A DNA stretch of 64,000 nt from Methanomassiliicoccales archaeon LGM-DZ1 (GTDB lineage Archaea; Thermoplasmatota; Thermoplasmata; Methanomassiliicoccales; Methanomethylophilaceae), in NCBI GenBank assembly GCA_030168595.1, contig CP115556.1, positions 372,001 to 436,000 of the forward strand, given 5' to 3'. Position 1 is the first letter of the stretch, and each line of letters begins with the position of its first letter. Shown one piece after another: positions 1 through 64,000 of this stretch. The position numbers and the translations under genes are program-made. The notes under the pieces are model-generated. The model was not told the DNA's origin. It searched no databases and worked only from the letters and a program-made list of their open reading frames with translations.

Positions 1-1
1 A

Positions 2-397
2 GATGTTGTCGAAGAGAAGATCGAAGAGACCCAGATCAAGAAGTGGATCTTCGGATTCAGGGTACGTTCCTACTCCTATACCCCCGCACCATCGTGCATA
101 GACACGACACAGCAGTGGTTGGTTTCCGCTTATAACCAAGAACACCTCACCAAGGAACTCACCAGGAAGGAAGCGCAGCTCCTTGAATCGAAGACCTCGG
201 CCATGTCGGCATTCTATGCGAAATCGGCAGACCTTCTTGTGGAGATGATCTCCGACCGCACCCCCGGAGCGGAAATCTATCAGGATGTCACCGACAGATT
301 GGCTCCGAGGGAACCGCAGCGTCCCCCCGTACAGGAGAGGGAAACGCCGCCACCGAAGAAAGGGATCTTCAGGAAGAGGAAGGAGGGGAGCGAATGA
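2..397 (+). CDS. Hypothetical protein, 3' part (start lies before the window)
   Basis: The frame is open from the first bases of the window to a TGA at 395-397, so the true start lies upstream; the TTG at 119 is only an internal candidate. The visible 131 residues are charged, have a probable helical stretch in the middle and end in a Pro-rich, Lys/Arg-rich tail (EREFPPPKK-like, then GIFRKRKEG). I recognise no domain. The stop overlaps the ATG of the next gene, as do the next two junctions, so this is the first visible member of a translationally coupled cassette that ends with a P-loop ATPase. Function unknown. Confidence 0.6.
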   Translation, partial: DVVEEKIEETQIKKWIFGFRVRSYSYTPAPSCIDTTQQWLVSAYNQEHLTKELTRKEAQLLESKTSAMSAFYAKSADLLVEMISDRTPGAEIYQDVTDRLAPREPQRPPVQERETPPPKKGIFRKRKEGSE

Positions 398-1239
398 TGT
401 TCCCATTCCAGAACGAACCTCCTGTGGGGGACTCGGGTTCCCTTCCGGACATAAACACCTCGGAAGCGATACTCTACGGTCCCGCCTACTTCAGGATAAA
501 ATCGATGCAGTGGGCCTGGGACGAGATGGAGGACTACCTCATCAGGAAGGCCGACTCCCTGGAGAGCCAGATCATGGACAGGGAGTGGTGCTATTCCGTC
601 ATGAGGTACAACCGTTACCTCATCTTCGCCCGTTCACCTCCCGTGAACGATGTATCCAAACTCCAGGACCTTTTCACGCTGCGTTCCCTGTGTAAATGTG
701 TTGCCGGTCTGAAGAAGATCGACGAGTACAGGAAGCAGAACAAGGCCTGGGCGAGGATGAAGGGTACCCAGAACTATGTGGAGAACATGAAGGGAAGGGG
801 AATATCCGAAGCGGAATGGAAAGCTGCCACGGCAAGCTACAACAACGAACCCATCACCTATGATTACGTCCACGGCCTCAGACCTTCGATGATCCCGGGA
901 GAGATATTCGACTGGAATGATGCTATGAGGGACCTCATGGGCGGGAAGGAATTCGATTCCCTCGTCTCCAAGATTTTCGGTGTCGATGTCTCCGACGTTC
1001 CTGTGGACGGAGAGGAGAGGGCGGTCACGCCCGAACCTCCCCCGGTACGGGAACAGGGTGACTTCTCCGACCTATCCGAACCTCTGGGTATCATGTTCCC
1101 CGATCCTATCGAAGATGCCAAACAATCCCTCGGGGAACTCACCGACGAATGTTCGGCCTGTGCGGATTACTGGGACATGATGGACATTGACCCAGTACGT
1201 CTGATAGACACTCTCATAGAATACGCGGAGGCGGTATGA
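394..1239 (+). CDS. Hypothetical protein of the ATPase cassette
   Basis: 281 residues starting at an ATG inside the 3' end of the upstream gene (ATGA overlap). No signal peptide or membrane segment is visible. It is rich in aromatic and acidic residues and has an acidic, Pro-rich linker near residues 205-230 (PEPPPVREQGDFSDLSEP) before a short acidic C-terminal domain. I recognise no family. Its place between other unknown proteins and a P-loop ATPase, inside an island with an integrase, suggests a function belonging to the mobile element, such as virion or plasmid maintenance. That is inference. Confidence 0.7.
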   Translation: MMFPFQNEPPVGDSGSLPDINTSEAILYGPAYFRIKSMQWAWDEMEDYLIRKADSLESQIMDREWCYSVMRYNRYLIFARSPPVNDVSKLQDLFTLRSLCKCVAGLKKIDEYRKQNKAWARMKGTQNYVENMKGRGISEAEWKAATASYNNEPITYDYVHGLRPSMIPGEIFDWNDAMRDLMGGKEFDSLVSKIFGVDVSDVPVDGEERAVTPEPPPVREQGDFSDLSEPLGIMFPDPIEDAKQSLGELTDECSACADYWDMMDIDPVRLIDTLIEYAEAV

Positions 1240-1589
1240 TGCAGCGTTTCGTACCCAAGTTCAAGGAAACAATCACGGACATGAACAACGAGTACCGCAA
1301 CCTCCTGCGGGCGTTCAAGGTCAAGGACACGAGGGTGGAATACCTGAACACCTTCGAACAGGCCCTGGCACTGAACTGCAACTTCCCCCTGTGGGAAAAC
1401 GAGCGGTACTTCAGGATAACGAACAAGTATCCCCTTCCCGAGGAAGGATACACCTCCCTAAAGAAGTTCAAGCTGTACCTGATGCTGTACTTCTACGTGA
1501 TGAGGGATGCCGGTCTTCTCAACCGTGAGGCGGAGATGGCCGAACAGGATTGGAACAAGAGAACCGATGCTTTCGGAGGGAGCGCATGA
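1236..1589 (+). CDS. Small hypothetical protein of the ATPase cassette
   Basis: 117 residues, start ATG at 1236 overlapping the upstream TGA. Mostly helical-looking and charged, with several aromatic residues (YLMLYFYVM near residue 83-91). No motif recognised. Its stop overlaps the start of the P-loop ATPase (ATGA at 1586-1589), so the proteins are probably made together and may act in one complex. Confidence 0.65.
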   Translation: MMQRFVPKFKETITDMNNEYRNLLRAFKVKDTRVEYLNTFEQALALNCNFPLWENERYFRITNKYPLPEEGYTSLKKFKLYLMLYFYVMRDAGLLNREAEMAEQDWNKRTDAFGGSA

Positions 1590-2617
1590 AACTGAACAGC
1601 GATTTTATCAATGAATATCTGAAGGGGATCTTCAAGCCCGGTGCGGTATTGGTCTCCTACGGGATGAGGGGAGGGGGCAAGACTCACTGTGCCGTCTCCT
1701 ACTGCCAGAGACTGATAGAAGGATACTACCCGGACTGTCCGAAGCACGTGGTATTGATTACCAACGTGATCTTCGTGAAGAAGTCGAGGAAGGGATTCGT
1801 AACCGAATCCCCGCCGGGCGTGTACACCATCCATTCCATGAAGGAGATATTCCCGATCGTGGTGGAGACCCTGGAGAAATACGGTCGTAAGGACACGATG
1901 ATCGTCCTGCTTCTGGACGAGGCCCAGAACTTCCTTCTCGGAGATATGAACAACGTCGGCGACATGGCATCCTCGATGAAGAAGTTCTGCGGGATTATCA
2001 GGAAATTCAACATGTGCCTGTGGCTTCTTTCCCCGGCCATGAGGAACCTGGGTCCCGCGTTCAGGAACTTCCTGGATGCGGAGAACGATCCGGGTAATGT
2101 CAATTGCACCTTCCAGAAGAACAACGCGGATGCCAAGAGGTTCGTGGATTCCAGGCACTACGACATGGACCCCCGTTCGATAGTGTACGTGAAAGCCGGA
2201 TTCAACGAGCCTACCCAGCTGCTGCCGGTACCGACATCGTCGTGGACGAGGGATCCCGACACGCTGGCCGAAGGGGAATACGCATACGACAACCTGTCCA
2301 GTGCCGATTTCGTCGTGGGAGATTTCCCGTTCCACGAGTTCGTCCAGCACATATCGGGTAAGTCGAGTTACGACATGATCTCCGGGATAAAGGAGTTCTA
2401 CGAAGCTCTTGACAGAGGAGAGATGGAGGACGGCACACCGGTGCAGGATGCGGATAAAATCCGCTACGAGTACGGGAAGATTCTTGCAGTCAGGATGAGG
2501 GTGGAGTACGACGTGCCGAGGGAGACTGTAGCCGCTTTGTTTGGTGTATCCGAGAACACGATCACCAATTGGGTGAACGCCTGGAAGAAATCCCATCAAC
2601 AGGATGAAACGACTTGA
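1586..2617 (+). CDS. P-loop ATPase with C-terminal helix-turn-helix, Zot/packaging-like
   Basis: 343 residues. A Walker A motif (GMRGGGKT, residues 26-33) is followed by a segment like that of Zot-type ATPases (HVVLITNV, about 54-61) and a Walker B motif (MIVLLLDEAQ, about 105-114). The C-terminus has a helix-turn-helix-like stretch (VAALFGVSENTITNWV, about 315-330). The start is ATG 1586 rather than codons further upstream, because it gives an ATGA overlap with the preceding gene and has a purine-rich GGAGGGAG just before it. Proteins of this sort drive DNA packaging, virion export or plasmid processes in mobile elements, but the exact family is uncertain. A hairpin follows the stop. Confidence 0.75.
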   Translation: MKLNSDFINEYLKGIFKPGAVLVSYGMRGGGKTHCAVSYCQRLIEGYYPDCPKHVVLITNVIFVKKSRKGFVTESPPGVYTIHSMKEIFPIVVETLEKYGRKDTMIVLLLDEAQNFLLGDMNNVGDMASSMKKFCGIIRKFNMCLWLLSPAMRNLGPAFRNFLDAENDPGNVNCTFQKNNADAKRFVDSRHYDMDPRSIVYVKAGFNEPTQLLPVPTSSWTRDPDTLAEGEYAYDNLSSADFVVGDFPFHEFVQHISGKSSYDMISGIKEFYEALDRGEMEDGTPVQDADKIRYEYGKILAVRMRVEYDVPRETVAALFGVSENTITNWVNAWKKSHQQDETT

Positions 2618-2623
2618 ACCTGC

Positions 2624-2675
2624 ACGCTGCCCCGTACCCTTCCGTGAAGATCGGACGGGGCGGCGTGTCCTTTTC
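2624..2675 (+). terminator. Hairpin with T-tract after the ATPase cassette
   Basis: Arms at 2624-2635 and 2655-2666 are complementary over 12 positions with one G-U pair, followed at once by TCCTTTT. It sits 7 bases after the stop of the last cassette gene. From here to 2861 I see no credible gene; a short plus-strand frame at 2604-2828 lacks coding character. Confidence 0.5.
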
Positions 2676-2861
2676 ATCGGGTCAAACGGGTGCGGGGGAG
2701 GTCCTGGAAACCCCTCGGAAAGCGGGGGGTGCAAGATAGATATATACGCGCCGCGCGAGGTAGCCGATTTGTTTGTTGTACTTACGTCTGGCCTAATTGA
2801 AAAAGAACAACCGCTAATCAAAGTTTGAATATGTGATCTTAACGTATTTTCTTTAGCAGGA

Positions 2862-3533
2862 TTACGTTTGTTCGCCCAATTGCGAATATTCTGTCTTCAA
2901 TTCGGTAACATCATACCCTTCACATTCGAGATAATCAATCATGGTCTCCGCAACATCTAACGACACTTTCGTTCCGATGCCGCGCATATAGCATCTCGCC
3001 AATTCTGCATTGGCTTCCGGCATATCGTATGCTACCGCCCATAGCGCATCCAATGCCTCCTCGGAGAAGTAATCCAGCTTGGTCTCTTCGTACAGTCTCA
3101 GACAGTTCTTTCCGTAAAACAGATATGCTTCCTCGATTCCGCCGTCCGCAGCCTTGGAGAACCATTTGGCGGCCTTGAAGTAATTCACCTTCCCAAATGC
3201 CCCTGTTTCGTAACATACAGCAAGGTGGAACCGAGCATCGGCACACCCTCTCGATGCAGAAATAAGGATGTGCTCCTCGGCCTTCTCGGATGATCGAGCG
3301 ACCCCGATTCCGTATTCATAAAGAACTCCGAGCAAGAACTTCGCATCGGGGCTGAAGGCGGATTTTCCTTCTATGGTGTGTGCCAGTTCATCATCGGCGA
3401 TGGGTATGGTTTCATCATTGATTCTGTTTTCAACCCATGTTTGGAGGTTCTCTACCGATTGTTCAGGGAATGGATCGGTGAATAAATCATCAGGTATATC
3501 GGTAGTAGAAACGTCTAGGGTGGTTTGTTTCAT
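2862..3533 (-). CDS. Sel1-repeat (TPR-like) protein
   Basis: 223 residues from ATG 3533 (MKQTTLDV); a longer frame exists to 3602 but runs into the promoter. The central part carries Sel1-type repeats: alternating helices with patterns such as AKFLLGVLYEYGIGV, ARFHLAVCYETGAFG and ANAELARCYMRGIGTK, with 36-40 residue spacing. Sel1 repeats are protein-binding scaffolds; no catalytic domain is visible. It is divergently transcribed from the transglutaminase-like gene over a short A+T-rich region, so the two may be co-regulated. Cytosolic by sequence. A larger Sel1 protein is encoded at 37579-39348. Confidence 0.75.
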   Translation of the reverse strand: MKQTTLDVSTTDIPDDLFTDPFPEQSVENLQTWVENRINDETIPIADDELAHTIEGKSAFSPDAKFLLGVLYEYGIGVARSSEKAEEHILISASRGCADARFHLAVCYETGAFGKVNYFKAAKWFSKAADGGIEEAYLFYGKNCLRLYEETKLDYFSEEALDALWAVAYDMPEANAELARCYMRGIGTKVSLDVAETMIDYLECEGYDVTELKTEYSQLGEQT

Positions 3534-3573
3534 CACTATCACATCTATTCGGCATTCGATAGAACTACTACAA

Positions 3574-3599
3574 GCTATAATATTCTGGCTATATAAATT
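3574..3599. promoter_or_regulatory. Divergent A+T-rich promoter region
   Basis: CTATAATATT at 3575-3584 and CTATATAA at 3589-3596 lie between the divergent Sel1 (start 3533, minus) and transglutaminase-like (start 3612, plus) genes. Spacing of about 20-60 bp to each start fits archaeal TATA boxes in both directions. Assignment of each box to one gene is not certain. Confidence 0.45.
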
Positions 3600-3611
3600 C
3601 AAGAAATCGAA

Positions 3612-4457
3612 ATGGCTCTTAATGATTTTAAAATAGGTGCAAATGATACCTTACGTGTGATTGTTAGAAAGCTTCTAAATGCTTTGGATCCAGACATCGA
3701 CGATTCGATTATTTCATCATTCATCCGTTCATCCAACGGCGGGGGGTTGTCCAAAGATGCACTTAGGGTTCTCGATGACCTTTGCTCCAATATCAAAAAC
3801 GGAACTGACCTTGATAAGGAAAAACAAGTCCATGACATAATCATTAAAAATGTCAATTATCGCAATACTGGCAATATGGAAGACCATACTGCCGAAGGAT
3901 TGTTGAAGAATCATTATGGCGTATGCGATGGGATTTCGAATCTTGCCAACGAGATATTCCGGAGAATCGGCATCAAATCATATCTTGCTACAGGAGATTT
4001 ATTGAAAAGTGACGGAACTACAGAACCACACGGGTGGAATATAGTGTGTATTTCCGGGATATGGTTCCATTTAGACATAACTTCAGATCTGGGATTAACA
4101 AGAAACAAAAACAACCTTCGTTATGATTACTTTAACCTCTCCGATAGTGAAATAGGGGTAGATCACAAGAATATTTCTGCAAACGAAAAATGTCTTTTAT
4201 CCAACCGCAGTTACTACAGTGGGCCAGAGTATTACTGCCCCACACTCGATGTCTTTGAACAAAGGTGGAAAAAAATAATCGCTTCTGGAAGAAACTCCAT
4301 TGTTGTAAAATTGCCAGAAACATATGCAAGTGAGGATAAGATTGTAGATGCGATTATTGACCGGGCATTGAAAGTTGCATCTTCTCGCGGAGGATTTTAT
4401 ACTATTCAGTACAGTGTAAATCAGCCTACGGATGTTATAGAAGTTTTTGTCGGATGA
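3612..4457 (+). CDS. Transglutaminase-like cysteine protein
   Basis: 281 residues. The core has the ordered triad of the transglutaminase-like fold: Cys105 in YGVCDGIS, His140 in EPHGWN and Asp155 in WFHLDIT. Family members are peptidases or amide-bond-modifying enzymes, and some are inactive binding modules. No signal peptide is seen, so it should act inside the cell. The N-terminal 80 residues are helical and unrecognised, and the last 70 are a separate small domain. The gene is clearly richer in A+T than the flanking cassettes, a sign of different ancestry. Divergent from the Sel1 gene. Confidence 0.75.
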   Translation: MALNDFKIGANDTLRVIVRKLLNALDPDIDDSIISSFIRSSNGGGLSKDALRVLDDLCSNIKNGTDLDKEKQVHDIIIKNVNYRNTGNMEDHTAEGLLKNHYGVCDGISNLANEIFRRIGIKSYLATGDLLKSDGTTEPHGWNIVCISGIWFHLDITSDLGLTRNKNNLRYDYFNLSDSEIGVDHKNISANEKCLLSNRSYYSGPEYYCPTLDVFEQRWKKIIASGRNSIVVKLPETYASEDKIVDAIIDRALKVASSRGGFYTIQYSVNQPTDVIEVFVG

Positions 4458-4481
4458 ATCATCACCCGACAATATGTAGTT

Positions 4482-6167
4482 TCATATTTTTTCCGGAATC
4501 AAAGCCACGATGATTATAGCTACACATGCGCCGATACAACATATATTGCTGACGGTACTGAGTTCACCATACCACAATAATCCCCCACGTAATACGATTC
4601 CAGCAATAGCTATGATTGCGGCGATAACCCGTTCATCATCACCAATCAAATAAATTGCCGTCAATCCGGGGCCAAAAATAGCAACAATTATCCAAACTAC
4701 AAATTCCCATGTGTTGTAATTATGGGCCAAGTATTCCGTGACGGATGCAGCGATCATCAATCCGATTATTGCAATCAATAACCAACCTAAGATTGCACCG
4801 TAATCGTGATTCAACGGATTCGGGGGAAGAGAAGTGTTCGTAGGCTGTAAAGGAGTTGGTGGCTGTGGGGCAACATAAGCGTTTCTGAACTGAGCCACGA
4901 GTGTTTCATCATTATTGACTGTATGCGTAGCACCCGGTTGTAGTATATTGCCGTTTAAACTCCACCCAGTCAATACCTTCCCCGGCATCGATATTTGAGC
5001 ATCGGTAGGCAATATGATTGTTCCCCCATGTGCTACCGTCTTACTGGAGAGATTGGTATTACCAAATGTGACTGTATGTCTAACAGTGGTCTTGACAATG
5101 GGCGTAGTTTTACTCCTGTATGTTTGTATAGCGGCACAATAAGGGCAGGTGGGCGCACCATTATGTTTCGGCGATCCTTTCCAATATATATGTTCAGGCA
5201 CTTTTTTACACTGGCATATATCATTGGAATATCTTTCAAGAGCATCAATCCACTCCATCGGGGTGGGCCTATCAGGCTTACCTACGGGTTTGCTGAAAGC
5301 ACGATCGAATAATTCCATGATGTAGTCAGGGAAATATTTCGGCTCGGGGGTATAGTACTCGTAAGGTTTGCACCCCGGAGAAAACATATACGCATAATTG
5401 GTCATGTTGTTCTCGACATCTTCGGGGGGTTTTGATACACCTGCGGGTTTGATCTTATGTCTATCGCTGCTGTAGGGGTGCACGGCATTGAACATCAGCT
5501 TGAATATGTGAACCGCCAGTGCGAAATAATCGGTTTGTTTGTCCCACGCAACTTCGAATTGCTTCTGTGCTATGCCTTTAGCTTTATTCGCATTGTATTT
5601 TTCTTTTGCCAACTGAAGTTCGGGGGCTACAAATTCAAGAACCCAGACATTGCAGTCGTATTTCTTACCATTTGCACGGAAAACAAATGAATCATTGTCA
5701 TAGACGCACACACTGCCAGCCTTGGTGCCTGTTTCAAGGAATCCAATGTTTTTAGGATTGAAATCCCCTATGATGTAATTGGCTCTGTGGATATATTCTG
5801 TTACGACACACAAATTATATGCAATCTGAAGAAGCATATCCTGTGGGTATGGGTCACCCATCTCGAACCAATATACCTCACCGAATTCAGTATATTTGGG
5901 GGACTCTTTCATCACATAGCCCTTGAATACACCGTTTGAGTAGATTACGTCAATTGGCCATGTAAGTTTATCCAGAATCTGCTGAGGTGGATTACTGCAC
6001 ATATACCGCAGTTTCTGTTCCAGTTCCGTACCTTTGGTTTTTAAAACGGAATCGTGATATATCTTGATGGCAAGACCGTTTTGAAGATAGACCGATCCCT
6101 CTCCTCCAGTTTTAGGGACTTTTCCATCGGGAACAGTGTATTTACGATTAAGACCGACATACTCCAT
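4482..6167 (-). CDS. Membrane-anchored Ser/Thr protein kinase of a TerY-P triad
   Basis: 561 residues. The N-terminal kinase domain (about 1-310) has a glycine loop (TGGEGSVY, 20-27), the ATP lysine in LAIKIY (K35), a catalytic loop IGDFNPKN (D135, N140), a metal-binding YDNDSF in place of DFG, and APE at 181-183. A Cys pair pattern (CQCKK, CPYCAA, about 316-345) looks like a zinc ribbon. An InlB/Listeria-Bacteroides-type repeat (about 366-430, ending LVAQFRN) and four hydrophobic helices close the protein. The start overlaps the phosphatase stop (TAATG at 6167). Gene order vWA, PP2C, kinase is that of the TerY-P triad; the substrate is unknown. Confidence 0.8.
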   Translation of the reverse strand: MEYVGLNRKYTVPDGKVPKTGGEGSVYLQNGLAIKIYHDSVLKTKGTELEQKLRYMCSNPPQQILDKLTWPIDVIYSNGVFKGYVMKESPKYTEFGEVYWFEMGDPYPQDMLLQIAYNLCVVTEYIHRANYIIGDFNPKNIGFLETGTKAGSVCVYDNDSFVFRANGKKYDCNVWVLEFVAPELQLAKEKYNANKAKGIAQKQFEVAWDKQTDYFALAVHIFKLMFNAVHPYSSDRHKIKPAGVSKPPEDVENNMTNYAYMFSPGCKPYEYYTPEPKYFPDYIMELFDRAFSKPVGKPDRPTPMEWIDALERYSNDICQCKKVPEHIYWKGSPKHNGAPTCPYCAAIQTYRSKTTPIVKTTVRHTVTFGNTNLSSKTVAHGGTIILPTDAQISMPGKVLTGWSLNGNILQPGATHTVNNDETLVAQFRNAYVAPQPPTPLQPTNTSLPPNPLNHDYGAILGWLLIAIIGLMIAASVTEYLAHNYNTWEFVVWIIVAIFGPGLTAIYLIGDDERVIAAIIAIAGIVLRGGLLWYGELSTVSNICCIGACVAIIIVALIPEKI

Positions 6168-8272
6168 TAATGGTCGGCCTCCTGCTCTTCGTTACTGTTC
6201 GCCATTGGCTTATCCGATTCTTTTTTCGAGTCCTTTTGATTCTTGAATAATGCACCCTTCAATTTACTCAATATTCCTCTTTGTGGAACATCGGATTCAC
6301 CGTCATCAGAAGAGGTTTTTTCAGAATCCTCCTTGGGTGCAGGATCGTTTTCATCTACTTTATCCTTAGATGGATCGGCATTATCATTTTCCTCAATGCC
6401 CGCAGATTTATCGCCCTCGGTTGTACAAGAATCTGTTTTATTCGGCATGAGTGTGGGTTCAGAATTGGAACAATTCGATACGGGTTGGCCGATGTCATCT
6501 AAATCACATGTTTCTTTGACCTGTGTTTGAGAGGGTTCAGAACTGTCTTCCGCTTCTCTAGATAAAGATTGCATCTGGGCCTCCGAGGTGTTCTCAACCC
6601 ACAATTCGTATTTGAATTCGTGATTGGATTGTAATTCATTTGCGGATGTTGAAAATGCCAATGCCATCTGAGACTCCGCCCCATACAGGTTGCTAATCTC
6701 ATCGATTGCTGTTTGAATTGAATCAATGTGCTTACCGCCGGTCAGACAGTAGTAGATGGTGTCCATCAGTCCATATCCTGTAAGAGCATTTTCTGATACG
6801 CTTTCATTGATTAGAGCAGATCTTGTGAATCCCGGAGTTGATTTGAAATTTGAGAGTCCTTGGTAATCAACAATGGTGGATAGGACAGTAGATTCTCCAT
6901 CCCTTCTAGCAAAAACATGATATTCATCCGTTTGTGGAATCCAACCTACAAAACTCTCGAATCTTGAGCTACCCGAATATTCTCTGCATCTGCTGATCAA
7001 TGACCGAACTACTGCTACGCGAACATCCAACGTTCTTTTGTATGCAAAGAATTTGGACAATGGGATAGACCCCGTCGGTACTTTGGAAATGAGGGTGAAA
7101 TAATCGCCATCATCGATTGTGTCAATTATTCTTGAAACCCCATCCTGGATCCAACATTCAATTAAACGTTCTAAATGGAATCCCTGTCTTTCAAGGAGTT
7201 CTTTTGGATAAATGGTAGCAACCATATCTCCAGACAATAATTTAATCGAACATCCGTCGGGCAAATCGATTACTTTGTCAACTGCATAGACGTAGTCGGA
7301 TGATTCAATGAGTTCTTTATCTGGATAGAGTTTAGAATAATTGTAAATCATATTCGCTTTCATTAATTTACGGCGCGGAATCGACTCCGAAAATTGTTCG
7401 GATTTCTCCGGAATCGAGTCTTCGAAGAATACAGAAACAACTGTCAGATCATCAACAATCGCACTCCATTCACCACCTACACGTGGGATTTTATCAATTT
7501 TTGATGCGATAAATTTCTGCAAGTTCGCGTCAGAGAAAGGGGTTTGAGTCAAATTAGAATTCGAAGAATCGATATCTTCTGCTTTCTCCTCGAAAATACT
7601 GTAATCCGAAGAACGCATTTTTTGTCCTATCGTATTGATATCTAGATAATCAGACGCCGTTTCATAATCGAAAGCGGTTACTCTGTTCACAGGATCATAG
7701 CGTTCCCAGAATTCCAGATACGAGGGGAATAGGAAATCGTAGAATCCGTCGGTGGCCACTAGTACACTTGAAAAGGTTCCGTTAAACGTTTTGAATTCCC
7801 AACGATCGGTACATTTCAACGTATATACTCTGCCTTCGGAATCGTTCTGTTTTCTACTGAGCAGGACATACGTACCATCTGATTTAAGACCGATTGCTCC
7901 GCTGTCCCCCGAATTTCCGCAATAGACAGCTTCACGGGTTAAAATCGTGGCACATAGTGTACAATCTTCTGTGGGGATGCCCATCTTCTCGAATTCAATC
8001 TTTGTTGCCTCCAGAGCTTCCACAAAAGAATTTTTCAGAAGATCGATTGTGTCGATTTTACCGTAGTTTTCCTTACAATATTCGACACACTTTTCGACAG
8101 CGGCCTTTGACGCATGTTCTGAATGTTTCTGCGAACCTACGCCGTCAGCGACGGCCGCTATCGCAACATCATTGGCCAATTGACCATAGTGCGCGCTGTC
8201 TTGACAAATCGCTTTATCTCCATCTGCGTCTATGTGATATTGACCGACTTCTGAAATGAGAAAATGCCTCAA
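6167..8272 (-). CDS. PP2C-type protein phosphatase of a TerY-P triad
   Basis: 701 residues. A complete PP2C domain covers about 1-275, with metal-binding motifs QDSAHYG, VADGVGS, GNSGDSGA, ATDGFYD and a final IVDDLTVV. PP2C enzymes are Mg/Mn-dependent Ser/Thr phosphatases, here presumably opposing the kinase encoded next. The middle (about 280-580) is an unrecognised globular part. The tail (about 580-701) is acidic, Ser-rich and low complexity, ending in Lys/Glu-rich sequence. It overlaps the kinase start by one base and follows the vWA gene by 51 bp, so the three are one operon. Confidence 0.82.
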   Translation of the reverse strand: MRHFLISEVGQYHIDADGDKAICQDSAHYGQLANDVAIAAVADGVGSQKHSEHASKAAVEKCVEYCKENYGKIDTIDLLKNSFVEALEATKIEFEKMGIPTEDCTLCATILTREAVYCGNSGDSGAIGLKSDGTYVLLSRKQNDSEGRVYTLKCTDRWEFKTFNGTFSSVLVATDGFYDFLFPSYLEFWERYDPVNRVTAFDYETASDYLDINTIGQKMRSSDYSIFEEKAEDIDSSNSNLTQTPFSDANLQKFIASKIDKIPRVGGEWSAIVDDLTVVSVFFEDSIPEKSEQFSESIPRRKLMKANMIYNYSKLYPDKELIESSDYVYAVDKVIDLPDGCSIKLLSGDMVATIYPKELLERQGFHLERLIECWIQDGVSRIIDTIDDGDYFTLISKVPTGSIPLSKFFAYKRTLDVRVAVVRSLISRCREYSGSSRFESFVGWIPQTDEYHVFARRDGESTVLSTIVDYQGLSNFKSTPGFTRSALINESVSENALTGYGLMDTIYYCLTGGKHIDSIQTAIDEISNLYGAESQMALAFSTSANELQSNHEFKYELWVENTSEAQMQSLSREAEDSSEPSQTQVKETCDLDDIGQPVSNCSNSEPTLMPNKTDSCTTEGDKSAGIEENDNADPSKDKVDENDPAPKEDSEKTSSDDGESDVPQRGILSKLKGALFKNQKDSKKESDKPMANSNEEQEADH

Positions 8273-8323
8273 AGTAATCCCTCCGTGTTTTACCTGGCCG
8301 TTATTTCGGCCAGGTAAATGATT

Positions 8324-9040
8324 TCAGGTGGAAACGGTAAACATCTTGAATTTCTCTTCGAGCTTCTTTTCGTGATCCATCTGATCTTCGAGCATCTTCT
8401 TCGCGTTCTCTGCGGGAAGATTGACTTTTTCATTATCAGTAGGCGTGGACAGGACAGCCATACTTTTTCCCCAGAACTCGAAGAATCTCTCGAAGTTCCA
8501 GTCGGGGATGGCCATGGCCATGTCAGTGAATTTCTTGAGTTCGAAATCGTTGTACTGTTCACCCATACCGAGCGCAAGAATGTGGTAGCGACCAGATTCT
8601 TCTAGAGCCCTCATTTCCTTAGCAACAGAATCAACAGGTTTGTCATTGTCCGAATACCCGTCGGTCATGAGGATAATCCATGGTTTTTTGGCTCTGATAT
8701 GGTTGTCATCGTAATGGTGAGAGCGCTCACGAGCCATATCGGAAGCCTTTTTCATAGCATCACGAATGTTTGTGCTACCTCCGACAGCAAGGTTCAAGGG
8801 TTCCATCGCACCGATATTGGTCCATGGGACGACGACGTTTACGTTGTGATCGAAAGCAATTACAGCAAGATCCGCGTTCGCAGATACTGCCCTCTTCTCT
8901 CTTGCGGCTTCAACGAAATTGTTGAAAGACTCACAGAGAGCCTCGATCTGATTACTCATTGAACCAGAGATATCAAGAACAAATACAGTTCCGAATTTCT
9001 GCTGCCCGACAGGGTAGTTCTCTTCTCCTATGTCTGCCAT
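8324..9040 (-). CDS. vWA-domain protein (TerY-like) of a TerY-P triad
   Basis: 238 residues. A von Willebrand A domain with an intact MIDAS metal site: DISGSMS (residues 23-29), a conserved Thr in GGSTNIRDA and LMTDGYSDN. I chose ATG 9040 over the longer frame to 9097 because GGTGA lies six bases upstream. TerY-type vWA proteins bind partners through the metal and act with a PP2C phosphatase and a kinase, linked in bacteria to tellurite/stress (Ter) systems and DNA-processing enzymes. No TerD, TerC or TerZ homologue is visible here. The last 40 residues are a charged helix. Confidence 0.82.
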   Translation of the reverse strand: MADIGEENYPVGQQKFGTVFVLDISGSMSNQIEALCESFNNFVEAAREKRAVSANADLAVIAFDHNVNVVVPWTNIGAMEPLNLAVGGSTNIRDAMKKASDMARERSHHYDDNHIRAKKPWIILMTDGYSDNDKPVDSVAKEMRALEESGRYHILALGMGEQYNDFELKKFTDMAMAIPDWNFERFFEFWGKSMAVLSTPTDNEKVNLPAENAKKMLEDQMDHEKKLEEKFKMFTVST

Positions 9041-9084
9041 TATTTCACCATCATGTGATTTTAAAGGGTTTGAAAGAGGTTTCC

Positions 9085-11187
9085 TCAATATGGCCAACAG
9101 CCATGCATATGGCTATATGTGTCATAATGATAGTTTAGCGCAGTATTTTCAGAGGAAGTTTGGATCACATTGCTAACTGTTGTACCACCATAGGCAACTG
9201 CATCATTCGGAGCGGGGTTTGAACTATCCTCTTCGAATAACCTGTCTTTTACAAAACAGCAGTAAGATACAGAACCCTTGCCAACACTATCATTTCCAAT
9301 GATGCCGCCAGAATCGCTGTAGCGACCATTACATTTTACATAACATTCGGAACAGCAGTATTGTACAACGAATGTTCCATTTCCGCCTTCAGTCCAGCCA
9401 AGAATTCCACCGGCTACAGCACGGTGATTGACAAAGTCGAACCAACCCTCATTACCATACCCGTTGATTGTTCCAGATGCATTACAGTGTGTTACTACCG
9501 CAGTTGTTTTTGAACACCCAATGATGCCTCCTACAAAGGTCCACTCCCCATAGACAGCATCGATTGTGTTGTTCCCCTTACAATCTATAATATTGACAGT
9601 GTTCTGTGAAACAACTCCAACTATTGATCCTGCACAGGTGCGTATTGAATGCCCTCTTTCATCAGTGGTTTTTATTGTTATGCTGGAGATGCAATTTTGT
9701 ATAGTGCCCCCGTGTGATATTCCGGCGACCCCTCCCAGACCTAGCCAATAATCGTTGGTGGAGGTGTTAGCTGAAATGTTGATGTTACCGCTGACTCTGA
9801 TATTATCAATCACGGCTCCGTTTCCGATAACACCGAATAGTCCAACAGCACTTTCTTTATTGATAACAGAAGGAGTGTCAGTGTAAGTGAAAGTTATCTG
9901 ATTGCCTTCTCCAACCAATGTTCCGATAAATGGGCTATTACTGTTACCAATTGGAACGTAGTTGTACGATAGAGAAATAATCTCAGTGTTTGCTAAAACA
10001 TACTTTCCTGATAGGTTGTTGTTGATTTTTGTAAAATCAGACGCAGTGTAAATTCTTGTATAACCCGGGTACAGATCCTCGAATACGGGGTAATATTCTG
10101 CATCACCTGAAACTAATACAGTTTCGGTCAGAATCTCATTTGAATTCTTCGAGGAAGTCCAACCTTTGAGTTTATATGTAGGGTTATAAATGGAAGTTGG
10201 GAAAACAACCGCCCCTCCCTCAGCAAGATTGCTTGTAGAATAAATCTGAGTGCCAGAACTATCTTTGTAGAACTTGATAGTGTGGGTATTGACTGTTGTT
10301 TCTTCGTTAAACTTGTTCAGAGCAGCATTAATCTGCTGGTCTGTTAAAATACAGTACTGGCTTTCAGTTGCGTACTTAAAATCGAATGAAGAACCGTAAT
10401 CAGTTTCAAATACATAATCTCTCAAATTGCTTATATCATATGATATCGCATATTGAACAGGCAGGTCAAGAACATATTTTTGTGTCGACTCGTCATATTT
10501 AAAGTTGACAAGTTCAAACACGTATGCTGTGGTGGTGTATGCCCACGCATAATCTTTGCCCCTCTCTGTGGGAATTTTAACAGACTGGCTATATTCAGAT
10601 GTTTTTGAGAGGTTTTCCGTTATTGACTCTTGATAAGTCGTTGAATCTTCTATAGATTCGATTGCTTTTGTTGTATCCGAATGACTCCATTCGTGGGAAT
10701 ATTGAACACTGATATCAACGAATATTTTGCAAGGAGCACCTGTTCCGATCTCTCCTCCGAGAGAATTAGAATAGCCATCCATATGTTCAGTTTCTGAACC
10801 TTTAGTATGCTGGATGGATTTACTAGTGGATGTTTCAAACGAGGACCCTATAGTCTTTGAATCTGAGGCTGTCAATGTTTTTTCGTATCCATCTCCACCA
10901 GTGTAGCCAATTACTGCATAGACACAGTTTTTAATTTCAGCTATCTGAAATACCATTGTATTTCCGCTGGTCCCTTTCCAGACAGCGTCAATGTTTGAGT
11001 ATGTGACAGGGCTTGACGTCGCACTGGAATTGTAATTGGTTAAAATAGCACCAGAGTACGATGCGATATTCGCAGTCTTAGTTGAGTCTGATTCATCAGA
11101 ATCAATTTGATGATCAAATACGTAATATCCTGCGCTACCGCCTACAACTATCATTACAGCGAGGATGGCTAGTACTTTTGTGTCCAT
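9085..11187 (-). CDS. Secreted/surface GLUG and InlB-repeat protein
   Basis: 700 residues from ATG 11187, preceded by a strong AGGAGGTG site. Residues about 3-24 form a membrane anchor or signal segment (VLAILAVMIVVGGSAGYYVF). The middle is Ser/Thr-rich; an InlB/Listeria-Bacteroides repeat lies near 330-390 (EGGAVVFPT, LKGWTSS), and the C-terminal 280 residues carry GLUG-type beta-helix repeats (GVAGISHGGTIQNC, GGIIGCSKTTAVVTHC). Such proteins face outwards and serve in adhesion. It ends 44 bp before the vWA gene on the same strand, so it may head the kinase/phosphatase operon. The leader holds a G12 and an A9 tract, and the frame is open upstream through both. Confidence 0.8.
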   Translation of the reverse strand: MDTKVLAILAVMIVVGGSAGYYVFDHQIDSDESDSTKTANIASYSGAILTNYNSSATSSPVTYSNIDAVWKGTSGNTMVFQIAEIKNCVYAVIGYTGGDGYEKTLTASDSKTIGSSFETSTSKSIQHTKGSETEHMDGYSNSLGGEIGTGAPCKIFVDISVQYSHEWSHSDTTKAIESIEDSTTYQESITENLSKTSEYSQSVKIPTERGKDYAWAYTTTAYVFELVNFKYDESTQKYVLDLPVQYAISYDISNLRDYVFETDYGSSFDFKYATESQYCILTDQQINAALNKFNEETTVNTHTIKFYKDSSGTQIYSTSNLAEGGAVVFPTSIYNPTYKLKGWTSSKNSNEILTETVLVSGDAEYYPVFEDLYPGYTRIYTASDFTKINNNLSGKYVLANTEIISLSYNYVPIGNSNSPFIGTLVGEGNQITFTYTDTPSVINKESAVGLFGVIGNGAVIDNIRVSGNINISANTSTNDYWLGLGGVAGISHGGTIQNCISSITIKTTDERGHSIRTCAGSIVGVVSQNTVNIIDCKGNNTIDAVYGEWTFVGGIIGCSKTTAVVTHCNASGTINGYGNEGWFDFVNHRAVAGGILGWTEGGNGTFVVQYCCSECYVKCNGRYSDSGGIIGNDSVGKGSVSYCCFVKDRLFEEDSSNPAPNDAVAYGGTTVSNVIQTSSENTALNYHYDTYSHMHGCWPY

Positions 11188-11200
11188 GAGATGCACCTCC

Positions 11201-11270
11201 TTTTTTTTTCGGAACAGGCGCATCGCATCTCGGTCTTGCGGACGATCGTAATTCACGACCCCCCCCCCCC
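11201..11270 (-). repeat. Two homopolymer tracts (A9 and G12) in the leader of the surface-protein gene
   Basis: Read in gene direction: G12 at 11270-11259 and A9 at 11209-11201, the latter just before the ribosome site. An ATG at 11274 opens a frame through both tracts into the surface protein; another ATG at 11223 is followed by the A9 tract. Slippage would change these extended frames and the leader length. Confidence 0.7.
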
Positions 11271-11318
11271 ACATGTTTACGCACGTGAGGGGAGGGCTCG
11301 GGTTGAATTACCTGTACA

Positions 11319-11347
11319 AATCGACGGAAAGGTTTAACGCTATTTTA
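11319..11347 (-). promoter_or_regulatory. Probable promoter of the surface protein, motif shared with the regulator gene at 19465
   Basis: On the minus strand TTAAACCTTTCCGTCGATT (ending at 11319) matches TTATACCTTTCCGTCGATT upstream of the winged-helix gene at 18 of 19 positions; the 15 bases at 11319-11333 are identical to 19479-19493. The left inverted repeat of the IS element begins at 11344 and supplies the TTTAAAAT just upstream. Confidence 0.4.
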
Positions 11348-13060
11348 AACCTCACTTATGCAGATAATTGATAACGAGGTCACAGCAGCGGAAGACCCAG
11401 TTTGGATATGAGTTCCCTCTGTTTCCTCGTGACCTCGTTGAGGCGCCACTCGTCGCCCACCAGGGTTATCCTCAGTTTCCTCATGATCTTCATGAACTTG
11501 GGGATCCACATCTCGTCCGTTATCCCTGCGGTCTTCATCCTGTCCAGAAGAGTTAGTCTCAGTCTCAGGGAAAGGAAGTTCACCAGGAGCCCTCCTTCGG
11601 CGGACTTCTGATCAGATTTCCCTTTGATCCCCATGAACAGGTCCGACTGCAATTGGGAGAAATCGTATTCCACATCGTTCCTCTGCCTGTATTCTATCAT
11701 GAGTTCCTTCCACGGCAGATCGGATGTCGTAAGAACAGCGAACCTTCCGCATCCGTTCTCCTTGGCCGTTATGGCGTTGCGTTTCCTCCGGATATCGTAT
11801 CTCCCGTTTGCATCGGATACCTCCAGCAGATTGTATATCTCGATCTGATTCGCAGACAGTTTCTTCGGCAGGAATGCGTCGTACTTCCTATCCGCCAGGA
11901 AACTCTCCATCTCGCCGATCCTCCTGTATAAGGTAGAGACCTCCGTCTGCCTGCGGGCGTCGTCCTGGAATACCACGGCCCTTATCGTCCCTTTGTCGGG
12001 ATCTATGGAGAACTCCCCCTCCTCCAATACAACCCTGGTCTCGTAACCGCGTACAGAACTGCCCGCCAGATAGTCGGTGTTCAGAGGGGATTCGATATCC
12101 TTCACACTATCGGATATCAGGAGTTTCAGGATGGAGTTCCTGGCCGGTACGGGGACGGTAAATCCCGCACTGCGTTCCATCATCAGTTCCACGTTGCCCG
12201 CGCTGAAGAACCCCCTGTCCATCACCATCTCGAAACCGTCGCAACCCATCCTCTTCAGATCGGCAACGATTATGTCCAGGGTGACCACGTCGGCCACCGA
12301 ACCGGGATAGGTGCGGTAGCAGAAGGGCAGCCCGTCCTCCATCGAATGCACCATACCGAGATTGAACTGCTTCGAACCTGTGAAACGTGCCTTGCGTCCG
12401 GCTTCGGAATACTCCAGACCGTCGGAGTCGGTGCCCATGCACACTATGTCGAAGATCATGCATCCCTTCCCGGGACACAGTTCCGCGAAGAGGTCCTCCC
12501 TCCTGCCGGCATCCTCGCCCACGGTCTGCAGGAACCTGCAGACCTCCGACTGTTCGAAGGACCAATCCATGTCCATCAGTTCGCGCAGGTAGGTGTCCTC
12601 CACCGTCTCCTCCAGGAGGTCCCCGCTGCCCGGGTCGGTGATTCCCAGTATGGCAAGAGCCAGGAGTCTCTTCGCGTTCCTCGCACCGTAGATCTTGGTC
12701 AGCACCTCATCCAGATGCGATTCCCTGGCGAGGTTCCACATGATGTAGTACGGCCCGTAGGACGGACTGCGCACTATGGTCTGCTTCTTCGCGGGCTTCT
12801 TCAGCAGATTGCCTTTCTCGTCGCATGGACCGAGATATCTGCGTTTCTGCTTCGAACATTTCTTCACGGGATCCCATTCCGCAGTGACCTCGTAGAGATA
12901 GTACCTCGTCCCGGTCTTGGTCTTTTGCTGCTGGATCACGTTGTATGACATCGTTAATAGTGATAACGATGTTTATATAAATACCCTTTGCCGGAATCAC
13001 ATGAGCCAGACAATCAGGATCCTGCCTCGTTATCAAAACTCAGCATAGGTGAGGTTTAAA
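11344..13060 (-). mobile_element. IS4/IS1634-like insertion sequence
   Basis: Inverted repeats of 36 bp lie at 11344-11379 and 13025-13060 (about 31 matches; shared core TTTAAACCTCAC and TTGATAACGAGG). They flank a single transposase gene. I could not see a convincing target-site duplication. The element is about 1.72 kb and looks intact. It separates the surface-protein promoter from the zincin cassette. Confidence 0.85.
11380..12951 (-). CDS. IS4/IS1634-like DDE transposase
   Basis: 523 residues filling the insertion sequence. An N-terminal domain (about 1-130) with basic, aromatic sequence is followed by the DDE core: CMIFDIVCMGTDSDG (first Asp, about 166-175), VMDRGFFSAGNV (second Asp, about 243) and a late segment YRQRNDVEYDFSQLQSD with the final acidic residue (about 440-456). 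This is the layout of IS4/IS1634-type enzymes, which cut and paste DNA by hydrolysis at the element ends. A TTTATATAAA-like box (minus strand, near 12970-12980) lies about 25 bp before ATG 12951, as expected for a leaderless transcript. No disruption is seen. Confidence 0.85.
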   Translation of the reverse strand: MSYNVIQQQKTKTGTRYYLYEVTAEWDPVKKCSKQKRRYLGPCDEKGNLLKKPAKKQTIVRSPSYGPYYIMWNLARESHLDEVLTKIYGARNAKRLLALAILGITDPGSGDLLEETVEDTYLRELMDMDWSFEQSEVCRFLQTVGEDAGRREDLFAELCPGKGCMIFDIVCMGTDSDGLEYSEAGRKARFTGSKQFNLGMVHSMEDGLPFCYRTYPGSVADVVTLDIIVADLKRMGCDGFEMVMDRGFFSAGNVELMMERSAGFTVPVPARNSILKLLISDSVKDIESPLNTDYLAGSSVRGYETRVVLEEGEFSIDPDKGTIRAVVFQDDARRQTEVSTLYRRIGEMESFLADRKYDAFLPKKLSANQIEIYNLLEVSDANGRYDIRRKRNAITAKENGCGRFAVLTTSDLPWKELMIEYRQRNDVEYDFSQLQSDLFMGIKGKSDQKSAEGGLLVNFLSLRLRLTLLDRMKTAGITDEMWIPKFMKIMRKLRITLVGDEWRLNEVTRKQRELISKLGLPLL

Positions 13061-13236
13061 CTGTCTAGAAAATCAATCGTGATACTTTCGGTAATCCGTT
13101 ATTCTATCCAAAATGTGACAAATACCAGCCAATATGATAACCCACTAAGTTAGCGACCTCTCCCCTACCATTAAATCTCTGATAAGCGCATAATCAATCG
13201 CAGAAACGACGGGAATCCTCAAGGAAGTGAAAAACC

Positions 13237-13965
13237 ATGAGGAACAGAACAACCGCCGAAGGTGACGTCTTTATCGCCACCTTCAACGAGAAGAACCGCA
13301 CCGTATCCGACGACCACCTTACGATGATTTTCTCAGCCGTCGGAGCAAGACACGGCTACGAGGATGTCGGAGCCGAATTTGCAGCCCTCGAAGATTTCAA
13401 GGTCAGATGGCAGAGATCCTACGACTGGATCCGCTTCACCGTCTCCGACTACCTCGACAGGGCGCCCGACGACGTACTCGCAAGTCTCGCAGAAGTCCTC
13501 TTCACCAAGATCGAGGGCGGGGACAGGGACTACGACGAATGCTTCGTCAAATACATCACATCCCCCGAACTGACGAAAGCCAACAGAAAGGATTTCCTGA
13601 AGAGGAAGAGAGATCTCTCCAAGAAGAGCATCGGGACCTACCACGACCTCAACGACTGCGTCAACCGTCTGAGGGACGAAGGTCTCCTCCCCGACGACAT
13701 GAACTGCGAGCTCCGCTGGCAGGACGGCGGAGGATACAAAGCATCGGGATGTTCCGTCCTCCAGAGGGTGGTCTGGGTCAACAACGTCCTGGACCAGAAG
13801 GGCGTACCCGAACACGTTCTCGATTACTCCGTGTACGCCATGATGTGCCATCTGATCGCCGGATTCGACAACCGCGACGAGTTCGAATACCGCAGGCTCC
13901 TCTCGTTCTACCCCATGAAGAGGGATGCGGAGGACTGGCTCGAACGCGAGGGGCTGTACATCTGA
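13237..13965 (+). CDS. YgjP/SprT-like protein with a lost zinc-protease motif
   Basis: 242 residues. The C-terminal pattern VLDYSVYAMMCHL, then RRLLSFYPMKRDAEDWL, matches the active-site region of YgjP/SprT-like zincins (VxDYVVxHELxHL ... FW..V....P....A..WL). The HExxH positions read A-M-M-C-H, so the catalytic Glu and first His are missing. The N-terminal half (FKVRWQRSYDWIRFTVSDYL) also fits that family. It is probably an inactive binding derivative. First gene of a five-gene cassette, starting at ATG 13237 after GGAAGTG; the next gene starts 4 bp after its stop. Family assignment is mine from pattern only. Confidence 0.6.
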   Translation: MRNRTTAEGDVFIATFNEKNRTVSDDHLTMIFSAVGARHGYEDVGAEFAALEDFKVRWQRSYDWIRFTVSDYLDRAPDDVLASLAEVLFTKIEGGDRDYDECFVKYITSPELTKANRKDFLKRKRDLSKKSIGTYHDLNDCVNRLRDEGLLPDDMNCELRWQDGGGYKASGCSVLQRVVWVNNVLDQKGVPEHVLDYSVYAMMCHLIAGFDNRDEFEYRRLLSFYPMKRDAEDWLEREGLYI

Positions 13966-13969
13966 GACC

Positions 13970-14830
13970 ATGAGACCTATCCGCGGTTCCAACGGGATCC
14001 CCGTCGGAAAGGACGGGAAGGTTCCATTCAAAGCAATCGTCAGAAGATTCCATGAGGTTGGCAGCCGCAAGGATGCCGATTCCACGGATTCCGTAGTACT
14101 GCCGAGGGAACTCACCCCTTCCCAAATCAGGGAATGGTGGGACGATCCCTCCGTGTGCGACATCGAAGGTGTTGATACCGAGGATTCGGACATCTACTCA
14201 GTCCCTATCTCAATCCGCGGGAAGAAAAGAGCGGCACTCTCCAAGATCGCTGTCCTCGCCGACAGGAAGGAGAGCGCACGCATCAAGAAGGTGCTGGCCG
14301 ACTCCTTCACCGCGGACGAACTGGAACTCATAGCCTCCGGAATCCCTCTGATGGTAACCTCCGAGGAACACCTGAGGGACTGTACCGGATTCTATCTCCG
14401 CAGACAGGAAGGGTGCAGCGTCCCCCAGATCGTCCTTGAGAACGGAACCACACCCGACGGCATCGTCCACGAGGCGGTACACCACCTCAGGGCAGTTGAC
14501 GGGAGGACATCCTTCCCCACCAAGGACGGCGTTCTGGATCCTGAATACCGCAGACTGCCCAAGAGCCGGAAGGACACCATCGTTTCCAAAGAGGAGAAGG
14601 AGACCGTCGCCGAGACGGTGGCGAGGACACGCACCGATCCCGTGGAATCCGGATACTACGGCCACGTTCCCGGTTACTCGTCCAGAGGGGCGTATCTGCA
14701 CGATCAGGATGTGCTGAGTAAATCCAAGGCACTGAAGGGCAAGGCTGCCATCAGAGCCGTGGAGGAGAACTACGAGCGTACCTCGATCTCCAGAGCTATC
14801 ATCTCCGCCAACAGGAGGAAGAAACGGTGA
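13970..14830 (+). CDS. Zincin-like metallopeptidase (HEAVH), paralogue of the 15732 gene
   Basis: 286 residues from ATG 13970. A gluzincin-type site is visible: HEAVHHLRAVD (about 167-177) and, about 40 residues later, EEKETVAETVAR, which could supply the third zinc ligand (Glu). A preceding FYLRRQEG...PQIVLENG segment is shared with the protein encoded at 15732-16973, as are TPSQIREWW-like and SGYYG motifs, so the two are diverged paralogues. No signal peptide is seen. The C-terminus is basic and helical. Known zincins with this layout hydrolyse peptide bonds; the substrate cannot be told. Confidence 0.7.
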   Translation: MRPIRGSNGIPVGKDGKVPFKAIVRRFHEVGSRKDADSTDSVVLPRELTPSQIREWWDDPSVCDIEGVDTEDSDIYSVPISIRGKKRAALSKIAVLADRKESARIKKVLADSFTADELELIASGIPLMVTSEEHLRDCTGFYLRRQEGCSVPQIVLENGTTPDGIVHEAVHHLRAVDGRTSFPTKDGVLDPEYRRLPKSRKDTIVSKEEKETVAETVARTRTDPVESGYYGHVPGYSSRGAYLHDQDVLSKSKALKGKAAIRAVEENYERTSISRAIISANRRKKR

Positions 14831-15111
14831 GGAGAAGGGAACGCATCGAGGAGGACCCGACAGGGATACCTCAGGCCGTACGCGATTTCAACGGTCACGA
14901 AGGACCGGCAAGAATCTTCTACAACCGCAATTCCCGGACCTTCTTTGTGCGCACCTATCCCTTCGGCGGGGACAGGTGGTGGGGCGAGATGACGAACGGA
15001 CTGGATGTCGTGGAGCTCTACCGCAAGACCTCCTGCTACCCCGATGTGAAGGTCACCGCCGAGGAACTGAGGATGATGGAATCGGAGATCGGACCGTATT
15101 CGGTGTGGTAA
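14827..15111 (+). CDS. Small hypothetical protein of the zincin cassette
   Basis: 94 residues, starting with GTG 14827 that overlaps the upstream stop (GTGA). Compact and rich in aromatic residues (FFVRTYPFGGDRWWGEM near 38-52), with a charged helix at the C-terminus. No known domain recognised. The overlap indicates coupled translation with the HEAVH protein; a role as partner or inhibitor is only a guess. Confidence 0.65.
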   Translation: MRRRERIEEDPTGIPQAVRDFNGHEGPARIFYNRNSRTFFVRTYPFGGDRWWGEMTNGLDVVELYRKTSCYPDVKVTAEELRMMESEIGPYSVW

Positions 15112-15112
15112 C

Positions 15113-15727
15113 ATGGCCTATACCGATGACGAGAAAGAGAAGATGGACTGGGCGGGACTCCTGCTGTCCGGGGCTTCCCTGGCAGTCGGTATCGTCGCTT
15201 TATGTCTCAACGAGAAAGGTGAAAACATGACAGAGAAAGAGACGCCGCAGATGCAATACAAGGTTGCGAAGCAGGCGAGGAAGGACGCCTCCAAACAGAG
15301 GAAGGCGGCCAAGATGAAGGCTAGAGCCAGCAAGACCCAGAAGCAGACCCAGATAAGGGAGTATGCAGGGGGCATCGGCTACGACGGACCGATCATCCTC
15401 CTGAATGAGAGGGAGTACGGGCTCGTACCCCTGGAGAACAGGAAGATCGTGAAGGAGAGGGAGACGCTGCCGCTGCCCTCCAAGTCCCCTCCCGGCACAT
15501 GGGTGGCCATGGAGATCAATTCCAGGAATGGAAAGGACAGGCAGGCAATAGTCTGCGGAAGCAGGGAAGAGGCGAAAGCGAAAGCCCTGAGGATGAAGAA
15601 TGCTCACCGCCCCGGTTCCCAGCAGTCGAAGGATTGCAGGCAGGGGTACGCGAGGGTGGACACGTCCCGGTCCATCGACGTGAAGAGCTGGTTCGAAGGA
15701 AACGAAGGGACACTGTACAGAGTGTGA
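15113..15727 (+). CDS. Membrane-anchored hypothetical protein of the zincin cassette
   Basis: 204 residues. One hydrophobic segment (WAGLLLSGASLAVGIVALCL, about 13-32) is followed by a very basic Lys/Arg/Gln-rich helix (about 45-85) and a globular C-terminal part with a GTWVAMEINSR core. It begins two bases after the previous stop and ends 4 bp before the next gene. The single helix suggests it tethers something at the membrane. An internal ATG at 15228 (MTEKETP) could give a soluble form lacking the helix. No family recognised. Confidence 0.65.
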   Translation: MAYTDDEKEKMDWAGLLLSGASLAVGIVALCLNEKGENMTEKETPQMQYKVAKQARKDASKQRKAAKMKARASKTQKQTQIREYAGGIGYDGPIILLNEREYGLVPLENRKIVKERETLPLPSKSPPGTWVAMEINSRNGKDRQAIVCGSREEAKAKALRMKNAHRPGSQQSKDCRQGYARVDTSRSIDVKSWFEGNEGTLYRV

Positions 15728-15731
15728 TAAC

Positions 15732-16973
15732 ATGGAGTTTTTCAAACTGATGAAGAAGAGAGAGGTAGTCTCTCAGAACAAGAGCAAAGAGGTCGCGTAC
15801 GTACGCAGGGGTACCGACTACGTTGAGACGCTGGGGAGCGGTTCCGCCTCCAGGAAGAAGATCGCTACCGTTTGGGTGGCAACGAAAGACGGAAGGAGAT
15901 ACGAGATCCCCGTGGACCCCAAGACCGGAAGGGTCCCCGAGGAGTATCTTTTCTCCAGGTTCCTTTCGGTCCACCAGGGTTCCAGGAACGGAAAGGAGAG
16001 GAACGTCCTCATCGACATCGGGAAGGATGCCGAGACCCTTCACGACATCCCCGCAGGAGGTTTCACTCCCCAGCAGCTCATCGAGACCGGATGGTGGCAG
16101 GGTGTGAACGAGAGCGATATCGTCGGCATCGACGATACGGGTGCATTGGCATTCGCAAGGGAGCTTGAGGAAGCATCCAAATCCGCACAGGCACAGGGCA
16201 GGAAGATGGTCTTCCTCATGCCCGAGGACTCCGCGCAGAGGGCGAGATCGATCCTTGCCAAGGATTTCAACGCCTCCGAACTCAAGAGGGCAGTGAGGAA
16301 CGGCGGGATCATCATCAAGGAGGGAAACCCCGGAAGAGGAGCCGCCGGATGCTACGTCTCAAGACAGGAGACATCCTCTCTCAAGACCCCCGTCATCATC
16401 CTCGGCAAGGACTGGAACGAGGAGACGCTGGTGCATGAATTCACCCACCATCTCAGGCACGTGGACGAGACCAGAGGCGGGCTTACCAGAACGCCCCTGA
16501 AGCTCAACGCCGCAGGGGAGAGGGTGAGCATGAGGGATTACAGCCAGAGGGAGTTCAACTCCGCGATCAATCTGGAGGAAGCGGCGACAGTCGCAGAATC
16601 CCTCGTCAGGATCCAGGAACCTTCCAGCGGAGCCAACGGTTACTACGCTGCCACCAAGGTCCACGGCGACACCCCCTACGACAGGTACAAACACGACAGG
16701 AAGACCCTCGCACCCGAGAAGCCCATGAGAGGCAGGAAAGCGGAAAGGCAGGTCACAGGGAAGTTCGAGGACACCTCGATCTCCCACCTCGGTTACTACA
16801 GGCCGGGAAGCAACGCCGCCAACTACTACGCCGAGAGGAAGGCCAAGGGCAATCTCCCCGTCGCGGTCAAACCCGTCAGGAAGAAGAAGGCCGATGCGAC
16901 GAAGGGGACAGCGACAGGGCCGGTCGGAGCCGAAGCATCCAAGAACAGGAGACTCACCAAGGCCAGGAGGTGA
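15732..16973 (+). CDS. Zincin-like metallopeptidase (HEFTH)
   Basis: 413 residues. HEFTHHLRHVD (about 236-246) and, some 55 residues later, EEAATVAESLVRI form a likely gluzincin site. Upstream GCYVSRQE and PVIILGKDW segments and downstream GANGYYAATK match the shorter paralogue at 13970. The extra N-terminal domain (1-100, strand-rich) and the long basic C-terminal tail (Lys/Arg-rich, about 350-413) are unique. It has no signal peptide, so it may act on an intracellular or element-encoded substrate. Last gene of the cassette. A maturation or defence protease of a mobile element is plausible but unproven. Confidence 0.72.
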   Translation: MEFFKLMKKREVVSQNKSKEVAYVRRGTDYVETLGSGSASRKKIATVWVATKDGRRYEIPVDPKTGRVPEEYLFSRFLSVHQGSRNGKERNVLIDIGKDAETLHDIPAGGFTPQQLIETGWWQGVNESDIVGIDDTGALAFARELEEASKSAQAQGRKMVFLMPEDSAQRARSILAKDFNASELKRAVRNGGIIIKEGNPGRGAAGCYVSRQETSSLKTPVIILGKDWNEETLVHEFTHHLRHVDETRGGLTRTPLKLNAAGERVSMRDYSQREFNSAINLEEAATVAESLVRIQEPSSGANGYYAATKVHGDTPYDRYKHDRKTLAPEKPMRGRKAERQVTGKFEDTSISHLGYYRPGSNAANYYAERKAKGNLPVAVKPVRKKKADATKGTATGPVGAEASKNRRLTKARR

Positions 16974-16975
16974 TG

Positions 16976-17107
16976 TCACTTCCTGGAAACTTTTTCTGAA
17001 ACCGTTTTCCCATCCTCTTCTTTTTCGTCGGAGAGGATGGCTCCGCACATATTGCAGATGGAGAAAGGATTCAGACCGACATCGTTACCGCACTGTGGAC
17101 ACTTCAT
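16976..17107 (-). CDS. Small zinc-ribbon protein, 43 residues
   Basis: A short frame from ATG 17107 to TGA 16976-16978 encodes two zinc knuckles, CPQCG (3-7) and CNMCG (18-22), followed by an acidic then basic tail. The spacing of 11 residues between the knuckles is typical of archaeal zinc ribbons. Convergent with the zincin cassette, only two bases from its stop. Such proteins bind nucleic acid or act as small adaptors. It is shorter than common gene-calling cut-offs. Confidence 0.6.
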   Translation of the reverse strand: MKCPQCGNDVGLNPFSICNMCGAILSDEKEEDGKTVSEKVSRK

Positions 17108-17169
17108 AGAACGAGAGTAATGCGAAGGGGTATTTCCGTCCTCGTCTCCGTTCGACTATGATTCCTCCG

Positions 17170-17520
17170 TCACCATATGTACAGGCACAATGCAATGCAA
17201 CCGACGAGGATGAACACTGCGGATATGACACGCATCAGCAGTATGGAGGTGCGTATGCACACGTACTCGAGCGTATCGGTATTGACGAACGGATACGGGA
17301 CGAAGATCAATCCGTTTATGAGAAGCATTAATCCAACGCCCAATAGAGGGCCGAATATGATGGAGACAACGGCAAAAACGACCATGGCTGCCATCAATGT
17401 GAGTACCAGTGCCGCTTCGTTGACTTTATCGACTCTTTCCTGATACGATTGAGCCTTGGAATCGCATTCGTTACTGCAGAACCGGCCTTCGCATTCCTTC
17501 CCGCAGTACAGGCACTTCAT
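17170..17520 (-). CDS. Zinc-ribbon membrane protein
   Basis: 116 residues from ATG 17520. A short cysteine cluster at the N-terminus (CLYCGKECEGRFCSNEC, residues 3-19) resembles a treble-clef/zinc-ribbon that faces the cytosol. Three hydrophobic segments follow (about 37-62, 66-80 and 90-115). The start is supported by CTTTAAAT (minus strand, 17541-17548) about 25 bp upstream. The ISL3 element begins at 17562, just beyond this core promoter, so upstream control sites may have been displaced. Function unknown. Confidence 0.65.
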   Translation of the reverse strand: MKCLYCGKECEGRFCSNECDSKAQSYQERVDKVNEAALVLTLMAAMVVFAVVSIIFGPLLGVGLMLLINGLIFVPYPFVNTDTLEYVCIRTSILLMRVISAVFILVGCIALCLYIW

Positions 17521-17553
17521 GGTTTCGTATCGCAGTGTGTATTTAAAGACCGC

Positions 17554-17561
17554 GCTATGAA
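17554..17561. repeat. Target-site duplication, left copy (ISL3 element)
   Basis: GCTATGAA at 17554-17561 is repeated exactly at 18898-18905, directly outside the inverted repeats. Eight-base duplications are characteristic of ISL3-family transposition. Confidence 0.9.
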
Positions 17562-18897
17562 GGTTCTCTTTCATTTTGAGTGGAAACGATTTGGGGAAGG
17601 AACGCGGTACAACGTCCGATGGACGTATGCGAAATGATGGGGGAGCACCTGGGACTGGTGCCTCCCTGGAAAGCGACCGAGTTCTGGAGCGAACCGAACG
17701 CGAGAGGGGAGCTGGACGACCACCTGCGGGTGGAGGTGCCGCCCGGGAGCTGTATGCCCTGTCCGCAGTGCGGGCGCATGTGCCGGATACACGACCGTAC
17801 TCCGGAGAGGGCCTGGAGGAGCCTGGACGTCGTGTCCAGGCGCCTGTACATCCATGCGCGGATACCGCGCACGGACTGCCCGGACTGCGGCGTCAGGAGG
17901 GCGGACGTCCCGTGGGCCCGCCCCCACTCGCACTTCACCCTCTCCATGGAGTCCATGATCATGGCCATGTGCAGGGAGATGGCGGTATCCGCGGCGGCCG
18001 CCCTCATACACGAGGACGCGAACCGCATATGGCGCCTTGTGAGGCACAGTGCCAGGAAGTTGGTGGAAGGCATGGACCTGTCGCACGTGACGGCGGTCGG
18101 TGTCGACGAGAAGTGCTTCTCCGGCCACGATGCGTTCGTGACCGTCTTCGCGGACATCGTGCGGCATCGGGTGCTCTTCGTGACCCCCGGCAAAGGCTCC
18201 GACGCCGTCGGGGAGTTCAGGGATTTCCTGACGGAGCACGGGGGACGTGCGGCGAACATCGCCGATTTCACCTGCGACTTCGGAGCGGCGTACGTCTCAG
18301 GCATCGGGCGCTACTTCAAGAGGGCGCGGATAACCTTCGACAGGTTCCACCTCGTGAAGCTGGCCAACGACGCCATGAACGACGTGAACTTCGGGAAGAT
18401 GAAGCTGGCGGTCAACCGCATGAAGGTCAAGTACATGATGGTCCGGAACTCCGGCAGCCTGACCGACGGGGAGAAGGAGCTGAGGGACAGGATCTGCGAG
18501 GACAACGAGGAACTGGGCCATGCGTACAGGCTCAAGGAGTCGCTGGTGTCGGTGTACTCGATGGGGGATGCCGACATCGCGAGGGACCATCTCCTGGGAT
18601 GGGTCTCCTGGGCCGGGCGCTCGGGCTTCCGCCCGTTCGCCAGGCTGGCCAAGACCGTGGAGGCGAACATCGAGGGGATACTCCGGTGGTTCTCCACCGG
18701 GATGTCCAACGCCCTCCTGGAGGGGACCAACTCGCTGATCTCCCTCATCAAGAGGCGCGCCAGGGGATTCAAGCGGGTCGAGAACCTGATAGCCGTTTGT
18801 TATCTCACCGGTGCCAGAGGCAAAGTGGATCTGTACGGGGCTCCGAGGTGAGCGCGTTCCTTCCCCAAATCGTTTCCACTCAAAATGAAAGAGAACC
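17562..18897 (+). mobile_element. ISL3-family insertion sequence
   Basis: Perfect 45-bp inverted repeats at 17562-17606 and 18853-18897 flank one intact transposase gene; the 8-bp target duplication GCTATGAA is preserved on both sides. Perfect ends and an intact gene indicate recent insertion and probable activity. It landed between the zinc-ribbon membrane protein gene and the 3' end of the winged-helix gene (whose stop is three bases from the duplication). Confidence 0.95.
17619..18851 (+). CDS. ISL3-family transposase
   Basis: 410 residues from ATG 17619, which lies just after the inverted repeat; a GTG inside the repeat (17580) would extend it. The N-terminal zinc-binding domain shows CPQCG and CPDCG knuckles (about 50-93), followed by a helix-turn-helix-like region. 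The DDE core includes AVGVDEKCF (first Asp, about 166), DFGAAYVSGI (second, about 228) and a distal LEGTNSLISLIKRRARGF segment with the final Glu (about 367). These are standard for ISL3 enzymes. No frameshift or stop interrupts it. Confidence 0.93.
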   Translation: MDVCEMMGEHLGLVPPWKATEFWSEPNARGELDDHLRVEVPPGSCMPCPQCGRMCRIHDRTPERAWRSLDVVSRRLYIHARIPRTDCPDCGVRRADVPWARPHSHFTLSMESMIMAMCREMAVSAAAALIHEDANRIWRLVRHSARKLVEGMDLSHVTAVGVDEKCFSGHDAFVTVFADIVRHRVLFVTPGKGSDAVGEFRDFLTEHGGRAANIADFTCDFGAAYVSGIGRYFKRARITFDRFHLVKLANDAMNDVNFGKMKLAVNRMKVKYMMVRNSGSLTDGEKELRDRICEDNEELGHAYRLKESLVSVYSMGDADIARDHLLGWVSWAGRSGFRPFARLAKTVEANIEGILRWFSTGMSNALLEGTNSLISLIKRRARGFKRVENLIAVCYLTGARGKVDLYGAPR

Positions 18898-18905
18898 GCT
18901 ATGAA
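18898..18905. repeat. Target-site duplication, right copy (ISL3 element)
   Basis: Exact copy of GCTATGAA from 17554-17561. Confidence 0.9.
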
Positions 18906-18907
18906 CA

Positions 18908-19465
18908 TCAATTTTTATAGGTTTTCGAATAGACTGTCTGATACACGTCGGCGATCTGCCTTCCGAGGGGCGTAAGAGAGTACCTGATCTCCCATCCTCC
19001 CTGACGGTTGTCCTCTCTGAGTACGAGACCGTCCTTCTCCATCACGGAGAGCACCTTGACGACAGTGTCGTAGGAATGAAGCATCCCGATGATGTCCTTC
19101 TGAACGACGTATTCCTTCTCGCAGAGCATCCTCAGTATCGGATCGGCGTGCCTGAGATCGATGGATTTCTCCTTCAGTTCCTTCCCGGGTGAAACGGACA
19201 GATTCGCCATGGAGAACAGCAAAGCCGCCTCTTTCCCTAAATCTGTGAGGGAAACGGCTACCTTCTTGTGAGTTTCAAGGACAATATCCACATTCACCAA
19301 CCCTTCGGATTGCATCCTGTCGATTCTGGAACGCAGCGTCTGGGTGTGGTTCATGATAGGAAGAAGATCCTTTAGAATGAGCGGAGCGGGAGCATCCTTC
19401 AGGGCGAGGAGCAGAGCAATCGTTCTGCCCTCTCCGATGGATGTGAAGAAATCTCCGTCTCTCAT
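18908..19465 (-). CDS. Tandem winged-helix transcription regulator
   Basis: 185 residues. Two winged-helix units can be traced: about 15-80 (ILKDLLPIMNHTQTLRSRID then SLTDLGKEAALLF) and about 105-180 (VQKDIIGMLHSYDTVVKVLS then YSLTPLGRQIADVY). Both end in the T-x-L/x-G-R/K wing pattern of MarR/PadR-like archaeal regulators. No ligand domain is visible. A TTATA box on the minus strand about 26 bp before the ATG suggests a leaderless message. Its promoter shares 18 of 19 bases with the one before the surface-protein gene, suggesting autoregulation and shared control. Confidence 0.78.
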   Translation of the reverse strand: MRDGDFFTSIGEGRTIALLLALKDAPAPLILKDLLPIMNHTQTLRSRIDRMQSEGLVNVDIVLETHKKVAVSLTDLGKEAALLFSMANLSVSPGKELKEKSIDLRHADPILRMLCEKEYVVQKDIIGMLHSYDTVVKVLSVMEKDGLVLREDNRQGGWEIRYSLTPLGRQIADVYQTVYSKTYKN

Positions 19466-19478
19466 TCTATCGTATGGG

Positions 19479-19523
19479 AATCGACGGAAAGGTATAAGGG
19501 TTTTAGGAAAGCGGTTTTAGGAA
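19479..19523 (-). promoter_or_regulatory. Promoter and possible operator of the winged-helix regulator
   Basis: TTATACCTTTCCGTCGATT reads downward from 19497 to 19479. Upstream of it GGTTTTAGGAA is repeated at 19499-19509 and 19513-19523, 14 bp apart. The box spacing to ATG 19465 fits a leaderless archaeal transcript. Confidence 0.45.
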
Positions 19524-19686
19524 TCCTTCCTTCGCTGAAAGATAAAGATTATGTTACCTTTATCATAGTAATGAATTAAATAATCAAACGAATATATTAG
19601 TAACATCCGAAAGTAACTTACAAACTCCTAACATTTTTATACAAAATATGAATTTGACGGGAGTGCGTAAGTTGGAGGGATAATCC

Positions 19687-19920
19687 ATGAAACGTATAGC
19701 TAAGACGATCTTCCCGGGCAAACTCGCCAGGACGGGGAACACGAAGTACATCTCCGTGCCGACGCAGGTAATCGAGCGCATGGGACTGAAGGAAGGCGAC
19801 TATCTGGATGTCATGATTACCTGGCCCGAGATGCAGGAATACGACGTCGACGAGGTAATGATGCCTGCGGAGACGGATGATAAACCCAAGAGAGGTAGGA
19901 AACCGAAGAACGAAGAATGA
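19687..19920 (+). CDS. AbrB/SpoVT-like DNA-binding protein
   Basis: 77 residues. The core GNTKYISVPTQVIERMGLKEGDYLDVMIT (in two parts, residues 18-46) is the swapped-hairpin AbrB fold found in antitoxins and transition-state regulators. The tail ends in KPKRGRKPK, an AT-hook-like basic stretch that could bind the minor groove. It precedes the recombinase gene by 61 bp on the same strand and probably controls element excision or copy number. ATG 19687 is preceded by GGAGGGATAA. Confidence 0.78.
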   Translation: MKRIAKTIFPGKLARTGNTKYISVPTQVIERMGLKEGDYLDVMITWPEMQEYDVDEVMMPAETDDKPKRGRKPKNEE

Positions 19921-19929
19921 GAAGATAAC

Positions 19930-19962
19930 GGCCCGCCACCGACTAGCAATCAATTGCGGGCC
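19930..19962 (+). other. Stem-loop between the AbrB-like and recombinase genes
   Basis: GGCCCGC (19930-19936) pairs perfectly with GCGGGCC (19956-19962) around a 19-base loop. It lies 9 bases after the AbrB-like stop and 19 bases before the recombinase ATG. It lacks a T-tract, so an attenuator or protein-binding site is as likely as a terminator. Confidence 0.45.
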
Positions 19963-19981
19963 GAACCACAGAGATGATCTA

Positions 19982-21556
19982 ATGGTTAGAGCAAGAACTA
20001 CAACAGACTATTTAAAGGACAATCTCGAAATCTACGGGAGTCCTCTGAACAGCTATCTGAACAGACTTTCTGAAGGCGGAAAGGTTCCCAGTGCAGTAAG
20101 GGACATAAAAGGACACATCCGCACATTTCTGGCAAGATGCAGACCGATGCCTCCCGAACAGATCACCTTCGAGGTGATGGCCGAGGTCGAGAACGTAATG
20201 GTGTGCGACCAGCTTACCCCGAACAAGATCAATGCGGCGATGATAAACACGGCCCGTTTCATCGAATATCTCACCGGTAACAACCCCTGCAAGGACTATT
20301 ATGTCAACAGTAGCGGAAGATGGTTCGACGGTCACCTGGGGGATTTCAGATTCCAGGACCAGCTGGACCAGTACCAGGAATACCTTGAGAACAAGGGCTA
20401 CCGTCCCGCCACTATCGTGCAGAAGAACTCCCACATCGTGAACTGCTGCCGGGTACTGACCAAGGAGAAACACATCCTGTTCGTCAGCCAGATCGATACC
20501 GAATGCTACGCGCACCTCCAGGGCCTCATGGGTAATCTGAACAGGAAACAGGCCGACAAGATAATCCACGACCTCGACGAGTTCGTGATATTCTGCTGCG
20601 GTAAGACCCTTCTCAGGGATTACCGCAAGGGGAGAAGAATCTCTAAAGAGTATGAACGTACCGAGGAGTGGGAGGAATTCGTCGTGGATTTGGAGAGCTT
20701 CATTGAGGATTCCGAGGAAAGAGGCCTCCGCCCGCAGACCCTCAAAGGGTACCGCAAGGCATTGAAGGAGGGTTATGCGGCCATCCTCGACAGGATCGGC
20801 ATGATGCGGTTCCGCGACATAGACTTCCACGTGATGCGCAGGCTGAGGAAGGTCATGACCGAATACAAGCAGAGGACGGTTAGACAGTACCTCACGGTAA
20901 TCGGCAGGATGGTTGAATTCCTCACAGGGAACAATCCGTACTACCGCGCCGATATGGTGTGGCCAGTGGAACCCGTCGAGAGGACGTGGATCTTCAAGGA
21001 CGAATGGAAGACCCTCTGGAATTCAGCCGATGTGACCCAGCGCCTGATACTCGCCCTTACGGGCGGGATGGGGCTCCGCAGATTCGAGGTTGCTCAGCCG
21101 AACCTCTCCGATATACAGGGGAACATAATGACGATTCGCGGAAAGGGGTGCGGTGCTGACGGTAAATCAGTCCGCAAGCAGATCCCGCCCACGGTGATGA
21201 AGTGCATCGAGGAATACAAACAATACCGTTCCGAAATCCTTTCGGAGACCGAGGACCTCTCGGGCGGGAACCTTATCATCCGTCCGAACAGCAGGCTCAA
21301 GGGAACGCCCGCGACGAAGAAGTACATCGAGGTCGTTCTAAAAGAGCTGACCGACAAGGAGCGCATACACGCATCCTGCCACACCATGAGAAGGTTCTAC
21401 TGCACCTCGCTGGTGGATGCCGGACTCGATATGGACACGGTTCGGAGGATGATGCGGCACAACAGTCTCGACACTACTCTGAACATCTACCTCTATGCCG
21501 ATCCCCGCAAACTCGACAAGGGAACCGCAGGGGTCGAGGACACCATCTTCGGATAA
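19982..21556 (+). CDS. Tyrosine recombinase (integrase) with repeated core-binding domains
   Basis: 524 residues from ATG 19982. The C-terminal catalytic domain shows GMGLRRFEV (first Arg, about 360-366), CHTMRRF (HxxR, about 467-470), RHNSLDTT (His, about 493) and the nucleophile region NIYLYADPR (Tyr about 503-505). The N-terminal two thirds contain what look like three related helical core-binding units, two with near-identical ends (EYLTGNNP and EFLTGNNP). Tyrosine recombinases exchange strands at att sites through a 3'-phosphotyrosine. It lies next to the truncated secretion ATPase, as expected for an integrase beside its attachment site. Confidence 0.88.
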   Translation: MVRARTTTDYLKDNLEIYGSPLNSYLNRLSEGGKVPSAVRDIKGHIRTFLARCRPMPPEQITFEVMAEVENVMVCDQLTPNKINAAMINTARFIEYLTGNNPCKDYYVNSSGRWFDGHLGDFRFQDQLDQYQEYLENKGYRPATIVQKNSHIVNCCRVLTKEKHILFVSQIDTECYAHLQGLMGNLNRKQADKIIHDLDEFVIFCCGKTLLRDYRKGRRISKEYERTEEWEEFVVDLESFIEDSEERGLRPQTLKGYRKALKEGYAAILDRIGMMRFRDIDFHVMRRLRKVMTEYKQRTVRQYLTVIGRMVEFLTGNNPYYRADMVWPVEPVERTWIFKDEWKTLWNSADVTQRLILALTGGMGLRRFEVAQPNLSDIQGNIMTIRGKGCGADGKSVRKQIPPTVMKCIEEYKQYRSEILSETEDLSGGNLIIRPNSRLKGTPATKKYIEVVLKELTDKERIHASCHTMRRFYCTSLVDAGLDMDTVRRMMRHNSLDTTLNIYLYADPRKLDKGTAGVEDTIFG

Positions 21557-21564
21557 ACCTCTTA

Positions 21565-21585
21565 GGGGGGTAACCCCCACTTTTT
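21565..21585 (+). terminator. Terminator of the recombinase gene
   Basis: A GGGGG/CCCCC hairpin (21566-21570 and 21574-21578, three-base loop) followed by AC and TTTTT, directly after the recombinase stop. Confidence 0.65.
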
Positions 21586-21685
21586 ACCGTACACTTTATG
21601 TAACCCTTATCGCGATTATCGATTCGAGCCGAAACAGGTCTAGGTCCGTCACCGGTCTGCGTCGGCAAAGGGATGATTTGATGGG

Positions 21686-22366
21686 TTACAATCCTGTGGG
21701 ATTTATGGCCGTTCCGATGTGCTGGCACATCGCATGAATTCGGTTCTTCTCGCAGGGAGCGTCCACGTAGATGTCCTCGAGCTTCGGGTCCGCGAGCAGG
21801 ATATCGAACACCCCGAGACCGACCGAATAGCGGTAGACGATGTCGCACATCCTCTCCATCTGGGTCTCCATCGCCTCTATGTTCCCGCCGCATGAGAGGA
21901 GGACGTCGCCGGAGAACGGCTCGAGGACGTCCCTCGCGATGCCGGCGATGTACATCCTGTCAGTGCGGCCGCCGCTCTTCCTGAACTCGGCGCGGACCTT
22001 GGATATCGCCTCCTCGATCATCCTGTTCGCCGCATCGGTGCTGGCATATTCCGACGGCGTCAGGTTGTACTCCATCTCCCCGTCGGCAGCCGTGCCGACG
22101 ACGACGTGCCCGCTGGGCGTATCGTACTCGGCAGACCTCTCCAGCTCCCCGATGCTCCCGACGAGCCAGCAGTCGGCGTAGGAGGGCTTGCTGAGGACAT
22201 TCCCCGAGATTATCCTGCGGTAGTCCTCCATGAAGGTGCTCCTCGATATGACCGATGGGGCGCGGCGGCCGGCCGGCTGCATGGATGGCGCCGCCCTGAT
22301 GCCCGGCATATCGCTGTCCGGTGCGGAACGCCCCCGGCCCCTGCTGTCCGCGAACCAGGGGATCAC
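21686..22366 (-). pseudogene. Type II/IV secretion (pilus) ATPase, N-terminal fragment
   Basis: 226 residues from GTG 22366, overlapping the upstream stop (GTGA). The fragment has the N-terminal domain of archaeal GspE/VirB11-like ATPases and stops in the strand before the nucleotide-binding domain: FDILLADPKLEDIYVDAP (about 185-202) then NRIH and an unrelated end (IGTAINPTGL). Whole members are usually well over 450 residues, with Walker A and B motifs that are absent here. The break coincides with the end of the integrase region, so the missing part was probably displaced by integration. Without it the protein cannot power pilus assembly. Confidence 0.8.
21716..21731. other. Perfect inverted repeat at the island junction, possible attachment core
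   Basis: GATGTGC-TG-GCACATC: seven-base arms with a two-base centre, lying exactly where the similarity of the secretion ATPase to its family ends and 160 bp from the recombinase stop. It could be the crossover site. The partner site would lie left of the window. Confidence 0.35.
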
Positions 22367-22926
22367 AGCGCATCCCTCCTGCGGGACGCTATCCTCGCGG
22401 CCTTCTCGCGCACCCTGGCCATGCCGTCGTCGGCCATCATCAAGGCGGCGCGGGTCCTCTGCAGGCACGCGGTGCACTCGGGGGAATCGTCGCGGAGGCT
22501 GTACAGCCTGTCGCAGGCCGATGCGAACGACGGATCTGGAAAATCCGCCCATGCGTCGCCGATCACCCTCTCCGGCGAGCGGCCGCAGGAGGAACACCTC
22601 CTCCCGTCGGAGGGACGGAGCACCGTCCTTATCTGTGCCAGATCGCAGAGTATCTCGGCCGCCGGCCCGTGGATCTCGGTGTCCTTCCCGCCTTCCAGCC
22701 ATATCCTCTCGGCCGCCCCCTCCGACGAGATGGCCGCCGTTATGCACCTGATGCATGCCGGCGACCCGGCATCGGGGACCTGGTCGCACCCCCTGCAGTG
22801 GACCCTCAGTATCCCGCACGGGTCGTAAGATGCCGTGCCCGCCGTCTGCTCCGCTTTCCTCCCTCTCCCGTAAGGCCGCGCCTTCGCATCGCGTACGGGA
22901 GGATGCCGTCCTTTCATCGCGTTCAT
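22363..22926 (-). CDS. Cysteine-rich protein upstream of the pilus ATPase
   Basis: 187 residues. CxxC pairs are seen at HCRGC, CIRC, CSSCG and CTAC, enough for two zinc sites; the rest is helical and charged. Its stop overlaps the GTG of the secretion ATPase, so the two were translated together. It may be a detached zinc-binding N-terminal module of that ATPase. With the ATPase broken, this gene may be losing its role. An A+T box (TTATAT near 22942-22950, minus) could be its promoter. Confidence 0.65.
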   Translation of the reverse strand: MNAMKGRHPPVRDAKARPYGRGRKAEQTAGTASYDPCGILRVHCRGCDQVPDAGSPACIRCITAAISSEGAAERIWLEGGKDTEIHGPAAEILCDLAQIRTVLRPSDGRRCSSCGRSPERVIGDAWADFPDPSFASACDRLYSLRDDSPECTACLQRTRAALMMADDGMARVREKAARIASRRRDAL

Positions 22927-22992
22927 GGCGGGAACGACAGGGGGCGCGGATATAACAGGGGAACAGGGCAGTCAGCGGGGCACCCGCATTCT

Positions 22993-23000
22993 TTTATAAA
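22993..23000 (+). promoter_or_regulatory. TATA box of the U32 peptidase gene
   Basis: TTTATAAA centred about 25 bp before ATG 23021, in otherwise G+C-rich sequence. The spacing indicates a leaderless transcript and decides the start in favour of 23021 over GTG 23009 and ATG 23015. Confidence 0.65.
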
Positions 23001-23020
23001 CGCCCGCAGTGGGGATGGGC

Positions 23021-24919
23021 ATGGAGATCCTATCGCCCGCAGGTTCGCCCGAGGGGCTCGCCGCCGCTGTCATGGGCGGATGCGACGCCGTCTATCTGGG
23101 AGGGAAGTCGTTCGGTGCCCGCGCGTTCTCATCGAACTTCACCGACGGGCAGATCGAGGGAGCGGTCGGCTATTGCCACGACCGCGGGGTGAAGGTCTAC
23201 GTCACCGTCAACACCCTCATCAAGGACTCGGAGATGGATGATGCGGTCTCTTTCGTGAGATTCCTCGCGGACATCGGCGCAGACGGGGTGCTCCTGCAGG
23301 ACCTGGGCCTCCTCAGGGCCCTGCATTCCGTGGACATCCCGAAGCATGCCTCGACCCAGATGGGGATCTGCTCCCGCCGGGGCCTGCAGTGGTGCGCCGA
23401 GAACGGGCTGTCGAGGGCCGTGCTCAACAGGGAGCTGACCTTCGAGGAGCTCAAGGACATCGTCAGGGACTCGCCGGTGGAGACCGAGGTCTTCGTGCAG
23501 GGGGCGCTGTGCTACTGCCTCTCCGGAGGGTGCCTCTTCTCCTCCCTCGTCGGCGGCCGCAGCGGGAACCGGGGCCAGTGCGCCCAGCCCTGCAGGAAGA
23601 AGTACGCCATGGACGGGAAGGCCTCCTACCGCCTGAGCAGCGCCGACCTCTACGGCGTTGAATGGCTGAAGAAGCTGGAATCGATAGGGATCACCTCGGC
23701 GAAGATCGAGGGGAGGATGAGGAGCCAGGCGTACGCCTACCTCTCCGCCAGGGTCTATTCGTCTGCCAACAGGGGGATCCCGTACGAGGAATGGAAGGAG
23801 GACGACGAGCTCCTGAAGACCGTCTTCAACCGCGGGTACTGCGACGGCTACCTCGGAGGGGTCGTCTCGCCCGTGCAGCAGGAGTACGCCGACAACCGCG
23901 GGTTCTACCTCGGGAAGGCATCGTTCAAAGGCAGGAAGTTCAGCACGGGCGAGCTCAGGTACCCGGTGAACGTCCGCGACGGCATCTCCATCTACGACGG
24001 CGACGAGAAGATCGGCGGGTTCAAGCTTACCTCCGTCGGCCGCGCCGCCTCCCCCTTCGCCCTCCCGGACGGGACATACGACGTCTACAGGACGTACGAT
24101 CCCAGGATAGATGAAGTGAAGAACATGATAGGGGAGGCGCCGAAGCTCTCGGGGAGCACCGAGAGACGCCGGGCCCATGTCCCCTGCAGGGAGATCGAGA
24201 GGGCCAAGAGGGAGCTTCCCGAGATGTCCTTCTACGTCAGCTCCGTGAGGAACCTGAACGCGGTCCTCCCTTACGCGGACAGAATCTACTACGATAATCC
24301 TCAGTCCCTCGATGAGGCGAAGGGCATCTGCGCCGGGGAGGGGATCGAGTGCGTCGAGATGGCGCCCAGGTTCGACCCGGCATGGATGCCGCATGATGGC
24401 CCCTACATGGCCAACACCCCCGGGCAGGTGTTCGGGACCGAGGACCGCGTGTACGCGAGCTATTTCATGAACGTATTCAACGCGCACGTCAGGATGCCGT
24501 TCTGGCAGACCACCCTCTCGACGGAGCTGGCGGACCGCGAGATCGAGGAGATCGCCAAGCACTTCCCGGGAAGGCTCGAGGTCATGGTGTTCGGGAGGAC
24601 GGAGCTCATGTGCACCCGGGACCCCGGCCTCAGGACCGGCGTCCTGGAGGACGAGAAGGGGTACCGCTTCCCGGTCTACCGCGACCCCTACGGCACCGCC
24701 CGCATCCTCAACTCCTCTGACCTCATGCTCCTGCCCTACCTGAGGCAGCTGGGCTCCTTCGGGATCGATTCCGCCGGCATTGACGTGAGGAAGCGCCCCG
24801 AGAGGATCGCGGCCGCCGTGGCCAAGGCGTTCGCCGAGGACGACGTCCCCGCCAAGAAGGACCTTGCAGGGATCTGCGGCGGCATCAACTACGGCGCGTA
24901 CCTCCGCGGCACCGAATGA
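23021..24919 (+). CDS. Peptidase U32 family protein
   Basis: 632 residues. The N-terminal part has the U32 signature: MEILSPAGSPEGL, GCDAVYLGGKSFGARAF, then the cysteine cluster CYCLSGGCLFSS and GNRGQCAQPCRKKY (about 160-200), which holds an iron-sulfur cluster in modification enzymes of this family. Relatives include RlhA and TrhP-type RNA hydroxylases and YegQ, so an RNA-modification role is as likely as proteolysis. The long C-terminal part (about 300-632) contains a second alpha/beta segment found in the longer U32 proteins. Monocistronic by spacing. Confidence 0.85.
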   Translation: MEILSPAGSPEGLAAAVMGGCDAVYLGGKSFGARAFSSNFTDGQIEGAVGYCHDRGVKVYVTVNTLIKDSEMDDAVSFVRFLADIGADGVLLQDLGLLRALHSVDIPKHASTQMGICSRRGLQWCAENGLSRAVLNRELTFEELKDIVRDSPVETEVFVQGALCYCLSGGCLFSSLVGGRSGNRGQCAQPCRKKYAMDGKASYRLSSADLYGVEWLKKLESIGITSAKIEGRMRSQAYAYLSARVYSSANRGIPYEEWKEDDELLKTVFNRGYCDGYLGGVVSPVQQEYADNRGFYLGKASFKGRKFSTGELRYPVNVRDGISIYDGDEKIGGFKLTSVGRAASPFALPDGTYDVYRTYDPRIDEVKNMIGEAPKLSGSTERRRAHVPCREIERAKRELPEMSFYVSSVRNLNAVLPYADRIYYDNPQSLDEAKGICAGEGIECVEMAPRFDPAWMPHDGPYMANTPGQVFGTEDRVYASYFMNVFNAHVRMPFWQTTLSTELADREIEEIAKHFPGRLEVMVFGRTELMCTRDPGLRTGVLEDEKGYRFPVYRDPYGTARILNSSDLMLLPYLRQLGSFGIDSAGIDVRKRPERIAAAVAKAFAEDDVPAKKDLAGICGGINYGAYLRGTE

Positions 24920-24975
24920 TGTTCCGCTGACTGCCACCCCCTCTCTTAATGCCCCCGGAAAGCGAGGGGGTTCCC

Positions 24976-25356
24976 ATGATAGGCGACAGGAAGGGGGATA
25001 TCGGGTTCATGGAGGCCGTGGCCTCCGCGGCCGCGGTATGCCTGGTGATGACGGCGTTCGCGGCGTTCTGCGCGGCCGAGATGGACGCCGAGGAGGGGAC
25101 GGGAGAACGCCCCTCGTTCGATTGGCCCGGGGACGGGCTCAGCCCCGAGATGACGGCGTCGGCGCTCCGCGGATGCGCCGAGACCCAGATGGAGCGCGGC
25201 GGATGGAACGGCGTCAGGATCGACGGCCCGGACGGGACCTGCTTCGAGCTCGGGAGGGAGAGCGGGGACGTGAGCGTGAGCAGGGAGGTGCTCAGGGTCT
25301 GCCCGTCCGAGAAGGAGATAGTCCCGGCGGTCTACGAGGCATTCATATGGTTCTGA
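24976..25356 (+). CDS. Pilin-like membrane-anchored protein
   Basis: 126 residues from ATG 24976. The start MIGDRKGDIGFMEAV followed by a hydrophobic helix (ASAAAVCLVMTAFAAFCAA, about 15-33) has the basic leader plus Gly/Glu arrangement of archaeal class III (type IV prepilin-like) signals. The rest is a small exported domain with two or three cysteines. It overlaps the next gene, which has the same layout. Both lie near a broken pilus ATPase gene. Probably a minor pilin or secretion accessory protein; family not identified. Confidence 0.65.
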   Translation: MIGDRKGDIGFMEAVASAAAVCLVMTAFAAFCAAEMDAEEGTGERPSFDWPGDGLSPEMTASALRGCAETQMERGGWNGVRIDGPDGTCFELGRESGDVSVSREVLRVCPSEKEIVPAVYEAFIWF

Positions 25357-25790
25357 AGGACCGCCGCGGCTTCACGGGCGTGGCGGACGCCATGTTCTTC
25401 ATCGCCTTCATCGGAATCGCCGCCTCGGCGCTGTCGGGATGCATGTCCCAGGATGAGCCGGCCGGCCCGGGGGACCCGTCCGAGTTCGCGGACACGGTCT
25501 TCACCGGAAGAGTACGGGGAACAGATTTCGGGTACATCGACGTCCCCCGGGTGGAGGAGGTCGCCGCCTATACCGCCGCCTCCCTGATCCTGGAGGACGG
25601 CACGGCCGAGAAGTACCTGGAAGAGCTGGCCGGGAAGATGTACGGGGACCCAGGGAGGTATCGCCTCACTGTATCCTGTAGGGACGCAGAATCGTCGGTC
25701 GGGGGACTCGCAGAGAAGCCGTCGGCATCCTACAGCCATGCATACGGAACCCCGTACGGCGACCTGGAGGTGCTCCTGGAACTGGCATGA
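25347..25790 (+). CDS. Second pilin-like membrane-anchored protein
   Basis: 147 residues from ATG 25347, which lies inside the 3' end of the previous gene. The N-terminus RRGFTGVADAMFFIAFIGIAASALSG shows a basic leader and a hydrophobic helix (about 13-30), as in type IV pilin-like precursors. The C-terminal domain is exported and rich in strands. Overlapping start and shared layout suggest that the two products pair in the membrane. No enzymatic motif. Confidence 0.65.
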   Translation: MVLKDRRGFTGVADAMFFIAFIGIAASALSGCMSQDEPAGPGDPSEFADTVFTGRVRGTDFGYIDVPRVEEVAAYTAASLILEDGTAEKYLEELAGKMYGDPGRYRLTVSCRDAESSVGGLAEKPSASYSHAYGTPYGDLEVLLELA

Positions 25791-25839
25791 AGGCGGCGGC
25801 GATGGAAAACGCTTAACCAGGCCGGCCGATACCTGCACC

Positions 25840-26622
25840 GTGCCTTACGCTGAAAGCAGGAACGCCAGGATCCATTACGAGACCGAGGGGTCGGGCCGGC
25901 CCCTGATACTGGTCACCGGCCTGGCCGGGGATACCGGATTCTGGGCCAGGACCGTCCCCCTCCTGAAGGACTCCTTCGAGGTCGTCACCCTCGATAACCG
26001 CGGCGCCGGGTCCACCTCCTATTCCGGGAGGTTCTCGGTCGCCGACATGGCGGACGATGTGATCTCCGTTATGGACAGTGCCGGCATAGGCCGCGCCGAT
26101 ATCCTCGGATGGTCGATGGGGTCCCACATTGCGCTGAGGGCGGCCGCCGGGAACCCCTCCCGCTTCTCCACCCTCACCCTGGTCTCATGCTACCTGCACC
26201 GCCCCGCCCGCGCGGCCTACATCCTCGATTACCTCGCATCCGGGTATGCGCGCGGGGATGTCGACGCCGCCACCGTCGGCAGGGTGCTGAACGTCCTCCT
26301 GCACACGCCCTCCTTCTTCGAGAAGGCCGAGAGGGAGGGCAGGAAGATAAGAGAGATGAAGGCCCCCGACCCGCAGGGATTCATGTACCAGATGCACGCG
26401 GTCGACAGCTATGACGCGGAGAAGGACGCCAGGTCGCTGAAGGTCCCGACGCTCTCGGTCCACGGCCTCGAGGACATCATGACCGAGCCCTCCGCAGGCG
26501 ATGAGATCGCCTCGAAGATAGAGGGCTGCTCGGTGCTCAGGCTCCCGGGCGAGGGGCATATAATACGCCCCGAGAATTACATACCCAGAGTGAAGGATTT
26601 CATCCTGTCTCGCCGGCGCTGA
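25840..26622 (+). CDS. Alpha/beta hydrolase
   Basis: 260 residues from GTG 25840 (protein starts PYAESRNARIHYE); a CTTAAC box about 26 bp upstream supports this leaderless start over longer frames. The fold shows the oxyanion-loop region LVTGLAGDTGFW, nucleophile elbow GWSMGS (Ser about 92), Asp in GLEDIMTEP (about 212) and His in GEGHIIRPE (about 239). Members hydrolyse esters or C-C bonds; the substrate is not predictable. The last 46 bp overlap the 3' end of the convergent YkgJ-type gene. Confidence 0.85.
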   Translation: MPYAESRNARIHYETEGSGRPLILVTGLAGDTGFWARTVPLLKDSFEVVTLDNRGAGSTSYSGRFSVADMADDVISVMDSAGIGRADILGWSMGSHIALRAAAGNPSRFSTLTLVSCYLHRPARAAYILDYLASGYARGDVDAATVGRVLNVLLHTPSFFEKAEREGRKIREMKAPDPQGFMYQMHAVDSYDAEKDARSLKVPTLSVHGLEDIMTEPSAGDEIASKIEGCSVLRLPGEGHIIRPENYIPRVKDFILSRRR

Positions 26623-27152
26623 GCGATGCGCTCGGCGCGGGCCTTACGGCCTTCGGCGATCTTCCCTTCGATGGTCTCCCTGATATGGCGGGTGCAGGGC
26701 CAGGACTCGTCCATGTACTCCGTCATCTGCATTATGTCCGCGTCCTCGTTCGTCAGGGCCAGGTAGACCCTGCTCATGAACATGGAGACGGCATAGGGGA
26801 ACTCGTCGCAGATCTCCGGGCGGTCCGCCCAGATGGTGCACTTCCTATCTTTCCCGAGGAACCTGCAGGGAGCGTTCCGGCCTTTCTTCATCAAAATGTC
26901 CCCGTCCGCGGTCTGATAGACAACCTGGGTCATGAACGTGTACAGGTCTATACCGGACGCCCGGGAGATCCTGTCCACCTCATCAGGGCGGATGATGATG
27001 TTGGGCTGGCAGCAGCACTTCCCGCACATCTCGCACGGGAAGCTGTCCCTGTAGGACATGCATATATCGTACGCCTGGTCGAGGTCCTCCTCCATCTCGG
27101 GGGAGATGGACGCCAGCCCCCTGAGGTCGTACTTCCCGCGGTACAGGACCAT
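26577..27152 (-). CDS. YkgJ-family cysteine-cluster protein
   Basis: 191 residues. The family pattern is complete: CEMCGKCCCQPN (about 40-51), PCRFLGKDRKC (about 95-105) and RPEICDEFP (about 111-119), eight cysteines thought to bind zinc or an iron-sulfur cluster. YkgJ-type proteins are common in methanogens; biochemical roles are mostly unknown. The C-terminal 35 residues are a basic helix. It follows a small membrane-protein gene by 6 bp on the same strand. Confidence 0.82.
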   Translation of the reverse strand: MVLYRGKYDLRGLASISPEMEEDLDQAYDICMSYRDSFPCEMCGKCCCQPNIIIRPDEVDRISRASGIDLYTFMTQVVYQTADGDILMKKGRNAPCRFLGKDRKCTIWADRPEICDEFPYAVSMFMSRVYLALTNEDADIMQMTEYMDESWPCTRHIRETIEGKIAEGRKARAERIAQRRRDRMKSFTLGM

Positions 27153-27158
27153 CCGGGA

Positions 27159-27449
27159 TCATCCCACGAGGCCGGCGTAGCCCACCATGAACCCGATGAC
27201 CGAAAGGACCAGGCCGGCGGCGGCGATGTAGACGAACTTCTTGTCGATCTCCCCGATCTGCACCCGCTTCATGGCGCGCGCCATGGCGAAGCCGCCGAGG
27301 AAGAGGCCGAGGGCCCCGAACACGGCCGCCCCCGCATAGCTGAAGACCATGAGGATGACGGAGATGATGCCCAGCGCGAGCGCTCCCCAGATGATGTTCT
27401 TCACAGCGGGGCCCGGTCTCCTGGTCGGTGCGTAATTGTCGATATCCAT
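27159..27449 (-). CDS. Small three-helix membrane protein
   Basis: 96 residues from ATG 27449. Hydrophobic segments at about 19-38, 40-57 and 71-94 separate a polar N-terminus and a cytosolic basic loop (ARAMKRVQIGEIDKK). No family recognised. It is in the same direction as the methyltransferase upstream and the YkgJ-type gene downstream, with short gaps, so the three may be co-transcribed. Confidence 0.65.
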   Translation of the reverse strand: MDIDNYAPTRRPGPAVKNIIWGALALGIISVILMVFSYAGAAVFGALGLFLGGFAMARAMKRVQIGEIDKKFVYIAAAGLVLSVIGFMVGYAGLVG

Positions 27450-27486
27450 GGGACACCTTCTGCGCACTCGTATCCCGACGGGCTCT

Positions 27487-28089
27487 TTAATCTATGCGAC
27501 GGATGACGCACTCTAGGCGCCGGCGGACGCCTCCGAAACGCGTCGGGGAATCGATGCGCTCCGCGGAGACGATCTCCCAGGAATCTGAGGGGAAGGCGCG
27601 CTTCACATCGTCAAGCGACCAATAGCGGTACGCGATCCCGTTGCGCATGTCCTCCTTCTTCCCGCCCGAGCGCAGGTCCCCCTCCGCGAAGCAGCGGAGA
27701 TAGAGCGTACCTCCGGGGGCGAGCACCCTGCGGACCTCGGAGACGGCTTCGGCGAGGCCCTCATCGGACAGGTGCTCCAGGACGTGGAAGGCCGTCGCCT
27801 TGGCGAACGAGCCGTCGGGGAACGGGAGCGATCTCACGTCCGCCTCGGCGAAGACGGCGCGGCCCCCCAGAAGCCTCCTGCATTCGGCCACCGCCGACGG
27901 GGAGAAGTCCACGCCGGTGACAGCTGCCCCGGCGTCGGCCAGGGCGCGCGCGGTCTTGCCGTTCCCGCATCCCAGCTCCAGGAAGGATTCGCCGGTGGAG
28001 ACCGATACGAAACCTATGTCAGCCGATCCCCTCCACTGCCTGCCGTTCGAAGCGTACAGCCTCTCCCATGCCTCCCTGCCGCCGTCCAT
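27487..28089 (-). CDS. Class I SAM-dependent methyltransferase
   Basis: 200 residues. The AdoMet site is clear: FLELGCGNGKTA (motif I, about 35-46), VTGVDFSPSAV (acidic loop, about 56-66), DVRSLPFPDGSF (about 85-96) and HVLEHL (about 103-108). It resembles small-molecule (Methyltransf_11-type) enzymes; the substrate is unknown. ATG 28089 is preferred over the GTG two codons upstream. An A+T-rich divergent promoter at 28099-28118 is shared with the PaaK gene. Confidence 0.85.
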   Translation of the reverse strand: MDGGREAWERLYASNGRQWRGSADIGFVSVSTGESFLELGCGNGKTARALADAGAAVTGVDFSPSAVAECRRLLGGRAVFAEADVRSLPFPDGSFAKATAFHVLEHLSDEGLAEAVSEVRRVLAPGGTLYLRCFAEGDLRSGGKKEDMRNGIAYRYWSLDDVKRAFPSDSWEIVSAERIDSPTRFGGVRRRLECVIRRID

Positions 28090-28098
28090 CGCCACGCC

Positions 28099-28118
28099 AT
28101 AATATAATTATTAAAAGA
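28099..28118. promoter_or_regulatory. Divergent promoter between methyltransferase and PaaK genes
   Basis: TAATATAATTATTAAAAG is a long A+T block in G+C-rich surroundings. It offers TATA-like boxes in both directions, 10-25 bp before the methyltransferase start and about 30-40 bp before PaaK. Confidence 0.5.
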
Positions 28119-28146
28119 GGATTGCGAGGGCAGACAGAGGGAAACG

Positions 28147-29445
28147 ATGTATTGGAACCCCCGCATAGAAACGATGCCGTACGAGGAGCTGCAGAAGCTC
28201 CAGTACCGCGAACTGAAGCAGAACGTCTATTTCCATTACACGAACAACAAGTTCTATCACGACAGGATGAAGGAGGCAGGGGTCTCCCCGCTGGACATCA
28301 ACAGCCTGGAGGACGTCAGGAAGCTCCCCTTCATGTTCAAGCAGGACCTCCGCGACAACTATCCGGACGGCATGTTCTCCGTGCCGAAGAACGACATCGT
28401 CAGGTACCACATGTCCTCCGGGACCTCGGGGAAGCCCACCCTCGTCGCCTACACCCGGAACGACCTCGAGTACTGGACGGAAGCGCTCGCCCGCTCGTTC
28501 ACCTCCTGCGGCATCGGGCCGGACGACATCATGCAAATCTCCTACGGCTACGGCCTGTTCACCGGCGGCCTGGGCGCCCATTACGGAGCGGAGCGCGTCG
28601 GCGCCACCGTGCTGCCCGCATCCACCGGGAACACCCAGAGGCAGATCGAGATGATGCAGGACCTGGGCGTCACCGTCATCGCCTGCACCCCGTCCTACCT
28701 AACCCACCTCTGCACCACCGCCAGGGCCATGGGCATCGACTGGAGGAGGGACATGAAGCTGAAGAAGGCCGTCCTCGGCGCCGAGCCCTGGTCGGAGAGC
28801 ATGAGGACCAAGCTCCAGAACGAGATGGGCATCAGATGCTACGACATCTACGGGACCTCCGAGCAGGCCGGCCCCATGTTCACCGAGTGCGAGTACCAGA
28901 AGGGCGCGCACATCTGCGGCGACATCATGCTGGTGGAGATCCTCGACCGCGACACCGGGGAGCCCCTGGAGCCCGGCAACGAAGGGGAGATGGCCATCAC
29001 CATGCTGAAGAAGGAGGCCATGCCCATGATCCGCTACAGGATGAGGGACGTCACCACCCTGAACGTGGAGGAGTGCGAGTGCGGCAGGACCTCCCCCAGG
29101 ATCGGGAGGATCTGCGGCAGGACCGACGACATGCTTATCGTCCGCGGGATCAATGTCTTCCCATCCCAGGTCGAGTACGCCCTCATGCGCATACCGGAGA
29201 TCGGCGATCAGTACATGATCGTGGTCACCAGGGAGGGCGACCTCGACCGCATGGTGGTGCAGGTGGAGCTGAAGCCCGAGGCCTTCACCGACAACATGGC
29301 GAGGATGAACTCCATCCGCGCCCATGTGGAATCCGAACTGAAGAGGTACCTGAACATCGCCGTCGAAGTGGAGCTTAAGGCCCCGGGGGAGCTCCCCAGG
29401 TTCGACGGCAAGGCCAAGAGAGTCATTGACAAGAGGGTGTATTGA
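28147..29445 (+). CDS. paaK: Phenylacetate-CoA ligase-type enzyme
   Basis: 432 residues. An AMP-forming aryl-CoA ligase of the PaaK family: SSGTSGKPTLVAYT (P-loop-like, about 84-97), the GAEPWSE and YGTSEQAGP motifs, MIRYRMRD and a C-terminal GRTDDMLIVRGINVFP segment. PaaK activates phenylacetate or related aryl acids with ATP and CoA; archaeal methanogens use such enzymes in aromatic amino-acid metabolism. It is followed one base after its stop by an ACT-domain gene and then a SelB-like gene, a conserved-looking operon. A paralogue lies at 34580. Confidence 0.88.
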   Translation: MYWNPRIETMPYEELQKLQYRELKQNVYFHYTNNKFYHDRMKEAGVSPLDINSLEDVRKLPFMFKQDLRDNYPDGMFSVPKNDIVRYHMSSGTSGKPTLVAYTRNDLEYWTEALARSFTSCGIGPDDIMQISYGYGLFTGGLGAHYGAERVGATVLPASTGNTQRQIEMMQDLGVTVIACTPSYLTHLCTTARAMGIDWRRDMKLKKAVLGAEPWSESMRTKLQNEMGIRCYDIYGTSEQAGPMFTECEYQKGAHICGDIMLVEILDRDTGEPLEPGNEGEMAITMLKKEAMPMIRYRMRDVTTLNVEECECGRTSPRIGRICGRTDDMLIVRGINVFPSQVEYALMRIPEIGDQYMIVVTREGDLDRMVVQVELKPEAFTDNMARMNSIRAHVESELKRYLNIAVEVELKAPGELPRFDGKAKRVIDKRVY

Positions 29446-29446
29446 G

Positions 29447-29872
29447 ATGAGCGACTACATTATCGAGCAGCTGTCTATATTCGTGAGCAACGAGCCCGGG
29501 GCCCTGGCCAAGGTCTCCCGGACCCTCGGCGAGTGCGGCATCAGCATGAAGGCATGCAACCTCGCCGAGTCCAACGAGTTCGGGATCCTCCGCGCCATCG
29601 TGGAAGATCCGGACGACGCCATCGCCAAGCTGAAGGCCGCCGGCATCGTGGTGAAGAAGACCCAGATCATCGGCGTCGCCATCAACGACGACCCCGGGTC
29701 CATGTACGAGTCCACGAACGCCCTCGGAAAGGCAGGGATCAACATAGAGTACGGGTACGCGTTCGTCGGGAAGCAGGGCCCCGCCCTGCTCATGAAGACC
29801 GACGACCCCGTCCGCTCCGCCGAGGTTCTCGGCAGGGCCGGGCTGAAGGTGCTGAGGACCGGGGACCTCTGA
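29447..29872 (+). CDS. Tandem ACT-domain amino-acid-binding protein
   Basis: 141 residues. Two ACT units (about 3-68 and 71-138) are visible, each opening like IIEQLSIFVSNEPGALAKV or IGVAINDDPGSMYEST with the D/N-x-PG ligand loop. ACT pairs bind amino acids such as aromatic or branched ones and regulate a partner. Small ACT proteins next to PaaK ligases are common and likely sense the amino acid whose acid product the ligase activates. Its stop overlaps the next start (TGATG). Confidence 0.88.
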   Translation: MSDYIIEQLSIFVSNEPGALAKVSRTLGECGISMKACNLAESNEFGILRAIVEDPDDAIAKLKAAGIVVKKTQIIGVAINDDPGSMYESTNALGKAGINIEYGYAFVGKQGPALLMKTDDPVRSAEVLGRAGLKVLRTGDL

Positions 29873-30822
29873 TGGCCAATCTGAACATCGCCGCCCTGGG
29901 GGCGCCCGGCCTGGCCGCGGAGATCGGGAAGAAGGGGACCGTCTCCGACATGACCTTCTACGAGGTCAAGGAAGGAAAGGACTCCATAACCCTCATCGAG
30001 CCGACGAAATACCCGGAGAAACTGTCATCGCTGTTCTACGCGACGCAGATCGGGGAGTTCGTCATCCTCACCGTCGACAAAATCGATTCCTTCCTGGGAG
30101 AGACCATAGTCATGGCCGACTCCCTCGAGAGGACCCGCGGATGGATCGTCCTCAGGAACTACATCCAGCCGGAGCAGGTGAAGCCGCTCATAGCCGGCAC
30201 CTCCCTGGAGAGCTACGAGTTCAAGGAGGAGGACCCCACCGCCATGAGACTGGAGCTCATCGCCATGGCCAAGGCGGAGAGCAGGGAGCCCGGGGAGGGC
30301 ACCTGCGGGTCCTGCCCGGTGGACAGCCACTTCAACGTCAAGGGTGTCGGGACAGTGGTCATAGGAGCAGTCGCCGACGGCTGGTTCCGCGTGCACGACA
30401 AGATGACGGTATGGCCTCTGGGGAAGGAGGTCATCCTGAGGTCGATCCAGAAGCACGACATCGACTGCCAGGACGGGGAGAAGGGGGACCATGTCGGGCT
30501 GGCGCTCAAGGGCATCGAGAGCGAGGAGCTCGACAGGGGCTTCGTCGTCTCCACCGACCCCTCGATCAAGATGACCCAGGAGCTGAACGCGAAGGTCGCC
30601 TACAACAGGTTCTACCGCGGAGACCTGAAGGAGGGGATGATGGTCCACGTGGGCCACTGGATGCAGATGGTCCCCGCCAGGATCGAATCCGCCTCCGGAA
30701 GGGACTCCGAGGTGAAGATGGCCTTCGACGGGAAGATCATCCACAAGCCGGGCGACACTGCCGTCGTCATGTACCTCGAGGGCGGGAAGCTCAGGGTCAT
30801 CGGCACCGTCGTCCTTCCCTGA
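29872..30822 (+). CDS. SelB-like translation-factor homologue with degenerate GTPase domain
   Basis: 316 residues. Domains II and III of an EF-Tu/SelB-type factor are clear (GVGTVVIGAVADGWFRVHD at about 158-176, then a barrel with GDHVGLALKG and a final VVLP strand). The N-terminal domain (about 1-115) follows the G-domain fold but lacks the P-loop: GAPGLAAEIGKKGT has no GxxxxGKS/T, and no NKxD is present. Archaeal SelB-like paralogues with dead G domains are known in methanogens; their function is not settled. The gene is coupled to the ACT gene by a one-base overlap. Confidence 0.72.
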   Translation: MANLNIAALGAPGLAAEIGKKGTVSDMTFYEVKEGKDSITLIEPTKYPEKLSSLFYATQIGEFVILTVDKIDSFLGETIVMADSLERTRGWIVLRNYIQPEQVKPLIAGTSLESYEFKEEDPTAMRLELIAMAKAESREPGEGTCGSCPVDSHFNVKGVGTVVIGAVADGWFRVHDKMTVWPLGKEVILRSIQKHDIDCQDGEKGDHVGLALKGIESEELDRGFVVSTDPSIKMTQELNAKVAYNRFYRGDLKEGMMVHVGHWMQMVPARIESASGRDSEVKMAFDGKIIHKPGDTAVVMYLEGGKLRVIGTVVLP

Positions 30823-30847
30823 AAAACCTCTTCTGGGTCATTCCCTC

Positions 30848-30875
30848 GGGGGCCCCTGCCGGGGCTCCCTTTTTT
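30848..30875 (+). terminator. Strong terminator after the PaaK-ACT-SelB-like operon
   Basis: GGGGGCCCC (30848-30856) and GGGGCTCCC (30861-30869) form a nine-pair hairpin with one G-T, followed by TTTTTT. Two more hairpins follow (30932-30950 and 30965-30980) before the convergent surface-protein gene ends, probably terminating it on the minus strand. Confidence 0.75.
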
Positions 30876-30989
30876 ATCCCGCCGGGAACGATTCCGGCGG
30901 CCGGGGACCGTGCTCCGGCATAATAGGGAAACACCCGTCCGGAGACCGGACGGTAAATGGTTTGCCCGCCGTCAGGCGGGACTGGGGTT

Positions 30990-33900
30990 TCAGGCCGCAC
31001 CCTTCTTCTTCACGTAGAAGAAGGCGCATCCTCCGGCGGCCACCAGCACGATCGCCGCCGCAGAGACGGCTATGACGGCCGTGCTGATGCCGCTGTCCCC
31101 TTCGGAACGGATGAGCGGGTCGTCATCGACGTAGAAGTACGATGCATCATCGGGGCTCACCTTGAGGTAGGTGGATTCGCCGACGGTCTCGAAGGATGAA
31201 TCGATGATCTGCCCGTAGCCGTATTTGTTCACATGGTAGATCACACTGGAACTGTCGGACGCCGGGACGTACACAGTCACCTCGAGTTTCTCGTCAGCAT
31301 TGAACCAGAGGTGGAGGGCATCATGTCCATCGTATTGGGTCGGAGAATCCAGCAGCACGACGGTGATCGCGGCGGAACCGTTGTTCTTAACCTCGTAGAT
31401 CACGCCTTCGGGCATCTTGACGGTCGCCGAACTGCCTGCTCCCAATTCGAAGTAGATGCAGTCGCTTCCTGCTTCGATAGTTTCAGAACTGCCCAATTTT
31501 TCCTCGGCAGCATATGTGACGGCCATCTCCGTATCCGCATAAACTTTGAATTCAGCGACGTACGCATCCCCAACCTTGTGAAGCTGCTGGGAATTGCCGT
31601 ACGGGTCGGTCAGGAGCATCGGCACCGTGCCGTCGTCGGAAGCGTCTATCGATACCTTGACGGAGAATTTATCATCGGACTTGAACTCCTGCCCGTTCAC
31701 AGTGACGGTGAATGTCTTGTGACTTGGGAATTCGGCCTTGATGACGATCTTATCGGAATTGCCGAGGGTGATGGCATTGTTCTTTTCATCATAGCTGAAA
31801 TCAGCTGAGCTGAAGGCCTTCGCGCCGTCGGATGTGTGGAACGCATCAGGCACGAGACTGTACGTTATTTCATCGCCGAATGTGACACCGAGATACCCTC
31901 CGATGATACCATTAGTGTGAATTTTGTTGCCGGCATGGGCGAAGACCGCCTTCGACTGCACGCAGATGCACCTATCGACAGCAATGCTGCCGGAGACCTT
32001 CGCATCCGGCGATACGAAGATATTGTCGGCGACGAACAGCGAACCGTCGTCCGACTCGAAGCTGACATTCGATCCGTCTTCCAAAACCAACAGCTTGGTC
32101 GATATGAAGTCGCCCACAGGGATAGGGAGGCAGAGCTCGCTGAGCACGACATTCCCGCCGGAGACCGACACCGTCCTATCGTTCCCCTTGCAGTTCATGG
32201 TCAGGGTCCCTCCGCTGACGGTCTTGATGACGGCATCGGTGCTTCCGATGCTGAACGACTTCCCGATGCTGCCTCTGACATCCCTAACGGTCAAGTCCAG
32301 GGACGCTGTTGCCGAATCGTCCCTGCTGCCGAAGAAGGAGCCTGAGCATCCGGCCTCATCGATCGAGAACGATCCGTCGGTGGATGCCGCTAATCCTCTG
32401 ATGTACATGCGGCTGCTGCCGGTGTTCATTTCCATGTTTTTCAGCTCAGCAGAGGCAGATGCCTCCTTGTCGGAGAATGCAGCTCTGATCGAGACGTCCC
32501 CCTCGATAGCGGCATATGTGCCATCGATGAACATCCTTGCGTAAATCGAGACGTCCGCGGACACAGTGTAGCTGTAGGACGTCACATTCATTCTTGTTTC
32601 GCCGTCCTTGGTGACCTTCTCGAAATCCGCATGTCCGCTGATCTCGGCCGAGAGGCTTGCGCCCGCATCCTTGACGGCGGTCCCGTCGATCATCTTCACA
32701 TTGCTGGCCCCGCCGATGCTCAGTAATGCGCTGATGTCCGCAGACTTCTCGGATCCGTCGGAACTCATGCTGAGGCGGACATCGTCGATGGAAAAGGACG
32801 ATGTCGTCTTGGAACTGCGGGTGGTGTTGATCTCCAGCGAATCGAGGCTGGCCGAGATGCTGAGGTCGGTCGCTCCGGCGGCGGCCGCCAGAGCGGTCAC
32901 TTTAGGCAGGAACTCGTCGAGGATTTCCGGGATCTCGTAGGCAAGGCCCAATGAGGCGTCCACGGCAAAATAGTACGAGGCAGCATCAGCCTCATAATTC
33001 TTCAAATACTCCCAGACCTCGCCTGCATCCTCGACGTTCATACCGTGTGAACCGTTGACTCCGTACAGATATTTCTCAAGGCTCTTCGGGCGCAGGTCGC
33101 TGTACGAGGGCACGTCCGGCGACTTGATGTCCACCTTGTCCAGGTTGATATCGGCAAGGCTGCCGATATTGGCAGTGAGAGATGCACTGGCACTGAAGCC
33201 TGTGAGGCTTACGGTGGTTCCATTCGCGGAAGTGCCGATCGCGATCTCGCATTTGTCGGCGGAGACATCGGCACTGAGCTTGAAATCACCTGAGGAGCTG
33301 TTCCCGCTGATGCTCAGATCCAGGGCAAAGCCCGAGACGTCGGCGGTAACCGGATCGTCGAAGAACGGCAGGGAATGGAGGTCGAACTCCCCGTCGGCGG
33401 TCATGCTGACAGAGAACGTTCCGGAGCCGTACGCAGCGCCTTCTGCGCCCGCGGTCACGGATATGTCCGATTCGATCCCGATGTGGAACCTGTCGTTCCC
33501 TCTGCTGAAGTCGAGGGCGGCATTTCCGCTGACCTTGAACCCCGCTCCTTCGCCGCCGACGCTCATGCTGAAGCCCAGGTCCTCCGCCTCGAAGGAGATG
33601 TCGCATACCTCTCCGTCGATATCGATAGCCCCCTTCAGCGAAGCGTCCAGCGAGAGTTTGGTGATGGCCTTCGCAGTGTTCGACAGAGATACGGCCGCCG
33701 TCCCGGTTTCGGAGACGGCGAACTCCGGCATGCTGCCGATCTTGACAGACGACCCGTTCGAGATCTCGAAGGCAATGGATGCGGAGCCTGAGAGATCGCC
33801 CTGGCTCGCATCTGTCACATTCACAGTGACATTTCCTCCTACGTCGATGGTCTCGGAATCAGCGAAATTAAGGCCGAGAGCAAGGCTGTCGCTGACCTTG

Positions 33901-34352
33901 TATCCGAGACAGCCTCCTTCCTTGACATTGATGTGCACTGAAGGATTCTTTCCCTCGGAAACAGCAGCGACGGTGAACGCTCCATCGATTACCAGGGCGC
34001 CGCCGTTCTCGACGGTGATGCCCACCTCGGACGCCCCGTTCTTGACGCCATATCCGCCGCTCAGCATCTCTGCATCATTCACTGTATAATCCCCGGATAT
34101 CTCCGTAGAGTCTCCGTTTCCCAGCGCATCCCCGCCGAACCTGGCGGCGCTGCTGATGTCTATCTCTTCGAGTACGAGAACCTCGGAGAGCCCGTGCAGC
34201 ATGCTTTCGGGAGAGATAAGTTTGATACCCGCGGCCGGCTCCGGCGAACTGCTGTCGGCATCGGTATCGCTGAACGCATCGGAAGCGGATATCGGTACGA
34301 CCATGCAGACGGCCACGATCGCGACCGCGAGGTACTTCATATAGGCTTTCAT
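30990..34352 (-). CDS. Large surface protein with signal peptide and C-terminal membrane anchor
   Basis: 1120 residues from ATG 34352 (GGAGAAGGAAAC precedes it). Residues 1-25 form a signal peptide (YLAVAIVAVCMVVPISASDAF region). The long exported part is rich in Ser, Asp, Gly and Ala, with many short strand repeats such as ISADVSADK and SGNAALDFS, suggesting a repetitive beta structure. A single hydrophobic helix (ISTAVIAVSAAAIVLVAAGG, about 1092-1113) plus KKKGAA anchors it. No catalytic domain recognised. Such adhesin-like proteins are abundant in gut-associated methanogens. Probably monocistronic. Confidence 0.78.
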   Translation of the reverse strand: MKAYMKYLAVAIVAVCMVVPISASDAFSDTDADSSSPEPAAGIKLISPESMLHGLSEVLVLEEIDISSAARFGGDALGNGDSTEISGDYTVNDAEMLSGGYGVKNGASEVGITVENGGALVIDGAFTVAAVSEGKNPSVHINVKEGGCLGYKVSDSLALGLNFADSETIDVGGNVTVNVTDASQGDLSGSASIAFEISNGSSVKIGSMPEFAVSETGTAAVSLSNTAKAITKLSLDASLKGAIDIDGEVCDISFEAEDLGFSMSVGGEGAGFKVSGNAALDFSRGNDRFHIGIESDISVTAGAEGAAYGSGTFSVSMTADGEFDLHSLPFFDDPVTADVSGFALDLSISGNSSSGDFKLSADVSADKCEIAIGTSANGTTVSLTGFSASASLTANIGSLADINLDKVDIKSPDVPSYSDLRPKSLEKYLYGVNGSHGMNVEDAGEVWEYLKNYEADAASYYFAVDASLGLAYEIPEILDEFLPKVTALAAAAGATDLSISASLDSLEINTTRSSKTTSSFSIDDVRLSMSSDGSEKSADISALLSIGGASNVKMIDGTAVKDAGASLSAEISGHADFEKVTKDGETRMNVTSYSYTVSADVSIYARMFIDGTYAAIEGDVSIRAAFSDKEASASAELKNMEMNTGSSRMYIRGLAASTDGSFSIDEAGCSGSFFGSRDDSATASLDLTVRDVRGSIGKSFSIGSTDAVIKTVSGGTLTMNCKGNDRTVSVSGGNVVLSELCLPIPVGDFISTKLLVLEDGSNVSFESDDGSLFVADNIFVSPDAKVSGSIAVDRCICVQSKAVFAHAGNKIHTNGIIGGYLGVTFGDEITYSLVPDAFHTSDGAKAFSSADFSYDEKNNAITLGNSDKIVIKAEFPSHKTFTVTVNGQEFKSDDKFSVKVSIDASDDGTVPMLLTDPYGNSQQLHKVGDAYVAEFKVYADTEMAVTYAAEEKLGSSETIEAGSDCIYFELGAGSSATVKMPEGVIYEVKNNGSAAITVVLLDSPTQYDGHDALHLWFNADEKLEVTVYVPASDSSSVIYHVNKYGYGQIIDSSFETVGESTYLKVSPDDASYFYVDDDPLIRSEGDSGISTAVIAVSAAAIVLVAAGGCAFFYVKKKGAA

Positions 34353-34508
34353 GTTTCCTTCTCCTGATCCCAAATCGATGAGGACCTGCAATCGCATCGA
34401 ATCCTTTGATTAAAAATCTGTATACGTACGATGTATCCATCTGATTGTAATGACGTTGGGTGGAGGGAAATGCACCGCCTGTCCGGACCTGGCCTTCCTG
34501 CAATCTCA

Positions 34509-34575
34509 TTTATATAGGAGCTGTCCCCATTCACACCACATCCGTGCTAATTGCTGGCACACAACACACCGGTGA
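34509..34575 (+). promoter_or_regulatory. Promoter and ribosome site of the second PaaK gene
   Basis: TTTATATA at 34509-34516 and GGTGA at 34571-34575, five bases before ATG 34580. The leader would be about 40 bases. These sites decide the start, since the open frame begins 120 bases earlier. Confidence 0.6.
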
Positions 34576-34579
34576 GAGA

Positions 34580-35881
34580 ATGACGTTCTGGAATGAGGAA
34601 CTTGAGACGATGCCCGCTGACAAACTGAAGGAGATGCAGTTCAGGCTCCTCCAGAACGAGATAAAGACGATGTACGAGAAGTCCGCCTTCTTCAGAAAGA
34701 GGATGGATTCCGTCGGCCTCAAACCGGAGGATATCACCGACATGGACCAGTTCCGGAAGATCCCCTGCATGAAGAAGACGGACCTCAGGGACAATTACCC
34801 GGACGGGCTGTTCGTCGTCCCCTACGACGACCTCGTGAGGGTCCATGTCTCCTCGGGGACCACCGGGAAACCGACCGTCGTGGGGTACACGCAGAAGGAC
34901 ATCGACAATTGGACCGAGTCCCTGGCCCGCGGGATGACCTCGTTCGGGGCCGGGAAGAAGGATGTCATGCAGAACATGCACGGCTACGGCCTGTTCACCG
35001 GCGGGCTGGGCGTGCACTACGCCGGAGAGCGCATCGGGGCCACGGTCATACCGACGGGCGTCGGCAACACCGACCGCCAGATCCAGCTGATGCAGGACCT
35101 CCCGGTCACATTCCTCGCCGGGACCCCTTCCTACATGTTCCACATAGCCGATATCTGCGACCAGAAGGGCATCGACATCCGCCGCGACACCAAGGTCAGG
35201 AAGGCCCTCTGCGGCGGGGAGCCCTGGTCGGAGAGCATGAGGAAGAAGCTCTACGACAGGACCGGCATCAAGGCCTACTCCTGCTACGGGGCGAGCGAGT
35301 TCTACGGGCCCATGTTCCTCGAATGCTCCGAGCAGGCCGGCATGCATGTCTGGGCGGACCTGGCCCTCGTGGAGATCCTCGACAAGGAAGGCAACCCGGT
35401 CCCGGACGGGGAGCAGGGGGAAGTGGTCGTCACTATGCTGCAGAAGGAGGCCTTCCCGCTGATCCGCTACAAGATCGGCGACATATCCTCCATCACCTGG
35501 GAGAAATGCAAGTGCGGCAGGACCCACCCGAGGCTCGGGCGCATCACCGGCAGGGCGGACGACATGATCGTGGTCCGCGGGATCAACGTCTTCCCCTCGC
35601 AGGTCGAGAGCGTCATCGGCGAGATGCCGTTCCTCGCCCCGTTCTACCACATCACCCTCACCAACCCCAACTACATGGACAAGATGGTGGTCGACGTGGA
35701 GATCCTGCCCGAGTGCCTGCCCGACATGACGGACCAGCTCGACAGGATGACCCAGCAGGTCGTGGACCGCATGAAGGAGATCCTCAACCTGAAGGTCGTC
35801 GTGAAGATCAACCTCCCCAACACCCTTGAGCGCTGCGACGGGAAGTCCAAGCACGTGACCGACAACAGGTCCTGGGACTGA
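34580..35881 (+). CDS. paaK: Phenylacetate-CoA ligase-type enzyme, second copy
   Basis: 433 residues. Full PaaK layout: SSGTTGKPTVVGYT (about 91-104), YGLFTGGLGVHY, GGEPWSESM, CYGASEFYGP, LIRYKIGD and GRADDMIVVRGINVFPSQ. It is clearly paralogous to the 28147 enzyme but stands alone, without ACT or SelB-like partners. Two ligases suggest two aryl-acid substrates (for example phenylacetate and indoleacetate), which is inference. A long G+C-rich hairpin follows the stop. Confidence 0.87.
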   Translation: MTFWNEELETMPADKLKEMQFRLLQNEIKTMYEKSAFFRKRMDSVGLKPEDITDMDQFRKIPCMKKTDLRDNYPDGLFVVPYDDLVRVHVSSGTTGKPTVVGYTQKDIDNWTESLARGMTSFGAGKKDVMQNMHGYGLFTGGLGVHYAGERIGATVIPTGVGNTDRQIQLMQDLPVTFLAGTPSYMFHIADICDQKGIDIRRDTKVRKALCGGEPWSESMRKKLYDRTGIKAYSCYGASEFYGPMFLECSEQAGMHVWADLALVEILDKEGNPVPDGEQGEVVVTMLQKEAFPLIRYKIGDISSITWEKCKCGRTHPRLGRITGRADDMIVVRGINVFPSQVESVIGEMPFLAPFYHITLTNPNYMDKMVVDVEILPECLPDMTDQLDRMTQQVVDRMKEILNLKVVVKINLPNTLERCDGKSKHVTDNRSWD

Positions 35882-35930
35882 AGGCGCAGCAGCGGAAAGG
35901 AAACCGCTGATGATATCAGCGGGAAAACTC

Positions 35931-35966
35931 AGGGCGCGGGCCCGGTCCTGATGCCGGGGCCCGCGC
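35931..35966. terminator. Long hairpin between convergent genes
   Basis: GCGCGGGCCCGG (35934-35945) pairs with CCGGGGCCCGCGC (35954-35966) with one bulged G. It lies between the PaaK stop and the convergent AdoMet-decarboxylase-like stop and can serve both. Confidence 0.55.
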
Positions 35967-36002
35967 GGCAGGAAACCCCCTCGCAGGGGACCTTAAGGAT
36001 TT

Positions 36003-36428
36003 TCAGATGTTCCTGAAGGAGACGGAGTACTCCATCTTCTTGGCGCCGAAGTACTTCTGAACGTACTCAGCGGTCTTCTTCGGAGGGAACTCCTTGCAGG
36101 AGAAGACGTCGATGAACGCCCTGTCGGTGTCCTCGGCGAAGTGGCCGGAGAGGCAGGAGGTCTCGATGAGCTGGACCATGGAGTACCCCTGGACCTTGGG
36201 CTCGTCCCCGAAGAACACGACGTAAGGCTCTCCGTACCTCTTCATGTCAATCTCCTTCGCGAGGTCGATGGCGAACTGGGTGATGTACTCCTTCGAGGAG
36301 ATCTTCTCATGGTCGCACTCGCCCAGATCAATGCTGCAGAGCAGCCCCCACTGCTTCTCTTTGTTGTATTTCTCGATCGCTTCCTCATCGGAGAGGAGCG
36401 GCCCGGATTTCGGTCCCATGGAATACAT
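36003..36428 (-). CDS. S-adenosylmethionine decarboxylase-like protein
   Basis: 141 residues from ATG 36428, preceded by GAGGTG. The second half aligns with SpeD-type AdoMet decarboxylases: LIETSCLSGH matches the ISESHLTIH processing region, and AFIDVFSCKE matches AAVDVFTCG. The serine that becomes the pyruvoyl group, the later histidine and the cysteine are kept, but the Glu before the cleaved bond is Thr and the next His is Cys. SpeD enzymes make the aminopropyl donor for polyamines. The first 25 residues are extra. It may be a decarboxylase with altered self-processing or a derived relative. Confidence 0.55.
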   Translation of the reverse strand: MYSMGPKSGPLLSDEEAIEKYNKEKQWGLLCSIDLGECDHEKISSKEYITQFAIDLAKEIDMKRYGEPYVVFFGDEPKVQGYSMVQLIETSCLSGHFAEDTDRAFIDVFSCKEFPPKKTAEYVQKYFGAKKMEYSVSFRNI

Positions 36429-36645
36429 TTGAAACACCTCTTTCCTGCTCTTCTGCGAGCGGCAGATAAAAATCGGCATCGTGTATTTTAAACCGATACC
36501 GCCCCTAGTTCCGCAGCAGACTAACGGGGATTCCTGCTGTCGGCACAGAGACATCAGGGGGCCTCCGGCACGCCCGCGGAACGCCTCCGACCGTCGGCCG
36601 AATAAATATTTACGCACGCTTCGAATCGCAGCGTCCAGTGAAAGT

Positions 36646-36960
36646 ATGATCGATTCGATATTCGAGGTAATGATGCTGCTGTGCTTCGCAGCCTCATGGC
36701 CGTTCAATATCTACCGCTCCTACGTATCCAGAACCGCCAGGGGCAAGAGCATAGTCTTCGAGATAATCGTGGAGATAGGTTACTTCTGCGGGATAATCAA
36801 CAAGTTCGTCAACGACGACGTCAACTATGTCATCGCCTTCTACCTGCTCGATGTCTGCCTGGTGGCCGTCGATATGGTCCTCTTCTTCAGGAACCGCCGC
36901 ATCGACGCGCAGCACCCCTATTACCAGCTGGGAGAGGGCGGGTCCGACCCGAAGCCGTGA
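36646..36960 (+). CDS. Small PQ-loop-like membrane protein
   Basis: 104 residues from ATG 36646. Three hydrophobic segments (about 5-20, 38-52 and 60-80) and a SWPFNIYRSYVSRTARGKS stretch that recalls the PQ-loop/SemiSWEET half-transporter motif. A TAAATATTTA box at 36602-36611 lies about 40 bp upstream. The polar C-terminus is cytosolic. Relation to SemiSWEETs is suggested by pattern only, so transport function is uncertain. Confidence 0.55.
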   Translation: MIDSIFEVMMLLCFAASWPFNIYRSYVSRTARGKSIVFEIIVEIGYFCGIINKFVNDDVNYVIAFYLLDVCLVAVDMVLFFRNRRIDAQHPYYQLGEGGSDPKP

Positions 36961-37034
36961 CGGAACGGCAGATTTTACAAATGTTGATATCATAGACCCG
37001 ACATACTCAATCGAAAATCGGAGGCAATCGCATC

Positions 37035-37505
37035 ATGATAGTCGAAACCACCGGCATAGTTGACGGGAAGATCGATGACAGGTACGGCGCTAAGGGAACG
37101 CAGTTCGACGACGGGGTCCCGTCCCGTTCATTCCCTCTGAAGATCTCGGGGGCGCCGGCCGGGACCGCGGCCTTCGCGATCGTCTTCGACGACCCGGACT
37201 CGGTGCCCGTATGCGGGAAGGTGTGGACGCACTGGCTCGCCATCATGAACGTCGGCAGGACCGAGCTTCCGGAGAACGCGTCCATGGAGGACGCGGGGCT
37301 CATCCAGGGGAGGACCACCGGCGGAGCCGACCATTACGAGGGCCCCAACCCCCCGGACAGGACGCATTCCTACCGCCTCAGGGTGCTGGCCCTCGACTTC
37401 GAGCCCGTCCTGAGGAAGGGATTCAAGCTCGAGACCCTGATGAAGCTCTCGGACATGCACATCCTCGCCGAGGCTTCGCTGAGGGGAGAATACTCGCCGG
37501 CATGA
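37035..37505 (+). CDS. PEBP/YbhB-YbcL family protein
   Basis: 156 residues. Family marks are clear: FAIVFDDPDSVP (about 47-58), the WTHWLAIMNV strand (about 66-75), the Gly-rich GGADHYEGPNPP (about 98-109) and HSYRLRVLALD (about 113-123). These proteins share the phosphatidylethanolamine-binding fold with an anion-binding pocket; prokaryotic members have no settled role. ATG 37035 lies in an ATCATGATAGTC context; TATA-like ATACTCAATC is seen nearby. Cytosolic. Confidence 0.87.
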   Translation: MIVETTGIVDGKIDDRYGAKGTQFDDGVPSRSFPLKISGAPAGTAAFAIVFDDPDSVPVCGKVWTHWLAIMNVGRTELPENASMEDAGLIQGRTTGGADHYEGPNPPDRTHSYRLRVLALDFEPVLRKGFKLETLMKLSDMHILAEASLRGEYSPA

Positions 37506-37578
37506 TGCCGGCCGCGATCCCCCTTTCCTCCGCCTTTCCCAATGATATTATTTAGAATGGGAAACCGATTCACCGATA

Positions 37579-39348
37579 ATGACAGGCGGATCGAAGGAAG
37601 GCTTCGTCTCGGGAGAAGCAGCTGATATTTTCGGTAAGGCCCAGGAGCTTGCGGAGGCCGGAGATTCATCGGGAGCGTCGGCGCTCTACCGCACCGCCGC
37701 CGAGAAAGGGCATCCGGCATCGGCGTTCATGCTCGGGCAGATGATGGCGGCCGGGCTCTGCGGGTCGCCGGAGGAGGGGTTCTTCTGGACCGCCTACTCG
37801 GCGTCCGACGGTTACATCAGGGCCCGCAAGATCCTCGAGAAGGCGGACTCATACCCCTCCGACTCCGACATACTGGCACTTTCCGACGGGCTCGCCGAGG
37901 CGGGTTCCCCCGCGGCCATGTACGCCTCCGGGATGTGCCGCCTGCTCGGGATCGGCACGAAGATCGATGCCGAAGGCGCATACAAGCTGTTCCGCCGGTC
38001 CGGGGAGGCCGGCAACGCCGACGGCGCCTGCGAGGAGGCCCTCTGCCTCATGAGGGGCGCGGGGACCGGCCGCGACCGCCCGGCAGGCATCGCCAAGCTC
38101 AAGGCCCTCGCGGACGGCGGATGCCTGCGCGCCGTCCTGAAGTACGCCGGATGCCTGGAGCACGGGTACGGCGTGCGCAGGGACCCGGCGGCCGCCTTCA
38201 GGATCTACTCCGGCCTGGCGGACCGCAAGGAGCCCCTGGGCGAATACCACACCGGCCGCTGCTACATGGACGGTATCGGGATAAAGAAAGACCCGTACAT
38301 GGCCTTCAGCTGGTACCTGGTGGCCCAGACCATGGGGGCCGCCGAAGGGGACTACGGGATGGCCAGGTGCATGATGGGAGGGATCGGCACCGACCGCGAG
38401 GGGAAGAAAGGCTTCGAGCTCCTCCTGACCGCGGCCGACAGGGGCTGCAGGGAGGCCATGGTCATGGCCGGCCAGCTCTGCGAGCGCGGGAGGATCACCA
38501 AGAAGAGCGCCGGGAAGGCCCTGGAATTCTACCTGAGGGCCGCCGAGACCGGCTCTCCCTATGCCAACCTGGCCGCGGGGGACATCCTGTCGGAGAACGG
38601 CAGGGACCTGAAAGGGGCGTTCGCATGCTATCTGCGCGGAGCGCTCCTGGGGAACACCCAATGCATGCACGCGGCGGGAACAGCGCTGCTGTCGGGGCTC
38701 GGCGTGAAGAAGGACGATAAAAAAGGGTTCGAGCTCTGCAGGATGGCCGCGGAGGACGGGTTCATGAAGTCCCAGTACACCGTCGCCAACTGCTACGCGC
38801 ACGGGCGCGGGACGAAACGGAACTTCAAGAAGGCGCTCGAGCTGCATAAGGAGCTGGCCGACAAAGGGTACATCAAGTCCATGCTCTACGTGGGCGAAGC
38901 GTACTACAACGGCGACGGCGCCCCCACCGACGCTGCCGAGGGCGTGAAGTACCTCAGGATGGGCGCGGAGAAGGAGGACGCCCTCTGCGAGTACTACATG
39001 GGCGACGCCTACACCGCCGGCAGAGGCGTCGAGAAGGACCCGCGCAAGGCCGAGCAGTGGTATAAGAGGGCGGCGTCCCACGGGCATATCCTGTCCAGGA
39101 AGATCCTCGATGCCAAAGGCGTCGCGTACGGCGGCTCGGACGCGGAATCCCCGTTCGAGTCATTCCTCCGCAAGGCGAAGTCAGGCGACGCACAGTCCAT
39201 GTACATCGTCGGCAGGTACTACGAGGACGGCATAGGCATCGACGCCGACATCGATCAGGCCAAGGTCTGGTACGGGAGCGCGGCGAAGAAAGGGAACGAG
39301 GCCGCGAAACGCGCCCTGGCCGACATACGTGCCAGAGAACAGAAATGA
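37579..39348 (+). CDS. Large Sel1-repeat protein
   Basis: 589 residues made almost wholly of Sel1 repeats (about 13 units of 35-38 residues), e.g. PASAFMLGQMMAAGLCG, AMYASGMCRLLGIGTK, SMLYVGEAYYNGDGA and SMYIVGRYYEDGIGI. No signal peptide or membrane segment. Sel1 proteins are curved scaffolds for protein complexes, often in stress or secretion control. It stands alone, ending before a perfect 8-bp terminator hairpin. Compare the shorter Sel1 protein at 2862-3533 in the island. Confidence 0.87.
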   Translation: MTGGSKEGFVSGEAADIFGKAQELAEAGDSSGASALYRTAAEKGHPASAFMLGQMMAAGLCGSPEEGFFWTAYSASDGYIRARKILEKADSYPSDSDILALSDGLAEAGSPAAMYASGMCRLLGIGTKIDAEGAYKLFRRSGEAGNADGACEEALCLMRGAGTGRDRPAGIAKLKALADGGCLRAVLKYAGCLEHGYGVRRDPAAAFRIYSGLADRKEPLGEYHTGRCYMDGIGIKKDPYMAFSWYLVAQTMGAAEGDYGMARCMMGGIGTDREGKKGFELLLTAADRGCREAMVMAGQLCERGRITKKSAGKALEFYLRAAETGSPYANLAAGDILSENGRDLKGAFACYLRGALLGNTQCMHAAGTALLSGLGVKKDDKKGFELCRMAAEDGFMKSQYTVANCYAHGRGTKRNFKKALELHKELADKGYIKSMLYVGEAYYNGDGAPTDAAEGVKYLRMGAEKEDALCEYYMGDAYTAGRGVEKDPRKAEQWYKRAASHGHILSRKILDAKGVAYGGSDAESPFESFLRKAKSGDAQSMYIVGRYYEDGIGIDADIDQAKVWYGSAAKKGNEAAKRALADIRAREQK

Positions 39349-39365
39349 AGGCGAACAGAAAGATC

Positions 39366-39390
39366 GCCCCCTCGTCAGAGAGGGGGCGTT
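39366..39390. terminator. Bidirectional terminator hairpin
   Basis: GCCCCCTC (39366-39373) and GAGGGGGC (39380-39387) pair perfectly around a six-base loop; GTTT follows on the plus strand. It lies between the Sel1 gene and the convergent small membrane-protein gene. Confidence 0.65.
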
Positions 39391-39400
39391 TCCCTCCGGC

Positions 39401-39511
39401 TCACGCGAAGAGCGCGTAAAGGAGAGCCGCGAGGAACACGAGCCCCGCCGAAAGAAGGGGGAGCTGCTTGACGATCCTGGTCTGCAGGCTTTTGTCTTCC
39501 CAAGGTTCCAT
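39401..39511 (-). CDS. Small single-helix membrane protein, 36 residues
   Basis: ATG 39511 to TGA 39401 encodes a polar, mixed-charge N-terminus (MEPWEDKSLQTRIVKQ) and one hydrophobic helix (LPLLSAGLVFLAALLYALFA) that ends the protein. An ATTTAAAATAC box (minus strand, 39533-39543) lies about 27 bp before the start, the spacing of a leaderless archaeal gene, and a hairpin follows the stop. Tail-anchored topology is likely. No family recognised. Confidence 0.6.
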   Translation of the reverse strand: MEPWEDKSLQTRIVKQLPLLSAGLVFLAALLYALFA

Positions 39512-39598
39512 GCTGTCTGATATCGGGAGAATGTATTTTAAATGTAACCTCGCGGGGACCGCGCCACGGTTAAATCCGAGCCAGGCATTCCGGAACCC

Positions 39599-40144
39599 AT
39601 GGCAGATATCAGGACCTTCATCTCGGTGCCGGTTCCGAACACTGCGGGGTTCGCCCCCCTTTTCCGCGACCTCGCCGGCATCCGCGGCGTGCGTACATCC
39701 CCCGCGGCCCAGATGCACATAACGCTGAAGTTCCTGGGCGATGTCCCGGAGGAGAGCATCCCGGAGGTCTGCAGCATCGTGGATGACTGCACCAGGGGGA
39801 TCAGGAGCTCGAGAATCACCGTCCGGGGCATCGGGGCGTTCCCGAGCATGAGGAGCCCGCGCACGGTCTGGGCCGGAGTGGAGACCGATATCCCCCTGGA
39901 GATGATCTCGGAGAGGATCGCCGGCATGCTGGACACCGCCGGGATCCCTTACGACCCGAAACCGTTCAAGCCCCACATCACCGTCGCCCGGACCGAAGGC
40001 AGGGCGGACCTCTCCCGGATCTTCTCCAATTACCGGGACGCCGAGTTCGCGACATTCATCTGCTCCTCGGTCATGGTGATGAAGAGCGAGCTGGGCCCGC
40101 ACGGAGCATCGCACACGGTGCTCGGCTTCTCCCAGCTCATATGA
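39599..40144 (+). CDS. thpR: RNA 2',3'-cyclic phosphodiesterase (ThpR/LigT family)
   Basis: 181 residues. The two family HxT motifs are present: MHITLKFLG (about 40-48) and FKPHITVAR (about 122-130), with the RTFISVPVP start typical of the group. These 2H phosphoesterases open 2',3'-cyclic phosphate ends of RNA or act in tRNA splicing and repair. A GTTAAAT box at 39569-39575 lies about 26 bp before the ATG, indicating a leaderless message. Its stop lies 6 bases from that of the convergent dehydrogenase. Confidence 0.88.
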   Translation: MADIRTFISVPVPNTAGFAPLFRDLAGIRGVRTSPAAQMHITLKFLGDVPEESIPEVCSIVDDCTRGIRSSRITVRGIGAFPSMRSPRTVWAGVETDIPLEMISERIAGMLDTAGIPYDPKPFKPHITVARTEGRADLSRIFSNYRDAEFATFICSSVMVMKSELGPHGASHTVLGFSQLI

Positions 40145-40148
40145 TGGG

Positions 40149-41138
40149 TCAGACCAGGCGGTGCCTGTCCTTCTGGCCCATCGCGAAGAGCTTCATCGCA
40201 CGCATGCAGTTGCAGATCATGTCCTCAATGGCCGTCCCGTAATAGAACGCCATATGGTGAGTCAGCAGGACGTTGGGCATGGCGCGGAGGACGTTCAGGC
40301 CGCGGTTCTTGATGACCTCCCCGCGCATGTTGTTGTAATAGAGCCCGAACTCGCCCTCGACGACATCGAGAGCGGCGCCGCCGAGATGCCCAGATTCGAG
40401 GGCGTCTATCATGGCGGCAGTGTCGATGAGCGGCCCGCGGGCGGTGTTGACTATTATCGCGCCCTTCTTCATCTTCGCGATCCTCTCCGCGTCGAGGAAG
40501 TGCCTGGTCTCGTCGTTGAGCTCAAGGTGGATGGTCACGATGTCGCTCTCCTCAAGCAGGGTATCGAGGTCGACCTTCCTGGCGAAGGAGTCCGCCTGCA
40601 CAGAACCCGTTCTGTCGTAGTAATGGATGTTGCAGCCGAACCCCGACAGGTCCCTGACCACCGCGCTGCCGATCTTCCCGGCGCCGATGACCCCCACGTT
40701 CATGTCCCTGAGGACGCCGCCCATCTGCCCCTCGAGCGAGAAGTCGTCGGCCGCGTTGCGGAGCATGATCGTCTTGAGCTTCCTGACGGCCGCCAGGATC
40801 ATCATGACGGTGTACTCCGCCACGCCCTCCGGGTCGTAGGATATGTTGGCGATTGCCATCCCCTTCTCCTTCGCGTGCGCCAGGTCGATGTGGTCGTAGC
40901 CGATGGTGCGGGTCACGATCATCTTCACCCCTCCCTGGGCGAACCTGTCGATCATGGCGGCCGTGACGGGAGTGGTTATGACGCTCACGAAATCGCAGCC
41001 GTCGGCAAGGCCGCAGTTGTCGATCGTGGGGGAATCCTCGGTCCAGTCGAAATCTATCCCATATTCCTCGGATGACGCGCGGAAGAAGACGAGCTCGTCG
41101 AATCTGCGCATGTTGTAAATGAAAGCCTTCGTGGGCAC
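40149..41138 (-). CDS. D-isomer-specific 2-hydroxyacid dehydrogenase (D-lactate dehydrogenase-like)
   Basis: 329 residues starting with GTG 41138 (the protein continues PTKAFIYNMRRFDEL, as the family usually begins). The NAD-binding motif GVIGAGKIGSAVVRD (about 148-162), the substrate Arg in NTARGPLID (about 234-242), the Glu in EGEFGLYY and the catalytic His in LTHHMAFYY (about 295) are all in place. The EFGLYYNN stretch is a mark of D-lactate dehydrogenases. It reduces pyruvate or a related 2-oxoacid with NADH. Monocistronic. Confidence 0.85.
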   Translation of the reverse strand: MPTKAFIYNMRRFDELVFFRASSEEYGIDFDWTEDSPTIDNCGLADGCDFVSVITTPVTAAMIDRFAQGGVKMIVTRTIGYDHIDLAHAKEKGMAIANISYDPEGVAEYTVMMILAAVRKLKTIMLRNAADDFSLEGQMGGVLRDMNVGVIGAGKIGSAVVRDLSGFGCNIHYYDRTGSVQADSFARKVDLDTLLEESDIVTIHLELNDETRHFLDAERIAKMKKGAIIVNTARGPLIDTAAMIDALESGHLGGAALDVVEGEFGLYYNNMRGEVIKNRGLNVLRAMPNVLLTHHMAFYYGTAIEDMICNCMRAMKLFAMGQKDRHRLV

Positions 41139-41228
41139 ACACTCCGCTCCCGTCCGGGAGTTATCCCCTGCATCCCGTATGCCTCTTTTAAACCTCAGTC
41201 CCGATTGATTGGGAAGCGTGTTGTAATC

Positions 41229-41711
41229 ATGACACGCGGAATTCGGAAATACAGGAGGCGCTCCCTCAGAAGGGACCGCCGCGGAGGCATAGAGGGCCTG
41301 CCGCTGGAGATGATGGTGATTCTGGTCGTCGCCGCGCTCGGCACCGCGGTGCTGGTCGGATGGTTCAACGGCCTCGACGACCCGCAGGACGACAAGCCGG
41401 CCGCCATCGGAGATGTCAAGCTGAAGTACACCAACGCCATGGCCGCCAAAGGCGCCGCCAACCAGCTCGAGGTCTACGTCTACGACACCAACGGCGACCC
41501 TGTGCAGGACGCCTCGGTGCTGGTCACCGGATGCGAGGTCACCCTGGGGCAGAACGGGACCCCCGTCCTGCGCACCAGCGACAGAGGATGGTGCAAGTTC
41601 AGCGACCTGCGCTTCACCCTGCCGTCGGGTCAGGACTACGGGTACGCGACCGTCCATGTCTCCTCGTCGGACTGCGGGCAGAAGAGCGTCTCCCTCATGG
41701 TGGTGGGATGA
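41229..41711 (+). CDS. Pilin-like protein with Ig-like exported domain
   Basis: 160 residues from ATG 41229. A very basic leader (KYRRRSLRRDRRGG) is followed by IEGLPLEMMVILVVAALGTA, an archaeal type IV prepilin-like signal with cleavage expected near RGG-IEG. After the helix, an Ig/CNA-B-like domain with VYDTNGDPVQDASVLVTG makes up the exported part. Two further membrane-anchored genes follow in the same direction, so this may be the major subunit of a small pilus-like structure. Confidence 0.7.
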   Translation: MTRGIRKYRRRSLRRDRRGGIEGLPLEMMVILVVAALGTAVLVGWFNGLDDPQDDKPAAIGDVKLKYTNAMAAKGAANQLEVYVYDTNGDPVQDASVLVTGCEVTLGQNGTPVLRTSDRGWCKFSDLRFTLPSGQDYGYATVHVSSSDCGQKSVSLMVVG

Positions 41712-41738
41712 ACCGCCCCGTCCCGGGATGGTGAGCGG

Positions 41739-42164
41739 ATGGACCGCTCGGGCATCCTGGGCATGCCCTTCAGGCTGGCCGCCGCTGTCCTGATCGTGTC
41801 CATGTGCGTCCCGGCCATGGCCGCCGCCCTGGACAGCTTCGGCAGCGGCGTGGACACCGGGGAGGCGGAGGACACCGCCAGGGAGATCGCCGGAACGGCC
41901 TCGGAGCTCTACTACGAGGGCGCCGGCAGCTCCGCGACCCTCCGGTATTCCCTGCCCGAAGGTTGCAGGATAGCCGTCGGAGGGGAGGGAGGGGACGCGT
42001 TCTCCGTCCGCGTTCTGGACGGCGAGACCGTGAAATGGTCGGAATCCCCCTCCCATCCGTCGGTGCGCTTCATCGGGAGCGTTGTGCTAGCGGACGAGGG
42101 CGTGCTGAGGCTGGTCTGCGAGAACGACGGCCTCGGGTGCGGGATAAGGGGCGAGGCCGCATGA
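41739..42164 (+). CDS. Exported protein of the pilin-like cluster
   Basis: 141 residues. A hydrophobic N-terminal helix (FRLAAAVLIVSMCVPAMAAAL, about 11-31) is followed by a small exported domain with TASELYYEGAGSSATLRYSL. The layout matches accessory pilin-like proteins that occur in pairs or triples in archaeal type IV pilus loci. It lies 27 bp after the first gene and overlaps the next start (ATGA). Confidence 0.65.
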   Translation: MDRSGILGMPFRLAAAVLIVSMCVPAMAAALDSFGSGVDTGEAEDTAREIAGTASELYYEGAGSSATLRYSLPEGCRIAVGGEGGDAFSVRVLDGETVKWSESPSHPSVRFIGSVVLADEGVLRLVCENDGLGCGIRGEAA

Positions 42165-42682
42165 TGGAGTTCGCCATGTCCCGCTGGGCGCTGTTCCTCT
42201 GCGGAGCTATCCTCATCGGGGCGGCGGCCGTCCCGCTGTCCGATGCCCTGCAGGAGGATGCGGAATCGGACACCTCGGGATGCGCCGAGGGAACGGCCTC
42301 GCTCCTGGACGGCTTCTGGGACTCCGGCCTCGACGAGCTTTACCTGCGCGGGAGCGAGGTGCTCCCGGGCCCGGGATGGACGATGAGGATCTCCGGCGGC
42401 GGGATAACCGTCACCGGCCCCGGCGGGGGCATGTCCTTCGCCGGCCTGGCACATCCGTTCTTGGAGGAACTGGAACTGGGATACGGGAGCGAGGCGGAGG
42501 TCTTCAGGGACGGCGGGTGTTTCGGAACCCGCCGAAGGTGTCGGCGACCTTGCGGAGGGCGGCCGCGAAGCGGTCTATGTCCTCTCTGTTGTTGTACAGG
42601 TAGACCGACGCGCGCACGCTGCCCTCGATGCCCCGGGAGACGAAGAACGGGTGGGCGCAGTGCATCCCGGAGCGGACCATGA
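42161..42682 (+). CDS. Third exported protein of the pilin-like cluster, 3' end uncertain
   Basis: 173 residues as the frame reads, from ATG 42161. An N-terminal hydrophobic helix (WALFLCGAILIGAAAVPLS, about 8-26) and an exported domain (SGGGITVTGPGGGMSFAG) resemble its neighbours. The last 60 residues (Arg/Cys/Pro-rich) overlap the 3' end of the convergent desulfurase gene by 179 bp and look like antisense translation. The original end was probably lost and replaced, so the true protein may effectively be about 115 residues long. Confidence 0.5.
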   Translation: MMEFAMSRWALFLCGAILIGAAAVPLSDALQEDAESDTSGCAEGTASLLDGFWDSGLDELYLRGSEVLPGPGWTMRISGGGITVTGPGGGMSFAGLAHPFLEELELGYGSEAEVFRDGGCFGTRRRCRRPCGGRPRSGLCPLCCCTGRPTRARCPRCPGRRRTGGRSASRSGP

Positions 42683-43730
42683 TGCCGTCGATGCTGTCCA
42701 GCATCATGGCGACATCGTGCGCCCCGAGCCCGGCGATGTTGAAGGACATCACCGAGCTGCGAAGGTCCGGGTCCTCCGGGCCGACGAAGGACAGTCCTTT
42801 GATGTCCTTGATCTCCCCGTACATGTACTCCATGAGGGCGCGGTCGTGGGCGGCCACGTTATCCATGCCGATCTTCTCCAGGTATTCCACGGCGGCCTTC
42901 GTGCCGAATATGCCGGCATAGTCCTGCAGCCCGGCCTCGAAGCGGTCTGGGGCGGGAGCGAAACTGACATTATCATAGGTGACGAGCCCCACGGTCCCCC
43001 CGCCGTACTCCAGGGAAGGCAGGGAGCGGAGGGCCTCGCCGGTGCCGTAGAGCAGGCCCATGCCGGAAGGACCCAGCATCTTGTGGAGCGACAGGGCGTA
43101 GAAATCGGCTCCGAGCTTCTTCATATCGATCTTCATATGGGGCGCCGCCTGCGCCCCGTCGACGATGACCTTCGCCCCATAGTCATGGGCGATCTCGGCG
43201 ACATCCTTCACCGGCACCACGCATCCCGTGACGTTGCTGCAGTGCCCGACGGACACGGCCTTCACGTCGCGCCCCATCGCCTCCTTAAAGGATTCGATGT
43301 CGAACACCCCGTCCTTCCCGGACCTGGACATCCTCATGCGGATGCCCTTAGAGTCCCTGAGCATGAGCCAGGGGACATAATTGGAGTTGTGCTCGGTGTC
43401 GGTGGTGACGACCGCGTCCCCCCTGCGGAGCCCGAGGCCGCGGGCGACGGTGTTCAGGCCCTCGGTGGTGTTCTTCGTGAATATGAAGCAGTCCGGGGAT
43501 TCGCCGCCGAAGAAGGAGCATAGCTCCTCCCTCGTCTCGTCGACCCTCACGGACACCTCGTTGGCGAGGTGGTGGACGCTCCTGCCCCCGCACACCGGGC
43601 ACTTAGTGTAATACTCCGTGACTGCCGCTATGACGCTGTCCGGACGGAGCGACTGGCAGGCGCTGTCCAGATAGACCCCCCTGTCCTCCCTCATGGTGGG
43701 GAAATCCATGCGGAGACGTCCGAAATCCAT
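42504..43730 (-). CDS. Cysteine desulfurase (SufS/IscS-like class V aminotransferase)
   Basis: 408 residues. PLP-enzyme marks: FTKNTTEGLNTVA (about 83-95), the TEHNSNYVPW His (about 113), VDGAQAAPH (Asp, about 190-198), ALSLHKMLGPSGMG with the PLP lysine (about 214) and RSGMHCAHPF with the catalytic cysteine (about 361). It moves sulfur from cysteine for Fe-S cluster or thiolation pathways. A CPVCGG pair near residue 44 is unusual for SufS. No Suf partners are adjacent. Confidence 0.87.
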   Translation of the reverse strand: MDFGRLRMDFPTMREDRGVYLDSACQSLRPDSVIAAVTEYYTKCPVCGGRSVHHLANEVSVRVDETREELCSFFGGESPDCFIFTKNTTEGLNTVARGLGLRRGDAVVTTDTEHNSNYVPWLMLRDSKGIRMRMSRSGKDGVFDIESFKEAMGRDVKAVSVGHCSNVTGCVVPVKDVAEIAHDYGAKVIVDGAQAAPHMKIDMKKLGADFYALSLHKMLGPSGMGLLYGTGEALRSLPSLEYGGGTVGLVTYDNVSFAPAPDRFEAGLQDYAGIFGTKAAVEYLEKIGMDNVAAHDRALMEYMYGEIKDIKGLSFVGPEDPDLRSSVMSFNIAGLGAHDVAMMLDSIDGIMVRSGMHCAHPFFVSRGIEGSVRASVYLYNNREDIDRFAAALRKVADTFGGFRNTRRP

Positions 43731-43812
43731 ACGGGCCGATTCTATGCGGGATTATTTAAACATAACAGGGCGCGTGCGCATTTTATTAAACGGGACGGCA
43801 TAGCGGGACCGG

Positions 43813-44718
43813 ATGACAGAACTCAGCACGGATATAGGCGGCCTCGCCCTCGCTCTCCCGGGGATGGTGGCGTCCGGCATCATGGACGAGACAGGGGCAT
43901 CCATGGTCAGGATGCTCGGGGCCGGCGCAGGAGCCGTCGTGACGAAATCGATCGGGCTGCAGCCCAACGCAGGCCATGAGAACCCGTGCTTCACGGAGGT
44001 CAAAGGCGGGTACATCAATGCAATGGGCCTCCCCAACCCCGGGATAGAGGCCTTCGGCCCGGAGATGGCCGAGGCCGTCCCGCACGGGAAGATCATCGGC
44101 TCGATCTACGGCGCCAACCCCGATGAGTTCGCGAAGTTGGCCGGGAAGATGGAGGACTACGGGGCCTGCGCGGTCGAGCTCAACCTCTCCTGCCCCCATG
44201 CCAAGGGCTACGGCATGGAGGTCGGCACGGACCCGGAGCTCGTGAAGAGCATAGTGTCCGCAGCCAAGGGCGCCGTGAGCATCCCCGTCTGGGCCAAGCT
44301 GACCCCCAACACCCACATCCTCAATGAGATCGGCAGGGCCGTGGAGGACGGGGGAGGGGACGCCATCGTGGCCATCAACACCCTCAAGGCCATGGTCATC
44401 TCGCCGGAGTTCGCCAGGCCGTTCCTGAGCAACCGTTTCGGAGGGCTCTCCGGCCCCGCCGTGAGGTCGGTGGGCGTGAGGGACATCTACGACCTGTACG
44501 ACGCCGTCTCCATCCCGCTGGTGGGTGTCGGGGGCATCTCGGACTGGAGAGACGCCGCCCAGTACATCATGGCCGGCGCCAGGGCGTTCCAGGTGGGGAG
44601 CGCGGTGGCCAAGGAAGGGCCCGAGGTGTTCGGGAAGATCAACCGGGACCTCCTGGATTTCATGAGGGACCGCGGCTACGGCCGCATATCCGACATGGTG
44701 GGGGCGGCTCATGACTGA
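43813..44718 (+). CDS. pyrD: Dihydroorotate dehydrogenase, class 1B catalytic subunit
   Basis: 301 residues. FMN-barrel motifs include VASGIMDETG, the catalytic cysteine in ELNLSCPHAKG (about 120-130), the Lys in VWAKLTPN (about 165), and a C-terminal VGVGGISDWRDA and AFQVGSAVAKEG. It oxidises dihydroorotate to orotate in pyrimidine synthesis and, in class 1B, passes electrons to the PyrK subunit encoded next, with which it overlaps by 8 bp. Confidence 0.92.
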   Translation: MTELSTDIGGLALALPGMVASGIMDETGASMVRMLGAGAGAVVTKSIGLQPNAGHENPCFTEVKGGYINAMGLPNPGIEAFGPEMAEAVPHGKIIGSIYGANPDEFAKLAGKMEDYGACAVELNLSCPHAKGYGMEVGTDPELVKSIVSAAKGAVSIPVWAKLTPNTHILNEIGRAVEDGGGDAIVAINTLKAMVISPEFARPFLSNRFGGLSGPAVRSVGVRDIYDLYDAVSIPLVGVGGISDWRDAAQYIMAGARAFQVGSAVAKEGPEVFGKINRDLLDFMRDRGYGRISDMVGAAHD

Positions 44719-45475
44719 TTTCGTCAAGATACTGGGGATCACCGACGAGGCGTACGACACCAAGACCTTCGAGTTCCAGATGGACGAGAAGGCGTCCCCC
44801 GGGCAGTTCGTCATGGTATGGGCGCCCGGGATGCACGAGATCCCGATGTCGCTGTCGAAGACCGGGAGGATCAAGTCGATCACGGTGAAGGCCATCGGCG
44901 AGGACACGCGCGCCCTGCACTCGAAGACCGTCGGGGATGTCCTGAGGGTCCGCGGGCCGTACGGGCGCGGATATGTGCTGGAGCCCGACAGGCGCTACCT
45001 CATCGTAGGCGGAGGAGTTGGCACGGCCTCGGTCCTGCCCGCAGTGAAGGAGACCGGCGCGGACACCATCATAGCCGCCAGGTCCGACAAGGACATCATC
45101 CTCAGGGACAGGGCGATGAAGTACGCGGACAACGTGTGGATCGCCACGGACGACGGCTCGGAGGGGTTCCACGGGAACGCCGTCCAGCTGCTGAGGGAGA
45201 AGTGCGCCGAGAAGGAGTACGACTGCGTGCTCGCCTGCGGCCCCGAGGTCATGCTCTACTTCACCCTGAAGGCCTGCCAGGACCTGGGCCTGGACTGCCA
45301 GCTCTCGCTGGAGAGGTTCATGAAATGCGGGGCCGGGGCATGCGGGTGCTGCGTCATGGACGGCCAGCGCGTCTGCCGCGACGGGCCGGTCTTCAGCAGG
45401 GCCCAGGTCGAGAAGATGAAGGACTTCGGGAACAGCAAGCGCGACGAGTGCGGCCGCGTCGTGAAGTTCAGGTGA
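44711..45475 (+). CDS. pyrK: Dihydroorotate dehydrogenase electron-transfer subunit
   Basis: 254 residues. A ferredoxin-reductase-like FAD domain (PGQFVMVWAPG, about 30-40), an NAD-binding VGGGVGTASVLPAV (about 99-112) and a C-terminal 2Fe-2S site: CGAGACGCCVMDGQRVC (about 207-223). PyrK carries electrons from the FMN of PyrD to NAD. Overlap with pyrD ensures coupled synthesis. Its TGA overlaps a GTG that could begin the next reading frame. Confidence 0.92.
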   Translation: MTDFVKILGITDEAYDTKTFEFQMDEKASPGQFVMVWAPGMHEIPMSLSKTGRIKSITVKAIGEDTRALHSKTVGDVLRVRGPYGRGYVLEPDRRYLIVGGGVGTASVLPAVKETGADTIIAARSDKDIILRDRAMKYADNVWIATDDGSEGFHGNAVQLLREKCAEKEYDCVLACGPEVMLYFTLKACQDLGLDCQLSLERFMKCGAGACGCCVMDGQRVCRDGPVFSRAQVEKMKDFGNSKRDECGRVVKFR

Positions 45476-45905
45476 TCCCATCTCCGCTCCGGACGGCAGC
45501 ATAACTGTCTACCACGGGAACCTGGAGCTGCACGTCCCCAGGTCCTGCTTCAGCGGCCCGGAAGCCCGCCCCGTCAGGTCCGAGCAGGAGAGGTACGGGA
45601 AGCTCATCCGCGAGCGCTATCCCTGGCTGACCCAGAACTCGGTGGAGGTCATGTTCAGGAAGGCCCGCGAGGTAATGAAGGCGACCCTCGACGAGGAGAC
45701 CGGAGGGATGTCCACCAGCGCGGTCCTGGCGAGGAAGGGCGACCTCGAAGGCGCCGCGGCCGCGCTCAGGAAGCACCTGGAGGACGACCCCGAGGATGCG
45801 GACGCCTGGTACCGCCTCGGGGAGGTCCTCTGCAGGGCAGGGCATACGGAAGAGGGCTACGCCGCCTTCAGAGAGGGGCGGAAGCACTTCCGAACAGGGC
45901 CTTGA
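45472..45905 (+). CDS. Small TPR-like protein, start obscured by a probable frameshift
   Basis: From 45642 a normal start (GTG, then an ATG at 45651) gives 80-odd residues with a TPR-like helix pair (GDLEGAAAALRKHLED, ADAWYRLGEVLCRAGH). The same frame stays open and protein-like back to about 45474 (ITVYHGNLELHVPRSC, EQERYGKLIRERYPWL) without a usual start codon. A GTG at 45472 overlapping the pyrK stop would fit if one C were restored in the CCC run at 45477-45479, giving VIPISAPDGS. So either a real frameshift or a base error. Function unknown. Confidence 0.5.
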
Positions 45906-46719
45906 TCGCCTCGGCGACCTCAGGCACGGTAGCGCCCCACGGGACCGAGACGGTGCTCCCGTCGATCTCGAAACCGCTCTTGACGCGGCAGCATTTCACA
46001 ATGGTCGGGACGCCGTCCCCCGGGACCCTGTCCCTGGGGCAGATGTCTATGAATGGAGCATCGAAGCCGTACTCCTCGCGGAATATCCTGCGGGAGAGGT
46101 TGCAGCCCACCAGCGTGATGTCCTTCCCGGTTATGTCCGGGACCTGGTCGAGGAAGCAGAACGGCCTGGAGGACGATGCCCCAGACACCTGACAGGGGAA
46201 CATCACCTCCCGGGTCCCCGCCTGCTCCGAGAGCGCGGACATGTCGATGTCCTCCTCGTAAGGGACCACCGGGAGGTCCACATACCCCGACCTAAGTGCC
46301 AGATCTACAAGATAGGACAGTTTGGACGGCCTCGGGGGAACCGCATCGATTATACGGAGGCGGAGGGGCTCCACGCCGGAAACGAAGCCTATGTGGGAGA
46401 ACAGCCCGCGGACCACGACGGTCTTCCCCGGATGCTCCGACTGTATGCGGGCCATGGCCGGGAGGTTGACGACGTCCGCGTCCGGCCTGTCGACGAAGAC
46501 GGTGTCCTCCGGCAGGGAGATGATGTCGAAGCCCGTGACCTCCCTGAGAAGAGAGCCCTCCGGGGACTTGCGCAGGCGGACGACAGCCATGTCCTCCCCG
46601 TTGCGGAGTACGACGTACTCCGCTCTCTTGTAGGCCCTCCAGTCCTCCATGTTCGCGCGGATGTTCCCGCGGGTCAGCTTCCAGCCGACATCGCGGACGG
46701 AAATGTCCTTGCAGTGCAC
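45868..46719 (-). CDS. Conserved-looking hypothetical protein
   Basis: 283 residues from GTG 46719 (HCKDISVRDVGWKL). A mixed alpha/beta protein without signal peptide or membrane helices. Strands such as GKTVVVRGLFSHIGF and PLRLRIIDAVPP suggest one core domain; two Cys-containing stretches (VMFPCQVSG, IVKCCRVKSG) occur in the second half. I do not recognise the family. A TAATAATCC box (46739-46747) is about 25 bp upstream. It overlaps the TPR-like gene by 38 bp at the 3' ends. Confidence 0.65.
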   Translation of the reverse strand: MHCKDISVRDVGWKLTRGNIRANMEDWRAYKRAEYVVLRNGEDMAVVRLRKSPEGSLLREVTGFDIISLPEDTVFVDRPDADVVNLPAMARIQSEHPGKTVVVRGLFSHIGFVSGVEPLRLRIIDAVPPRPSKLSYLVDLALRSGYVDLPVVPYEEDIDMSALSEQAGTREVMFPCQVSGASSSRPFCFLDQVPDITGKDITLVGCNLSRRIFREEYGFDAPFIDICPRDRVPGDGVPTIVKCCRVKSGFEIDGSTVSVPWGATVPEVAEAIKALFGSASAPL

Positions 46720-47006
46720 GGCCCCTTAATCCCCCTGCCGGTAATAATCCCTGCCGTCCGGAACTCGGTCTGATACAGCAACGCACCCCATTTTATGTGC
46801 ATAACACATCTTTCCTATCGGCGGCCGCCGCCCGGCCGCACGCCCCTGCCAATCGCGCGAGGCCGTTGCTGCGGCCGGCGGGGGCGTCACTGTGCATCCG
46901 TTCGGCTGATCCCGTTGCATTTCGAATTGATGCTGCCAATCAATGCTGTTCTGAACAGTTCTCCGCCTGTTGTTCAGCTCTCGGCCCCGAAGGATCGGGG
47001 AGCGCG
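46720..47006. other. Intergenic stretch without a recognised gene
   Basis: Between the hypothetical gene start and the IS left duplication. Apart from the promoter of the upstream gene and a short palindrome TTATGTGCATAA (46793-46804), I see nothing supported. Short open frames on both strands overlap each other and lack coding character. Confidence 0.5.
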
Positions 47007-47015
47007 GTCCGATGC
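47007..47015. repeat. Target-site duplication, left copy
   Basis: GTCCGATGC at 47007-47015 recurs exactly at 48519-48527, directly outside the 18-bp inverted repeats of the insertion sequence. Confidence 0.88.
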
Positions 47016-48518
47016 GACTGTGTTGAATAAGTCTTGACCCCCCATGTCTCAAGCCTTCAGCATAATCTCCCGATGGATGTCGTACAGCGAATACCGGTAC
47101 TGCATCGTAAGACACATCCTGTCGAAAAGCCTGTTTGCTATGCGGTCGCTGTACAGTTTCTTGAACGCCGAGAAGAACGCTTCCACATGCCAGCGCGAGT
47201 TGTAACCGGTGATCCTATGTGCCAGCTTCTTCCCGAAGTGCCTGTCCAAATCCTTAAGCGCCTCGCGTCTGGGGAGCGTGTCGCAATCTTCGAATTTTTC
47301 CTTCAGATTGGGGCAGAATGCTATTTCCGCCTCATCCATGAACTCCCAGTTCGCCACGGTATCGTACGCGCTGTCCGCCGACACCCATTTCAGACGCACG
47401 CCGGTCCGAAGCGCCCCCGATACCAGGGGGGCCATCATCCGGGCATCGCCGGGTTTCTCCATGGTAGTGGCGAAGGCCACCACCTTTTTGGTGCGGAGGT
47501 CGACCATCGCGTGCTGTTTGATGAACCTCCGGTTGTTCGTCAGCCAGATATGTTCCAGATATATCCCGGGACCGGATATTCCTTCCCCGGAACCGTCGAC
47601 GGCGGCGAAGATGTTCTCTCCGCCGACGGCCGATTTCAGAACCTTGACCTCCATGGATTCCCTTATCTTCTCCGCTTCCTAGTCCCTTTCCGCCTGGATA
47701 TCGGCTTCGGCCTGCGAGGTCGGTATCATCCGGGGGGCTTTGTACTCCGGAAAGATGCCCGAACATATGATCCTGAGAGGGTCGAATTCTTCCCTGATCC
47801 CTCTGCCGGCCAGTATCACCGTCGCTTCGGAGATGACCTTCAGTCCGAATCCGCCCTTTTCGAACTTCAGCTGGGATTTGTGCAGGGTCGCATAGTTCGG
47901 TTCGGGGAGGCCCCGGGACTCCAGCAGGACGCTGGTCCTGCTGATGGTACGGCGGTAGCTTCTTTCGCCGTCCTCCTTGAGATATGAGAGATACAGTATC
48001 AGCGACGGCGGATATTCGTAAGGACGTCCGATCTTTCCGGGCGGATTCAGTATCTCCAGTTCCGCCGCCACCCGCTCCGGCTTAAGCCAGGTGTCCAAAA
48101 TGCGGCCTTCCTTCAGGACCGCCTTGTCCAAGGCGGTCCAATGTCCTTTTCTGGTATCGTATTTCACTCCGAGCGCGTCGGCGTTCTTGCTGCGTTCGGG
48201 GTTTTTGCCCCCGCTCTTTTTATCCTTCCTCTCCCTTCTGCAACCTGTCATGAAAATGACACCCCTGGGAGGAGTGTCAAGCGTCGAAACTTGAGGCACC
48301 CCTCCCTACTTCTTTTCAACAACCTGCTGTCTGGCTATGCTGTTTTAAGCGATTTTCCTTATGCGTTTTATATATAAATATATGCGTAAAAACTAAATAT
48401 TAAAACAATGAATAAAAACATACATTCAGGCCTAGAACAGACAAAAACCGACTCTCATTCAAAGAAAACGGAAGACGGACGGGCCGGATCTCCTTTGCCC
48501 GACTTATTCAACACAGTC
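47016..48518 (-). mobile_element. Insertion sequence with 18-bp ends and 9-bp target duplication
   Basis: Perfect 18-bp terminal repeats (GACTGTGTTGAATAAGTC at 47016-47033 and its complement at 48501-48518) enclose one transposase gene. The 9-bp direct repeat GTCCGATGC on both sides proves insertion as a unit. About 1.5 kb long. The clean ends imply a recent event, yet the transposase carries an in-frame TAG. It lies 42 bp before the tRNA-Cys gene duplication boundary. Confidence 0.9.
47049..48251 (-). CDS. DDE transposase with one in-frame TAG (possible pyrrolysine codon)
   Basis: 401 codons from ATG 48251 (a GTG at 48299 is also possible) to TGA 47049. The only interruption is a TAG at 47681-47679, codon 191, between ADIQAERD and EAEKIRES; the frame is the same on both sides. 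The second half carries the catalytic core: IFAAVDGSGEG (first Asp), WVSADSAYDT (second Asp) and NSRWHVEAFFSAFKKLY (final Glu). Methanogens of the presumed group insert pyrrolysine at UAG, so this may be a full-length product; otherwise it is a nonsense-mutated gene. Family within the IS4/IS5 superfamily not settled. Confidence 0.75.
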
Positions 48519-48527
48519 GTCCGATGC
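48519..48527. repeat. Target-site duplication, right copy
   Basis: Exact copy of GTCCGATGC at 47007-47015. Confidence 0.88.
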
Positions 48528-48535
48528 AACAAGTG

Positions 48536-48545
48536 TTTTATATGT
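48536..48545 (+). promoter_or_regulatory. TATA box of tRNA-Cys
   Basis: TTTTATATGT about 30 bp before the mature tRNA 5' end, a usual distance for archaeal tRNA promoters. The IS lies only 17 bp upstream of it. Confidence 0.6.
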
Positions 48546-48569
48546 TACCAAAATATCCTTTGGCCAGAA

Positions 48570-48644
48570 GTCGGGGTAACACAGCGGCCTATGTGGCGGA
48601 CTGCAGATCCGCATACGGGAGTTCAACTCTCCCTCCCGACTCCA
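48570..48644 (+). tRNA. tRNA-Cys (GCA)
   Basis: A full cloverleaf: acceptor GTCGGGG/TCCCGAC, a D arm with CAC/GTG, anticodon stem GCGGA/TCCGC around loop CTGCAGA (anticodon GCA), and T stem GGGAG/CTCCC with loop TTCAACT. The discriminator base is T, the identity base of cysteine tRNAs, and CCA is encoded (48642-48644). No intron is seen. Confidence 0.93.
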
Positions 48645-48822
48645 AATTTCTGATTCTCATCATGCAGCCGTTTCCTCTCCGGACTGCCGTTTCCGTCTGA
48701 ATTCAGATGTCTGGCACATCAGATTTTCATTATATGGGACTCGTGCCGCGGCGATGCGCCCGAGACCGCGTTTTACATAATCTTTATAAACGGAGTTTAA
48801 ATAATGCGCCACAGGTGAATAT

Positions 48823-49371
48823 ATGGCCAACATGAAGATAGAGAACGTAGTTGCATCCACTTCTCTCGGCCAGGAGATCGATCTGGATAAGATCATGGCA
48901 TCTCTGGACGGTGCCGAATACAACCCCAAGCAGTTCCCCGGGCTCGTCTACAGGCTTAAGAGCCCCAAGACCGCTACTCTACTCTTCCGCAGCGGAAAGA
49001 TCGTCTGCACCGGCGGCAAGAGCAAAGATGAGGTCAAACAGGCCATAACGCAGGTCGCCAAGGACCTCGAGAAGGCCGACATCAAGATCACCATCGAGCC
49101 CAAGATCGAGGTCCAGAACATCGTCGCCTCCTCCGACCTCGGCCAGGAGATCAACCTGAACACCGTCGCCATCACGCTCGGCCTCGAGAAGGTCGAGTAC
49201 GAGCCCGAGCAGTTCCCCGGGCTCGTCTACAGGCTGGACGACCCCAAGGTCGTCGTCCTCCTGTTCGGCTCCGGCAAGATGGTCTGCACCGGTGCCAAGA
49301 TCCCCGAGGATGTCGTCCGCGCGGTCGAGAAGATCGCCGATGAGCTCAGGGACGCAAGCCTGATGTCCTGA
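48823..49371 (+). CDS. tbp: TATA-box-binding protein
   Basis: 182 residues forming the two direct repeats of the TBP saddle: IENVVASTSLGQEIDL with YNPKQFPGLVYRL (about 5-50) and VQNIVASSDLGQEINL with YEPEQFPGLVYRL (about 95-140). TBP binds the TATA box and recruits TFB and RNA polymerase. Archaeal length, with a short acidic tail. The start is set by GGTGA at 48814-48818, four bases upstream; a TTTATAAA box lies at 48783-48790. A terminator follows. Confidence 0.96.
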   Translation: MANMKIENVVASTSLGQEIDLDKIMASLDGAEYNPKQFPGLVYRLKSPKTATLLFRSGKIVCTGGKSKDEVKQAITQVAKDLEKADIKITIEPKIEVQNIVASSDLGQEINLNTVAITLGLEKVEYEPEQFPGLVYRLDDPKVVVLLFGSGKMVCTGAKIPEDVVRAVEKIADELRDASLMS

Positions 49372-49384
49372 AGGCAGGCCTGCA

Positions 49385-49412
49385 GCGGGGCTCCGCCCCG
49401 CATCATCTTTTT
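49385..49412 (+). terminator. Terminator of tbp
   Basis: GCGGGGC-TCC-GCCCCGC (49385-49401), then ATCATC and TTTTT. The rest of the gap to 49620 shows no further gene. Confidence 0.7.
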
Positions 49413-49620
49413 CCCATCATCCCCATCTTTTATCCGCTGTCCGCGTTATTATGATACTGAGGCCGCATCGGTGCCCGGCCCGGATGTGCCAGAACCGCGG
49501 ATGGATTCATGCCGTATCCCTACTGGGAATATTTGTCCCACCGAGGATTTTAATTACATATAACCGTACATGCGGCATTCACTCCCCTGAAAGGATCGAT
49601 AACTGGAAGGAAGGGGGAAC

Positions 49621-51312
49621 ATGAGCCTTAAAAATGAGAGATCCGGTTTCTTTGGATTGGTAAAACTCGCGGTCGCTCTCGCCGCAGTCATCCTGATCGC
49701 CGCTGTCGCGGTATCGGTGATGACTTCGGAAGACGATGACGAAGGGCAGTCCAGCACGAATTATGTGACCGCCGACGGCGGAAGCGCCTCATACACTCCT
49801 GCCGATACTTCCGATTTCATCACCTCGACCGTGCTGACAATCGGAGTCGGCCAGAGCAAAGTCATCACTCCCGAGTCCTACCTCATGCTCTCGGGGATGA
49901 GCTACAAGTCCTCCGATACGGGCGTGGCTACCGTCTCCAACAACGGCGGCTACTGCACCGTCACCGGCGTGGCCGTCGGTTCGGCGACCGTCACCTGCAC
50001 GTACGGGAGCTACACCTCGACATGCACCGTCACCGTCCAGTCGGACGAGTCGGAGAGCGTCCTCAACGTATACGATGTGAAGGAGGGGTCCAGCGCCTAT
50101 GCTACCGTTTCGGGCGACGGCTTCGGGAACGGGCTCCTGTCGCTGAGCTTCAACAGTGCCAGCGGGACATATACCTACAGCACCGGGCTGTTCACTGTGA
50201 AATCCGTTGAGACCGATTACATAGTCATAAACCTCTGTGGAACCGACAGCGGAAACTGGTTCAGCAGTTATGTGACCATCAAGATGTATGTTGCGACCGG
50301 CGACGGAACCATCGTCAGAAAAGCGACATACAGCTCTAGCCCGTTCGTGCCGGGCGCACAGTACAACACAGACGGCGGAGCGGAGATCCTGGTCCCCACC
50401 GCACTGCTTAGCGATGGCACGGAGTATTCAGTATACTTCCGCTTCTACACCTCCGATCTTCCCATAGCCGGCTACTCGAAGCAGATCACAGGCAGTTTCA
50501 CCTACCACTCGAGCAATTCCGGCGGGACCGACATGAACGGGACCTTCGCGCGCGCCTATTCCTGGTCGTACGATGCCGATCACGACGGCACGGTGTCCGA
50601 TGACGAAGAGTACAGTGCCAGCATCACCGTCCCATACTACATCTACTACATGGAGGCCCGCACCAACTCCTCGTACACGAGTACAGAGAGCTACTCATCG
50701 GGCAGCATATTCACCAACAGGGCCGGCGATTCCGAATACACCGACACCCTGGAAAGGGTCGCCATGTCAGACAGCGTGACCAAGTCGCTCTGCGAGGCCG
50801 TGGTGAAGGCCTATGAGGACAACGGCGGGACCTGGTCGTCCCTTAGCAGCAGCGACAAGGCCCAATTCATCCTGGCCTTCACGCAGATCAACTTCACGTA
50901 TGCATACGACAGCTATCAGTACGGGGACGGAAGCACCTCCGCAGAATACTGGGCATACTCCATGGAGACCATCTGGGCAGGCGCAGGGGACTGCGAGGAC
51001 ACCTCCATCCTCACCGCGGTGCTGTTCAAGGCCGCCGGCCTGAAGTCCGGGGTCTACCTGGTCCCCGGCCACGCGATAGCTGCTGTCGCCCTGGAAGATT
51101 ACGATGCCGCGGCGATAGAGATCGACAGCAACTACTCCGGCTACGGGGTCATGAGCAAGGACGCGGACGGCACCGTTTACTACGGGTGCGAGACCACCGC
51201 TGAGCTCTACCTTCCGGTCGGCCGCATAACCCAGAGCGCCACTGTCAGCGGGACCGTCTACAACTTCTGCGACACAAGCGCCAGCTGGTGCGAGCTGGAC
51301 ATAATAAACTGA
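49621..51312 (+). CDS. Secreted protein with Ig-like domain and transglutaminase-like domain
   Basis: 563 residues. A hydrophobic anchor (LVKLAVALAAVILIAAVAVS, about 14-33) is followed by a Big_2-type Ig domain (about 70-140, with ATVSNNGGYCTVTGVAVGSA) and a Thr/Ser/Tyr-rich middle. The C-terminal domain resembles transglutaminase-like cysteine proteins: a Cys in GAGDCEDTS (about 458), a His in VPGHAIAAVAL (about 482) and an acidic partner in AIEIDSNYSG (about 497). Such extracellular enzymes may act on peptide cross-links or host/bacterial proteins. A GCGGGG/CCCCGC hairpin at 51319-51336 follows. Confidence 0.75.
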   Translation: MSLKNERSGFFGLVKLAVALAAVILIAAVAVSVMTSEDDDEGQSSTNYVTADGGSASYTPADTSDFITSTVLTIGVGQSKVITPESYLMLSGMSYKSSDTGVATVSNNGGYCTVTGVAVGSATVTCTYGSYTSTCTVTVQSDESESVLNVYDVKEGSSAYATVSGDGFGNGLLSLSFNSASGTYTYSTGLFTVKSVETDYIVINLCGTDSGNWFSSYVTIKMYVATGDGTIVRKATYSSSPFVPGAQYNTDGGAEILVPTALLSDGTEYSVYFRFYTSDLPIAGYSKQITGSFTYHSSNSGGTDMNGTFARAYSWSYDADHDGTVSDDEEYSASITVPYYIYYMEARTNSSYTSTESYSSGSIFTNRAGDSEYTDTLERVAMSDSVTKSLCEAVVKAYEDNGGTWSSLSSSDKAQFILAFTQINFTYAYDSYQYGDGSTSAEYWAYSMETIWAGAGDCEDTSILTAVLFKAAGLKSGVYLVPGHAIAAVALEDYDAAAIEIDSNYSGYGVMSKDADGTVYYGCETTAELYLPVGRITQSATVSGTVYNFCDTSASWCELDIIN

Positions 51313-51385
51313 TGGCCGGCGGGGAATATCCCCCGCTCAGGCCTCCCGATGGGGACCGATGGTGCTGTCGGCCCGCATCGCATCC

Positions 51386-51832
51386 TCAGGACCGCTCCTC
51401 TTCCAGAAGCCAATCCAAGAGGTTCGAATGGTGCAGCCCGTCCGGAAGGTCGGTGACGAACGAGTCCATGGACAGCACCGTCTTCGGATAGCTGTCCCTG
51501 ATCAGGCGGAAGGGAGCGACTTCGTGTTCATACGTATCGTCCGTCATAATGGACATCGTCACCTGGATGTACTGGACCTCGCGGTTCCTGCGTGCAGTGA
51601 AATCCACTTCCCTGTCTCCATATTTGCCGACGGCCACTTCGTAACCCCTTCTCAGAAGTTCCAGATATACGATGTTCTCGATCTGCCTGCTTATGTCTTC
51701 CCTTGATGAGATTCCAAGGACTGCGTTCCTCATGCCGGTATCGGAGACATAGTATTTCTCCAAAGTATCGAGGAGTCTTTTCCCGCGTATATCGTAACGT
51801 TCCGCTTTGTAGATCAGAAAGGCCTTCTGCAA
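51386..51832 (-). pseudogene. DUF4143-type ATPase, C-terminal fragment
   Basis: 148 residues matching only the C-terminal part of AAA_14/DUF4143 ATPases: IYKAERYDIRGKRLLDTLEK (in pieces), KYYVSDTGMRNAVLG and the nuclease-like REVDFTARRN with YIQVT. The N-terminal P-loop part is missing, and upstream lies a non-coding inverted repeat and then a divergent Fic gene. Either a remnant or a stand-alone domain. Whole relatives lie at 53063 and 54706. Confidence 0.65.
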
Positions 51833-51834
51833 TT

Positions 51835-51867
51835 ATTTAGGTATTATTTGGCTATTGATACCTAAAT
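51835..51867. repeat. Inverted repeat between ATPase fragment and Fic gene
   Basis: ATTTAGGTAT (51835-51844) and ATACCTAAAT (51858-51867) are perfect complements, 13 bases apart, in an A+T-rich divergent region. Probably an operator for one or both genes. Confidence 0.55.
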
Positions 51868-51929
51868 TAAATAAATACAATGTCTTTTTTTCAGTATTTA
51901 TCATTAAATATTACCTAGATAATTGATCG

Positions 51930-52970
51930 ATGATGCACAGATTCGACTATTCGGAAATACTCGGCGACATACCGCAGGATATAACGAAGATGCTGGCCGA
52001 GATTGCCGGGATACGCTCGCTGGAGTGCATACGCCGCGCGAAATACCCGAAGGACTATGCCAAGATGGAAGGCATCGCCAAACTGGCCTCGGTCAAGTAC
52101 TCCAACGAGATCGAGGGCATAGTAACGTCCGATGAACGTATCAGAGAGATAGTCGTACGCGGAGGGACCCCGAACAATCATTCCGAGGAGGAGATCGCAG
52201 GATACAGGGATGCCCTTAACCTGATACATACGGAAATCGACTCCCTGAGATTCAACAGGAACACGATCCTGAACCTGCATTCCATGCTCAGGACGAAAGG
52301 TTCCGATGAACATGCCTTCAAGGACAGGGACAATGTGATTATCAGCATCGACCAATCGGGGAGGAGGCGCATCGTGTTCGAACCCGTCCCGGCATCCGAG
52401 ACCGAAGACTGCATGGAGCAGCTGTGCATAGCGTACCAGGAGCTTTCGACCCAAGGCTATGAACCTCTGCTCTACATACCGTGCATCATCCTGGATTATC
52501 TCTGCATCCATCCGTTCCTGGACGGCAACGGCAGGACCTCCAGGCTCCTGACGGTACTTCTTCTGTACAAAGAGGGAATCGACATATGCAGGTACGTTTC
52601 TATGGACGAGCATATATCGTTCACGAAATCGGACTACTACGATTCGCTGCAGAGATCTTCGGCCGGGTGGAAGGAGAACAGATGGACCTACTTCCCGTTC
52701 ATCAGATATTTTCTCAGGACCCTGTTAGAATGCTATACGGACATCGACACCAGGTTCGCCATAGTCGACGGGGAAGGCGTCGACAGGAAGCAGACCGTCG
52801 AAAACGTCCTGAAGAAGAGCTCCGCACCGATGTCGCTGAAGCAGATACACATGGTCCTCAGGGACATCAGCATATACACCGTACAGAAGGCAGTGAAGGA
52901 TCTGATGGCCGAGGGCAAGATCGAGAAGATCGGCAATACCAAAGGCGCGCGCTATATCTACAAACACTGA
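51930..52970 (+). CDS. Fic-domain AMP-transferase-like protein
   Basis: 346 residues. The Fic motif is canonical, HPFLDGNGRTSR (about 193-204), so the enzyme should transfer AMP or a similar group to a target protein. An N-terminal inhibitory helix with SNEIEG (about 57-62, S-x-x-x-E-G) makes it a self-inhibited class II Fic protein. The C-terminus (about 270-346) looks like a winged helix (MSLKQIHMVLRDISIYTVQK). It lies among three ATPase genes of the AAA_14 type, a setting typical of accessory islands. Confidence 0.9.
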   Translation: MMHRFDYSEILGDIPQDITKMLAEIAGIRSLECIRRAKYPKDYAKMEGIAKLASVKYSNEIEGIVTSDERIREIVVRGGTPNNHSEEEIAGYRDALNLIHTEIDSLRFNRNTILNLHSMLRTKGSDEHAFKDRDNVIISIDQSGRRRIVFEPVPASETEDCMEQLCIAYQELSTQGYEPLLYIPCIILDYLCIHPFLDGNGRTSRLLTVLLLYKEGIDICRYVSMDEHISFTKSDYYDSLQRSSAGWKENRWTYFPFIRYFLRTLLECYTDIDTRFAIVDGEGVDRKQTVENVLKKSSAPMSLKQIHMVLRDISIYTVQKAVKDLMAEGKIEKIGNTKGARYIYKH

Positions 52971-53062
52971 GGAACGGCCGTTCAGTTCTCCGCACATGAC
53001 CTGCAGCCAATCAGAATATCGATCGTTGCCGTTGAAACCGGCTGCCAAACCCGTTTCCCTCT

Positions 53063-54346
53063 TCACGGACCCAGCACTGTCGGCGGGATGACATAAACGC
53101 CGTCGTCTCTGCGATATGCCGCATCGGTCATCCCGCAGATGACGCACAGGAACTCCGGCGGCCTCCCGTTCTCCTGATCGCGTATCTTCGTGTCCATCTT
53201 CAGAAGGGATCTCGCACCTTCGTCTATCTCATGTGCCCCCGTCTTCATCTCGAAGGCACCCCACCTACCGTCCGGAAATTCCGCAACGGCATCTATCTCG
53301 TTCCCGTCCCCGTCACGGTAGTGCATCACTTTGCCGTCGTACATCATGGCGTATGCCTTCAGTTCGTGAACGCACAGGGCCTCGAACAGATATCCGAACG
53401 AATTAAGGTCATTGATGTACGATTCCGTGTTCATCCCCATAGCGGCGGCGGTGAGGGAGGGGTCGGCAAGGTGTCTTTTAGGAGTTTTCCCGACCCTTAC
53501 CGAAGACCTCATATTCGGGTTGAAAGCAGGTTGGAAATCGGTGAAATGAAGGCTTTCCAAAACAGAAAGGTATTCATTCAGCGTATTATCGGATATCTGC
53601 GCATCATCCGGATTCTCCGTCATATCTTTCTTGAGAGCCTTCTTGGATGCAGTAGTGCTTTCGTTGCGTGCCAAAGAGCGGATGAGACGGAGCATCTTGG
53701 TCGGATCGCGGTTCACCCCGTCGAATGATATGTCATTGTTCACCAGGGTTTCTATGTAACCTCTGGCAACCTCCAACGATGCATCCGCATTCATATCTAT
53801 GACTCCGGGCCATCCCCCGTGGACGGTGTAATCGACCAGGTCCTTCAGTTCGGCCTCCTGTGTCGCGAAAGAGATCTCGGGACGGCCAAACAGCCCCTTC
53901 AGGGATACCCTGCCGTCCGAGATCCCTCTTTCGAACAGCGTCATGGTCATCATGCGGAGTTCCTTTATGCGACCCGTACCCGAATGGACGAATCCTTTCC
54001 TGTTGGGCGTTGCGGAGCCGGTAAGCACGTACATCCCCTTCTTCCCGGTATCGTCTATCCGATACCTCACAGCATCCCAGATGCCGGGGACGTCCTGCCA
54101 TTCGTCGATCAGTTGGGGAAGATCGTCCTTGAATATGAGCGTGGGATCGGTCATCGCCAGCCTGCGGTTCTGATAGTTCCCCTTCGGGTCCGCGATGAGC
54201 GTAGCGCTGTTGCAGCAATTGTATGCAGCCCAGGTCTTTCCGCACCATTTAGGCCCGGTGAGGTTCACCGCGCCGAAGAGAGACAGAGATCTCTTCAGTT
54301 CGTCATCTATCAGTCTGGGTACGTATCCGTCCCTTCTCAATGTCAC
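53063..54346 (-). CDS. AAA_14/DUF4143-type ATPase
   Basis: 427 residues from GTG 54346 (VTLRRDGYVPR); an ATATATAC box about 24 bp upstream favours this leaderless start, though ATG 54364 is possible. Walker A is LTGPKWCGKTW (about 30-40) and Walker B LPQLIDEWQ (about 76-84), followed by LTGSATPNR, the sensor region. The C-terminal DUF4143 part has YFHY-like YLFEALCVHELKAYA and NEIDAVAEFPDG, a nuclease-like fold. Such ATPases are common in archaea, of unknown role, often in mobile regions. A 23-bp tandem array lies directly upstream. Confidence 0.8.
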   Translation of the reverse strand: MTLRRDGYVPRLIDDELKRSLSLFGAVNLTGPKWCGKTWAAYNCCNSATLIADPKGNYQNRRLAMTDPTLIFKDDLPQLIDEWQDVPGIWDAVRYRIDDTGKKGMYVLTGSATPNRKGFVHSGTGRIKELRMMTMTLFERGISDGRVSLKGLFGRPEISFATQEAELKDLVDYTVHGGWPGVIDMNADASLEVARGYIETLVNNDISFDGVNRDPTKMLRLIRSLARNESTTASKKALKKDMTENPDDAQISDNTLNEYLSVLESLHFTDFQPAFNPNMRSSVRVGKTPKRHLADPSLTAAAMGMNTESYINDLNSFGYLFEALCVHELKAYAMMYDGKVMHYRDGDGNEIDAVAEFPDGRWGAFEMKTGAHEIDEGARSLLKMDTKIRDQENGRPPEFLCVICGMTDAAYRRDDGVYVIPPTVLGP

Positions 54347-54376
54347 AATCCAATATCCCATCATCAGTATATATCA

Positions 54377-54460
54377 TTGATGATTTTTCGGACATTTTAT
54401 TGATGATTTTTCGGTTAATCTATTAATGATTTTTCGGACATTTTATTGATTATTTTTCGG
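54377..54460. repeat. Tandem array, 23-bp unit, 3.7 copies
   Basis: Copies begin at 54377, 54400, 54423 and 54446 (the last partial); the core TGATTTTTCGG is kept in each, with variation in the last eight bases. It lies just upstream of the ATPase promoter. The remaining gap to 54705 holds no credible gene. Confidence 0.85.
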
Positions 54461-54705
54461 AAACTGCGATACGATTCTGCAATCGGCCGAGATATGGCCG
54501 TCCTCCGGTCACGTTCATATGTTGCAGCACTTGCCCCTACAATATGTGCCAGATGGTGATATTGGACCACAGTTCCATCGTTTCAGAACCCTTCCTGCGA
54601 CTGCTTCTGATTTCCGGAACCGGTCCAAGCTTCCAAAACAAAACTCGGATTGCCGCACATGCGCGCCTTGATCCTAGGCTCAGAGGGGCCATCGATCCTC
54701 TCCGT

Positions 54706-56055
54706 TCACAGGCATATGGCCATATAAATGGGCAGATACAGCAACTTGCCTTCCTTCCTCAGATCTTTCGTGTGGAGGACGTAGCACTGCCCGAGCTGTT
54801 TGCTGTACACATCCATCAGATAATCCAGCGAGGAATGGCCGGTGCTCCTCCCCGTTTTCACCTCGACAGCAGATTTCTTCTTGCCTTCTTTGATGAGGAA
54901 ATCAACCTCGGACCTGTTCTTGCTGCTGGTCCCGTCTTCATTCTTCTTGTAGAAGGCGTGGAAGAACAGCTTATGCCCGTTGGCCCTCAGAGCCTGAGCC
55001 ACGACATTTTCCGCAAACATCCCTTCATTGATATGCAGACGGTCCTGGAGAATATCGATGTAGATCTCATTCTCCGTCGACGTTCCGCTGTCGATAGCCA
55101 TGCTCACCAACAGTCCTGTATCGCCGGAATACAACTTCATTGTCGACAGGTCCGTGTTCAGCCCAAGCGCGATGCTGGGCTCGCTGGAATTGTAGCAGGT
55201 GTTCACGATCATGGAATCTTCGAGCCAATAAATCGGATCCTCGTAGTTGGAGAACTTGCCGTTCTTATCTATATCGGAGAGATTGAAGACCTTGTCGTGT
55301 TTGGACAGTTCGGCAGGTATCGCCCCGTACAGAGCGGACGTCTTTCTCTTGTTGGCCTTCGCTAACCTGCCAATGTCCTCTCTGTAGAGTTCGATTATCT
55401 GCCTCTTGATACGCTCGACCTTGGAGAAGTCCTTCGATGACGCGTACTCCTTCACCGCCATGGGCATGCCGCCGACGATCATGTATCTCCTGAAGGTGTC
55501 CAGGAACGAAGAGTGTACGTCGTCACCCAGCGGTTTATGGGATTCGAAATGCTCCCTTATGGTCGGAACGGTGACCACATCTCCCATCGCCCAGCAGAAC
55601 TCCTCGAAGTCCATGGGATACATCTGTATCTTCTCTTCCTCGGACGGAATGATGATGTTCTTCACGTTCTCGTGGATGGAGATCAGCGAACCTGTTTCGA
55701 TGTAATCGTATCTGCCGTCCTCCACCAGGAACTTGATGGCCTCTCTGGCCCGCGGCCATTTTTGGATCTCGTCGAATATTATCAGCGTGTTCCTTTCGAC
55801 GAATCTCGTGGCTGTGAGATTGGACAGCTTCTGAAGAAGCATATGGATGTCGTGGACGTCGTTTATGAAAAGGTTCTTGATCCTCGGAGCGGCGTTGCTG
55901 AAGTTGATGAGCACATAGGAAGCATATTCGTTCCTGCCGAATTCCTCCACGATGTAGCTCTTGCCGACACGGCGGGCACCTTCGATGAGCAGTGCGGTCT
56001 TTCCGTTGCTCTCTTTCTTCCATTGTACCAGACGGTCGTAGATCTTCCTTTTCAC
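54706..56055 (-). CDS. AAA_14/DUF4143-type ATPase, second
   Basis: 449 residues from GTG 56055 (KRKIYDRLVQWKKES); TTAATATT on the minus strand about 26 bp upstream supports the start, while the longer frame simply translates the upstream repeats. Walker A is EGARRVGKSY (about 22-31), Walker B NTLIIFDEIQKWP (about 87-99), with the GSLIS sensor stretch. The C-terminal DUF4143 part has FAENVVAQALRANGHKLFF and RSEVDFLIKEGKK, the pattern of a nuclease-like domain. Function unknown; related to the ATPase at 53063 but diverged. Confidence 0.82.
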   Translation of the reverse strand: MKRKIYDRLVQWKKESNGKTALLIEGARRVGKSYIVEEFGRNEYASYVLINFSNAAPRIKNLFINDVHDIHMLLQKLSNLTATRFVERNTLIIFDEIQKWPRAREAIKFLVEDGRYDYIETGSLISIHENVKNIIIPSEEEKIQMYPMDFEEFCWAMGDVVTVPTIREHFESHKPLGDDVHSSFLDTFRRYMIVGGMPMAVKEYASSKDFSKVERIKRQIIELYREDIGRLAKANKRKTSALYGAIPAELSKHDKVFNLSDIDKNGKFSNYEDPIYWLEDSMIVNTCYNSSEPSIALGLNTDLSTMKLYSGDTGLLVSMAIDSGTSTENEIYIDILQDRLHINEGMFAENVVAQALRANGHKLFFHAFYKKNEDGTSSKNRSEVDFLIKEGKKKSAVEVKTGRSTGHSSLDYLMDVYSKQLGQCYVLHTKDLRKEGKLLYLPIYMAICL

Positions 56056-56090
56056 GTATGGATATATTCCTCGAGCCTTAATATTGGTTT

Positions 56091-56181
56091 GTCCGATTTT
56101 TCCTGTTTCCTTAAACAAAGTTATTGAAATTCTTCCTGTTTCCTTAAACAAGACTTCCGAAATTTTTCCTGTTTCCTTAGG
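56091..56181. repeat. Tandem array, 33-bp unit, nearly 3 copies
   Basis: The core TTCCTGTTTCCTTA recurs with exact 33-base spacing (TCCTG at 56101, 56134 and 56167); the first two copies continue AACAA. It lies immediately upstream of the promoter of the 56055 ATPase and happens to read as a repeated peptide (LFKETGRIS, LFKETGKIG). Confidence 0.85.
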
Positions 56182-56227
56182 ATAACGCCCGATTCGAAAA
56201 ATAATCTGATGATCTCTGCGCAGGGCC

Positions 56228-56262
56228 GCATCGTTCCCGGGATGATGCTCCGGGAACGATGC
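56228..56262. other. Long perfect inverted repeat
   Basis: GCATCGTTCCCGG (56228-56240) and CCGGGAACGATGC (56250-56262), 13 bp, nine-base loop. It lies in the gap between the ATPase repeats and the PHP gene; no gene is recognised from 56182 to 56370. A minus- or plus-strand terminator or a protein site. Confidence 0.5.
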
Positions 56263-56339
56263 TCTGCTTTCCGGCGCTCTGCCGCCCTAAAATCCTCCAA
56301 ACCTGCCGAACCCGACAGGACAGGCACCGGAACAGCACT

Positions 56340-56365
56340 CCGTCCGATCGTCTCCGATCGGACGG
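56340..56365 (-). terminator. Hairpin after the metG-PHP operon
   Basis: CCGTCCGATCG (56340-56350) and CGATCGGACGG (56355-56365) pair perfectly over 11 bp with a four-base loop, six bases beyond the PHP stop. Confidence 0.55.
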
Positions 56366-56370
56366 CCGCA

Positions 56371-57027
56371 TCACATCCTGCGGAACCCGCGCTTGATCCA
56401 CTGGGTTATCGATTTGAACCCGTAGCGCAGGGTCTCGCCGAAATGCCTGCTGGCGCTCTGGGCGGTGGCCTTGTTGTCCATGATGGCCTGCACGACCTCC
56501 TGCCAGGTCTCCAGGCCGTCGGGCAGGGTAACATGCCCCCAGCCGACGCGGTGCGGGGAATGGGCGTCCGAGCCGGCGGTGATCGGCTTCCCGATGCTCT
56601 TGGCCAGCTTCATGGACCTCTTGTTGGCGCTCGGGATGGAGCGCGCGTTCATCGCCTCGACCCCGTCGAAGGGGTACTTCAGGGTGTTCTTCTCCCCCAG
56701 GCCGGACCACCACCTGTAGGGGTGGGCGGCGAAGGCGTAGCCCCCGGCCTCGTGGATGGCGTCGATGGTCTCCTGGATGGACATACCCTGGGGGATCAGC
56801 CTGTCGATGCCCAGGGCGACGATGTGCCCCTCCGCGGAGGACACCTCCTCCGCGGGGATAACGATGACCTTCCCGTTGTCCTTCAGGATGTCGAACGCCT
56901 TGAACTCGTTGTGGTCGGTGATGGCGACGCACCCTATGCCCTTCTCGATGCACTGCTCGATCACCTGCTCCGGGGTGGACTTGCCGTCCTTCGAGAAGCA
57001 GGTATGGACATGGAGATCCGCCTTCAT
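56371..57027 (-). CDS. PHP-domain metal-dependent phosphoesterase
   Basis: 218 residues from ATG 57027, overlapping the MetG stop (ATGA). PHP motifs in order: DLHVHTCFS (4-12), AITDHNEF (about 35-42), PAEEVSS (about 59-65), GHIVALG, AAHPYRW (about 98-104) and SDAHSPHRVG (about 154-163). These bind two or three metal ions. Relatives hydrolyse phosphoesters such as nucleotides or RNA ends. Coupling to metG hints at a role linked to aminoacylation or nucleotide clean-up, but that is inference. Confidence 0.87.
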   Translation of the reverse strand: MKADLHVHTCFSKDGKSTPEQVIEQCIEKGIGCVAITDHNEFKAFDILKDNGKVIVIPAEEVSSAEGHIVALGIDRLIPQGMSIQETIDAIHEAGGYAFAAHPYRWWSGLGEKNTLKYPFDGVEAMNARSIPSANKRSMKLAKSIGKPITAGSDAHSPHRVGWGHVTLPDGLETWQEVVQAIMDNKATAQSASRHFGETLRYGFKSITQWIKRGFRRM

Positions 57028-59351
57028 CTGACACCAGCGCCGTCCAGTATCTCGGAGTCGACAGTCGCCACGCATCCCTTTCCGTCCCCGAGGGGGACGG
57101 CCTTCCCGCCGTCGATGACCGCGGCCACCCTGGCCGGGGCGCCTGCGGGAAGCTCTATCGGGAGGTTCCCGGCCAGGAACACGCCGTTCTCCGCCCGGGA
57201 GACCTTCATGGTCACCGCAGAGAAGTGCTTCTTGTAATCGATGGTGTCCGAGGTCCCGCCGAGGCCGCAGTCGAACCTGGTCCCCACGGGGATGTCGGGG
57301 TCGGACGGCCTCAGGAGGAGGACCGCCTTCCCGCCGAGGTCCTCGTCATCGGCGGCCAGGAGCATACCGCAGGACTCTATCCCCCTGAGGGGCCTGGGCG
57401 CGAGGTTGGAGACCACGATCGCCTTCCTCCCGAGCATCTGCTCCTTGGTGTAATATGCCTTGAGGCCGGCGCAGATGGTCCTCGGGGTCCCCTCTCCCAG
57501 GTCCACCGTGAGCTTGTACAGCTTGTCGGCGTTCGGGTGGTCCTCGACGGTGAGGACCTTTCCGACCCTGAGGTCCAGGCGCCTGAAGGCGTCGAAAGGC
57601 TGCGCGGGAGCGGCGGCGCTCTGCTTCTCCTTCTTCTCCTTCGCATGGTGCTCGGTCTCCGCCTCGGGCTGCTTGAAGATCTCGGGGAAGAGCACCTTGA
57701 GGTCGATCTTCCCGTAGACCGGCACCGGCTCCTTCAGGGCGGTCCCGGACGGGAGCGGCGAGAGGACGGCGGCATATCCGGCATCCTCGATGGTGCCGGG
57801 GAGCCCCATGTACTCCCAGATCTTCTCGGAGGACCTCGGGAGGTACGGCCAGGCCATGACTGCCAGCGCCTTCACGATCCTCAGGGAGTCGTAGAGGGCG
57901 CGGCCGCATTCCGCTTTGTCCTCTTTGACGAGCTTCCAGGGGGTGCGGGAGTTGAAGTACTCGTTCCCGAAGTGGGCGAGGGCCATGACGGCCTGCAGGC
58001 CCTTCTTGAAGTCGCAGCGGCCCAGGCAGGCAGAGTACTCGTCGAAGGCTTTCTTTATCTCGTCGGTGACCTTCGCATCGGGCTCCGCGTTCTCCGGGAC
58101 CGACCCGAAGTTCTTGTAGGTGAAGCTGAGGGTGCGGTGGTAGTAGTTCCCGAGGGCAGCGACCAGTTCGGAGTTGACCTTGCTCTCGAGCTCGTCCCAG
58201 GAGAAGTCGGCGTCGTGGGTGTCCGGCATGATGCTCGAGAGGTAGTACCTTATCTCCTCCGGGTCGAACTTCTCCAGCACGGACTTCATGTCCCTGGGTA
58301 TCTGCGATTCGGCATCCGTGCCCGTGCCCTTCCTGCTCTTGGAGAGCTTGCCGCCGTTGAACATCAGGTACTCGTTCGCCGGGATGTCGTAGGGCAGGTT
58401 GAAGCCCTGCTTGGCGCCCATGAGCATCGCCGGCCAGATGATGGAATGGAACGGGATGTTGTCCTTGCCGATGAAGTAGTAATGCCGGCAGTCCGGGTTC
58501 TCCCAGAAGGTCTTCCAGTAGTCGGGCTTCCCGATCTCCCTGGCGTGCTGCACGGTCATGCTGAGGTACCCGATGACAGCGTCGAACCAGACGTAGATGA
58601 CCTTCTTCTTCCACTCCTCGCCTTCGACGGGGATCTCGACGCCCCACTGCATGTCCCTGGTGATGGCGCGGTCCTTCAGGCCGCCCTTCAGGAAGTTCTG
58701 CGTGTAGGCGCGGACGTTGGGCCTCCAGTAGGTCTTGTCCTCGAGGTACTTCATCAGGGGCTCCTCGAAGGCCGAGAGCTTCAGGAAGTACTGCTTCGAG
58801 GCCTTTACGACGGGTGCGGTGCCGCAGCGGGTGCAGTGCGGGTTGATGATGTCGCCGGGCTCGAAGGTGGAGCCGCAGCTGTCGCACTGGTCGGAGCGGA
58901 CGTCCTCGGCGCCGCAGACGGGGCACTGGCCCTCCACGTAGCGGTCCGGCAGGAACTTCCCGCATTTGGGGCAGTAGTACTCGTCCTCGTCGCGGGTGTA
59001 GATGTACCCGTTGTCAAGCAGCGTCTTGAAAAGCCACTGGGTCACCTCGATGTGGACGGGGGAGTGGGTCTTCCCGTAGAGGGTGTAGCGGATACCCAGG
59101 TCCTCGATCGCCTTCTTGTTGATCTCATGGTAGCGGTCGGCCACCTCCTCGGGGGTGACGCCCTCCTTCTCGGCGGTGACGGTGATGGGCGTCCCGTGCT
59201 GATCGGAGCCGCCGACGACCCAGACCTCGTTGCCCAGCAGGCTGTTGTAGCGGGCGAAGATGTCCGGCGGGAGGAGGGACCCGGCCACATGCCCCAGGTG
59301 GATGGGGCCGTTGGCGTACGGCCACGCGATGTTCACGAGTATCTTAGACAT
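57024..59351 (-). CDS. metG: Methionyl-tRNA synthetase
   Basis: 775 residues. The class I signatures PIHLGHVAGS (HIGH, about 16-25) and KLSKSRKGT (KMSKS, about 336-344) are present, with two zinc knuckle pairs (CPKCG/CPVCG and CDSCG/CTRCG, about 125-180). The anticodon-binding helical domain follows, and a C-terminal EMAP/Trbp111-type tRNA-binding domain (FRRLDLRVGKVL, about 575-680) with a further 85-residue extension. It charges tRNA-Met for initiation and elongation. The extension beyond the EMAP domain is longer than usual. Confidence 0.94.
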   Translation of the reverse strand: MSKILVNIAWPYANGPIHLGHVAGSLLPPDIFARYNSLLGNEVWVVGGSDQHGTPITVTAEKEGVTPEEVADRYHEINKKAIEDLGIRYTLYGKTHSPVHIEVTQWLFKTLLDNGYIYTRDEDEYYCPKCGKFLPDRYVEGQCPVCGAEDVRSDQCDSCGSTFEPGDIINPHCTRCGTAPVVKASKQYFLKLSAFEEPLMKYLEDKTYWRPNVRAYTQNFLKGGLKDRAITRDMQWGVEIPVEGEEWKKKVIYVWFDAVIGYLSMTVQHAREIGKPDYWKTFWENPDCRHYYFIGKDNIPFHSIIWPAMLMGAKQGFNLPYDIPANEYLMFNGGKLSKSRKGTGTDAESQIPRDMKSVLEKFDPEEIRYYLSSIMPDTHDADFSWDELESKVNSELVAALGNYYHRTLSFTYKNFGSVPENAEPDAKVTDEIKKAFDEYSACLGRCDFKKGLQAVMALAHFGNEYFNSRTPWKLVKEDKAECGRALYDSLRIVKALAVMAWPYLPRSSEKIWEYMGLPGTIEDAGYAAVLSPLPSGTALKEPVPVYGKIDLKVLFPEIFKQPEAETEHHAKEKKEKQSAAAPAQPFDAFRRLDLRVGKVLTVEDHPNADKLYKLTVDLGEGTPRTICAGLKAYYTKEQMLGRKAIVVSNLAPRPLRGIESCGMLLAADDEDLGGKAVLLLRPSDPDIPVGTRFDCGLGGTSDTIDYKKHFSAVTMKVSRAENGVFLAGNLPIELPAGAPARVAAVIDGGKAVPLGDGKGCVATVDSEILDGAGVR

Positions 59352-59461
59352 GGGCGGCTCATGGGCCGGGACGTTATTTAAGCCATCGCACGCGCGCGCA
59401 CATCCGGTAGGAGGTGGTATCGTTGGACGGGCACGGCCGTAACGTCCGCATCAGCAGCCCG

Positions 59462-60829
59462 TCAAGACGGAGCTGCCTGACAGGAACGGCAGAACCTGCC
59501 GATATAGACCGAGGCCAGCTTCCACATCAGCAGCCCGCCCCCGATCTCGGCTATGGCCATGACCGTCCAGATCGCTTCGGTGCTCCCGAACATGGCGGCG
59601 GCCGCCAGGTACCCGATGACCATGACGGTGTTCCTCGTGAGCGACGAGAGGAACCCGATCTCCGAATGCTCTATGGACTGCAGGTAGGCGGAGCCGACGA
59701 ACACCTGGGACATCGACGGCAGCAGCACGGCGAGCATGAGGAGGCAGAACGCCATGTCGCCCCGCAGGGGCTCCAGGTCGGGGGAGACCGTGAAGACCCA
59801 GGCGATCGGATAGCACAGCAGGGCCATCGGGACCGCGAGGTACAGGGTCAGCCTCACGGACAGCCGGGTCCCGAATGAGAACGCCTCCTTCAGCAGGTCC
59901 GCCCTCCCGGCCGCGAACTCGGCGGAGCACACCGATACGATGCCCCCGGACACTGCCTGCGCCGGGATCAGCACCATGTACGCCACCCTCCAGGCCGAGG
60001 TGTACGTCCCGACGACGTCCTCCCCGCCGACGCCGATGATGATGAAGTTCATCGGGATGTTGATCAGCGTCATCACCATGTACTCGGCGGACTCGGGCAG
60101 GCCGACGTAGAGGATGTCGCGGCTGACTTTCCTATCGGGCGCGAAGCCGCCGCTGCGGAGGTCGGCGTACATGTCGCGGCCCGAGATGTAGAACGCCAGG
60201 CCGGCGGCGAGGGATACCGCCCCGGCGCAGACCGTGGCGATGCCGGCCCCCATCACCCCGAGGCCGAGCCCGTACATCAGGACCGGGTCCAGGACCATGT
60301 TGGTCAGCGCTCCGGCCAGCTGCACCGCCATCGAGCGCCTCGACGCGCCCTCTCCCCTGAGCATCCCTGAGACCACCTGCCCGGCGATGACGAAGAAGCT
60401 CCCGGCGAAGATCGGCATCCCGTAGTCCAGCGCCTCCGAGGCCGACTCGTCCGCCCCGAACAGTCCCAGCAGGTCCCCGGCGAAGAGGACCAGAGGCACG
60501 GAGACAACGATCGAGCACAGGAACGCCAGCGTGAGGGACTGCGCCGCCGTGCGGGAGGCCCCGGCGCGGTCCCCGCGGCCCACCTCCCTGGCGATGGCCG
60601 CGGCCGAGCCTATGCCCATCCCGTTGCCGATGCCGGCGATGGCGGCGCAAAGGGGATATGCCAGGCCCAGTCCGGCCACGGCGGATCCCCCCAGCCAGGC
60701 CGCCCACGCGGTGTCCGCCATGCTGTTCAGGTTCATGACGAACACCGACACGGCCAGCGGGGCGGCGAGGGCAGGTATGGACTTCCTCGGGTCCCCGAGG
60801 ACGACCTTCGTGCCTGCGGTTCCCTCCAT
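59462..60829 (-). CDS. MATE-family efflux transporter
   Basis: 455 residues with about 12 hydrophobic helices in two similar halves. Typical marks are PLAVSVFVMNLNSMADTAW (about 23-41), GIGNGMGIGSAAAIARE and the second-half GLPESAEYMVMTLINIPMN. MATE proteins expel organic cations or other compounds using Na+ or H+. The start (ATG 60829) is 5 bp before a G+C-rich segment without clear TATA. Divergent from ABCE1. Confidence 0.87.
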   Translation of the reverse strand: MEGTAGTKVVLGDPRKSIPALAAPLAVSVFVMNLNSMADTAWAAWLGGSAVAGLGLAYPLCAAIAGIGNGMGIGSAAAIAREVGRGDRAGASRTAAQSLTLAFLCSIVVSVPLVLFAGDLLGLFGADESASEALDYGMPIFAGSFFVIAGQVVSGMLRGEGASRRSMAVQLAGALTNMVLDPVLMYGLGLGVMGAGIATVCAGAVSLAAGLAFYISGRDMYADLRSGGFAPDRKVSRDILYVGLPESAEYMVMTLINIPMNFIIIGVGGEDVVGTYTSAWRVAYMVLIPAQAVSGGIVSVCSAEFAAGRADLLKEAFSFGTRLSVRLTLYLAVPMALLCYPIAWVFTVSPDLEPLRGDMAFCLLMLAVLLPSMSQVFVGSAYLQSIEHSEIGFLSSLTRNTVMVIGYLAAAAMFGSTEAIWTVMAIAEIGGGLLMWKLASVYIGRFCRSCQAAPS

Positions 60830-60953
60830 GGGAGGCTCTAGGCTTACCGCTTTATCCGCGTTTCGGACAGTAATGGAGAAATGGGCGCACCTTTCTCACG
60901 CGCGAGACGGCTTATCTTCCTTACCGGGGGAATACGCCCTTCGCGCGCGAACC

Positions 60954-60963
60954 TCTTATATAA
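60954..60963 (+). promoter_or_regulatory. TATA box of the ABCE1 gene
   Basis: CTTATATAAC about 26 bp before ATG 60986, indicating a leaderless transcript and excluding the longer open frame from 60881. Confidence 0.65.
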
Positions 60964-60985
60964 CACGGGGGAATCGGAACGAAGC

Positions 60986-62764
60986 ATGAGGATCGCGGCG
61001 GTCTTGTTCGACAGATGCCAGAACAAGAAATGCAACAAGGAATGCTACAAGTTCTGCCCCCTGGTGAGGACCGGGGTCAACGTCATCGAGTTCGGGGAGA
61101 GGGGCAAGCCCATCATCTCCGAGTCCCTGTGCCAGGGGTGCGGGATCTGCGCCAACAAGTGCATGTTCAAGGCCATCAAGATCATCGGCCTGGCGGACGA
61201 GCTCAAGGGCGAGATGGTCCACCAGTACGGCGAGAACACCTTCCGCCTCTACCGCCTCCCCGTCCCCAAGAAGGGCCTCATCACCGGCATCCTCGGCCCT
61301 AACGGAATCGGTAAGACCACCGCCATCAACATCCTCTCCGGCATCGTCATCCCCAACCTCGGGAAGTACGACGCCCCTCCCACCAAGGAGGAGGTCCTCC
61401 TCCGCTACAAGGGGACGGAGGTGTACGCCTACCTCAGCGAGCTCTACGCCGGGCACATAAAGATGGCCATGAAGCCTCAGTACGTCGACAAGATCCCCAA
61501 GGTCGCGAAGGGGGTCGTGAGGGACCTCCTGTCGAAGTGCCAGGAGCGCATGGACATCGACCAGGCCGTGAAGGAGTTCGGCCTGGAGCAGGTCATAGAC
61601 AGGGACATAACCAAGCTCTCCGGCGGAGAGCTGCAGAGGGTCGCCATGGCCACCACCTGCATGAAGAGTGCAGACATCTACTTCTTCGACGAGCCGACGT
61701 CCTACCTGGACATCTACCAGAGGGTGAAGATGGCCAGGATCATCAAGAAACTGGCCACAGAGGACAAGTACGTGGTCGTCATCGAGCACGACCTCGCCAT
61801 CCTGGACTACCTGGCGGACAACGTCAACCTCGTCTACGGTTCCGAGGGGGCGTACGGTGTCTTCACGATGCCCAGGCAGGTCAGGACCGCCATCAACGTC
61901 TACCTCGAGGGCTACCTCCCGGAGGAGAACATCAGGTTCAGGGACAAGCCCATAGAGTTCGCCGTCTCCGCACCTTCGGGCGACTGGAACACACCCACGC
62001 TCATCGATTTCGAGAACGTCTCCAAGGACTTCGGGGAATTCAGGCTGGACGTGAACTCCGGAGCGGTGAGGATCGGAGAGTCCGTCGGCGTCGTCGGGCC
62101 GAACGCCACCGGAAAGACCACGTTCGTCAAGATGCTGGCCGGGGAGATCAAGCCGGACACCGGCAGCGTCAGCGGGGTCATGAAGGTCTCCTACAAGCCC
62201 CAGTATATCTCCCAGGACTATGACGGCACCGTCCAGGACTACCTCTACGCGGTCAACTACGAGCAGGCGTCGAGCGGGTTCTTCGAGACCCAGGTGATCG
62301 GCCCGCTGTCCCTGAAGTTCCTCATGGACAAGCCTGTCCGCAACCTTTCCGGCGGAGAGCTGCAGAGGGTCGCCATCGCCGGGTGCCTGGCCCGCGAGGC
62401 CGACATCTACCTGCTCGACGAGCCCTCGGCCTACCTGGACTCCAACCAGAGGATGGAGGCCGCCAAATGCATCAGCGGGATGATGGAGAAGACCGGCAGG
62501 TCGGCGCTCATCGTCGACCATGACATCTACTTCATCGACATGGTCTCCGACTCCCTGATGGTGTTCGGCGGGGAGCCCGGGAAGCACGGCATCGCCGAGG
62601 GGCCGTTCAAGATGAGGGAGGGCATGAACCGCTTCCTGAAATCGGTGGACATCACCTTCAGGAGGGACGCCGACACCCACCGCCCCAGGATCAACAAGGA
62701 AGGGTCCAACCTGGACCGCTCGCAGAAATCCGCCGGCGAGTACTACTACGCCGAGCAGAACTGA
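60986..62764 (+). CDS. ABCE1/Rli1 ribosome-recycling ATPase
   Basis: 592 residues. Two 4Fe-4S sites open the protein (CQNKKCNKECYKFCP, about 12-26, and CQGCGICANKCMF, about 51-63). Two ABC cassettes follow: Walker A GPNGIGKTT (about 107) and GPNATGKTT (about 373), signature LSGGELQRVA in both, and Walker B FFDEPTSYLD and LLDEPSAYLD. ABCE1 splits 70S-type ribosomes after termination together with aRF1/aPelota. Full length and intact. In a UAG-decoding archaeon it works with release factors that must spare UAG. Confidence 0.95.
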   Translation: MRIAAVLFDRCQNKKCNKECYKFCPLVRTGVNVIEFGERGKPIISESLCQGCGICANKCMFKAIKIIGLADELKGEMVHQYGENTFRLYRLPVPKKGLITGILGPNGIGKTTAINILSGIVIPNLGKYDAPPTKEEVLLRYKGTEVYAYLSELYAGHIKMAMKPQYVDKIPKVAKGVVRDLLSKCQERMDIDQAVKEFGLEQVIDRDITKLSGGELQRVAMATTCMKSADIYFFDEPTSYLDIYQRVKMARIIKKLATEDKYVVVIEHDLAILDYLADNVNLVYGSEGAYGVFTMPRQVRTAINVYLEGYLPEENIRFRDKPIEFAVSAPSGDWNTPTLIDFENVSKDFGEFRLDVNSGAVRIGESVGVVGPNATGKTTFVKMLAGEIKPDTGSVSGVMKVSYKPQYISQDYDGTVQDYLYAVNYEQASSGFFETQVIGPLSLKFLMDKPVRNLSGGELQRVAIAGCLAREADIYLLDEPSAYLDSNQRMEAAKCISGMMEKTGRSALIVDHDIYFIDMVSDSLMVFGGEPGKHGIAEGPFKMREGMNRFLKSVDITFRRDADTHRPRINKEGSNLDRSQKSAGEYYYAEQN

Positions 62765-62772
62765 GATCCCCC

Positions 62773-63662
62773 TCAGTCTGCCGGCATATGCCTCTCCCAG
62801 AAGGAGACGGCCTCCCGGAACCAGCCTTCCGCTTTCGTTCCGACGCCCATGCCGAAGCCGTGCCCCAGGCCCGCGTAGACGTGGACCTCGGAGTCCACGC
62901 CCGCCTTCTTCAGGGCTTCGGAGCGGTCCCTCATGACCCTCCAGTCCGCGATCCAGTCCTCGGTGCCCACACAGGCGTAGGCCGGGGCATCATGGCGGGA
63001 GACACGCGAATAACCGGTGTACTGCATCACCGCGGCGGAGGCCTGCGGGATGCGGAGGCCGTAAGAAGCTAGGACATCCGAATTGCCGAGCGCGGCTGCC
63101 ATGCGGGCGCCCGCAGAGCCTCCCCACAGTGAATAACCGTCCTCCGCGACCCCCAGCTTCTCTGCATTGCTCTCGATGACCCAGAGTGCGCGTGCGAGGC
63201 GTCGTAAGGGCATTCGGTGCGGTAGATCAGCGTGAATGCGTTGTATCCCAGCTTTGACAGGGCCAAAGCATGCGGGAGCCCGTCGTGGAGGGCCGCCACA
63301 TAGGCGAACCCTCCTCCGGGGCAGGTCACTGCGAACGGCGCCCCCTGCCTGCCGCTGAAGAAGAACAGCCCGGTATCGGCAGCGGAAGGGTCCCGGGAGA
63401 TCTCCTCCTCCGAGTAAAGGGGGATGAATATCCTCTTTCCTGCCTCGGCGCGGCGCTTCAATTCCGCGATGATCTCGACGGTCTCCTCCGCCCTTACATC
63501 GGTGTACCAGACGAGGGTCCTCGGGGTGCTGATCTCCTTCAGCGCCATCTCCGGGCGGACGCCGCGGCCGATCGGGAAGAGCAGCCTCCCGAAATCCCCG
63601 AAAGCAGGATCTGAGATGACCTCCCCGACGGCCGTCCCCGGTCCGATGATATCTCTGCTCAC
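62773..63662 (-). pseudogene. Alpha/beta hydrolase (esterase) with a frameshift
   Basis: The frame from GTG 63662 (SRDIIGPGTAVGEV) encodes an N-terminal region and TCPGGGFAYVAALHDG with the oxyanion GGG, then leaves its frame near 63190-63200. The continuation lies in another frame, with GGSAGARMA (nucleophile), TEDWIAD and GLGHGFG (His). The join occurs in CACGCGCAC, where adding one CG would restore DASHARALWVIES. So either a 2-bp loss in a CG run or a sequencing error. The GTG overlaps the stop of the aldo/keto reductase (GTGA). Similar enzymes are acetyl- or feruloyl-type esterases. Confidence 0.7.
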
Positions 63663-64000
63663 CAGTTCTTCTTCTCCTTCGAGCTGTCGTGCTGGGTCTT
63701 CCTCTTCTCGACCGTGTCGGCGAACCATTCTACCATGGCCGGATCGGAATGCGAGAAGAAGGAGCTCTTCCCGGTGTCCATGGCGGCAATCCTCTCCATG
63801 TCCCTGTCCGAGAGGGAGAAATCGAAGACATCGAGGTTCTGGACCATCCTGTCGTAATGGGTCGACTTGGGTATGACAACCACTCCGCGCTGAATGTGCC
63901 AGCGGAGGATGACCTGCGCAGGGGTCTTCCCGTACGCATCGCCTATCTCCTTCAGAGCGGGGTCCGAGAACAGCCCTCCGCGGCCATCGCCGAACGGGGC
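63659..64000 (-). CDS. Aldo/keto reductase, C-terminal part (start lies beyond the window)
   Basis: 113 residues visible, open to the window edge. AKR C-terminal marks are LKEIGDAYGKTPAQVILRWH, VVVIPKSTHYDRMVQN (the NADPH-binding K-S pattern) and FDFSLSDRDMERIAAMD. These TIM-barrel enzymes reduce aldehydes and ketones with NADPH. Here the substrate is not predictable. Its stop overlaps the start of the hydrolase gene. Confidence 0.85.
   Translation of the reverse strand, partial: APFGDGRGGLFSDPALKEIGDAYGKTPAQVILRWHIQRGVVVIPKSTHYDRMVQNLDVFDFSLSDRDMERIAAMDTGKSSFFSHSDPAMVEWFADTVEKRKTQHDSSKEKKNW

Follow-up and report, generated by a model that had tools for sequence, protein, structure and literature searches.

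An archaeal YegL-PphC-YegI-type triad on mobile cargo, probably a membrane kinase/phosphatase switch, with a gene for an adhesin-like protein next to it

A three-gene region at 4482–9040 of the window (the whole 64,000-nucleotide stretch of DNA that was analysed) probably encodes an archaeal version of the YegL-PphC-YegI membrane kinase/phosphatase switch, present as mobile accessory cargo next to a gene for an adhesin-like protein. The original prediction had described the same region as a TerY-P-type phosphorylation triad joined to a secreted surface protein. The phosphorylation module itself is upheld by the analysis below, while its assignment to TerY-P and its pairing with the surface protein are not.

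Gene layout

The minus strand carries all four ORFs, in the order surface protein, vWA, PP2C and kinase:

4482–6167, minus strand: YegI-type Ser/Thr kinase of 561 aa, with a kinase domain, a Cys/His knuckle, a Flg_new-like repeat and four predicted membrane helices
6167–8272, minus strand: PP2C phosphatase protein of 701 aa with a TTG start (PP2C_2, E 6.8e-20; metal motifs)
8324–9040, minus strand: stand-alone YegL-type vWA protein with an intact MIDAS (VWA_2, E 8e-13; tree)
9085–11187, minus strand: adhesin-like protein, predicted to be exported or anchored, with an N-terminal helix, an orphan Ser/Thr-rich domain, one Flg_new-like repeat and GLUG-like repeats

The surface and vWA genes are separated by 44 bp and the vWA and PP2C genes by 51 bp, and the PP2C and kinase genes share one base, all exactly as first described. 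The gene starts are supported by Shine-Dalgarno-like sequences – GGAGGTG ahead of the ATG of the surface-protein gene, and GGAGGG for the TTG of the PP2C gene. The kinase gene starts at the ATG within TAATG, in the one-base overlap with the PP2C gene. A TATA-box-binding protein gene at 48823 agrees with the predicted archaeal origin of the DNA.

Both of the intergenic gaps contain a candidate regulatory element:

9058–9065, minus strand: TATA-like TTTAAAAT ahead of the start of the vWA gene, a candidate separate promoter for the triad (7/8 to TTTAWAWA)
8289–8318, minus strand: perfect hairpin between the vWA and PP2C genes, with 12-bp arms and a 6-nt loop (folding z −4.1)

About 5% of background windows score as well as the TATA-like match. 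The hairpin occurs at this single site in the genome, even when up to 3 mismatches are allowed, and may tune the ratio of vWA to PP2C protein.

Mobile cargo and a recent IS insertion

The genes between 2.8 and 11.3 kb form a low-GC cargo block within an element that has integrated into the genome. The core of this block has a GC content of 0.42–0.45, compared to 0.54–0.58 alongside, and its GC3 is 0.37–0.51 compared to 0.7–0.8. In addition to the triad and the surface gene, the block and its border contain:

2862–3602, minus strand: Sel1-repeat protein, a member of the block as defined by empty sites (Sel1, E 2.5e-17)
3612–4457, plus strand: transglutaminase-like protein, convergent with the kinase gene (Transglut_core, E 4e-11)
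11348–13056, strand not assigned: IS1634-family element, identified by its ends and by its genomic copies

In two relatives (G011 and G036) the backbone genes at 1550–2617 and 13237–13965 are side by side, so the block plus the IS element is cargo. The distance from 2403 to 13154 is 10.75 kb in the window, 320 bp in one relative and <850 bp in another. A tyrosine recombinase gene is found at 19877; a candidate att-site repeat adjoining this integrase was rejected as an unconvincing match of only 14 bases.

The IS1634 element has two further copies in the genome that are 100% identical, and it is flanked by a 6-bp TTTAAA duplication, both of which indicate a recent insertion. It lies upstream of the surface gene at a distance of 161 bp, and it is conceivable that the insertion severed the promoter and that the cargo is inactive, its genes still intact only because of recency. 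This is very unlikely – all four reading frames and the catalytic motifs are intact, the promoter may lie downstream of the IS element, and the internal TATA-like box is present.

Identity of the triad

The vWA protein has a complete MIDAS (D42-S44-S46/T109/D146), and the PP2C protein has metal motifs at five sites (CQDS 23, ADGVGS 42, GDS 122, TDG 174 and DDLT 274), as had been predicted for both. For the vWA protein, pairwise score alone does not separate YegL from TerY. In trees, splits supported at 99/99 and 100/99 separate it from TerY and put it with YegL, on a long branch. The PADLOC TerY model matches it at E 9e-4 only, and the pairwise match of the PP2C protein to the TerY-P phosphatase is not significant.

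The evidence from the kinase is similar. Pfam detects the kinase domain weakly (0.079), but profile and tblastn matches to YegI-type kinases are firm: with the window kinase as the query, tblastn finds E. coli YegI at E 6e-16, as well as other bacterial triad kinases. Pairwise comparison gives E values of about 1e-24 to 1e-27 against YegI-type kinases, compared to 5e-6 against the TerY-P kinase. Alignment shows an intact glycine loop, together with K35, D135, N140 and D157. In the tree, the closest relatives are the YegI-type kinases from its own archaeal family, with modest support (82/89). Three elements follow the kinase domain:

5136–5210, minus strand: Cys/His knuckle C320-H326-C341-C344, invariant with YegI and the bacterial triad kinases
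4878–5084, minus strand: Flg_new/List_Bact_rpt-like repeat, residues 362–430, ahead of the first membrane helix (PF09479, E 4.4e-5 when excised)
4497–4796, minus strand: four predicted C-terminal membrane helices, residues 458–557 (hydropathy peaks 2.3–2.7)

The triad includes the predicted kinase, which appears to be membrane-bound. The four helices had been regarded as unusual. Most of the YegI-type kinases examined have one or more hydrophobic segments after the knuckle, and the membrane location of YegI has been published (PMC13232886), so the helices are a trait of the family.

The order vWA-PP2C-kinase, on one strand and tightly spaced, fits the YegL-PphC-YegI module. The same order and the same families are found in yegL-pphC-yegI of E. 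coli and in Azospirillum, Granulicella and Trichormus, and in Rhodococcus an unannotated ORF of the YegI-type kinase family comes after the genes for vWA and PP2C. Shared with this module are a YegI-homologous kinase, the Cys/His knuckle and the catalytic K, D and D; the TerY-group vWA and TerY-P-group kinase of a TerY-P triad are lacking. The well-supported position of the vWA protein with YegL, and the gene order shared by E. coli and other bacteria, mark the three genes as a real triad of the YegL-PphC-YegI branch, not of TerY-P. Identity to any relative is just 23–32% and the branches are long, leaving the exact placement among the YegI-type set unsure.

A genuine TerY-P triad, working as a Ter-type switch for metal or phage stress, would consist of the same three enzyme classes, and the Klebsiella TerY-P region that served as the comparison set also has vWA-PP2C-kinase. 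The marginal hit of the PADLOC model also points in that direction. However, both the vWA protein and the kinase group with the YegL and YegI types, the TerY-P kinase and phosphatase are poor or non-significant matches, and no Ter genes were recognised among the genes examined beside the triad, in agreement with the original prediction on this last point. A TerY-P identity is therefore highly improbable.

Comparison to known systems

The E. coli YegL-PphC(YegK)-YegI system resembles the window triad in gene order, in all three protein families, in the Cys/His knuckle after the kinase and in having membrane helices. In E. coli, PphC dephosphorylates membrane-bound YegI (PMC13232886). The two differ in the host, which is an archaeon here, in sequence (27% identity), in the extra 400-residue C-terminal half of the window PP2C protein, and in the C-terminus of the kinase: YegI has two helices plus a helix-hairpin-helix, while the window kinase has a Flg_new-like repeat and four helices.

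In actinobacteria, sets of a kinase, a PP2C and a lone vWA protein adjoin GAP1-N2 GTPase systems, the active kinase being fused to a zinc ribbon and a beta-rich domain, or to TM helices (PMC7159879). The window kinase combines the beta repeat and the helices in one protein. The TerY-P triads (Klebsiella ter region; also associated with CoCoNuT systems, PMC11090510) have a vWA protein, a PP2C and a kinase with a C-terminal zinc ribbon, but the TerY-P kinase has no membrane helices, no Ter gene was recognised among the genes examined here, and the window vWA protein and kinase group elsewhere.

The extra C-terminal half of the PP2C protein was absent from the original prediction. It contains one candidate feature:

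6593–7405, minus strand: kinase-like candidate region, a lead only (low-confidence model; top Foldseek matches are protein kinases)

The structure model of this half has a mean pLDDT of 50, which is low confidence. Searched with Foldseek against two libraries, it matches mainly kinases (best E values 7e-4 and 3e-4, TM about 0.2), while sequence comparisons of this half are at chance level and give no support. The region is possibly kinase-like, as a lead at the level of the fold only. It has VATIY where the family has VAKIY, and VGW in place of VGD; so read, it would be a pseudokinase, also as a lead only.

The surface gene and the shared repeat

The kinase and the surface protein had been predicted to share an InlB-type repeat that serves as a common recognition module. 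In the surface protein the repeat is located as follows:

10087–10290, minus strand: Flg_new-like repeat (the excised segment matches PF09479 at E 0.0075)

The repeats of the two proteins are homologous, with a score of 60 compared to 46 for the best of 500 shuffles. They belong with Flg_new/List_Bact_rpt (PF09479) instead of InlB, at 23.9 bits for the kinase and 16.8 bits for the surface protein, both under the curated cut-off of 27. The GLUG repeats reported for the surface protein correspond to two GLUG-like stretches, which match PF07581 at E 0.04 and 14.9 bits, under the cut-off of 20.5. Relatives of the surface protein are distant only, and are limited to the Flg/GLUG region. Its structure model (pLDDT 33) was unusable, and an aerolysin-like fold considered for the Ser/Thr-rich region was set aside, since neither Pfam, nor PDB sequences, nor any usable fold match backed it. 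When viral and genome collections were scanned with patterns from the kinase, the vWA protein and the surface protein, no close relatives turned up.

Homology between the two repeats, together with the 44-bp gap and the common strand, would be compatible with a four-gene receptor system, in which the kinase and the surface protein use the Flg_new module to bind the same ligand or each other. Several observations make this very doubtful. Both repeats are also homologous to other Flg_new members in the genome, which has 39 matches; neither repeat is the best match of the other, the pair coming 5th and 2nd among the 39. The kinase repeat scores higher with four other repeats, of which three lie in genes for adhesin-like proteins (357–359 kb). 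The two repeats are also predicted to be on opposite sides of the membrane. The kinase repeat is N-terminal to all of the membrane helices, on the same side as the ATP-dependent domain, and so is predicted to be cytosolic, while the N-terminal helix of the surface protein is preceded by five basic residues (K/R), which predicts that its repeat is outside. The reading of the two proteins as a receptor pair through a shared module is thus unsupported.

Archaeal relatives were surveyed with a profile of the kinase, which had matches in 16 of 390 genomes from the phylum and in 12 of 102 from the family, and the loci around good matches were read. Triads are found in about a dozen other Thermoplasmatota genomes, and none of these loci has the Flg/GLUG surface gene. 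The surface gene was expected to accompany the triad in relatives; its absence there contradicts the predicted link.

The triad loci of relatives are mixed – some, in genus g4, are TerY-P-like, and others are YegI-like. The YegI-type operons at the level of the family (L095 in G457, and L096 and L097 in G460) have the closest kinase relatives (32% identity) and the order vWA-PP2C-kinase, but differ from the window in having a second kinase with Sel1 repeats and upstream Sel1 proteins, and in having neither membrane helices nor the surface gene. In genus g6, one kinase has Sel1 repeats, with Sel1 proteins upstream.

Some of these relatives have one repeat class in both a triad protein and a neighboring gene, which could be taken to favor a receptor system: Sel1 in L095 and L097, and LRR_5 in four g4 loci (L037, L098, L099 and L102), where it is in the PP2C protein and LRR genes are nearby. 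Being probably orthologous, the g4 loci amount to roughly one independent case. The LRR-bearing triads are in genomes with 136–165 LRR matches, while the LRR-free triads are in genomes with 47 and 12. With LRR sharing restricted to LRR-rich genomes, abundance is the simpler explanation, and repeat matching, striking at first, was rejected as independent support. It is very unlikely, though imaginable, that the triads of Methanomethylophilaceae-type archaea acquire the commonest repeat of their host (Flg_new, Sel1 or LRR_5), that homotypic contacts tie the kinase or phosphatase to neighboring repeat proteins, and that the window PP2C protein adds an inactive kinase-like domain.

The surface protein could instead be a target of the triad, as output or as substrate, with the kinase setting its export, amount or phosphorylation and the shared repeat playing no part. 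The surface gene is adjacent, in the same direction and within the same low-GC cargo block. On the other hand, it is not conserved with other triads, the TATA-like box in the 44-bp gap could split the transcription units, and adhesin-like genes are numerous in the genome, including about 20 kb upstream. This role is unlikely. Gut Methanomassiliicoccales typically carry repeats of the Flg_new kind (PMC7883539). The surface gene is probably a neighbor of the triad and not its matched partner. It arrived in the same cargo block and may be co-transcribed; the 44-bp spacing is compatible either way.

Proposed function

As a YegL-PphC-YegI switch, the triad would work as follows. The four C-terminal helices would anchor the kinase in the cytoplasmic membrane, with the catalytic domain and the repeat in the cytosol. 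By analogy with E. coli YegI and PphC, the window kinase and PP2C would both be catalytically active – the kinase would phosphorylate itself plus other targets, and the PP2C protein would strip the phosphates that the kinase adds. The vWA protein, through the metal site of its MIDAS, may act as an adaptor, recruiting a ligand or target to the kinase/PP2C pair. The module would most likely serve a stress, conflict or envelope response. For defence or stress, this suggestion comes from the mobile context only: a GmrSD system (G000 348961–350844) and a methylase-UvrD-PDDEXK set (336–342 kb) are found some 21–36 kb upstream of the window start, and may lie outside the element that carries the triad.

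These results correct the idea of a matched receptor pair. The range of the YegL-PphC-YegI switch, which lacks an assigned function even in E. coli, is now extended to a gut-type archaeon, in which it is part of a mobile cargo block. It is chiefly the repeat module that distinguishes the archaeal versions from one another, and they may provide a natural series for finding what the C-terminal modules select.

Genomic context of the triad

The integrated-element backbone genes flanking the triad are conserved and lie side by side in two relatives, G011 (locus L083) and G036 (locus L084). In the window they are parted by ca. 10 kb of cargo at 2403–13154, and the comparison points to this site as an insertion hot spot. 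Upstream of the surface gene lies an IS element with two further identical copies in the same genome. Upstream of the window, the same genome (336–351 kb) carries low-GC genes of the defence type.

11348–13056: IS1634-family element, TTTAAA target duplication
L047 791–6305 and 12961–14844: N6_N4 methylase, UvrD helicase, PDDEXK nuclease and GmrSD genes

Triads of relatives

Two genera of archaeal relatives have triads of different types. Genus g4 has TerY-P-like triads (L037, L098, L099, L102) in which the PP2C protein bears BspA-type LRR_5 repeats, and these are confined to LRR-rich genomes. In L037 (7521–8459) a single TAG breaks the kinase reading frame – this may be a broken gene or a read-through codon. 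The chromosomal operons of genus g6 have YegI-type kinases in tandem, one with Sel1 repeats.

L095 4678–14504 and L097 2–4886: Sel1-vWA-PP2C-kinase(-kinase with Sel1) operons

Elsewhere, a Thermoplasmata genome (L033 3356–7113) has four YegL-type vWA genes in tandem, followed by one PP2C gene and one membrane kinase gene.

Features within the triad

8289–8318: perfect hairpin, 12-bp arms, in the 51-bp vWA/PP2C gap
6593–7405: possible kinase-like region of the PP2C protein (residues 290–560)

The hairpin (folding z −4.1) has no second such site genome-wide. Sequence comparison did not support kinase likeness of PP2C residues 290–560. In a low-confidence single-sequence model, their helix/strand order resembles that of kinases, and the majority of Foldseek matches to the model, in two libraries, were protein kinases. 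The PP2C protein is possibly a phosphatase-pseudokinase fusion.
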